Shown here piece after piece: positions 1 to 41,696 of a stretch of 41,696 bases of DNA. The notes under the pieces were generated by a model, which made no database searches, was not told the origin of the DNA, and saw only the letters and a list, made by a program, of their open reading frames with translations. The position numbers and the translations under genes were made by a program. The DNA is taken from assembly GCA_019115005.1 (NCBI GenBank), contig DXEK01000110.1, forward strand, positions 1 through 41,696. The letters run 5' to 3'. This DNA comes from Candidatus Fusicatenibacter merdavium. Its GTDB lineage: Bacteria; Bacillota; Clostridia; Lachnospirales; Lachnospiraceae. Positions within the stretch are counted from its first letter, which is position 1, and the number at the start of each line of letters is the position of its first letter.

Positions 1-124
1 TCGTGAAACACTTGAATAATCCAGTCATCCAGACAAGAAAGTAGCAAATGAAGCACCGTATTGTACAGAAATCAGATTTATACTGAGGTAATATTTAAAA
101 TTTGTGTCCAGTTTTTGTTGACTA

Positions 125-310
125 GTGCAAACCTATACTTTAACCGGAGACTATAATATTCATTTAATGATTGACAGCAAGGAGTATCAGGGAGTATTCT
201 TAAAGCAGTGGGATGAGGACGGCAAAAAATATGTCATGACTTTCACAGCTTTAGACGATGAAACGGGTGTGGCAGTCTGGGGCAGCGGTCTGAATGCACT
301 GGAGGAGTAA
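125..310 (+). CDS. Small hypothetical protein or C-terminal fragment of a larger protein (GTG start)
   Basis: 61-aa ORF directly upstream of and almost abutting the DUF624 gene; no recognised domain; may be a truncated remnant. Confidence 0.3.
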   Translation: MQTYTLTGDYNIHLMIDSKEYQGVFLKQWDEDGKKYVMTFTALDDETGVAVWGSGLNALEE

Positions 311-312
311 GG

Positions 313-968
313 ATGAGATTGTTTTCATTTGACAGCCTGTTCATGAGGGCATTGAATTTTATCGCAGATCTGGTGATCATGCATGTTCTGTGGCTGGTCT
401 GTTGTTTGCCGATCGTAACAGCAGGCGCTTCCACTACAGCGCTGTATTATACCTGCATGAAGAGAATGCGAACGAAGGAAGGGTATATCACAAAGAATTT
501 TTTTCACTCTTTTCGTGAAAATTTTCGCCAAGCGACAATTCTGTGGTTGATCATGCTGGCCGTTTTGTTTCTGTTCGTGACGGATCTGAGATATGCTGTG
601 TACCTGAATAATTTTATGGGGAAAATCATGCTGGTCACATGTTCGGTTTTTCTGATTCCGTGTGTTTTGATCGCCATTTATATTTTCCCTGTATTGGCAA
701 AATTTGAAAACACTATTTTTGACAATGTAAAAAATGCATTGCTGATGTCTATCAGACATTTCCATCCTCGCTGCTGCTTCTGGTTATCTACGGAACGTTT
801 GGCCTTTTGCTTTATATGTTTCCGCCGTTTATCGGGCTTATGTTGATTGTAGGAGGCGGACTGATGGCGTATCTCACGTCTTCGGTATTTATTCAGATTT
901 TCCGGAAGTATATTCCGGATGAATTGGAAGAAGATCTGGAAAAATCCGGAGAGAAGTTTGAACAGTAA
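313..968 (+). pseudogene. YesL/DUF624-family membrane protein, frameshifted
   Basis: ORF 313-846 reads as DUF624 up to ...NALLMSIRHF, then loses membrane character. Another frame from 759 continues FPSSLLLLVIYGTFGLLLYMFPPFIGLMLIVGGGLMAYLTSSVFIQIFRKYIPDELEEDLEKSGEKFEQ* and ends at 968. Consistent with loss of 1 nt in the T run near 759. Confidence 0.75.
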
Positions 969-998
969 CTATATAAAAATTGCTAAGGAGACTATTGT

Positions 999-2501
999 AT
1001 GGCAAAACTCGTAATCAACACAAACAGAAAACTGAGCAAGATCAACAAAGAGATACAGGGGCATTTTTCCGAGCACCTCGGACGCTGTATCTACGAGGGC
1101 CTTTACGTGGGAGAGAATTCTGAGATTCCCAATGTAAACGGTATGCGTACCGACGTTGTCGAAGCGTTGAAACAGATCCGGATTCCGGTCCTGCGCTGGC
1201 CGGGCGGCTGCTTTGCCGATGAGTATCACTGGAAAGACGGCGTTGGTCCGAAAGAGCAGAGAAAGAAGATCGTCAACACACACTGGGGCGGCGTTGTCGA
1301 GGACAACAGCTTTGGAACGCATGAGTTCTTTGAGTTGTGCCGTCAGCTGGGCTGTGAAGCTTATGTCAACGGAAACATGGGAAGCGGAACGGTACAGGAG
1401 ATGTCTGAGTGGGTAGAGTACATGACCTTCGAAGGCGTTTCTCCGATGGCGGATCTGAGAAAGAAGAACGGCCATGAGGAGGCGTGGAAGGTAGATTTCT
1501 TCGGCGTCGGAAATGAGAACTGGGGCTGCGGCGGAAACATGAATCCGGAATTTTACGGAAATATGTACCGCAGATATCAGACTTACGTGAGATGTTATGA
1601 CAGCAAAAAGCCGATCAAAAAGATCGCCTGCGGACCGAACGTGGACGACTACGAGTGGACCGAAGAAGTGATGAAGGCAGCGTTCCGCAGATGTGCGCCG
1701 GATCAGCATGGATTTATGGATGGCCTGTCACTGCACTACTATACGCATCCGGGCGGATGGGAAAACAAAGGCAGCGCCACCGATTTCGATGAGAAAATGT
1801 GGTATCAGACCATGAAGAAGACCTGGTATATGGATGAATTGATCCGCCGCCATGGAGCGATCATGGACAAGTATGATCCTCAGAAACAGGTCGGCATGAT
1901 CGTCGATGAGTGGGGCACCTGGTTTGACGTAGAGCCGGGAACGAATCCGGGCTTCCTGTATCAGCAGAACACAATGCGCGACGCCCTGGTGGCGGGCATT
2001 AACCTGAACATCTTCAACAAGCACAGCGACCGTGTGAAGATGGCGAATATCGCACAGATGGTCAATGTTCTCCAGGCAGTGATCCTGACAGAGGGCGCGA
2101 AGATGATCAAGACTCCGACTTACCATGTGTTCGATATGTATAAATATCATCAGGATGCACAGCTGCTGGACAGCACGCTGGAGACGGAGCAGGTTGGACT
2201 CGAGGAGTGCAATATGGTTCCGAATCTGAGCGAGTCTGTCTCCGAGGACGCAGACGGTGTGCTGCATATCACGATGACAAATCTTGACCTGGAGAAGGAT
2301 TATACGATCGACACGACGATCTTGGGCAGAAAGGCCGGGGAGATCACAGCGGAGATCGTGACCGGAGAAATGCATGCGAAAAATACGTTTGAGGATCCGG
2401 AGCAGGTAAAGGTAGAGGCGTTCGACGGCGTAGAGCAGATTCATGGAGGAATCCGCTTTACGATCCCTGCCTGCAGTGTACTCCATATCGCTGTAAAGTA
2501 A
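999..2501 (+). CDS. Alpha-N-arabinofuranosidase, GH51
   Basis: 500 aa; GH51 motifs [41 protein letters not shown]-like aaggag upstream. Confidence 0.93.
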
Positions 2502-2556
2502 GATACTGAAAAGGCGCAACCGTTCGGCCGGATGAACGGTCGCAAAAAGACAGATA

Positions 2557-2611
2557 AAACGGGCCGGTCCTGTTTGTGCACGGATGTGACACAGGCAGGA
2601 CCGGCCCGTTT
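2557..2611. terminator. Strong hairpin downstream of the GH51 gene
   Basis: Perfect 16-bp inverted repeat AAACGGGCCGGTCCTG...CAGGACCGGCCCGTTT between convergent genes. Confidence 0.65.
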
Positions 2612-2658
2612 AGTGTGACCGTTCCCCTTGTTTGAGGAACGGTTACTGCGTCCGGCAA

Positions 2659-3525
2659 TTATGGATCGATTTGTGACGGGAGAATGTCCATACGCTCCAG
2701 ATAGTTCTGGTGGTAGGCTTCCCAGATCGCGAACAGATTCTGATGCTGCTGCGGGTATGCGGGGGATCTCCGTGTGATGAGCCGGTCATAGGTGACCGCT
2801 GCGGTGTATATTTTGCCGGCAATGTGAGAAAATCCGGGAATATCTGTCCGATAGGGACAGGCATTCGGATCTGCCAGGCTGTATTCTGGGACATCCTGGC
2901 TGCCGCGACGGCAAAAATTTATGTTATATGGATGTGTGGGGGTGCCTTGGAGGATCAGTGTTTCGTTGAGAAGGAGATTGGCCTGTTGATCGGCCTGAAG
3001 GTAGTGATCGCGGTACAGACGCGTCAGAGCGTAGCCGGACTCAAACCAGAAGCGGTCGATGTTTTCTGCCGGCCAGAGTTTTACCGTAGGACGAGTTGTG
3101 TCTTCTGCCGGAGGCAGGAGAAAAAGCTTTTCCGCATGAGGATCTTCCGTGAGATCAAAGATGAAATCATAGCGCATCCCGTTCTTCAGGATGATCCGGT
3201 ACATACTGCTGTCTTTGACAAACACTTTGCCGAGGCAGCAGGATCCGTCGAAGCCGAAGCGGTCGATCCGGCTCAGGTATTCCTCCGGATCGGCGAACGT
3301 TTCCGGGGGCAGTCCTACATGAACATGGATGTCGATGTCGCTGACAAAGTCGTGATAACAGCGTGCCACAGCCTCAGCAGCCAGATCCTCGAGAGTTTCA
3401 CGGTCGGTAGTCTTTGGAATGTACAGTTTCTTGACCATCGCAAATCTTGTTTCCGGAAGAGAAAAAATGGATATCAGGCGCTGCCGTATCTCTTCTTTCA
3501 TGGTTTCTCTGTTGATTTCGATCAT
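2659..3525 (-). CDS. Nucleotidyltransferase-like protein (possibly aminoglycoside-adenylyltransferase-like fold)
   Basis: 288 aa; segment DFVSDIDIHVHVGLP resembles an NTase metal-binding DxD motif; function otherwise unknown. Confidence 0.5.
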   Translation of the reverse strand: MIEINRETMKEEIRQRLISIFSLPETRFAMVKKLYIPKTTDRETLEDLAAEAVARCYHDFVSDIDIHVHVGLPPETFADPEEYLSRIDRFGFDGSCCLGKVFVKDSSMYRIILKNGMRYDFIFDLTEDPHAEKLFLLPPAEDTTRPTVKLWPAENIDRFWFESGYALTRLYRDHYLQADQQANLLLNETLILQGTPTHPYNINFCRRGSQDVPEYSLADPNACPYRTDIPGFSHIAGKIYTAAVTYDRLITRRSPAYPQQHQNLFAIWEAYHQNYLERMDILPSQIDP

Positions 3526-3643
3526 AACAGCCTCCTTCTATCCATTTTTCTGGATGGCTTTCTATTCTTTTTTCATTGGTTTCTGCAAGTAATCTGTCTG
3601 AACCCTTAATTCCGGCTTTGAGCCGGACAGCCGGGGATTTTTT

Positions 3644-4261
3644 TCAACCGGTCTGTCTTTGTTTGATGACTTTGAGCCTTGTAAATTCTTCCCTGTCTTT
3701 CTCTTCCAGTGCGTCGGAGATATCTTTGGACAGCTGCATGTAATGCGGGATCGTGATGTTCTTCAGCGCATTGGCCCGTTTCTGGGTCTTTTTGATGGCT
3801 GCCGCAAGCCGGTAGGCGGAATTTTCGATCATGGAAAGTCTCAGGGTAAGTTCCTTTACCTTTTCAAATGCCAGCCGTGCTTTGTCGAGAGATTCTTTCG
3901 TACTGTAAAACGCATAGGTCGGAGTCTCGCCGGACGGATCGGCTTCCACCAGGGGGATCTCCACGCCCATGATACTTCTCGTTTTGATGCGGATGGAATT
4001 TTCAACGGGAACGGTGTAGGAGAGGGTCTGCACGTTGTTGATGCCGATTTCCATATTGGCGACCTGCAGAGCCTTGTAAGCTTCCCGGAAAGTGACGTCG
4101 ATCTGCTTCTGAATATCCTTCGCCTCGTCGATCATGCCCATCAGTTCGCGGATCAGGATGTTTCGCTTTTGATCCATCAGATCATACCCCATATGGGCCA
4201 GCTTCAGAGAATTCTTCGCCAGTATCAGATTTCCTTTGGTGGGAAAAGCATTTGGATCCAT
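3644..4261 (-). CDS. atpD: V/A-type ATP synthase subunit D
   Basis: 205 aa; starts MDPNAFPTKGNLILAKNSLKLAHMGYDLMDQKRNIL, typical of subunit D; follows B. Confidence 0.95.
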   Translation of the reverse strand: MDPNAFPTKGNLILAKNSLKLAHMGYDLMDQKRNILIRELMGMIDEAKDIQKQIDVTFREAYKALQVANMEIGINNVQTLSYTVPVENSIRIKTRSIMGVEIPLVEADPSGETPTYAFYSTKESLDKARLAFEKVKELTLRLSMIENSAYRLAAAIKKTQKRANALKNITIPHYMQLSKDISDALEEKDREEFTRLKVIKQRQTG

Positions 4262-4286
4262 CAGTCATCACTTCCTTTCCGATGTT

Positions 4287-5711
4287 TTATTTCATTGCGT
4301 CTGCTTCAGCCTTTGCCTGTGCTGCAAGGTCGATCTCTGTCGGATGATAATACTGATCAAGGATCTTCGTATCCACACGGTCCAGTTCCTCGCGGGGCAG
4401 CAGTCCGAGAAGATCCCATGCCTTGTTCAGGGTATCTTCCATCGAACGGTTTTCGTCCATTCCCTGTCCGATAAATTCTTTTTCGAAGGCATTTCCAAAG
4501 ACCAGGTATTTTTTGTCGATCGGAGAAAGTTCATCCTCACCGATGACGGACGCCAGAGAACGAGCGTCGCCCACTTTTGCATAGCAGGAGAACAGCTGGT
4601 TTGCAACGTCCTGATGATCCGCGCGGGTGTATCCTTCGCCGATGCCGTCTTTCATCAGACGGGAAAGGCTTGGAAGTACGCTGATCGGCGGATAGATGGA
4701 CTGGCCGTGGAGCTGGCGGTCCAGTACGATCTGACCTTCCGTGATGTAACCGGTCAGGTCAGGGATCGGGTGGGTGATATCATCGTTGGGCATCGTCAGG
4801 ATCGGGATCTGTGTTACCGATCCTGCAGCATCCTGAACGATTCCGGCGCGCTCATACAGAGTGGCCAGTTCACTGTACATGTATCCAGGGTAACCTTTAC
4901 GGGACGGAATCTCGCCGCGGGAGGAGGAAACCTCTCGCATCGCCTCGCAGAAGGAGGTGATGTCCGTCAGGATGACCAGGATATGCATTCCTTTTTCAAA
5001 TGCCAGATATTCCGCTGCGGTCAGCGCAACCTTCGGTGTGATCAGTCGTTCCACGACAGGATCGTTGGCCAGATTCAAAAACATGACTACGTGGTCGGAA
5101 ACGCCGCTTTCCTCGAAGGTCCGGCGGAAGAATTCTGCTACGTCGTACTTAACACCCATCGCGGCAAATACGACTGCAAATTTTTCATCGCTGTCTCCGC
5201 CCAGAGAGGCCTGCTGTACGATCTGGGCCGCCAGCTGGTCATGGGGAAGACCGTTTCCGGAGAAGATCGGAAGCTTCTGGCCACGGATCAGAGTGGTCAG
5301 ACCGTCGATGGCCGAGATACCGGTATGGATATAGTTTCTCGGATATTTTCTTGTAACAGGATTCAGCGGAAGACCGTTGACGTTCAGACGTTTTTCCGCG
5401 TTGACCGGGCCGAGTCCGTCGATGGGGTTGCCGATACCGTCAAAGGTACGCCCCAGAATCTCGGGGGAGATTCCCAGCTCCATCGGATGGCCGGTGAGGC
5501 GGGTGCGGGTGTTCTGGAGGGACATATTGTCGGTTCCCTCGAATACCTGGATGACTGCTTTGTCCTCATAGACCGCCACAATACGTCCCAGTTTTTTCTG
5601 ATGATCGTCAATGGTGAATTCTACCATTTCCTCATAAGAGGCATTCTTTACGCCTTCCAGAACGACCAGAGGGCCGTTGACTTCACTCAGGCCAAGATAT
5701 TCTATTGCCAT
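4287..5711 (-). CDS. atpB: V/A-type ATP synthase subunit B
   Basis: 474 aa; [67 protein letters not shown]. Confidence 0.97.
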
Positions 5712-5726
5712 TGCCGTTTTCCCTCC

Positions 5727-7485
<1,759 letters not shown>

Positions 7486-7493
<8 letters not shown>

Positions 7494-8094
7494 GTGTCAT
7501 ACCTCCGTGAAAAATAAATGCTTCCTGTTCTTCACTGATCAGAGAATCAAAGGAATTGTCGATCAGGATATTTTTTTCCGGAATGACCGCACGGATACCG
7601 CCGGTAAACGGTGTTTCCGACACAAGCATGGAAATGGAAAATTCTTCCTCCAGTTCTTTCCGGTATTCTTCGTCAGAGGGATCCAGATAAAACTGCAGTG
7701 CATCGCCGGAGGCGAAGGAAACAGCTTCACGGATCTTGGTTTTCAGATAGTTTTTATATTCTTCCGTCTTCTTGAAATTCTCCATCTTTTTGCGAACTTC
7801 CTCAAAAAGCTGATGTTTCAGTTCCTCGTTTTTTTCAGAAAGTGTACGCTTGATCGAAAGCTGTTCTGCAGAGAGCGTTTTGTTTGCTTCCCGTTTCAAC
7901 TTCTCGGTTTCGGCATTGATTTCTTCCCGGGCCTGCTGACGCTTCAGTGTCTGGTGTTCTTCAAACAGGCGGTCCAGAGCCTCCTGATGCTCGCTGATCA
8001 GGCGCTGGGCCTCAGCGTTGGCGCTGTCTATGGAATGACGGTAAAAATTCTCTAATTTTTCTTCAGTTGTCAAGGTTGTCACCTCCAGCTTCAC
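7486..8094 (-). CDS. atpE: V/A-type ATP synthase subunit E (peripheral stalk)
   Basis: 202 aa; coiled-coil N-terminus, GGIRAVIPEKNILIDNSFDSLI C-terminal motif; position in operon. Confidence 0.9.
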
Positions 8095-8402
8095 TATAAT
8101 TTCAATCCAATGGATTCGTTGACAAAGGAAGTGATAAAGTCAGGTTTCCGTCCCGTTCCGTGACGGTCAGGGATTTCGATCAGCAGAGGAATCCGATGAT
8201 TCAGGCGTACATCCTCGAGAATATCGGGAAATTCCTTGCCGAGCTTTTCTGTCAGCAGGATGATCCCGATCTCCTTGTTCGAGAGAGCTTTTTGAAGCGC
8301 CTGATACAATTCGTCCCGTTCATGGACCACGACGCCTTCCACGCCGGTCAGGCGCATCCCTGTCTCTGTATCGACGTTATCACTGATCAAAAACATTTTC
8401 AT
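8094..8402 (-). CDS. atpF: V/A-type ATP synthase subunit F
   Basis: 102 aa; MKMFLISDNVDTETGMRLTGVEG and IGIILLTEKLG typical of subunit F. Confidence 0.92.
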   Translation of the reverse strand: MKMFLISDNVDTETGMRLTGVEGVVVHERDELYQALQKALSNKEIGIILLTEKLGKEFPDILEDVRLNHRIPLLIEIPDRHGTGRKPDFITSFVNESIGLKL

Positions 8403-8421
8403 ATAAGCCGCTTCCTTTCAA

Positions 8422-8856
8422 TCAAAGCTGACCGAGGATCATGAAGGAGATGATCAGACCGTACAGTGCGATACCTTCGGCCATGGCTACGAAGATCATG
8501 GATTTACCAAAGATGCTTCCGTCTTCACTGATGGCTCCGAGCGCTGCGCTGGCACTGGATGCTACAGCGATACCGGAACCGATGCCGGAGAGACCGGTTA
8601 CGAGAGCGGCGCCGATATAGCCAAGTCCTGTAGCGAGACCTGCGCCGGAATCAGTAGCAGCGGATACTGTGGTGGTTCCCGCGAAGGAAACGACGGTGAC
8701 AACCAGCATCAGGCCGAAAAAGGTGGCGACATTGGCGGCCAGAGATTTTTTGTAGCGTTTTTTCGTTTTCTCTCCGGAAAAATAAACGGCCATAGGGATA
8801 ATGATGCTCAAAATCATTGCTGCTGCGGTGAGTACCTGGATAACTAATGTATTCAT
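8422..8856 (-). CDS. atpK: V/A-type ATP synthase proteolipid subunit K (c)
   Basis: 144 aa; GLGYIGAALVTGLSGIGSGIAVASSASAALGAISED...FVAMAEGIALYGLIISFMIL. Confidence 0.95.
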   Translation of the reverse strand: MNTLVIQVLTAAAMILSIIIPMAVYFSGEKTKKRYKKSLAANVATFFGLMLVVTVVSFAGTTTVSAATDSGAGLATGLGYIGAALVTGLSGIGSGIAVASSASAALGAISEDGSIFGKSMIFVAMAEGIALYGLIISFMILGQL

Positions 8857-8990
8857 AATACAATCCTCCTTACATATATAACTTTTGTAATATATTCTTT
8901 GATCTTTTCCTATCTATTTTTAATTTATCTGCAGCCGTTCGGGAAGACCGGAACGGCGGTGTTTTCCGCTGCCGTCAGACCGGCGCTGTG

Positions 8991-10934
8991 TCATTCCTGA
9001 CTTTTTTTCAGGAACGGCTGAAAGGCTCTTCCGTCTCCTTTGTAGAAGCGGCTGAACATTTCGTAATACTCCAGACGAAGTACCTGGATACCGACGATCA
9101 GACCTTCCATCGCGCATACAAAGATATTTCCCAGAACGATCACCAGCCAGTTGATGCTTCCGCCGTCTGTGGCGCCTGCCAGCATCAGGACGACCTCCAT
9201 CATTGCCGCATGGCTGACTGCGAAGGCTCCGACACGGACAAAGGACAGCGTGTTCGAGAAATAGGTCAGCAGAACTTCAAACAGTTCGAAGAAACTCTGG
9301 ACGAAAAACATGACTTTTCCTGTCTTTGGGAACGGATTCTTTTCGCCCTGCACAAGTTTTTCCAGAGGTTCCTTCAGGAAAATGGCGATCAGCGGAATCA
9401 CAAACATGACCACCAGAACGCCTGTCGCGGGAAGGGTATGTCCCGTCATATACAGGAAGATCGTGGCTACGATAGCTCCATAAAAGAGGAATCCGGCGAT
9501 TGCACTCTGATCAAAAATAGCCTCTCCCTTTCGATGTGCCCGGAATGCATTGATGATGTGAAAGAGCATCGTAATAAGGATCAGGAACATACCGAAGGCT
9601 ATGGCGACCACGAAGACGGTGTTCATCTGCCCGATAAACGGAAGAGTGATCATCGCTTCCTTGGGTTTCAGCCACAGAGCCGGCAGAAGATCTTCAAAGC
9701 CGAAGAAACTTCCGTACAGGAAGCCGAAGATCGTGGAGAAAATGCCTGCCAGGCTGATGATCGCAGCCAGTGTGATCTTCCGGAATCTGTACAGCAGCGC
9801 TCCGCCGATCAACAGGCAAAGGCCCTGTCCTACGTCTCCAAACATGGCTCCGAAGATAAAGGAGTAGGTCAGTCCTACAAAAATCGTCGGGTCCATCTCG
9901 TTGTAAGACGGGAGACCGTACATCTTTACATACATTTCAAACGGGCGGAACAGCTTCGGGTTTTTCAGTTTTGTCGGAGGCTCCCGCAGTGTATTGTTGT
10001 TCTGGTCCTCCACAAAACAGTAGAGATTTTCATCGTTCTCAATATCATGCTGGAACGCTGCGGCGTCGGATTCGGACATCCATCCGCACAAAATATAAAA
10101 GGTTTCCGTGCCTTTTTTGGTGGATGTGCAGGCTGCCAGCTTCCGGACATCGAAGTTCCCGGACAGTGTCGACAGTTCCTCTACGGCGCCGTTCAGTTCC
10201 TCGGCGTGTTTCCGCAGGTAATCCTGCATCTGATCCTTGCAGTCCGAGATCGTCCGGTAAGTGTCGAGAATCTGCTGGTGGAGATTCTGGAATGCGGTCT
10301 CGGGCGTTCCCTCGTACTCGTCCGGAACGTAGAAACGTTCGAAATGCATGGATGCATATACAGCGTCGACCTTATGGATTTCTTCTCTGGGAGCGAAGTA
10401 AATCCCCCAGACGTATTGGTCATCCGTGTTGCAGCGGTAGAAGACCGTATCGCAGCTCTCATAGACATATTTTTCAAATTTGTCGTAGTATTCTTTTGGG
10501 ATCCGCCCGAAACGCAGACGGATAAATTTAAAACTGAAAATAGAGGACAGGCTGCAGGGAAGATTCTGGAAAGGAGCGATCTTATCCGCTTTTTCCTTAT
10601 AAGTCTTCAGCTGTTCCTGGAGCTTACTGTGCTTCTGGTTCAGTGTGGTCAGAGTCTGATCGATATTCTGAACACATGCGAGAGCCTCCTCAAGGGAAAG
10701 TTTTTTCGTCTTTCCCCGCATATCGGCCGGAAGCATTCCGGCGTAATCACTGGCCAGCTTCAGTTTGTCTTTATAAGGGTTGATCTGAAGATACGGCGTC
10801 AGATTCTGTACCGTCTGCAGTTCTGTCAGCGCGTTCTCCAGATGAATCTCATATTTAGACAGGTAAGTGTTTACCACACGGTCAATGTCCGCTTTCGGGC
10901 CTGTGATACTGATAAATTTCATCTTGACGATCAA
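8991..10934 (-). CDS. atpI: V/A-type ATP synthase subunit I (a)
   Basis: 647 aa; soluble N-terminus then GAMFGDVGQGLCLLIGG, NTLSFVRVGAFAVSHAAMM typical of subunit I. Confidence 0.96.
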   Translation of the reverse strand: MIVKMKFISITGPKADIDRVVNTYLSKYEIHLENALTELQTVQNLTPYLQINPYKDKLKLASDYAGMLPADMRGKTKKLSLEEALACVQNIDQTLTTLNQKHSKLQEQLKTYKEKADKIAPFQNLPCSLSSIFSFKFIRLRFGRIPKEYYDKFEKYVYESCDTVFYRCNTDDQYVWGIYFAPREEIHKVDAVYASMHFERFYVPDEYEGTPETAFQNLHQQILDTYRTISDCKDQMQDYLRKHAEELNGAVEELSTLSGNFDVRKLAACTSTKKGTETFYILCGWMSESDAAAFQHDIENDENLYCFVEDQNNNTLREPPTKLKNPKLFRPFEMYVKMYGLPSYNEMDPTIFVGLTYSFIFGAMFGDVGQGLCLLIGGALLYRFRKITLAAIISLAGIFSTIFGFLYGSFFGFEDLLPALWLKPKEAMITLPFIGQMNTVFVVAIAFGMFLILITMLFHIINAFRAHRKGEAIFDQSAIAGFLFYGAIVATIFLYMTGHTLPATGVLVVMFVIPLIAIFLKEPLEKLVQGEKNPFPKTGKVMFFVQSFFELFEVLLTYFSNTLSFVRVGAFAVSHAAMMEVVLMLAGATDGGSINWLVIVLGNIFVCAMEGLIVGIQVLRLEYYEMFSRFYKGDGRAFQPFLKKSQE

Positions 10935-10955
10935 TCAAAAACACCTCCCCTTATA

Positions 10956-11996
10956 TCAGGTTTTTGCCACGTACTGCATCGCCTCGTCGGGTGAAATGCC
11001 GTAACGTACACATTCTAGTGCGATGATGAGCCGGTTGATCTCATGATCTTTATGATACAGATAAGAGTAAACGGTAGCCAGAGAATAAGGGTTATTTCTG
11101 GACGCCAGAGAAAGGATGTGTTTCATGATCTGCGCATACATCGATTCCATGGTTTCCGTTGAAAACTGCTCAAAATGTTTCGCATAATAAGTTTGCTGGA
11201 TCAGCTGCTGAAATGCTTCCATATTTTCCGCTTCCACAAGGGACTGAACCTCTGTTTTTTTCAGATGGTAATGTACCGGAATGATCAGCGCGTAGATATC
11301 GGCGCTGGTCATGTGATAATACTGTTTTGAACGGTAAATCCACTGAAGATTCAGCATATCAAATTTGCTTCCCCAGGCTTTGGTCAGTTCCTCCAGATCT
11401 TTTTTCTTTGCAATTTTTTCCTTCTGCTTCCATAGGTGACTGAAATAGTAGAGATCGAGAGTCATTTCATAGTCAAACAGCGTCGGATTTTCCATCGTGC
11501 CGAGGTGTACCAGCGGATCGTAATATTCGGTACCCTTCAGATTGGAGATCAGTTCCTCCGGAGAGGAAGACGATGTGACTAAGGCGAGATCAAGCTGAGA
11601 ATGCCGGTCGAAGAAATCCTGATAGATCGAGAGATTCAAAGACACATCCCGGTGATCAAAGATCTTATTCAGACATTCTTTCAAAATCGAGATCTCATAG
11701 CGTTTAAAATAATTGCTCAGAAACTTTCGCTGTTCCAGATTGGAGAAACGATAAAGTTTGCTGAAATCTCTGTAAACTGCCAGGTGAAGGATCTGCTCAA
11801 TCTGGCCGCGGTGGAGACTCGATTCCTCAAGCCCCTGAAAAAGTTCCGCATAGGAAGGCTGCTGTTTCAGATAGGAAACGGCGGCCGGTACATTGGGCAG
11901 TTCCACGATCTCGCGAAAATTTCTGTCGTTCAGCAGATGGCCCTGCATGGCGCGGATCTTTGTTGTCAGTCCGCTGTAGGTAAATAGACCTTTCAT
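10956..11996 (-). CDS. atpC: V/A-type ATP synthase subunit C (V0D/AC39)
   Basis: 346 aa; V0D/AC39-like (TYSGLTTKIRAMQGHLLNDRNF...); operon position. Confidence 0.9.
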   Translation of the reverse strand: MKGLFTYSGLTTKIRAMQGHLLNDRNFREIVELPNVPAAVSYLKQQPSYAELFQGLEESSLHRGQIEQILHLAVYRDFSKLYRFSNLEQRKFLSNYFKRYEISILKECLNKIFDHRDVSLNLSIYQDFFDRHSQLDLALVTSSSSPEELISNLKGTEYYDPLVHLGTMENPTLFDYEMTLDLYYFSHLWKQKEKIAKKKDLEELTKAWGSKFDMLNLQWIYRSKQYYHMTSADIYALIIPVHYHLKKTEVQSLVEAENMEAFQQLIQQTYYAKHFEQFSTETMESMYAQIMKHILSLASRNNPYSLATVYSYLYHKDHEINRLIIALECVRYGISPDEAMQYVAKT

Positions 11997-12000
11997 ACCA

Positions 12001-12312
12001 TCACTTCCTTATCAGTTTTTCGCAGATCTGTGTGGATAATGTATCGTGGTTTTTGCTGTAATAATTATCCAGAGAGGCCAGCAGATCAGAGGTCCCTGAG
12101 CGCAGGTGAAGAAGTTCATCGTCCGTCTTTTTTTTCAGATCGGCCTGAATCTTTTGAATCTGAAGAGCGGTATCATGTTCCAGCTTCTGATCGAAGGCTG
12201 CAATTCGCTCGTCCTGCTGCTGGTCAAGCAGCTTGTTCTGATTGGCTGCGCCTTCAAGGATCTTGGAGGCTGCCGCTTCAATTTCTGTCAGTTTATTAAT
12301 AACCGATTCCAT
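12001..12312 (-). CDS. V/A-type ATP synthase subunit G/H (peripheral stalk coiled coil)
   Basis: From ATG at 12312 (MESVINKLTEIEAAASKILEGA...), preceded by an aggagg-type RBS. The longer 148-aa ORF in the track begins upstream without an RBS. Confidence 0.8.
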   Translation of the reverse strand: MESVINKLTEIEAAASKILEGAANQNKLLDQQQDERIAAFDQKLEHDTALQIQKIQADLKKKTDDELLHLRSGTSDLLASLDNYYSKNHDTLSTQICEKLIRK

Positions 12313-12601
12313 ACCTATCCTCCTTTGCAAGTAGAGTTCGCAGCTGTACGGCGTAAAAAAGGTGCCGGACAATCGCGTTTTAACAATATGATCGGAGTCT
12401 ATTGTTTTCATGTTACATATCATACACCTTTCTGTTAAAAATGTCACATATTATTTGAGAAAAAATTCAACTTTATGAGGAAGACTGACGACAATTTCCG
12501 TTTTAAAAATGTCAAATTAACAAAAAACAGATACATTTTTTTCCAGAATTTTAGGATGAAAGTAAAAGATCATGACTGCATGAGAAGCATTAAAATATCT
12601 T

Positions 12602-12630
12602 TTGACCTCAATATCATTTTATAGTAAGAT
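12602..12630 (+). promoter_or_regulatory. Predicted sigma-A-type promoter of trmB
   Basis: TTGACC - 17 nt - TAAGAT, about 50 nt upstream of the trmB start. Confidence 0.5.
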
Positions 12631-12681
12631 AGAAAGGCTGATTTACAGAGCAAAACAGAAACAGAAAAAGGATGAAGTATT

Positions 12682-13335
12682 ATGAGATTGAGAAATATAC
12701 AGGGAGCAAAGGAAGTGATCGCCAACAGTTCCTGGGTCGTGCAGGAGCCCGAAGAAAAGAAAGGAAACTGGAAGGCGGTATTCGGGAAAGAGCAGCCGCT
12801 TCATATTGAGGTCGGAATGGGAAAGGGCCGGTTCCTCATGGATATGGCGAAGCTGCATCCGGAGATTAACTACATTGGGATCGAAATGTATGACAGTGTA
12901 CTGCTGCGTGCGGTCCAGAAAGCGGAAAGCCTGGAAGAACCGCTTTCCAACCTTCTGTTCCTGAGAATGGACGCCAGAGATCTCCCGGAAGTTTTCGAAA
13001 AAGGGGAGGTCGGACGGATCTACCTGAACTTTTCCGATCCGTGGCCGAAGGACCGTCATGCAAAGCGCCGTCTGACGTCCCATGAATTTCTGGAACGCTA
13101 TGAGAAGATTCTGCCGGAAGAGGGACTGGTGGAGTTTAAGACGGATAACCGGGATCTGTTTGAGTTCTCGCTGGAGGAGATCAGAAATGCCCCAAACTGG
13201 ACACTGAACGCGTATACATATGATCTTCACAACAATGAAGAGATGAACCGGGGAAATGTCATGACGGAATATGAGGAAAAGTTTTCGTCTGTGGGGAATC
13301 CGATCTGTAAGCTGATCGCAGAATTTAGAAAATAA
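12682..13335 (+). CDS. trmB: tRNA (guanine-N7-)-methyltransferase
   Basis: 217 aa; EVGMGKGRFL, IGIEMYDSVLLRAVQKAE, YLNFSDPWPKDRHAKRRLT, FKTDNRDLFEFSL. Confidence 0.96.
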   Translation: MRLRNIQGAKEVIANSSWVVQEPEEKKGNWKAVFGKEQPLHIEVGMGKGRFLMDMAKLHPEINYIGIEMYDSVLLRAVQKAESLEEPLSNLLFLRMDARDLPEVFEKGEVGRIYLNFSDPWPKDRHAKRRLTSHEFLERYEKILPEEGLVEFKTDNRDLFEFSLEEIRNAPNWTLNAYTYDLHNNEEMNRGNVMTEYEEKFSSVGNPICKLIAEFRK

Positions 13336-13347
13336 AAAAGAGAAAAG

Positions 13348-13398
13348 AAAGCATCGATCAATGATCAGTAACTGTGATGAATGATCGATGCTTTTTTT
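13348..13398 (+). terminator. Intrinsic terminator after trmB
   Basis: AAAGCATCGATCA...TGATCGATGC followed by TTTTTTT. Confidence 0.85.
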
Positions 13399-13433
13399 AT
13401 GCAAAAACGTCTTTTGTTTCAAAGTGTTCCGGC

Positions 13434-14438
13434 TTATTCTCTGGTCGTTCCGCCATAACGGTATTTTACCGGCAGCAGTGTCAGACTCGGAGGAAGGGAA
13501 TCCTTTTGGGAGGTCAGAATTTCGACACATTGCTCTGCCAGACGGTCGATCGGCTGGCAGATGGATGAGATTACGGGTCCGTCTTCCCGGTTGCCGAATA
13601 AATTAATGCCGTCAAATCCTATGATCTGAACGTCTTCAGGAACCCGGTATCCTTCTTCCTGGAGAATATTTTTAAACATATATCCATGATAATCCGTGTG
13701 AGCAAACACACCGTCAAAATTCAGTGTCCCGTCAGGATTTTTGTGCTGCTTCAGAAACTCTTTTAAGACGGCAGGTTCGTAATTGCTGTCAACAAGATCC
13801 AGATAATCCGGTTCTATCCCGTATTTTTCGCAGGCATAGAGGTATCCTTCTTTTCTTTTGTCGGATTCCCCGGGAAAAACAGAGTGAAAGCGGATGTAGA
13901 CAGGATGCCTGCAGCCGAATTCCAGGAGTTTTTCTATCGCCAGACATGCGCCTGCAAAGTTATCTGAGGCGATTCTGGGGATCGAGGGATTTTCAAAAAA
14001 ACGGTCAAAAACGACAATCGGAAGGTGTTCTGGAATATAAGAGCCGATATCAGAATAGGTCAATGCAATGATTCCATCTACTTTGTTGTTGGCCGCTAAA
14101 TTCAGATAGTCAATTTCTTTCTCCGGCATGCCGTCGGCACAGCACAGGAGAAGACGCAGTCCTTTTTTGTACAATGCAGCTTCTATATAGTATGCGAAAG
14201 CGGCAAAAAAGGGGTTTGTGGTATTCGGAATGATCAGGGCGATCAGATTGCTTTTCTGCATTTTTAATCCCCGGGCATAAGTGTTTACTTCGTAGTTCAG
14301 GGATCTGATCGCTTCTTCTACTTTAAGTTTGTTTTTTTCAGATACGGGGATCCCATTAAGTACTTTGGAAACAGTACCGAGAGCGACACCGGCTTCCCGG
14401 GCGACGTCTTTCATAGTAGGCGCTTTCTTGGAAGTCAT
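13434..14438 (-). CDS. LacI-family transcriptional regulator (local regulator of the GH32/GH13 locus)
   Basis: 334 aa; N-terminal MKDVAREAGVALGTVSKVLNG HTH; IIGFDGINLFG; divergent from the fructan locus. Confidence 0.93.
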   Translation of the reverse strand: MTSKKAPTMKDVAREAGVALGTVSKVLNGIPVSEKNKLKVEEAIRSLNYEVNTYARGLKMQKSNLIALIIPNTTNPFFAAFAYYIEAALYKKGLRLLLCCADGMPEKEIDYLNLAANNKVDGIIALTYSDIGSYIPEHLPIVVFDRFFENPSIPRIASDNFAGACLAIEKLLEFGCRHPVYIRFHSVFPGESDKRKEGYLYACEKYGIEPDYLDLVDSNYEPAVLKEFLKQHKNPDGTLNFDGVFAHTDYHGYMFKNILQEEGYRVPEDVQIIGFDGINLFGNREDGPVISSICQPIDRLAEQCVEILTSQKDSLPPSLTLLPVKYRYGGTTRE

Positions 14439-14573
14439 AAGGCTTCATCTCCTTTCTGTATTACTTGAATTTTCTATATAGCAAATAGAATGTAGAATGT
14501 ATATCTGCGGGATCTGTAATAAAGAAACTGGAATTTTTTAGGCGTTATTTCTACTTTACTATACCATAAAAAA

Positions 14574-14767
14574 TATAACGTTTCAACTACGGTTTGATTT
14601 AGGATAGGATCAGTCACAAACATGATTACGTGATCTAAATTGGACAAAATGCATAAATGAAACGTTTCAAATTTAAATATTTCTAATAAAATTTATATTT
14701 TTCCGGAAAAATGATTGATTTATTTTTTTCAAAATGGTATTATGAGCTCAACAAATGAAACGTTTCA
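14574..14767. promoter_or_regulatory. Cluster of LacI-type operators in the divergent intergenic region
   Basis: Perfect TGAAACGTTTCA at 14658-14669 and 14756-14767; imperfect TATAACGTTTCA at 14574-14585. Confidence 0.8.
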
Positions 14768-14787
14768 TATTTGCAAAGGAGGTTTAT

Positions 14788-15608
14788 ATGAGAGCGGGGA
14801 AACTGCCTGCAGTATTTTATTATTCTGTGCCTGTCAGGTAGAGAAGGATGTGGTGGAAACTTACGGATTTCTCGGCAGATGGGATGCAGAACGCCGAAAA
14901 TTTGAAAAATTTCATGAAAAGGCCCTGCTGTTGGATCTTGGCAATGGCACATTTACAGGCCCCAGCGGTCTGGTGACACCGGATGGCCGCAGCGTGGTGT
15001 TTTCTATCGCTCAGGGAAAGAGAAAGAGGGATGAGGAATATCATGCGGGCTGGGCCCACAATGGCGGGCTCCCCATTGAACTGTTTCTCAGAAACGGTGA
15101 ACTGCATCTGAGACCTGTGAGGGAGATCCTGAGTCTTCGGAGCAGGCAGATCATACACCTGACGGAAATCTCTATGGAGCAGGCCAATGACTACCTGGGA
15201 AGATTTGAGGGAAACTGTGTTTATCTGAAAGTTGTAGGAGACGCCGAACGGATCCTGCTGGAAACGGAGGATGGAGATCAGAAGAAAACCGTTTATTATG
15301 ACAAAAGCAGATGCCGGTTGGGTGTATTGGACAAAGACGGAAAGGAAATCGGAAAGTACCGGGGAGCGGAAGATCAGGTCAGAATCGGAGAGGAACCGGT
15401 GAGTATGGAATATTTTCTGGATCAATCCATGATAGAAGTTTATCTGAATGAGAAGAAATCTGTTACAGTGAGAAATTATGGCAATGGCAGCGCCAGAAAA
15501 ATAAGGCTGGCGGGAAACGTCGAAAAGATCAGAAAGCTGGAATTGTGGGAAATGGAACCTGCCTATGCGCTTGAAAAAGATCTGGAAGGGAGGGTAGAAT
15601 ATGAATAA
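14788..15608 (+). pseudogene. GH32 fructan hydrolase remnant (N-terminal half lost)
   Basis: RBS aaggagg + ATG at 14788 reads MRAGKLPAVFYYSVPVR* then stops. A different frame carries YGFLGRWDAE...GPSGLVTPDGRSVVFSIAQGKR...AGWAHNGGLPIEL...LRPVREILSLRSRQI and a beta-sandwich tail. The WMNDPNG and RDP catalytic motifs are absent. Confidence 0.7.
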
Positions 15609-17265
15609 ACAGTGGTGGAAAAGCAGCGTGGTCTATCAGATTTATCCCAGAAGTTTTATGGACAGCAACGGAGATGGAATCGGTGATTTGAACGGGATCA
15701 TTCAGAAACTGGATTATCTGAAAGAGTTGGGAGTGGATGTTCTTTGGATTTCTCCCATTTATAAATCGCCGAATGACGATAACGGATATGATATCTCCGA
15801 TTATCAGGATATCATGGATGATTTTGGAACTATGGATGATTTTGACCGGCTTCTCGCAGAGGCACATGAGCGGAACCTTAAGATCATGATGGATCTGGTG
15901 GTCAATCATACCTCGGATGAACATCCCTGGTTTCAGGAGAGCAGAAAATCAAAAGACAATCCTTACCGGGATTTTTATATCTGGAGGGATCCTGTAAACG
16001 GCAGAGAGCCGAACAACTGGGGCGCCTGCTTTGGCGGCTCTGCCTGGGAACTGGATGAAAAGACAGGGATGTACTATCTGCATCTTTTCTCGAAAAAACA
16101 GCCGGATCTGAACTGGGAAAATGATCAGGTGCGCAGACGCATCTACGATATGATGAGCTGGTGGTGTGAGAAAGGAATTGACGGATTTCGGATGGACGTT
16201 ATCAGTCTGCTTTCGAAGGTGCAGACGTTTCCGGACGGGGAAAAGGGTGACGGACTCTATGGAAACAGTGATCCCTATGTGTGTAACGGCCCCAGGATCC
16301 ATGAATTTCTGCAGGAGATGAACCGGGAGGTTTTGTCGAAATATGATCTGATCACAGTGGGCGAGACCTCGGGCGTTACTGTGGAACAGGCGAAAAAGTA
16401 TGCGAATCTGGATGGATCGGAGCTGAACATGGTTTTCCAGTTTGAACACGCATTTTTGAACAATGGTCCTTACGGAAAGTGGACGGACAATCCTGTGCCT
16501 CTTCCGGAATTAAAAGAAGTGCTGAGTAAATGGCAGACACAGCTGGAAGGAAAAGCGTGGAACAGTCTTTATTGGGATAATCATGATCAACCCAGAGCGG
16601 TTTCGCGGTATGGGAACGATTCGCCCCAATACAGGGAAGTATCTGCCAAAATGCTTGCCACGTGTCTGCATATGATGCAGGGAACCCCTTATATTTATCA
16701 GGGGGAAGAGCTTGGGATGACCAATATTTATTTTAAAAGCATCGAGGAATATAGAGATATTGAGTGTATTGATAATTACTATGAACTGACGGGCTCCGGA
16801 CTGATCAGCAAAGAGGATATGATCCGTTATCTCGGACTGCGGGGCCGGGACAATGCCAGGACTCCGATGCAGTGGGATGACACGGAAAATGCGGGATTTA
16901 CTACTGGAACACCCTGGCTGAAGGTGAATCCAAACTATAAACAGATCAATGCTGCGGCGCAGATTCATGATGAAAATTCAGTTTTCAGCTATTATAAAAA
17001 ATTGATCGCTCTCAGAAAACAGTATCCTATTATCATAGACGGACATTACGATTTGCTCCTGCCGGAGGACGACAGAATTTTTGTTTATACAAGAACATTG
17101 GGAAGAGAAAAACTTCTCGTGATCTGCAACTTTTCCCAGGAAACTCTGGACTGCCCGCTGCGGCTTCCGGAAGATGGAAAGCTGTTGATCTCCAACTATG
17201 AAACACAGGAAGACGGTGTGCTGAAACCTTATGAGGCGATGGCAGTGTTGACGACAGAAGAGTAG
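15601..17265 (+). CDS. GH13 alpha-glucosidase / oligo-1,6-glucosidase-like
   Basis: 554 aa; WWKSSVVYQIYPRSFMDSNGDGIGDLNGI, DLVVNHTSDEHPWFQESR, GFRMDVI, VGETSG, NHDQPRAVSRYG. Confidence 0.95.
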   Translation: MNKQWWKSSVVYQIYPRSFMDSNGDGIGDLNGIIQKLDYLKELGVDVLWISPIYKSPNDDNGYDISDYQDIMDDFGTMDDFDRLLAEAHERNLKIMMDLVVNHTSDEHPWFQESRKSKDNPYRDFYIWRDPVNGREPNNWGACFGGSAWELDEKTGMYYLHLFSKKQPDLNWENDQVRRRIYDMMSWWCEKGIDGFRMDVISLLSKVQTFPDGEKGDGLYGNSDPYVCNGPRIHEFLQEMNREVLSKYDLITVGETSGVTVEQAKKYANLDGSELNMVFQFEHAFLNNGPYGKWTDNPVPLPELKEVLSKWQTQLEGKAWNSLYWDNHDQPRAVSRYGNDSPQYREVSAKMLATCLHMMQGTPYIYQGEELGMTNIYFKSIEEYRDIECIDNYYELTGSGLISKEDMIRYLGLRGRDNARTPMQWDDTENAGFTTGTPWLKVNPNYKQINAAAQIHDENSVFSYYKKLIALRKQYPIIIDGHYDLLLPEDDRIFVYTRTLGREKLLVICNFSQETLDCPLRLPEDGKLLISNYETQEDGVLKPYEAMAVLTTEE

Positions 17266-17284
17266 AAGTTAAGCGGAGGATCTG

Positions 17285-18707
17285 ATGAACGATAAGATTT
17301 TTTACCATGCGCCGGGTGCGAGAACCGGCGATGTGATTCCGAAATACATTGATGGGGAGTATCAGTTGTTCTATTTGAAAAACTGGAAAGATCCCAAGCT
17401 TCCGGGGACAGTTCACGGGTGGCACCGGATGCAGAGCAGCGATCTTCTTCATAGAGGAAACTCCGATCCATGTTATAGGAGGAACGGGGGATCTTATTTG
17501 CTGGCAGGGCCAATGGCATCTGTTTGCGTGTATTTTTCCAGAGGGAAAACAGTTTGTGACACATTATATCAGTAAGGACGGCAGCCTGGATCACTGGGAG
17601 TATATAGAGGAAGATACTTTCGGGCCGGATGGTGTGATCTATGACTGTTCTGACTGGAGGGATCCACGTATTGTTTACCGGGAAGAACTGGGCGAATTCT
17701 GGATGTTTCTGGCGGCCCGGGTGAAAGCAGGACATAGTCAGACGGGTTGTGTCGGGCTTTGCGTATCCAAGGATCTCAAAACATGGGAATACCGGGAGCC
17801 GGTGTATTATCCGGAGCGCTTTAACGGTGCGTGTGAGTGTCCGGATGTTTTTCGAATGGGAGACTGGTATTACCTGATCTTTTCCAGTTATACGAATCTG
17901 TTTGGGAATTATTATGTAAAATGCCGTGTCGGAGAGAGACAATGGCAGATTCCCAAAAATCACCGTCTGGATGGACGGGCGTTTTATGCGGCAAAGACGG
18001 CCGGCACGGAGGATGTCAGATATCTGTTCGGATGGAATCCGACAAAAGAAGAGAATCTGTTCGGATTCTGGCCGGATGGGCTTTGTGCCAAAGACTATCG
18101 GACCTGGGACTGGGGAGGCAGCATGGTTATCCATCAGCTGGGACAGCAGCCGGATGGTGATCTGAAACTTGCACTGCCGAAGGCAAAGCGGGAGGCATTC
18201 ACAGATCTTGTGGAAAACAGTTTCCTGCCGGTGACGGACGGCTGGCATCTGGAAGAGAACCGATACAGTGCGCAGACAAGCAACCGGCAGCAGATGATGC
18301 TGATGCAGCCGCTTCCCGAAAGTTTTTATATAAAAACAGAAATACAAATGGAGGATGCGTTTCAGGCTGGCGTGATCCTGCAGACAGATCAGACCATGAA
18401 AGAAGGATATTATATCTACCTGGAACCCGAGAGAAAGCGTCTGGTCTATCGTTCCTGGTTGAGAATGTCGGAAGAAGGCGGAAAAACATTTCCATATGAT
18501 GTGGAGCTTGAAGCGCCGGTCAGGATCGCCGGGGATGGACGATATGAGCTGGAGATCATAGCGGAAGGCAGTGCGGCAACTGCTTATGTAAATGGAGAAA
18601 CAGCATTGAGCTTTCGGATGTATGATTACAGTCGGAGAAACCTGGGATTGTTTTCGTTCGGGAAAGCGGAGTTTAAAAACATTATTATGAAAAAAAGAAG
18701 TGAATAA
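17285..18707 (+). pseudogene. GH32-family protein, frameshifted near 17450
   Basis: Frame 1 (17285 on): FYHAPGARTGDVIPKYIDGEYQLFYLKNWKDPKLPGTVHGWHRMQSSDLLH. Frame 2 from 17451: IEETPIHVIGGTGDLICWQGQWHLFACIFPEGKQFVTHYIS..., joining ORF 17556-18707 with DWRDPRIV and ECPDVF. Confidence 0.75.
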
Positions 18708-18731
18708 TCGTGTGAAAGGAAGAAATCAGAT

Positions 18732-20216
18732 ATGACAAGTCAGGCATTGAGAGAGGCACGTATCTATGAAGAGGTTGCCGAAAAATCAGTTTCAGCAGAG
18801 GAAAGACCGGAGTTTCATCTTTCGGCGCGCACAGGATGGATGAATGATCCCAATGGATTTTCCTGCTATGGCGGAAAATATCACATGTTTTATCAGTATC
18901 ATCCTTATGATTCTCATTGGGGACCGATGCACTGGGGACATGCGGTGAGTGAAGATCTTCTGCACTGGGAATATCTGCCGGCCGCGCTGGCTCCGGATGA
19001 AACTTATGATAGAAACGGGTGCTTTTCCGGAAGCGCTGTTACACTCCCGGACGGGAGACAGATGCTGATGTATACCGGCGTACAGCAGCTGCGGTTGGCA
19101 AACGGCGGGATCCGCGATATTCAGACACAATGTCTCGCCGTTGGCGATGGTGTCGATTATGAAAAATATGAAAACAATCCGGTGCTGGATGAGAAGGACC
19201 TGCCGGAAGGATGCAGTTCTGCAGATTTTCGGGATCCGAAGATGTGGCGGAAGGAAGATGGAACTTATTGCTGCGTTGTGGGAAACCGTCCGGCGGATGG
19301 GAGCGGACAGATCCTGCTGTTTACCAGTAAGGATGGTTTTTCCTGGGAGTTTAAAAAGGTACTGATCGCAAACAATAATCGTTTCGGTAAAATGTGGGAA
19401 TGCCCAGACCTGTTTGAACTGGATGGCCGGATGGTGCTGCTCACCAGTCCGCAGGATATGCTTCCGCAGGGATTTGAGTACCATAATGGAAACGGAACCT
19501 TATGTCTGATCGGAGATTATGATGAGAAGACGGATACCTTTACTGAAGAACACGATCAGTCCATCGATTACGGTATTGATTTTTATGCCCCGCAGACGAT
19601 ACTTACACCGGATGGACGGCGGGTGATGATTGGTTGGATGCAGAACTGGGATACGTGCAACTTCCGATCACGAAATGTGGCGTGGTTCGGTCAGATGAGT
19701 CTGCCCCGGGAACTTTTTATCAAAAACGGAAGACTGTATCAGAGACCGATAAAGGAACTGGAAAACATGAGACACAATAAGGTAGAATACCATGATATTT
19801 CTGTCTCCGGAACGGTCCGTCTGGAAGGGGTAAAGGGTCGGAGGATTGACATGGAGCTGACGCTTCGGCCCGAGGATCCGAGGAATCTTTATCAGAAATT
19901 TGCGGTTCGTTTCGCGCAGAATGACCAGTATCAGAGTTCTTTCAGCTTCCGTCCGCGGGAATCTGTTTTGAAGATCGACAGAAAATTTTCAGGCTCAAGG
20001 AGGGCGATCATACATCAGCGTCGCAGTCTTGTAAATAGTAAAGACGGCGAGCTGAAGATGAGAATTATTTTAGATCGTTTCAGTGTAGAAGCATTCATAA
20101 ATGATGGAGAGCAGGTGATGTCGGCGATCATTTATACAGATCAGGAGGCTGATGGCATTTCCTTTTTTGCCGACGGGACTGTAAAGATGGATGTTGTAAA
20201 ATATGATCTCTGCTAG
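18732..20216 (+). CDS. GH32 beta-fructofuranosidase / sucrose-6-phosphate hydrolase-like
   Basis: 494 aa; GWMNDPNGFSCYGGKYHMFYQYHPYDSHWGPMHWGH, FRDPKMW, ECPDLFEL; catalytic motifs intact. Confidence 0.95.
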   Translation: MTSQALREARIYEEVAEKSVSAEERPEFHLSARTGWMNDPNGFSCYGGKYHMFYQYHPYDSHWGPMHWGHAVSEDLLHWEYLPAALAPDETYDRNGCFSGSAVTLPDGRQMLMYTGVQQLRLANGGIRDIQTQCLAVGDGVDYEKYENNPVLDEKDLPEGCSSADFRDPKMWRKEDGTYCCVVGNRPADGSGQILLFTSKDGFSWEFKKVLIANNNRFGKMWECPDLFELDGRMVLLTSPQDMLPQGFEYHNGNGTLCLIGDYDEKTDTFTEEHDQSIDYGIDFYAPQTILTPDGRRVMIGWMQNWDTCNFRSRNVAWFGQMSLPRELFIKNGRLYQRPIKELENMRHNKVEYHDISVSGTVRLEGVKGRRIDMELTLRPEDPRNLYQKFAVRFAQNDQYQSSFSFRPRESVLKIDRKFSGSRRAIIHQRRSLVNSKDGELKMRIILDRFSVEAFINDGEQVMSAIIYTDQEADGISFFADGTVKMDVVKYDLC

Positions 20217-20312
20217 AAGACGCCAAGACGAAAGGTATTTCAACAGGATATGGTACCGTCCGGTTAAAATCTTACATATACTGATTCTGAAAAGACAGAT
20301 GGCGGCGGTGAA

Positions 20313-20462
20313 ATGAAAAAGCAGGATTCCTTGTACCGGAAGCTGGAAGAATTTGAATATGAAAGCTCTCACAGAGGCGGAAGGTTTTTCAAATTACAAA
20401 AATCGTTGAAGGAACTGGAACAGCTTTTGAAGGGGACAGAAGGTAAGAAGAAAAAGAAGTAG
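20313..20462 (+). CDS. Small hypothetical protein, 49 aa
   Basis: ATG...TAG translating MKKQDSLYRKLEEFEYESSHRGGRFFKLQKSLKELEQLLKGTEGKKKKK; below the ORF-track length cutoff. Confidence 0.4.
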   Translation: MKKQDSLYRKLEEFEYESSHRGGRFFKLQKSLKELEQLLKGTEGKKKKK

Positions 20463-20663
20463 AAAAGATTTTCGGGCCGGTATGTGGGTCAGATGCAACC
20501 CGGAGTATGCCTGAGGATTACAGGTGTGGATTCTCAGTATACTCCGGAGTTAATATCTATATCATGTATGATTAAAAAATTATGCATTTAAGATAAAAAA
20601 TAATAAACCAGAAAAAGTTTCGTTGTAAAAAATAACAAAACGAAAAAAATAATAAAAAAAGTG

Positions 20664-20692
20664 TTGATTTTTTTTACTGTATCGCATATAAT
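20664..20692 (+). promoter_or_regulatory. Predicted promoter of tRNA-Lys
   Basis: TTGATT - 17 nt - TATAAT, about 40 nt upstream of the tRNA. Confidence 0.75.
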
Positions 20693-20734
20693 AATTCTTG
20701 CGTTCCGATAAGGGATTGAAAAAATTAAAAATAT

Positions 20735-20807
20735 GCGCCTTTAGCTCAGTTGGTAGAGCAGTAGACTCTTAATCTATTTGTCCAGGGTTCGAGTCCCTGA
20801 AGGCGCA
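20735..20807 (+). tRNA. tRNA-Lys (anticodon CTT)
   Basis: GCGCCTT/AAGGCGC acceptor, TAGCTCAGTTGGTAGAGC D-arm, anticodon loop CTCTTAA, GGTTCGAGTCC T-loop. Confidence 0.96.
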
Positions 20808-21106
20808 CTAAAAGCACTGTTTTTGCAGACCTGTGAGCTGCGGGGACGGTGTTTTTTGTTTGCAAAGTGTTTTGTTTGTAAAGCGAAATGATGTCGGGCT
20901 CAAAAGATATTTTGATTCCCGAAAATGCTGCGGATCGTTCCGCATTTCATGCTCCTGTGCTCCTGAAAACATTCAAAATCCGCCGCGGTCGATGCAGACG
21001 AAAGCTGTTCTGCGCTGACTGCGGCGGTATTGCTTTCCGGTCACGTTTTTGTTGCTTTCTGTACGTTTTCTATATACCGCGGGGCGGTCTCCGAATCCGC
21101 GCAGTC

Positions 21107-21838
21107 TCAGTCGTGTCTCTCATTCTTGCTGTCATATGTCTCGCAGAATCTTGCGGCAAAGGCCGGCTCTTCCCCGTGTGCATAAAGATGGGAGACATCG
21201 CCGTAAGAGCGCATGCGGAACAGAGCGATCCCTTCACGCCGTTCCTCTGTGACCACAGAAGTTACGGAGCTTGGAGCGGCTACGAATTGATGCCACAGGA
21301 TCATCGGCGAGATGTGCAGAAGATGGCTGAGGAGCACACAGCCGAGGCCAAAATGACAGAAGAACGCCAGTTTCTCCCGGTTGGCACATTGCGCCCGGTA
21401 ATAGTTTCCTTCCCGGATGTAGCCGTGTTCCGCAAGTATTCTGTCGAAATTTTCCGTTACGTGGTCGTATTCCGCTTTCATGTTTTCAGACTGAAAGACC
21501 GGGGCTTTCCACCAGCTGTCGTAGTCGTAGAATCCGGGTTCCTTCGTCCAGTCTTCGGGGAGCCAGTCCCAGGCGATCATTTTGCGGTCCTGCACATCCG
21601 GGCGGTGAATCGGCACATCAAATTCTTTCAGCCACGGACAGATCACCGCTTCCCGGTTCAGTTTTTTCAGGGTGCAGGAGGCGGTGTCCCTGGCTCTCCC
21701 GAGAGGAGATACATAAAAATCTTTGATGTTCATTTTTACAAGCTTTTCCGAGAGGTATTCCGCCTCCCGCCATCCCTTTTCCGTAAGGGAGTCTTTTTCA
21801 TAGTCGGGGTCGCCGTGCCGTATGATCATTAATTCCAT
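21107..21838 (-). CDS. Histidine phosphatase (phosphoglycerate mutase-like) family protein
   Basis: Likely start 21838: MELMIIRHGDPDYEKDSLTEKGWREAEYLSEKL; RHG motif and later FCHFG. Confidence 0.88.
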   Translation of the reverse strand: MELMIIRHGDPDYEKDSLTEKGWREAEYLSEKLVKMNIKDFYVSPLGRARDTASCTLKKLNREAVICPWLKEFDVPIHRPDVQDRKMIAWDWLPEDWTKEPGFYDYDSWWKAPVFQSENMKAEYDHVTENFDRILAEHGYIREGNYYRAQCANREKLAFFCHFGLGCVLLSHLLHISPMILWHQFVAAPSSVTSVVTEERREGIALFRMRSYGDVSHLYAHGEEPAFAARFCETYDSKNERHD

Positions 21839-22071
21839 GATTTTCTTCCTTATCTTCATATATCGCATATGATGATGCCGGGGCAAAAGGTATTTTGGCT
21901 CTGGCGTCATATGATTTATTTTGCTGCATAACAATTTTAATATATTTCTGCCTGCTGTACAATATGAATTATCCATTGTAAAAGTAACAGAACGGAGCGT
22001 TTATGCACTTCGTGTAAAGGAATATTTTGGCTGTTTTCATTGTTGGGACAAACAAGATATAAAAACATTCA

Positions 22072-22103
22072 GGGGCTGCCGCACTTATCTGTGCGGCAGC
22101 CCC
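22072..22103 (-). terminator. Terminator downstream of spoIIID
   Basis: GGGGCTGCCGCAC ttatct GTGCGGCAGCCCC with a T-rich tract on the minus strand. Confidence 0.8.
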
Positions 22104-22123
22104 TGCTGTGTAACAAAAGAATT

Positions 22124-22399
22124 TCATTTTTCGTTTTTGCTGCAGGCCTGCAGTCTCCGTTGATATTTTTCCTTTGTAGCCATCCCGCCGCGGATGTGGC
22201 GTTCCTGTTTGTTGACATTCAGAACCTCACGCACCTCCTGTGCCAGTTCAGGATTGATCTTCACCAGCCGCTCTACCATATCCTTATGTACAGTAGATTT
22301 GCTGATGCCGAATTTCTTTGCGGTCTGACGGACGGTTGCCCGTGCTTCAATCATGTAGCTGGCGACTTCTATGGCTCTTTCTTCTATATAATCTTTCAA
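22124..22399 (-). CDS. spoIIID: Sporulation transcriptional regulator SpoIIID
   Basis: 91 aa; MKDYIEERAIEVASYMIEARATVRQTAKKFGISKSTVHKDMVERL...RHIRGGMATKEKY. Confidence 0.95.
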   Translation of the reverse strand: MKDYIEERAIEVASYMIEARATVRQTAKKFGISKSTVHKDMVERLVKINPELAQEVREVLNVNKQERHIRGGMATKEKYQRRLQACSKNEK

Positions 22400-22626
22400 G
22401 GAACCCCCCGAAACTGTTGCTTTTTACAGTGTATGCGGGAGAGTGACAAACCATGCGGAAATCTTCGTTGGGAACAAGTGTAGTATGTGTACTCGATTAC
22501 GCAATCAAAATCAAGAATAAAAAAATACGATCGGATTCCGGTTTTTGGAAATTAGAATATTTCCATAAAAAATAAAATGAAAACTTATGTAAAAGATACA
22601 AAATAATTAAAATAAAGAAAAGTGCA

Positions 22627-22712
22627 TTGACAAATATATGTGCATTAAATATAATTTAACACATAGAGTACAGGTGTACGCAAAATAAAATTGTATTTAC
22701 GCGAAGCGTAAA
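22627..22712 (+). promoter_or_regulatory. Promoter and palindromic operators of the sugar ABC operon
   Basis: TTGACA - 17 nt - TATAAT (22627-22655); GTACaggtGTAC (22668-22679); TTTACGCgaaGCGTAAA (22696-22712). Confidence 0.75.
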
Positions 22713-22726
22713 GGAAAGGAGACGAC

Positions 22727-24016
22727 ATGAAACGAAAAATGGCAATCAGCTTGATGCTCACAGCAGTAATATGTTCATCCACACTGTTGGGAGGATGCTC
22801 CAGCGGAACGTCTGGAGAGACAAAATCCGGGTCTGGAGAACAGAATGGCAAGATTGAACTGGAATTTTGGAACGTATTTACAGGATCAGACGGCGATATC
22901 CTGAAAGAAATCGTGAACAATTATAATGAGACGAATACTGATAATATTCAGATTAATATGGACATCATGCCAAATGACACGCTTCAGCAGAAACTTCCGG
23001 CAGCTATAGCTACCAATACGGCCCCGGATCTTGTGCTGTTCGGTGTGGAAAATATTGCTCCTTATGTTGCGAATGATTCGCTGGAAGATATCAGCGATTT
23101 CTGGGAAACTGCGGATGTAGATGAGAGTAATTTCCTGGATAACGTTGTGGAGTTATCTTATGTGGATGGAAAATTGTATGGTACACCGATGCAGTACAAT
23201 GTTTCCTATCTCTATTGGAATAAAGATCTATTTGAAGCTGCAGGTCTGGATCCTGAGACACCTCCGGCGACATTGGATGAGCTTGCAGATTTTGCGGAAA
23301 AATGTACCGATGCTTCCAAAAATCAGTATGGACTTGCCCTGCCCGTGCAAACAACATATATGCAGTTCCTCTGGGCAAACGGTGGGGATGCCGATGATCC
23401 GGAAACGGGTACAAATCTTCTGGATTCTGAGGAGAATCTTGCAACTCTCCAGTGGCTGCAGGATCTTGCAGTGAATAAGAAGGTTACACCTGTAAATTCT
23501 ACTGGTTCTGATTGCGACGCAATGTTACAGGCCGGACAGATTGCCATGTATTTCAGTGGTCCGTGGCAGATCAATGGTCTTAGAGAACAGGGAATTAATT
23601 TTGGAATTGCTCCATGCCCGGCAGGAACGGACGGTGCATATTCGCCGGCTGGTGGATGTAGTTATGTGATCCCGAAGGGAACAGATCAGGAAACAAAAGA
23701 AGCTGCGTATAAGTTTATGAAATACTGGTTGAGTGATGAGGTACTGAAGGAATGGTCTCAGAAAAATGGATTTCCTGTCTGGTCAGAAACTTTGATGGAA
23801 GATCCGGAAATTCAAAATGATGAAGTGCTTAGTGCAATTTCAGAGGCGACACAGATCGGACGTTCCTATAATCTGGGATATTCTTTGGCTAGCCAGATTG
23901 ATAATGATGTTATGTTCCCTATGTTTGAAAAAGTTCTTACAGGTGCGGCTTCGCCGGAGGATGCATTAAAAGAAGCTTCGGCAGCGATGGATACTGTGCT
24001 TGCGGGCTCTAATTAA
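22727..24016 (+). CDS. Extracellular sugar-binding lipoprotein of an ABC transporter (family 1 SBP)
   Basis: 429 aa; lipobox LLGGCSS; IELEFWNVFTGSDGD..., PAAIATNTAPDLVLFG. Confidence 0.94.
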   Translation: MKRKMAISLMLTAVICSSTLLGGCSSGTSGETKSGSGEQNGKIELEFWNVFTGSDGDILKEIVNNYNETNTDNIQINMDIMPNDTLQQKLPAAIATNTAPDLVLFGVENIAPYVANDSLEDISDFWETADVDESNFLDNVVELSYVDGKLYGTPMQYNVSYLYWNKDLFEAAGLDPETPPATLDELADFAEKCTDASKNQYGLALPVQTTYMQFLWANGGDADDPETGTNLLDSEENLATLQWLQDLAVNKKVTPVNSTGSDCDAMLQAGQIAMYFSGPWQINGLREQGINFGIAPCPAGTDGAYSPAGGCSYVIPKGTDQETKEAAYKFMKYWLSDEVLKEWSQKNGFPVWSETLMEDPEIQNDEVLSAISEATQIGRSYNLGYSLASQIDNDVMFPMFEKVLTGAASPEDALKEASAAMDTVLAGSN

Positions 24017-24070
24017 GGATAGGATACTGTTGTAAGTTGTACAAATTTTGCAGCGGTGAAATCGGAATGA

Positions 24071-24107
24071 TATATGTCTTTGGGCTGTTTCAGTCCAAAG
24101 ACATATA
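24071..24107 (+). other. Intercistronic hairpin between SBP and permease genes
   Basis: TATATGTCTTTGGGCTG ttt CAGTCCAAAGACATATA: 17-bp stem with one G-T pair, no following U-tract. Confidence 0.8.
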
Positions 24108-24122
24108 ATTTAGGAGAAAATT

Positions 24123-25025
24123 ATGAAAAGAAAGAAAAAATATCAGCCACACAATCAGAAAGCGGCGTATCTTTTTATCTTGCCGTCTATGGTGATACTT
24201 ACGGTATTTGTCTTTATTCCACTGATTGCGTCACTTGTGATCAGCCTGCTGAATATGAATATTTTTATGAATGATATTTCTTTTGCCGGACTGGCAAATT
24301 TCAGGAAACTTTTTTCTGACAGCAGGGTTTCCAATGCTACGTTAAACACGGTGGTTTTCAGTCTGTTTCAGGTACCGCTGCAGGTAGGGCTGGCGCTGCT
24401 CCTTTCTATGTATGTGGCTAAAAATAATAAATACACAAAAATGCTTCGATCTATTTATTATCTTCCGTTTGTATGCTCTATGACAGCTATTGGTATTGTG
24501 TGGTCTATGCTGTTGGATCCCAATCTTGGTCTGGTACCGTACTGGCTGAAACAAATTGGTTTGGAGAGTATTTCTTTTTTAAAAGATCCGTCGCTGGCAA
24601 TGCCGACAGTTATTGTAATTACTGCTTGGAAAGGTTTTGGATATACATTAACATTGATCACGGCTGCCGTCCTGAATATTTCACCATCCCTGTATGAAGC
24701 GGCAGATATTGATGGAGCAAGTGCCTGGACAAAATTTACTCATATTACAATACCGGGTATTTTTCCAACAATAAGCTTTTGTATTGTGACGACCACGATC
24801 AGTTCTCTTCAGGTTTTTGATCAGACGTATGTAATGACGCAGGGCGGACCTTTGTATAAGACGGAGACGTTGGTGCAGTATATTTATGATCGAGGATTTC
24901 AGACTGCGCCTTATGATTTGGGATACGCTTCAGCGATTTCCGTATATTTATTTGCAATTATTGCTGTTGTAACTTTTGTTCTCAGAAAAGTTGTATTGAA
25001 CAAGGGGGAAGAATCGGATGCGTAA
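24123..25025 (+). CDS. Sugar ABC transporter permease (MalF/UgpA type)
   Basis: 300 aa; AADIDGASAWTKFTHITIPGIFPTI EAA-loop; membrane profile. Confidence 0.94.
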   Translation: MKRKKKYQPHNQKAAYLFILPSMVILTVFVFIPLIASLVISLLNMNIFMNDISFAGLANFRKLFSDSRVSNATLNTVVFSLFQVPLQVGLALLLSMYVAKNNKYTKMLRSIYYLPFVCSMTAIGIVWSMLLDPNLGLVPYWLKQIGLESISFLKDPSLAMPTVIVITAWKGFGYTLTLITAAVLNISPSLYEAADIDGASAWTKFTHITIPGIFPTISFCIVTTTISSLQVFDQTYVMTQGGPLYKTETLVQYIYDRGFQTAPYDLGYASAISVYLFAIIAVVTFVLRKVVLNKGEESDA

Positions 25026-25845
25026 AAAGTTTTCTGTGGGGAATACAGTTGGTTTTATCTTGACTTTTCTTGTAGCGCTGACGATACTGATACCGATTTT
25101 CTGGCTGATCGTTTCTGCCTTTAAGACAGATGCGGGTGTTATATCTTACCCACCCAGATTTTTCCCGGATGAGTGGACGATCAATCAGTTTAAATATGTG
25201 ACGGACAGTATTCCGATCTTTCGGATGCTCGGGAATACAGTGATTTTTTCCGGATGTGTTACGGTGATCAGTGTATTGTTTGATTCTATGGCGGGTTATG
25301 CATTTGCAAGAATGAATTTTAAGGGAAAGAAAATGATTTTTTCTATCATCCTTCTTACGATGATGGTGCCTTTCCAGGTTATTATGACGCCTCTGTATAT
25401 TGAAGTGTATAAATTGAATCTTCTGGATACATATTTAGGTCTTATATTGCCAAGAGCAACCAGTGCATATGGCATTTATATGATGGCATCTTTTTTTCAG
25501 GGACTTCCAAAATCTATCGAGGAGTCGGGAAGAATTGATGGAATGGGTGAGTTCAGAATCTTTTGGTCACTTATGCTTCCCTTGTGTAAACCGGCTGTAG
25601 CCAGTCTTGCAATTTTTCATTTTATGAATAACTGGAATGATCTTCTTTATCCACTGATGTTGACCAGTTCGGCAAGTATGAGAACGTTATCGGCAGGCCT
25701 GGCAGTACTGGTTGGAAATAAAGTTATTAAGTATGGGCCAACTTTAGCAGCTACATTGATTTCGATTTTGCCATTGTTGATTCTCTATATTTTTTTCCAG
25801 AGATATTTTGTTGAGGGAATTGCAGCAGGCGGAGAAAAGGAATAG
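25018..25845 (+). CDS. Sugar ABC transporter permease (MalG/UgpE type)
   Basis: 275 aa; EESGRIDGMGEFRIFWSLMLPLCKPA EAA-loop; overlaps the upstream permease. Confidence 0.94.
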   Translation: MRKKFSVGNTVGFILTFLVALTILIPIFWLIVSAFKTDAGVISYPPRFFPDEWTINQFKYVTDSIPIFRMLGNTVIFSGCVTVISVLFDSMAGYAFARMNFKGKKMIFSIILLTMMVPFQVIMTPLYIEVYKLNLLDTYLGLILPRATSAYGIYMMASFFQGLPKSIEESGRIDGMGEFRIFWSLMLPLCKPAVASLAIFHFMNNWNDLLYPLMLTSSASMRTLSAGLAVLVGNKVIKYGPTLAATLISILPLLILYIFFQRYFVEGIAAGGEKE

Positions 25846-25864
25846 AAAAGGATGGTACAAACTA

Positions 25865-27367
25865 TTGAAAGCAAGAAAGATTATAAATAAGGATTTCAGA
25901 AAAGGTACGATTGACAAAAGAATTTATGGATCTTTTGTGGAACACATGGGGCGAGTAGTTTACGGTGGAATTTACGAACCGGGGCATTTCAGTGCAGATG
26001 AAGACGGATTCCGGCAGGATGTACTGGAATTGGTAAAAAAAATGGGGGTTACGGCTGTCAGATATCCGGGCGGAAATTTTGTTTCCTGTTATGACTGGCG
26101 TGATGGTGTGGGACCGAAGGAACAACGTCCTCGTCGCCTGGAATTGGCTTGGAGAGCAGTTGAAACCAATGAGGTGGGGACAAATGAATTTATGAAATGG
26201 GCTCACAAGGCAGAAGTGGAGCCGATATGGGCTGTGAATCTGGGAACAAAAGGGATTGAAAATGCTGTTTCAGCTCTGGAATATTGTAATATTGCAGGCG
26301 GAACAAAATATAGTGATCTGAGACGAAGCCATGGTATTGAAAATCCGTATAGAATTAAAACATGGTGTCTTGGAAACGAAATGGATGGAGAATGGCAGAT
26401 TGGGCATAAGACTGCAGAGGAATATGGAAGACTGGCACAAGAAACAGCGAAGGCGATGAAACTGGTGGATCCGGAAGTTCGGTTGGTTTCCTGCGGAAGT
26501 TCGAAATCGGATATGCTTACTTGGCCGGAGTGGGAGGCAGTGACTCTTTCTTATACTTATGATTATGTGGATTATATTTCGCTGCATCAATATTATGGCG
26601 GACAGGAGAAGGGAACAGCGGAGTTTCTTGCACAGTCCGTTGATATGGAGAATTATATCAAGACGGTAATTGCTACTTGTGATTTTGTAAAAGCAAAGAA
26701 AAGATCACAGAAGATTTTAAATATCAGTTTTGATGAGTGGGGGGTCTGGGAAATGCCGGATCAGGAAGTTGTATCTCAAGTAGATGCAAAGCCCTGGCAA
26801 GTGGCGCCACATCTAAGTGAACAGATTTACACAATGGAAGACGCGCTTTTGTTTGCAAGCATGATGATGAATTTTTTGAAATATGCGGATAGAATCAAAA
26901 TTGCATGTCAGTCGCTGCTGACGAATGTCAGCGCAGCGATTATGACGGAAGAGGGAGCAGAAGCATGGGTTCAGCCGATTTTTTATCCGTTTGCTCATAT
27001 GTCTGCCTATGGTAGAGGTATAGTTTTGGAAGAGCAGGGAAGGGGAGACGCTTATTCGTGTTCATTTGGGGAAGTGGAGTATCTGGACAGTGTTGCCGTT
27101 TATAATGTAGAGAGGAACGAGGTCGTGTTTTTTCTGGTAAATCGTGGAGAAGAGAATATGGATTTTTCTGCGGAGCTGCAGAATTTTAGAATTGAAGGAA
27201 TCGCAGAACATATTATTATGTGCCATGAGAACAGAAAAATTACGAATAGGGAAAATCATAATGCAGTAAAACCTTTTGAGGTTCAGGATGTAACAACGAA
27301 AGATCAAACTATTTCCTGTATGCTGCGTCCTCTTTCATGGAATGTAATTCGGGTAAAGGTTCAGTGA
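25865..27367 (+). CDS. Alpha-N-arabinofuranosidase, GH51
   Basis: Likely TTG start at 25865 (MKARKIINKDFRKGTIDKRIYGSFVEHMGRVVYGGIYEPGH...); [36 protein letters not shown]. Confidence 0.93.
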   Translation: MKARKIINKDFRKGTIDKRIYGSFVEHMGRVVYGGIYEPGHFSADEDGFRQDVLELVKKMGVTAVRYPGGNFVSCYDWRDGVGPKEQRPRRLELAWRAVETNEVGTNEFMKWAHKAEVEPIWAVNLGTKGIENAVSALEYCNIAGGTKYSDLRRSHGIENPYRIKTWCLGNEMDGEWQIGHKTAEEYGRLAQETAKAMKLVDPEVRLVSCGSSKSDMLTWPEWEAVTLSYTYDYVDYISLHQYYGGQEKGTAEFLAQSVDMENYIKTVIATCDFVKAKKRSQKILNISFDEWGVWEMPDQEVVSQVDAKPWQVAPHLSEQIYTMEDALLFASMMMNFLKYADRIKIACQSLLTNVSAAIMTEEGAEAWVQPIFYPFAHMSAYGRGIVLEEQGRGDAYSCSFGEVEYLDSVAVYNVERNEVVFFLVNRGEENMDFSAELQNFRIEGIAEHIIMCHENRKITNRENHNAVKPFEVQDVTTKDQTISCMLRPLSWNVIRVKVQ

Positions 27368-27482
27368 GCAGAGGTTTGATGTGATCCTGCCTGCACTAAA
27401 GTTTCGATATTGTATGTATAAAAAAAATATGGTAAACTTTCTCTTGATAAAATGAGTGAAAACTGTGCAGGAGATAAGGATT

Positions 27483-28469
27483 ATGGGGATAACGACGAAA
27501 GATCTGGCAAATATCTGCAATGTGTCACGAACGACAGTTCACCGGGCGCTGCACGGTACGGGAAGAATCAATCCGGAAACCAAAAAGAAAATTCTGGAGG
27601 TGGCGGAACAGTATGGATATCGTCCCGATATGTTGGCAAGAGGTCTGGTAAAAGGGAAAACTTTTCAGATCGGTGTTGTGATTATGGATGTCAATAACCG
27701 TTATTTTTCTCAGATGCTCAGCGAAATCGAAACTGCGGCACGCCAGGAAGGTTATTTTGTGAATGTTACGATGCACGAACAGAATCCGGAACTCGAGAAG
27801 GAGCAACTTTTGCGGCTCGTTGATTATCATGTGGATGGAATTATTTTGTCTTCTATCAATGGAGGAACAGAATATAAAAAGTTTTTGCAGGAGTTGGAAA
27901 CGCCTGTTGTCACGATTGATAACCGCGTAGATGCAGGGATTCCATTTGTAGCCAGTGATGGATACCGGGCGATTCAGGAGGCTATGGCTGATATTATGAA
28001 TCGCGGCTATGAAAGAATTGCTTTCGTCTGTCCGCCGCTTGCGGATGCCAGAAAGACGAATATCTATACACATCAGGAACGTTTGGCGGCTTACCAAGAT
28101 GCGATGGCAAGAAAAGGAAAGGCGCCGATGGTTTTTTCGGATTGGGATTATCTGGAGAAGACGGAAAAATATTTGCGTTCATCCGGTAAAAAAACCGCTT
28201 TTTTGTGTACGGGAGATATGATTGCGTTGGATATGATTGAATATCTGAAACTCAGAGAACTTGAAGCAGGAAAAGATTATGGAATTATGGGATTTGATAA
28301 TATTGATTTCCTTAAGTATGTGTCTCCGCGTTTGACGACAATCGATAATTCTGTAAAGCAGGTTGCAAATGCTGCCGTGGAATTGCTTTTTCAACTTATT
28401 AATAAGGAAGAAAATGTTAATACAGAACGGATTTTGGGATTTCGAATTGTAGAAGGGGAAACATTGTAG
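27483..28469 (+). CDS. LacI-family transcriptional regulator
   Basis: MGITTKDLANICNVSRTTVHRALHGTGRINPETKKKILE HTH; periplasmic-binding-like domain. Confidence 0.92.
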   Translation: MGITTKDLANICNVSRTTVHRALHGTGRINPETKKKILEVAEQYGYRPDMLARGLVKGKTFQIGVVIMDVNNRYFSQMLSEIETAARQEGYFVNVTMHEQNPELEKEQLLRLVDYHVDGIILSSINGGTEYKKFLQELETPVVTIDNRVDAGIPFVASDGYRAIQEAMADIMNRGYERIAFVCPPLADARKTNIYTHQERLAAYQDAMARKGKAPMVFSDWDYLEKTEKYLRSSGKKTAFLCTGDMIALDMIEYLKLRELEAGKDYGIMGFDNIDFLKYVSPRLTTIDNSVKQVANAAVELLFQLINKEENVNTERILGFRIVEGETL

Positions 28470-28488
28470 CCAAAGGGAAGGTGGTTTT

Positions 28489-28563
28489 ATCCGAGAAGCC
28501 AGTACCATCTGTACTCTTTTGATGATCATCGCAAAGGTGTACAGACGGACTGGTTTCTCGGAT
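28489..28563. terminator. Long (75-nt) bidirectional terminator-like hairpin
   Basis: ATCCGAGAAGCCAGT...ACTGGTTTCTCGGAT with inner CTGTAC/GTACAG and central GATGATCATC, between convergent genes. Confidence 0.75.
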
Positions 28564-28571
28564 TTTTGAGT

Positions 28572-29366
28572 TTACCCGGTGATCAGCTTCACAACAGCGA
28601 TCGCCACAGAGAAGACCGCGACGCCCTTTTTCAGCAGTTCCGGCTTCAGAAAGGCGGTATTGTGACTCCCGATCCAGACGCCGACGCCATGACTGACGAC
28701 AGAGACAGCCAGCACGCCGGCGATGGACAGGAGGTTGCATTGAAGCGTGTACCCGACGCAGGAAGGGATGGCGATAAAGATCGAGTCAAAGAGCGCTACG
28801 CCTACCGCAGTCTTGACCGGAACGCCCATCAGAACCAGCAGAGGCATGACGAGCACCGGACCGCCGGCTCCGGACAGTGCGCAGACGGCGCCGGTAACCA
28901 GTCCGAACAGAACATATATGGCGGATGGAACGCTTTTTTTACCGCCGGGTGATGTTCCCGGACGCTGCGTACCGTCTCCGGAAGATGCTGGTTCCGGTGC
29001 TGCTTTTGCCTCTTTTCGCAGCAGGATGGAAATACCGGAGAGAAGCACGACCGTATAGAGAATGCGCTTCACGACTGCCTCGTCGATCAGCAGGTTCAGA
29101 CGGACGCCGATCACGGCGCCGATCAGGCTGCCGATGCTGATCAGCATCGCGAGTTTCAGGTCAAGATTTTTTGCCCTATAATAATTCCAGGACCCCAGAA
29201 TGCCAGAGATCAGAAAGGCAAAAAAACTCAGCGCCAGCGCCTGTACCGCCGGCATTCCCATAAACCCGCTGTAAAGGATCGGCAGCAGGAATCCGGCAAC
29301 CCCTGTGAGTCCGATCATGCCGCCGACCAGAAGATTTGCAACAATGATGATAAGGTAAGAAAGCAT
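28572..29366 (-). CDS. TauE/SafE-family permease
   Basis: 264 aa; two-repeat membrane protein, GGMIGLTGVAGFLLPILYSG and GAVCALSGAGGPVLVMPLLVLMG. Confidence 0.85.
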   Translation of the reverse strand: MLSYLIIIVANLLVGGMIGLTGVAGFLLPILYSGFMGMPAVQALALSFFAFLISGILGSWNYYRAKNLDLKLAMLISIGSLIGAVIGVRLNLLIDEAVVKRILYTVVLLSGISILLRKEAKAAPEPASSGDGTQRPGTSPGGKKSVPSAIYVLFGLVTGAVCALSGAGGPVLVMPLLVLMGVPVKTAVGVALFDSIFIAIPSCVGYTLQCNLLSIAGVLAVSVVSHGVGVWIGSHNTAFLKPELLKKGVAVFSVAIAVVKLITG

Positions 29367-29426
29367 AAAAAACTCCTTTATGATTTGCTCGACCGAAATG
29401 AAGTACAGACCTGCTGCACTCCGGTT

Positions 29427-30737
29427 TCAGATCTTTTCCTGGTATGCCTGTGCTTCTGCCAGGATCTTCTCTTGGTCGAGCACCAGGATCTGTCCTTTTT
29501 CCATCAGAACACGTCCGCCGACAATGGAATCCGTCACGTCGGAAGCGTCAACGCTCTCCAGAAGTGTGTTGGAGAGCCGGCCGTAAACTGCCAGATGGGG
29601 TTTCTGCATATCGATGCCGATCAGGTCTGCCGGCGCGCCTTCCCGGATCACGCCGCCGTCAGGATTCCCCAGACATTTCTGCCCGTTGACCGTTGCCATG
29701 CGAAGGATTGTCCTGGCGGGCATGACCGCAGGGTTGGACAGGGGAACGCCGAAGCGGAGATTCATCACAGAGCGGAATATCTTCATCTCATTCCACAGGC
29801 TCATTCCGCCGTGAGCGGCTCCGTCTGTTCCGAGGCCGACAGTGATCTTTCTCCCGAGAAGTGACGGTGTGTCGGGCGCGGCTTTTCCGCAGTTGCTGAA
29901 AGGGCAGTGGCAGATCTTTACTCCTCTCTGCGCCAGCAGATCCTTTTCTTCTTCCGAGAGGAGAAGGCTGTGAGCGCCGAGAAAATTTTCACCCAGGATT
30001 CCCAGACGGTCCAGATATTCGTAAGGGCGCATCTGTTCCCGCTCCATGAAGAAATTGATCTCGCCGGGATATTCGTTCATATGGGCCTGGAGCATGGTTT
30101 TCCGCTCGTTTGCCCGGGAGGCTGCCGTCGCCATCAGTTCCCGGGAGCAGGAGATCAGGGAGCGGAGAGAATAGTAGACGCTCAGATTTCCTTTTCCGTG
30201 AAACGCATCGTACAGACGGTCGGTCCGGAGGATCGCTTCCCCGGCGTCCATAGAAATAGACGCAGGGAGACCTTTCTGGTCCATGGTAGAGTAAGATAAT
30301 GCGCCGCGAAGGCCGCTCTCCAGATAAACTTCCGCGGCTTCTTCCATGAAATAACTTCCGGCGTCGATAAATCCCACTGTGCCGGACCGGATCATATCCA
30401 GAGTGGCAAGCTGTGCGCTGAGACGCATTTTTTCCGGTGTCAGAGTGCTCTCGAAGGGCAGCATGATCCGGGTCCAGATCATCGGCATTTCGTCCAGGAC
30501 ACGGCCCCGGAGAAGCTGCTGCCCGGTATGCATGTGGGCGTCCACAAGACCCGGAAGATAGACACAGCCGCTTCCGTCTATCGTCCGGGTGAACGTATAG
30601 GCTTCTTTCAGTTCGTCGAGAGATCCGATCTTTTCTATTTTCCCGTCTGTAACCGCGATACTGTTTCCCTGCTGAAGTTCAAAAGATCCGTCCAGGTAAT
30701 CGGCGTGGCGGATCAGCAGATCTGCGTGTTTTTTCAT
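29427..30737 (-). CDS. Amidohydrolase-family protein (SsnA/Trz/guanine-deaminase-like)
   Basis: 436 aa; LPGLVDAHMHTGQQLLRGR, LQAHMNEYPGE, AHSLLLSEEE, GLGTDGAAHGG. Confidence 0.88.
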   Translation of the reverse strand: MKKHADLLIRHADYLDGSFELQQGNSIAVTDGKIEKIGSLDELKEAYTFTRTIDGSGCVYLPGLVDAHMHTGQQLLRGRVLDEMPMIWTRIMLPFESTLTPEKMRLSAQLATLDMIRSGTVGFIDAGSYFMEEAAEVYLESGLRGALSYSTMDQKGLPASISMDAGEAILRTDRLYDAFHGKGNLSVYYSLRSLISCSRELMATAASRANERKTMLQAHMNEYPGEINFFMEREQMRPYEYLDRLGILGENFLGAHSLLLSEEEKDLLAQRGVKICHCPFSNCGKAAPDTPSLLGRKITVGLGTDGAAHGGMSLWNEMKIFRSVMNLRFGVPLSNPAVMPARTILRMATVNGQKCLGNPDGGVIREGAPADLIGIDMQKPHLAVYGRLSNTLLESVDASDVTDSIVGGRVLMEKGQILVLDQEKILAEAQAYQEKI

Positions 30738-30759
30738 GTCCGTTCCTCCTTGCTTTGTG

Positions 30760-31206
30760 TCAGATCGCCCCGGTCAGGCTGAGAACAACCTGCGAGATGA
30801 TCGCGGAGCCGAGGAAGGTTCCGGTCATGACGAGTACGCCGACGATGATCATCTTCCATCCCTGTTTCAGGAAGGAGCGGATCTGATCACTGATGGAGAT
30901 TCCCGCATAAGCGCCCACCAGAGTCAGCGGTGCGGTGAAGTTGATCTTGTTGGCAGACTCAATGACAAATTCGCGTACCGGGGAGATCGGGCTTGCAACC
31001 AAAAGGCCGATGACCGAGCAGTAAGCCACGATGGGGAGGCGCAGCGGGATCAGTTTGGTGCAGACCACGGCAGCTATGGAGATCGCGAGCAGCACAAGGA
31101 TTCCGGGCAGAGAGTCCATAAACCCTACCTGAAAGCCTACGAAATTTGCCAGGCCGATGCCGAGGCCGGATATGATCAGCAGAAGGATCCATTCCAGATA
31201 TCTCAT
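30760..31206 (-). CDS. Small multi-TM membrane protein, function unknown
   Basis: 148 aa; strongly hydrophobic, about 4 TM; immediately upstream of the amidohydrolase. Confidence 0.7.
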   Translation of the reverse strand: MRYLEWILLLIISGLGIGLANFVGFQVGFMDSLPGILVLLAISIAAVVCTKLIPLRLPIVAYCSVIGLLVASPISPVREFVIESANKINFTAPLTLVGAYAGISISDQIRSFLKQGWKMIIVGVLVMTGTFLGSAIISQVVLSLTGAI

Positions 31207-31298
31207 TTTTCTTTTCCTCTTCTTTCTCTTATTATAATTTCGGATGTTTTACTGTGTGCAGCCACAGGTGCAGGTGCGCCGCGCCTGCACCTGTCGGG

Positions 31299-31548
31299 TT
31301 ACGGCGTATCGGAATCCTGTCCGGAGGTTTCATCGGATCCGCTGCCGCCTGCTTTTCGTGTCAGGACTTCGCTTGGCTCATGGCGCAGACGGGCGAATTT
31401 CGGTTCCAGAAATTCGTAAAGTTTCCTTGTCAGCGGAATGCCCACAAAGATCGCCACGTAAATACCGGTCAGCCCGGACAGCGTCTCGCTGGTGCTGGCA
31501 AGAGCGGACAGCTGAGCGGAGAGATCGGGATAGATCGTTCTGGTCGCA
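31299..31548 (-). pseudogene. 3' fragment of a membrane protein gene (5' part deleted)
   Basis: Minus-strand frame ATRTIYPDLSAQLSALASTSETLSGLTGIYVAIFVGIPLTRKLYEFLEPKFARLRHEPSEVLTRKAGGSGSDETSGQDSDTP* with no start; upstream frame is closed. Confidence 0.6.
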
Positions 31549-32213
31549 GATTATGAACAGATATGCCGAGAGTCCGCAAAGATAGCCAGGGGCGACGACG
31601 CAGCCCTGAGGATCGGGTATCTGCGCAGCTATAGCGGCAGAGAGGTTCAACTTGCGTTGGAGGAATTTACGGAAAAATATCCCGGAATTTCCGTGCAGCT
31701 TATGTACGGCAATCACGAAGAGTTGTTTCGGCTGCTGCGCACAGAGGGCACTGATCTGGTGCTGAATGATCAGCGCAGGGCGTTTTCCGACGAGTATGTC
31801 AACCTGGTCCTGACGACGAGCAGTATGTACGCTGAGATCTCCGCCAGAAATCCCATGGCTGCGCTTCCGTCCGCCACACCCCAGGGACTAAAAAATATTC
31901 CTGTATTCTCGTCGCCTCCAGAGAACAGAGAGAGATCGAACAGGATTATTACAGGACAGTCGTCGGTTTCCAGGGGGAATTTCTGTATGCGGAAAATCTG
32001 GAGGAAGCCCGTCTGCGGGTGATCAGCGGTCAGGGTTTTACGCCTGTGGACGACGGCAGTCAGACGATGAATCCCGGTACTTCGATCTGCCGGATTCCGC
32101 TCTGCCACGGGAAAGAGCCGATCACCCGGAAGTACTGTCTGTTCTGGAAAAAGGACAATTCCGGTTATTATATAGAAGAATTTGCAGAGATGCTGAAGAG
32201 CAAATTTGTATAA
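31548..32213 (+). pseudogene. LysR-family regulator remnant: HTH domain missing and effector domain frameshifted
   Basis: YEQICRESAKIARGDDAALRIGYLRSYSGREVQLALEEFTEKYPGISVQLMYGNHEELFRLLRTEGTDLVL... then 1-nt frameshift near 31903 into CILVASREQREIEQDYYRTVVGFQGEFLYAENLEEARLRVISGQGF...EEFAEMLKSKFV*. Confidence 0.75.
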
Positions 32214-32339
32214 TGGCAGCACGGGGCCTTACGAAAGCCGGCTGACGCCGCTTTCGGGTTCTGATGTGCCGGATCTGTTCGAGCGGCTGTTCGGAAAAAA
32301 TATCCCCACCCCCGGCTTGTGGGCGTCTGACGAATCCGC

Positions 32340-32383
32340 TATGATAAGAAAGAATTTAGTAACAGTTCAGTTGGCTGAACTGT
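32340..32383 (+). promoter_or_regulatory. Promoter -10 with overlapping palindromic operator upstream of the methyltransferase/ABC operon
   Basis: TTGTGG (32317-32322) - 17 nt - TATGAT (32340-32345); perfect ACAGTTCAG ttgg CTGAACTGT at 32362-32383. Confidence 0.6.
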
Positions 32384-32426
32384 CACAGAATTTACGACAG
32401 GCAGGAAAAAGGAGGCTCTGGAGACG

Positions 32427-33209
32427 ATGTCAGATCAATTATTGAAAAAAATCGGAACTTACTGGACCGGCCGGGCGGCCGGCTACTCCAAGGTCAACCA
32501 GGAAGAACTGGCCGGCGCTCAGCGGCGGGACTGGCTGGAGAAAATAGAACAACAGATACACAATACGTTTCGGGACAGGGAAAAGGAGACTATCCGCATC
32601 CTTGACGTGGGTACCGGCCCGGGCTTTTTTGCGATCATTCTCGCCGAGGCAGGTTATCAGGTGACGGCGGTGGACTATACGCCGGCGATGCTGGAGCAGG
32701 CGAGGAAGAATGCCGGGGTTCTTGCTGAAAAGATTGATTTCCGGCAGATGGACGGGCAGCGCCTGGAATTTGACGATGAAAGTTTTGACGTAGTGATCTC
32801 CCGCAACCTGACCTGGGTGCTGGAATATCCGGAGATGGCCTACGCATCCTGGAAGCGTGTCCTGAAAAAGCCGGGTCTGCTGATCAATTTTGACGCCAAC
32901 TGGTATCATTACATGTACGATGACCGGAAGGAGGAAGCATATCAGCGGGACCGTGAGGCGGTGAAAGCCCGGGGAATGGAAGATTATAATACGGCTCCTG
33001 ACATTGACGAGGCAGCGATGGAAGAGATTGTCCGCGCGGTTCCTCTCGGGAGAGTAGATCGTCCGGTATGGGATCTGAAAACGCTGGAGCGGTTGGAACT
33101 GAAGAAAATTCAGGCGGATACGGAAGTATGGAAAAAGGTTTGGACGCCTGTGGAACAGGTAAATTTCGCGTCAACTCCGATGTTTATGGTGACGGCGCAG
33201 AGAGTCTGA
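32427..33209 (+). CDS. Class I SAM-dependent methyltransferase (copy 1)
   Basis: 260 aa; ILDVGTGPGFFAIILAEAGYQVTAVDYTPAMLEQA; VVISRNLTWVLEYPEMAYASWKRVLKKPGLLINFDANW. Confidence 0.93.
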   Translation: MSDQLLKKIGTYWTGRAAGYSKVNQEELAGAQRRDWLEKIEQQIHNTFRDREKETIRILDVGTGPGFFAIILAEAGYQVTAVDYTPAMLEQARKNAGVLAEKIDFRQMDGQRLEFDDESFDVVISRNLTWVLEYPEMAYASWKRVLKKPGLLINFDANWYHYMYDDRKEEAYQRDREAVKARGMEDYNTAPDIDEAAMEEIVRAVPLGRVDRPVWDLKTLERLELKKIQADTEVWKKVWTPVEQVNFASTPMFMVTAQRV

Positions 33210-33219
33210 GAGGTGAAGC

Positions 33220-33978
33220 ATGGTGGAAGCAATGGTACAGAGAGATTTATGGAAAGAGACTCCGGCGGTCAAAGGCCGTATCGCCCGTTATTGGGACAGC
33301 CGTTCTGAAAGTTTTAAGGAGCAGAGAGACGCGGAACTTCACAGTGAGCAGCATCAGCTTTGGGAGCAGGAACTTCTGTCTCATCTGCCGCAGGACAGAT
33401 CGCTTCGGATTCTGGATGTGGGATGCGGCTGTGGATTTTTTACGCTGATGTTGGCGGAACACGGACACCGCGTGACGGGGATCGATCTTACGGGAAGCAT
33501 GATCCGGAAAGGGCGGGAACTGGCACAGGAATACGGAGTCGCGGCGGATCTGCGGGTCATGGATGCAGAGCATCCGGATTTCAGCGATGATACCTTTGAC
33601 GCGATCGTGACGAGGAATCTGACCTGGACGCTGCCGCATCCGGCGGAAGCGTATGAGGAATGGATCCGTGTGCTGAAACCGGGCGGAATTTTGCTGAATT
33701 ACGATGCGGAGCATGCAAAGTATCACAGACGCAACGGCCTGGAGGGGGAGGAAGCCCATCGGATGCTGTCCGGGGCTCAGATGGACGAGTGTATGAATAT
33801 TTACCGGATGCTTCCGATCAGCGGATGGAAACGTCCGGACTGGGACGTCTGTATCCTGAAGCAGATGGGATGTCGCGAAGTGACGGCGGACGATCGGATC
33901 GGAGAAAAATTGTATCTCCACGAGAGTGCGTTTTCCGTTCCTTACCCGATCTTCCGCATCAAGGCAGTGAAAGCGTAA
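33220..33978 (+). CDS. Class I SAM-dependent methyltransferase (copy 2, paralog)
   Basis: 252 aa; ILDVGCGCGFFTLMLAEHGHRVTGIDLTGSMI; IVTRNLTWTLPHPAEAYEEWIRVLKPGGILLNYDAEH. Confidence 0.93.
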   Translation: MVEAMVQRDLWKETPAVKGRIARYWDSRSESFKEQRDAELHSEQHQLWEQELLSHLPQDRSLRILDVGCGCGFFTLMLAEHGHRVTGIDLTGSMIRKGRELAQEYGVAADLRVMDAEHPDFSDDTFDAIVTRNLTWTLPHPAEAYEEWIRVLKPGGILLNYDAEHAKYHRRNGLEGEEAHRMLSGAQMDECMNIYRMLPISGWKRPDWDVCILKQMGCREVTADDRIGEKLYLHESAFSVPYPIFRIKAVKA

Positions 33979-34091
33979 CCGATGATAATGGGTGGCCGTT
34001 CAGCGGGCTGAGCGGTCGCGATAACTGACAAAAGATCCGCAGGAGATTTTCCGGATCTTCGGGAGAATACGGCAGAAAGGATGGACGTGGT

Positions 34092-35036
34092 ATGAAAAAA
34101 TATGTGATCCGGCGGCTGTTGCTGCTGATCCCGGTTCTGCTCGGCGCCACATTTTTGTCCTTTGCGATGATGAGCATCGCGGGGAGCGATGTGGTGGTCC
34201 AGAGAGCCGAGGCGTCCGGTGTGACACTCTCGCCGGAAGTCCTTGCGGCAGAGCGGGCAAAGCTGGGACTGGATCAGCCGTTCCTGGTACAGTATTTCCG
34301 GTGGCTGGGAGAATTTTTGACCGGAGACCTGGGGACCAGCTACGTTTCGGGGAATGATGTGTTCTCCACATTTCTGTCAAAGCTTCCGGCGACGCTTCTG
34401 CTGACCGGGACGTCTGTTCTGCTGACCGTGGTCATCTCTGTTCCGCTGGGGATCCTTTCGGCGGTGAAACAGAATCGTCTGACCGACTATCTGATCCGTA
34501 TCTGCAGCTTTATCGGGAACAGCCTGCCGAACTTCTTTGTGGCGCTGGTTCTCATGTATGTATTTTCTATTCATTTTCCGGTATTCCCGGTGATCTCCAA
34601 CGGCCTGAGTCTTCAGAGCGCCGCGCTCCCCACGCTGACGCTGGCGATTGCCATGTCTGCCAAGTACCTGCGGCAGGTGCGGGCCGCTGTTCTGGAGGAA
34701 CTGAACAAAGAGTACGTCACAGGGGCAAAAGCCAGAGGCGTCCGTTTTTCCGTGACCCTGTGGAAGAGTGTGCTGCGCGCCTGTCTGGTCACGATCCTGA
34801 CGCTTCTGGCGCTGTCCATCGGCAGTCTGCTGGGCGGAACGGCCATTGTGGAATCCATATTTATGTGGGACGGGGTAGGAAAGCTGGCGGTGGACGCCAT
34901 CAACATGAGGGATTATCCGATGATCCAGGCTTATGTGGTTTGGATGGCGCTGATTTATGTGGTCATCAATCTGATCACGGATCTTTCCTACCGGATCCTG
35001 GATCCGAGAATCCGCCTGGGAGGTGACAAGACATGA
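34092..35036 (+). CDS. ABC transporter permease, NikB/DppB/OppB type
   Basis: 314 aa; KYVIRRLLLLIPVLLGATFLSF; LDQPFLVQYFRWLGEFLTGDLGTSY; EYVTGAKARGV. Confidence 0.95.
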   Translation: MKKYVIRRLLLLIPVLLGATFLSFAMMSIAGSDVVVQRAEASGVTLSPEVLAAERAKLGLDQPFLVQYFRWLGEFLTGDLGTSYVSGNDVFSTFLSKLPATLLLTGTSVLLTVVISVPLGILSAVKQNRLTDYLIRICSFIGNSLPNFFVALVLMYVFSIHFPVFPVISNGLSLQSAALPTLTLAIAMSAKYLRQVRAAVLEELNKEYVTGAKARGVRFSVTLWKSVLRACLVTILTLLALSIGSLLGGTAIVESIFMWDGVGKLAVDAINMRDYPMIQAYVVWMALIYVVINLITDLSYRILDPRIRLGGDKT

Positions 35037-35896
35037 GAAGGAATGCAGGCAGTTCTGCGGCCGCCGGTATTGCGCGGAAGAGAAAAAAGAATCACACAAA
35101 ACTCCGCCTGATCATCTTCGGCATCTTAGTTCTTGCACTGCTGTTTACGGCGGTTTTTGCGGAGCATATCTGTCCCTATGATCCCAATAGGCAGGATCTC
35201 GCGAATGCGCTGCAGGCTCCGAGCCTGGCGCATCCTTTCGGAACGGACAGGTACGGGCGGGATATGCTTTCCCGGGTGATCGCCGGTTCGCAGACCAGTA
35301 TTTTTTCTGCGCTGGCACTTGTGGCGATTATTTCCGTGGGCGGGACAGTGATCGGCGTCTCCTGCGGTTATTTCGGAGGGATCCCGGACACGGTGGTCAT
35401 GCGGATTTCCGATATCTGTCTGGCGTTTCCCGGCCTGGTGTTTGCGATGGCGATCGCGGCGGTGCTGAACGGCGGCGTCCGCAATGCGGTCCTCGCGCTG
35501 GCAGTGGTCAGCTGGCCGAAGTATTCCAGGATCGCCCGGAGCCAGACACTGGCGGTGAGACAGGCGGAATATATCTCGGCGGCACGGCTGGCGGGAGATT
35601 CCCCGTTTCAGGTCATTTTCCGTCACATACTCCCGAACATTCTGGGACCGGTGCTGGTGACGGCGATGCTCGACATCGGAACAATGATGATGGAGATCGC
35701 CGGCCTGTCGTTTCTCGGACTCGGCGCACAGCCGCCGACGGCGGAATGGGGAAGTATGATGAGCGGCGGAAGAAGTATGCTCCAGACTTACCCGTGGGTG
35801 GTGCTCACGCCGGGGCTGGCGATCTTTGTTTCCGTGGCACTTTTTAATCTGCTGGGAGACACCGTCCGGGATTCTATGGATTCTGGAAATGCGTAA
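35033..35896 (+). CDS. ABC transporter permease, NikC/DppC/OppC type
   Basis: 287 aa; HPFGTDRYGRDMLSRVIAGSQTSI; EYISAARLAGDSPFQVIFRHILPNILGPVLV; ATGA overlap with the upstream gene. Confidence 0.95.
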   Translation: MRRNAGSSAAAGIARKRKKNHTKLRLIIFGILVLALLFTAVFAEHICPYDPNRQDLANALQAPSLAHPFGTDRYGRDMLSRVIAGSQTSIFSALALVAIISVGGTVIGVSCGYFGGIPDTVVMRISDICLAFPGLVFAMAIAAVLNGGVRNAVLALAVVSWPKYSRIARSQTLAVRQAEYISAARLAGDSPFQVIFRHILPNILGPVLVTAMLDIGTMMMEIAGLSFLGLGAQPPTAEWGSMMSGGRSMLQTYPWVVLTPGLAIFVSVALFNLLGDTVRDSMDSGNA

Positions 35897-35938
35897 ATAA
35901 AAATCTTCAGAAACATTCACAGAAAACAGGAGAGACAG

Positions 35939-37591
35939 ATGAAGAAAAAAATGATGAGTATGATGCTGGCTCTGGGTTTGTTGGCATCTGCGCTTGCCGG
36001 CTGCGGCGGGGGCGGAAACAGCCAGAGTGCTTCTCAGAACAGCGCGAATCAAAATGCACAGAGTCAGAGTGCCGCGCAGGGCGGAGAGACAGGGGCAGAT
36101 CCGGGAGTAACCTCCGGTGAGACAAAGCGCCTTGTGTGGGGCGACACAACGTTTAACGCAGAGAACGGAGAGCCGGACATCAACCCTCACCGGGACAGCA
36201 GCGGCTGGGCGTGTATCCGCTACGGGGTCGGCGAGACCCTGTTCCGCTTCTCGGACGCCATGGAGATCGAGCCGTGGCTGGCACAAAGCTATGAAAATGT
36301 GGACGAACTGACCTGGAAGATCACACTCCGGGACGATGTGGCTTTCACTAGCGGCCGTCCTATGGACGGGGAAGCAGTCAAGGAATGTCTGGAGGATCTG
36401 GTGGCGGAACATGAGCGGGCGGCCGGGGATCTGCAGATCGCGGAGATCACTGCGGAAGGTCAGACAGTGACGATCCGGACGGAGGAGCCGGTGCCGGCGC
36501 TGATCAATTTCCTGGCGGATCCTTACGGATGCATCATCGACATGCAGGCCGGAGTCACGGAAGACGGCATTGTCAGCGGAACCGGGCCGTACCGGGCCGT
36601 TTCCCTGGTGACAGATACGAGTCTCGAACTGGTGAAAAACGAGAATTACTGGAACGGGGAGCCGAAGATCGATGAGATCACTGTGCGGACCATCACGGAC
36701 GGAGATACTCTGACGATGGCGCTGCAGTCGGGAGAGATCGACGCGGCTTATGGAATGCCCTACGCCAGCTATCCGCTGTTTGAAAATGACAATTACACCT
36801 TTACCGGCTGTGCCACCAGCCGTGTGTTCTTCGGGGCGATGAACTTTGAGAGTGAGATCACAAGCGATCCGGCGGTGCGGAAAGCCATCGCGATGGGGAT
36901 CGACAAGGAGAGTTTTGTGGAAACTCTGTTAGACGGAAACGGATATCCTGCAGCCGGCGTTTATCCGGACAGCTTCACCTTCGGCGGCGATGCGGTCACG
37001 ACGGAAACATACGATCCGGAAGGTGCGGCGGAGATCCTGGAGGAAGCCGGATGGGTGGACACAGACGGCGACGGGATCCGCGAGAAGGACGGACAGCCGC
37101 TGACACTGCGCTGGCTGACTTATCCCAGCCGCCAGGAACTGCCGCTGCTGGCCGAGGCTGCGCAGGCGACCCTTGGCGCGATCGGGTTTGACGTACAGAT
37201 CAACAATACTGCGGACCACAACAGGATCCGCACGGATACCGGCGCGTGGGATATCTATTTCAGCGCCATGGTGACTGCGCCGACCGGAGATCCTGAGTAT
37301 TTCTTCGCTTATCACTGTCTGGACAGTTCCAGCAACAACGACGGACATTATCACAGTGACCGGCTGGAGGAACTGGCCGGCCAGATGACGCAGACCTTTG
37401 ATGCGGACCGGCGCGGAGAACTGGCGGTGGAGATGCAGCAAGTGATCCTGGATGACAATGCTTACGTTTTCTGTTCACATCTGCGCATGAGTATGATCTC
37501 TAAATCATCTGTTGCAGGTCTGGCTGCACACCCCTGCGATTATTATGAAATCACGGCGGATCTTGATATTGCCGACAGTTCCGCCAGATGA
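35939..37591 (+). CDS. ABC transporter substrate-binding lipoprotein, NikA/DppA family (SBP_bac_5)
   Basis: 550 aa; lipobox ALAGCGGG; EPWLAQSYENVDELTWKITLRDDVAFTSGRPMDGEAVKECLEDL; GTGPYRAV. Confidence 0.94.
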   Translation: MKKKMMSMMLALGLLASALAGCGGGGNSQSASQNSANQNAQSQSAAQGGETGADPGVTSGETKRLVWGDTTFNAENGEPDINPHRDSSGWACIRYGVGETLFRFSDAMEIEPWLAQSYENVDELTWKITLRDDVAFTSGRPMDGEAVKECLEDLVAEHERAAGDLQIAEITAEGQTVTIRTEEPVPALINFLADPYGCIIDMQAGVTEDGIVSGTGPYRAVSLVTDTSLELVKNENYWNGEPKIDEITVRTITDGDTLTMALQSGEIDAAYGMPYASYPLFENDNYTFTGCATSRVFFGAMNFESEITSDPAVRKAIAMGIDKESFVETLLDGNGYPAAGVYPDSFTFGGDAVTTETYDPEGAAEILEEAGWVDTDGDGIREKDGQPLTLRWLTYPSRQELPLLAEAAQATLGAIGFDVQINNTADHNRIRTDTGAWDIYFSAMVTAPTGDPEYFFAYHCLDSSSNNDGHYHSDRLEELAGQMTQTFDADRRGELAVEMQQVILDDNAYVFCSHLRMSMISKSSVAGLAAHPCDYYEITADLDIADSSAR

Positions 37592-37673
37592 ACCGCAGAG
37601 CTTCCGGCAGACGGCTGAAAGATTCGGGGCTCCGTTCCTTTAGCAGAGAATCCGGAAAAGGACAGAAGAGAAC

Positions 37674-38486
37674 ATGCGGCCGGACGCGGTGAAAACGGAG
37701 GAAACGATGGAAGAACTTTTGAAGTACAGCGGAGTAGAGGTTTCGTACAACGGGGAACCGGTGGTCCGGGATATCAGTTTTTCTCTGAGACCGGGGGAAA
37801 TCCTTGGGATCGTAGGAGAGTCCGGAAGCGGGAAGAGTACGATCATCCGGGCGGTGGCCGGGATCCTGGGACGGGGCGGGATGGTGACCCGGGGAACCAT
37901 TGGTTTTGAGGGGAGATCACTGTCTGATCTCTCCGAGAGAGAAATGCGGAACATCCGCGGGGCGCGCATCGGCATGATCTTTCAGGACGCCGGAGCCTTT
38001 CTCTGCCCGATCCGGACGATCGGCGACCAGATCCATGAGAGTATATCCGCCCACCGGAAGGCGCGCCGCAGGGAAACGGATGAAAGGGCGCTGGAGCTGC
38101 TGGACAAACTGGGGTTTCCTGACGGCCGGAGAATTCTGAAAAGTTACCCTTTTGAACTGTCGGGCGGAATGAACCAGCGTGTCGGGATCGCTATGGCAAT
38201 GCTGATGAATCCGTCGGTACTTCTGGCCGACGAGCCTACCAGCGCTCTGGACGTTTCGGTACAGAAGCAGGCGGTGGAGGAATTGCTGCTGATGCGGAAA
38301 CTTTACGGAACCGCCATTGTTCTGGTGACACATAATATCGGTGTGGTCCGCGCAATGGCGGATACGGTTCTGGTGCTGAAGGACGGAGCAATCGTGGAGT
38401 ACGGGACTGCCGGTCAGGTGCTGAATACTCCCCGGGAGGATTACACAAAAGAACTTCTCGACGCGGTGCCGAAACTGATCCTCTGA
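37674..38486 (+). CDS. ABC transporter ATP-binding protein, NikD/DppD type
   Basis: 270 aa; GESGSGKST Walker A; FELSGGMNQRVGIAMAMLMNPSVLLADEPTSALDV. Confidence 0.95.
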   Translation: MRPDAVKTEETMEELLKYSGVEVSYNGEPVVRDISFSLRPGEILGIVGESGSGKSTIIRAVAGILGRGGMVTRGTIGFEGRSLSDLSEREMRNIRGARIGMIFQDAGAFLCPIRTIGDQIHESISAHRKARRRETDERALELLDKLGFPDGRRILKSYPFELSGGMNQRVGIAMAMLMNPSVLLADEPTSALDVSVQKQAVEELLLMRKLYGTAIVLVTHNIGVVRAMADTVLVLKDGAIVEYGTAGQVLNTPREDYTKELLDAVPKLIL

Positions 38487-38526
38487 CACAATTTTCAAAT
38501 ACGCCCTGATATTTTGGAGGAAGCAA

Positions 38527-39285
38527 ATGGAACCATTGCTGGAGGTGAGAAACCTTACAAAGATATTTCAGAAAAAGGGACAGACGGAACTTGCCGCGGT
38601 CGATCACCTGAATTTCTGTCTCTATCCCAAAGAGACACTGGGGATCGTGGGGGAATCCGGTTCCGGCAAAAGCACCGTTGCAAAAGCTGTCACCCGGCTG
38701 ATTGATGTGACGGAAGGAGAGATCTTTCTGAAGGGAGAAAACATCACCTTTCTGAAAGGAAGAGAGCTGCGGCGGATCTGCCGGAGCTATCAGATGGTCT
38801 TTCAATCGCCCGCCGGTTCCTTTGACCCGAGAAAGACACTTGGAGACGGGATCGGGGAAAGCCTGAAAAATGCCGGTGTTCCGCGCAAAGAGAGAATAAA
38901 ACGCGTGGAAGAGCTGCTGGATCAGTGCGGTCTCCCGGCAGAGTACGCCCGCCGGTATCCCCGCGAGGTGAGCGGCGGACAGTGCCAGAGAGCAGCAATC
39001 GCCAGAGCGCTGGCGATCGGACCGGAACTTTTGATCTGTGACGAGGCGACCAGCGCCCTGGATGTGACAGTTCAGAAACAGGTGATGGAACTGCTGGCAA
39101 AGCTGAGAAAAGAAAAAGGAATGGCGATCCTGTTCATCTGCCACGACCTGGCCCTGGTACAGCAGTTCTGCGACCGGATCCTGGTCATGAAAGAAGGAAA
39201 ACTTATAGAATCCGGAACGCCGGACGAAGTGATCCGGCATCCCAAAGAAGAATATACAAAACGTCTGATCGACGCGGTTTTATAG
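38527..39285 (+). CDS. ABC transporter ATP-binding protein, NikE/DppF type
   Basis: 252 aa; GESGSGKSTVAKAV; EVSGGQCQRAAIARALAIGPELLICDEATSALDV. Confidence 0.95.
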   Translation: MEPLLEVRNLTKIFQKKGQTELAAVDHLNFCLYPKETLGIVGESGSGKSTVAKAVTRLIDVTEGEIFLKGENITFLKGRELRRICRSYQMVFQSPAGSFDPRKTLGDGIGESLKNAGVPRKERIKRVEELLDQCGLPAEYARRYPREVSGGQCQRAAIARALAIGPELLICDEATSALDVTVQKQVMELLAKLRKEKGMAILFICHDLALVQQFCDRILVMKEGKLIESGTPDEVIRHPKEEYTKRLIDAVL

Positions 39286-39470
39286 ACAAAACTCCCGGCC
39301 CCTCTCTGAAAAGGAACCGGGAGTTCTGATTTTTATCTCCGACGGTGTTCACCGCCCTTATATGTAAACTAAAGCTTCTGTCTGTGTTCCTCAGATCTCT
39401 GACCACCACAGGACAAGCCCTTCTGTCAAGCCCCGCAGCCATCTGCACAGATAAATCAAAAAACCTTATA
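39285..39470 (-). ncRNA. Candidate structured ncRNA (about 185 nt; 6S-like architecture possible, unverified)
   Basis: Minus strand: TTGATT-17 nt-extended -10 TGG-CATAAT (-35 at 39499-39504, -10 at 39476-39481). A closing stem can form (UUUUGAUUUAUCU with AGAUAAAAAUCAGAA). Internal stems GGGCUU/AAGCUU, CUGUG/CACAG, UCAG/CUGA. Ends in a terminator (ACTCCCGG...CCGGGAGTTTTGT). Confidence 0.55.
39287..39325. terminator. Terminator hairpin shared by nikE-like gene (+) and candidate ncRNA (-)
   Basis: AACTCCCGG...CCGGGAGTT, T-run on the minus strand (TTTTGT). Confidence 0.75.
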
Positions 39471-39590
39471 GTCATATTATGCCAGAAATGCTTCGGACAA
39501 TCAATGAAAAAACTGTAAAGTTTTCGGAAAGAATATTAAAAAAATCCTGAACAAACCGTAAGAATTAGAGAGAATTGTCGTGCGGAAATG

Positions 39591-39866
39591 CTGCGGAGCA
39601 CACCGCACAGCGCTCTTCCGGCCGGGGTGTCGGCGGCATGGACGGTGCGTGTGCGGTTTCGGGATGTAAGTGCATCTAAGACGCTGCAGTTTCCGCTAAA
39701 ACTGCGTGCCCGAACCACAAACTCGCATGCGCTCAGACAGTGTGGTTCGGGCACGCAACGCAGAAACCGCACCGTCTAAGATTTACTAACATCCCTGCAA
39801 ATGCACACGCACCGTCCATGCCGTCGACACCCCGGCCGGAAGAGCACTGTGCGGTGCGCTCTGCAG
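39591..39866 (+). repeat. Palindromic element A (long-arm inverted repeat with structured core)
   Basis: 64-bp arms 39591-39654 and 39803-39866, complementary at 60/64 positions; core contains GTGCCCGAACCACA...TGTGGTTCGGGCAC. Confidence 0.93.
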
Positions 39867-39883
39867 CCTGGCTGCGAGACAAT

Positions 39884-39953
39884 GGTGGGACGGCGACAGT
39901 CATTTGGCGGTGTTTACGTTTTATGGCTGTCGCCAATACCTGTCGCCGCCACC
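39884..39953. repeat. Palindromic element C (middle hairpin with alternative partners)
   Basis: GGTGGgacGGCGACAG...CTGTCGCC...CTGTCGCCgCCACC; one left arm (39892-39899), two possible right arms (39927-39934, 39940-39947). Confidence 0.8.
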
Positions 39954-39971
39954 TTTTCGCTGCCACTCTCA

Positions 39972-40272
39972 GGGCTGGGAACGGGACGGAAGGGAGCGTG
40001 GGCGGTGCGGGACGCGTGGGCGGAGGGCGCAGGGAGGAGCGGCGGGGCGCATTTGCAGGGATGTTAGACCATCTTAGGCGGTGACGCTTTTGCGTTGCCG
40101 GTCCGGGACACACTGTCTGAGCGCCAGCGAGTTTGTGGCCCGGGCCGGCGGTTTTAGCAAAAGCGGCAGCGCCTTAGATGCTCTTACATCCCGAAACCGC
40201 ACCCCGCCGCTCCTCCCTGCGCCCTCCGCCCATGTGTCCCGCACCGCCCACGCTTCTTTCCGTTCCCGGCCC
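39972..40272 (-). repeat. Palindromic element B (inverted relative of element A)
   Basis: Long imperfect G/C-rich arms (GGGCTGGGAACGG...GCGTGGGCGGTGCGGGAC...GGGCGGAGGGCGCAGGGAGGAGCGGCGGGG with complement to 40272); minus-strand core closely resembles the element A core. Confidence 0.92.
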
Positions 40273-40351
40273 GTCCCCCCTATGTTAGTCTTGACTTTTG
40301 GCGGGGGGTTGATAAAATAGGAAGAAACATAAATGGAAAGAGAAGAAAACT

Positions 40352-41527
40352 ATGACAGAATTTCTTGTGAGAAGATTTGTAAAAAATTATCAGAATACAG
40401 AAGATCTTCGAGTCCGTACCAGCTATGGCGTTTTGTCCAGCTGTGTGGGGATTTTCTGTAATGTTCTGCTGTTCGCTGTGAAACTGGCGATCGGATTTCT
40501 GATGAATTCTCTGGCGATCATGGCGGATGCATTCAATAATCTCTCGGACGCCGCCTCCTCGATCATCAGCTTCGTCGGAGTGAAGATGGCCGGAAAGCCG
40601 GCGGATAAGGAGCATCCGTTCGGACATGGACGGATCGAGTATATTTCGGCGCTGATCGTTGCGTTTCTTGTCATCGAAGTGGGGCTTACCTGTCTCCAGA
40701 GTTCTGTTGAGAAACTGTTTCATCCGGAGGATATTACGTTTGACTGGCTCTCTTTTGTGATCCTGCTGCTGTCGGTTGGTGTGAAGCTGTGGATGTCGTT
40801 TTTTAACAGAAAGCTTGGCCGACGGATCGATTCCAAGGTCATGTTGGCAACGGCGGCGGATTCCGCCGGCGATGTGATCGTGACAAGCGCGACACTTGCT
40901 TCTATATTAATATGTTATTTTACGTCGGTGAACATCGATGCGTTTACCGGAGTGGCAGTGTCCCTGCTGGTAATCTGGGCGGGAATTTCCATTGCGAAGG
41001 ATACGCTGGAGCCGCTGATCGGCCAGAGACCGGATCCGGAACTGTATCATCAGATCCAGGAGATGGTGGAGTCCTACGATGGCATCGTGGGAACCCATGA
41101 CCTGATCATTCACAATTACGGACCGAACCGCAGTATGGCTTCGATCCATGCGGAGGTGCCCAGGGAGACGGATATCGAAGTGTCCCATGAGATCATTGAC
41201 CGGATCGAGAGGGATGTTGCCAGAAAACTGAATATTTTTCTGGTCATTCACATGGACCCGGTGGAGATCCATGATGAGAAAGTGCTGGCTGTGAAGGCGA
41301 AACTGAACGGTGTCGTCCAGGCGCTGGATCCGCAGCTGTCTTTTCATGATTTCCGTGTGGTCAACGGGCAGGAACAGATTAATCTGATCTTTGATCTGGT
41401 GACCCCGTTTTCCTATACGCCGGAGGAGGCGGCGAAGGTGGTCCATCAGGTGAAATCTCTTATGAAGGAAGTAGATTCCAGGTATCAGTGTGTGATAACA
41501 GTAGACAAAGATTATCTGACAGAGTAA
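40352..41527 (+). CDS. Cation diffusion facilitator (CDF) family transporter
   Basis: 391 aa; NSLAIMADAFNNLSDAASSIISFVG, DKEHPFGHGRIEYISAL, ATAADSAGDVIVTSATL, long cytosolic C-terminal domain. Confidence 0.95.
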   Translation: MTEFLVRRFVKNYQNTEDLRVRTSYGVLSSCVGIFCNVLLFAVKLAIGFLMNSLAIMADAFNNLSDAASSIISFVGVKMAGKPADKEHPFGHGRIEYISALIVAFLVIEVGLTCLQSSVEKLFHPEDITFDWLSFVILLLSVGVKLWMSFFNRKLGRRIDSKVMLATAADSAGDVIVTSATLASILICYFTSVNIDAFTGVAVSLLVIWAGISIAKDTLEPLIGQRPDPELYHQIQEMVESYDGIVGTHDLIIHNYGPNRSMASIHAEVPRETDIEVSHEIIDRIERDVARKLNIFLVIHMDPVEIHDEKVLAVKAKLNGVVQALDPQLSFHDFRVVNGQEQINLIFDLVTPFSYTPEEAAKVVHQVKSLMKEVDSRYQCVITVDKDYLTE

Positions 41528-41553
41528 AATATAAATGAGACAAGCGACAAAAG

Positions 41554-41588
41554 GTCATAAATTTCATGCTTGCATGAAAATTTATGAC
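41554..41588 (+). terminator. Hairpin downstream of the CDF gene
   Basis: GTCATAAATTTCATGC tt GCATGAAaATTTATGAC. Confidence 0.6.
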
Positions 41589-41696
41589 TTTGTGGAGCGC
41601 AAAACACCGAAAAGTAGCCATTTTTCGAAGAAAAATGAGCGGATTTGAGGTGTTTTCAGGATTGCGGGAGCACGAAGTGCGGAGCAATCCGTGTCT

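Follow-up and report, generated by a model that had tools for sequence, protein, structure and literature searches.

In this study, we have found that two near-perfect hairpins of about 300 nt each, elements A and B, stand in opposite orientation within a 41,696-nucleotide stretch of Candidatus Fusicatenibacter merdavium DNA (the window). We consider it probable that they represent an inverted pair of copies of a non-autonomous mobile DNA palindrome, and that this palindrome belongs to a cross-phylum family defined by the sequence of its hairpin tip. The positions of the elements and of their neighbours are given in Table 1. The cores of A and B, each 154 nt long, align end to end with 82% identity when A is read on the plus strand and B on the minus strand. 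The core coordinates proposed in a first-pass annotation of this DNA are correct, and these conserved cores are only the inner portion of far longer hairpins. The outer arms (39574-39650/39805-39883 in A and 39972-40048/40203-40277 in B) are unrelated in sequence between the two elements, yet in each element they are 83-84% self-complementary.

Table 1. Coordinates of the two hairpin elements, their parts and the neighbouring features in the window
Feature	Position	Strand	Remarks
ABC-transporter ATPase gene, left neighbour	38527..39285	+	PF00005, E 3.6e-29
Inserted block (A, spacer, B)	39563..40281		~719 bp; sister species G003 lacks it at the orthologous site
Element A, entire hairpin	39574..39883	better-folding strand -	inverted repeat, 90-nt arms, 84%; MFE -238; covariance-model match on minus, 130 bits
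Conserved core of A	39651..39804	-	82% identity to core of B
Apex of A, AAACTCGCATGCGCTCAGACAG read on plus	39719..39740	+	pattern match
Spacer between A and B	39886..39952		own small hairpin CGGCGACAGTCATT / AATACCTGTCGCCG at 39891-39948
Element B, entire hairpin	39972..40277	better-folding strand +	inverted repeat, 88-nt arms, 83%; covariance-model match on plus, 124 bits
Conserved core of B	40049..40202	+	G004 has a single element, same place and orientation, core 82% identical
Apex of B, AAACTCGCTGGCGCTCAGACAG read on minus	40113..40134	-	pattern match
Promoter-like site of the cation-efflux gene, outside the element	40291..40318	+	abuts the insertion (B side); surroundings conserved in G001, G003 and G004
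Cation-efflux (CDF) gene, right neighbour	40352..41527	+	PF01545, E 1.7e-44

The orthologous sites of related genomes differ strikingly in content. In the sister species G003, whose efflux protein is 88% identical, the two flanks are joined directly (ACCGTAAGGATC to ATGTTAGTCTTGAC) at the place of the block, while in G001 only about 66 bp stand there. The G001 site (L205, ~1363-1430) forms a small perfect hairpin, CATACGGTCTGTGCA-TTCGC-TGCACAGACCGTAT, which may be left over from a deletion or be an element in its own right. In G004 the outer arms of the single element are wholly different from those of B and are again palindromic. Within the Lachnospiraceae, covariance-model matches occur in 19 of 120 genomes, with 1-21 matches each and none in the others. 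Two genomes, G254 and G033, carry 8 exact-apex copies each, and the 7 that were read per genome are nearly identical within the genome. Taken together, the empty site, the patchy copy number and the dispersed near-identical copies point to mobile DNA. The presence or absence at orthologous sites and the dispersed copies are as expected of a mobile element, with the direction of change unproven: no gain or loss was seen within a species, and G003 could have lost the block rather than never had it. A different origin of the arms, snap-back copying of the local flank, was rejected, as the arms are absent from the empty site of G003.

The elements carry no gene, and most of them are intergenic, with all four classes of orientation relative to genes represented (++35, --23, -+19 and +-15). 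Most are single rather than paired. All 10 close pairs (within 1.3 kb), however, have their better-folding strands directed away from each other, as in A and B, an arrangement with a chance of about 1e-6 if orientation is random and the pairs are independent, three of the pairs being from one genome. A bias toward one replication strand, as judged by GC skew, was seen in a first set of elements (80:40) but was not upheld in a second, independent set (30:19, p 0.15), where it depended on lineage (9:1 in G052 and reversed in G021).

The hairpin tip is widespread. By blastn, relatives of the core are found within the same genus (G004), and farther off the matches are by the apex only. The tip, AAACTCGC..GCTCAGACAG, is found in Bacillota, Bacteroidota, Pseudomonadota, Fusobacteriota and others, mostly at the tips of palindromes. 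The apex pattern, CAAACTCGC-N(0-10)-GCTCAGACAGTG, occurs in at least 120 stretches of GTDB genomes; with its 21 fixed bases, we estimate that about one chance match is expected in this collection. Its carriers among the matches listed include Lachnospiraceae, other Clostridia, Flavobacteriales, Sphingobacterium, Pontibacter, Microscilla, Desulfobulbus, Nitrospirota, Campylobacterales, Gastranaerophilales and others. A slightly looser pattern was detected in 12 of 392 Clostridia genomes, against none for a reversed-pattern control among the genomes listed. As many as 109 of 129 apex sites lie within palindromes that exceed the 99th percentile for random positions in the same loci. Copies in replicons of Ilyobacter (intergenic), Ralstonia (in an unannotated stretch) and Aureibacter (overlapping a short hypothetical ORF) fold around the apex too. 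Variation inside the tip mainly concerns the small terminal stem (GC..GC or GGGAC..GTCCC) between AAACTC and TCAGACAG. The core was not found in phages and plasmids by blastn, IMG/VR held the apex in one contig and a one-base variant in 8, and none was found in E. coli. In three Sphingobacterium genomes of three species (L021, L041 and L123) about 70 bp separate the tip from the same ORF, suggesting that some copies may have been vertically inherited for a long time. At six loci (L016, L024, L035, L048, L062 and L129) the tip stands tens of bases from a contig end, as if hairpins or repeats break assemblies. The motif strings, or anything else specific, were not found in a literature search that covered few subscription papers, which leaves novelty unproven; apparently, the hairpin family is widespread and undescribed.

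On the strand read in the first-pass annotation, the predicted MFE is -238 kcal/mol for A and -242 kcal/mol for B (z -22 and -21 against shuffled sequence). The stem changes between A and B quoted in that annotation are present in the sequence, and its claim that the stems keep pairing holds for the most part: 14 of the 46 core pairs differ between the two elements, by 7 two-sided Watson-Crick swaps, 3 changes with a G-U wobble and 4 with a broken pair, so pairing is kept mostly and not everywhere. The covariation that it claimed from these two copies also holds in a sequence-based alignment of 29 homologous cores, paralogs included. Among the 29 cores, 34 of the 46 stem pairs of the predicted structure show at least one two-sided (compensatory) change and 96.2% of the cells are pairing, and 225 two-sided cells are observed as compared with a mean of 54.6 (sd 6) after shuffling and at most 63 for slid structures. 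The shuffle figures are not probabilities, since there are paralogs among the sequences; the slide control retains relatedness, but the structure was derived from the same sequences. Because the covariation is far above these controls and the tip and internal loops are conserved, A and B are not a decaying duplication, in agreement with the first-pass annotation, and the conservation of the apex AAACTCGCnnGCGCTCAGACAG that it had noticed is borne out with a spread much wider than a single window could show. However, since palindromic arms can also be held alike through templated repair, the covariation is not in itself proof that selection acts on a folded RNA.

Another finding from this study is that the two strands of the hairpin are not equivalent. 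The strand opposite to that of the first-pass annotation is the better-folding one in 109 of 132 elements. When the apex is masked and values are averaged per genome, the same holds for 58 of 75 genomes (p 2e-6); for B, the MFE is -262 on the plus strand versus -242 on the minus strand. On the better-folding strand, T-T, G-T and G-A make up most of the isolated mismatches, and the same positions read A-A, A-C and C-T on the other; the better-folding strand also has a conserved U-G pair (columns 47/108 of alignment A1). A covariance model built from this strand strongly favours it (for example, 106 vs 42 bits at L307). Based on the folding asymmetry, the mismatch types and the conserved U-G pair, we suggest that the molecule bearing the structure, if single-stranded, is probably the CTGTCTGAGC..GCGAGTTT strand, which is minus for A and plus for B, and that the first-pass annotation probably described the complement of the acting strand. 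This asymmetry does not tell RNA from single-stranded DNA. An argument against RNA from a depletion of G-U pairs was dropped, because wobbles do occur on the better-folding strand in alignment A1; it had rested on the isolated mismatches of the other strand alone, an unfair comparison with tRNA. At many loci the better-folding strand, CTGTCTGAGCGAAGCGAGTTT, reads LSERSEF in one frame, a string that occurs in hypothetical proteins, for which spurious ORFs across these hairpins are a likely source; a literature search for it turned up no paper.

The first-pass annotation proposed a folded RNA or single-stranded DNA. On the RNA reading, both hairpins would be transcribed and the apex would be a motif for binding of a protein or ligand. 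The strong covariation, the conserved unpaired motifs and the better folding of one strand with its T-T, G-A and G-T mismatches and conserved U-G pair are all consistent with this reading, and the covarying stems around conserved loops do resemble the structured RNAs of Rfam. However, the comparison with Rfam that it called for gave no family above the gathering threshold and no credible match at a permissive E-value, the only hits being plant miRNA-precursor models that fell far short of their gathering thresholds. Nor are sigma-70-like promoter sites enriched upstream of either strand (31/97 for the better-folding strand vs 40/97 for the other), and a terminator was not found at the window site. 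Orientation to genes is nearly free, with at most a weak bias, which also disfavours a cis-regulatory element or terminator in fixed orientation, and the distribution is patchy, multi-copy and dispersed. We therefore regard a structured non-coding RNA as unlikely; a dedicated RNA gene, though possible, lacks support.

Miniature inverted-repeat elements such as ERIC, NEMIS, RUP and Nezha are short (70-300 bp), non-autonomous and geneless, form long hairpins and lie near genes (PMC3733652). The present elements share with these MITEs the lack of coding capacity, the dispersed copies and the long hairpins. However, MITEs have conserved terminal inverted repeats and usually belong to one lineage, whereas the present family has a conserved tip and ends that vary from lineage to lineage: TATAGATAACGCACTGTAA in G254, ATGTGCAAATGAACGCC in G033 and a border of CAATGTCAGT.. 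/ GTTACTGTTCAC.. in Lachnospiraceae B67_67. The elements could be imagined as MITEs moved through their ends by an ordinary DDE transposase, with the hairpin tip as a passenger. The 19-bp end of G254 would favour such a mechanism, for there are about 199 occurrences of it (control, 2), and elements with other centres are bordered by it too. This explanation is quite unlikely all the same: the ends vary by lineage and the tip is common to several phyla, a passenger not being expected to be the best-conserved sequence. The elements with this end in G254 make up a MITE family with lengths from about 103 bp upward (L246 1501-1603 and L263 1501-1603, among others), in which some members have the hairpin tip at the centre and others have unrelated fillings. 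No target-site duplication was seen at the window site, and in G254 the ends, being palindromic and TA-rich, are ambiguous in this respect. No full-length insertion sequence matching the element ends was identified.

The family behaves not only like MITEs but also like REP sequences and REPINs. The latter two are intergenic, non-coding, imperfect palindromes with many dispersed copies, often set as inverted pairs in one arrangement; REPs are 20-40 bp long and tied to RAYT genes (PMC3116915, PMC3733652, PMC6006769), the partner of a REPIN being a Y1/RAYT transposase (PMC3116915, PMC6006769). The present hairpins are likewise non-coding, intergenic and dispersed, with close pairs in a preferred arrangement (10/10), and in these respects they would fit a REPIN-type element moved by such a transposase (PMC3116915). 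They differ from REPs in their length of about 150-350 bp (about 300 nt in the window), in having neither a RAYT association nor adjacent copies, and in showing a single tip across phyla with variable arms. Y1 transposases are no commoner in carriers (11/19) than in non-carriers (21/33), nor are those of RAYT size (3/19 versus 6/33), five multi-copy carriers (G043, G088, G577, G578 and G579) are without any Y1, and the apex is absent from 20 neighbourhoods of RAYT-like Y1 genes, making the REPIN explanation very unlikely. More generally, no mobilising gene was found beside the elements or correlated with them; clustering of 1191 neighbouring ORFs gave shared families that proved ordinary when looked up (ABC transporter, tRNA synthetase, U32 peptidase and radical SAM). 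REPs are known to sit inside larger palindromes (PMC3733652), so a nested origin of the hairpins is possible.

It is highly improbable that there is no selection at all and that templated repair alone keeps the arms alike, with covariation as a mutational artefact: two-sided changes are already frequent among close paralogs (the sole differing pair of L054/L067 is two-sided) and the elements are GC-rich relative to their own flanks, but copying of arms would erase mismatches and internal loops, which are among the most conserved columns of the core alignment, and the apex is kept across phyla. Few parts are better preserved than the mismatches and loops, which makes it likely that selection acts on a folded single strand. 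Templated repair between the arms may contribute to the covariation as well; by itself it is unlikely to account for the apex and internal loops, and it is a possible contributor in the freely varying parts of the stem.

How might such a mobile palindrome work? We suggest that a trans-acting factor would recognise the hairpin in single-stranded form, most likely as the CTGTCTGAGC..GCGAGTTT strand. This factor would read the apex, the conserved mismatches and the internal loop (GTT/TTTTA), while the remaining stem need only pair. The complementarity of the arms would be held by selection for the hairpin, probably aided by templated (quasipalindrome) repair, in which one arm serves as the template for the other, and the geneless element would be independent of a Y1/RAYT transposase. 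Folded single-stranded DNA is also the form in which the ends of IS200/IS605 elements and the attC sites of integrons are recognised for recombination; their unpaired bases are conserved, and attC stems vary freely. The present hairpins resemble them in their conserved unpaired bases and differ in being much longer and without a link to Y1 transposase. More tentatively, we speculate that one ancient system recognising the hairpin tip on folded single-stranded nucleic acid maintains and disperses these elements across many phyla, requiring the tip and a few internal loops and leaving the arms to evolve freely in concert, through an undescribed enzyme that would not be a known RAYT.

Conserved ends and a cognate transposase are the usual explanation for palindromes interspersed in bacterial genomes. 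In the present family it is the tip that is conserved, from Lachnospiraceae to Bacteroidota, Pseudomonadota and Fusobacteriota, and the arms show massive compensatory change in genomic DNA. The family thus offers a natural test of how covariation arises, be it through templated repair or through selection on RNA or on single-stranded DNA. It also calls for caution in RNA discovery based on covariation and gives a lead toward a mobilising or binding factor.

Close inverted repeats in the rest of the window have arms of 22-24 nt at most. Those at 13344-13398 and 2557-2611 are ordinary-looking hairpins and probably intrinsic terminators. On the plus strand at 41536-41696, 3' of the cation-efflux gene, there is a match to the Clostridiales-1 sRNA (RF01699, 108 bits) that continues past the window end.
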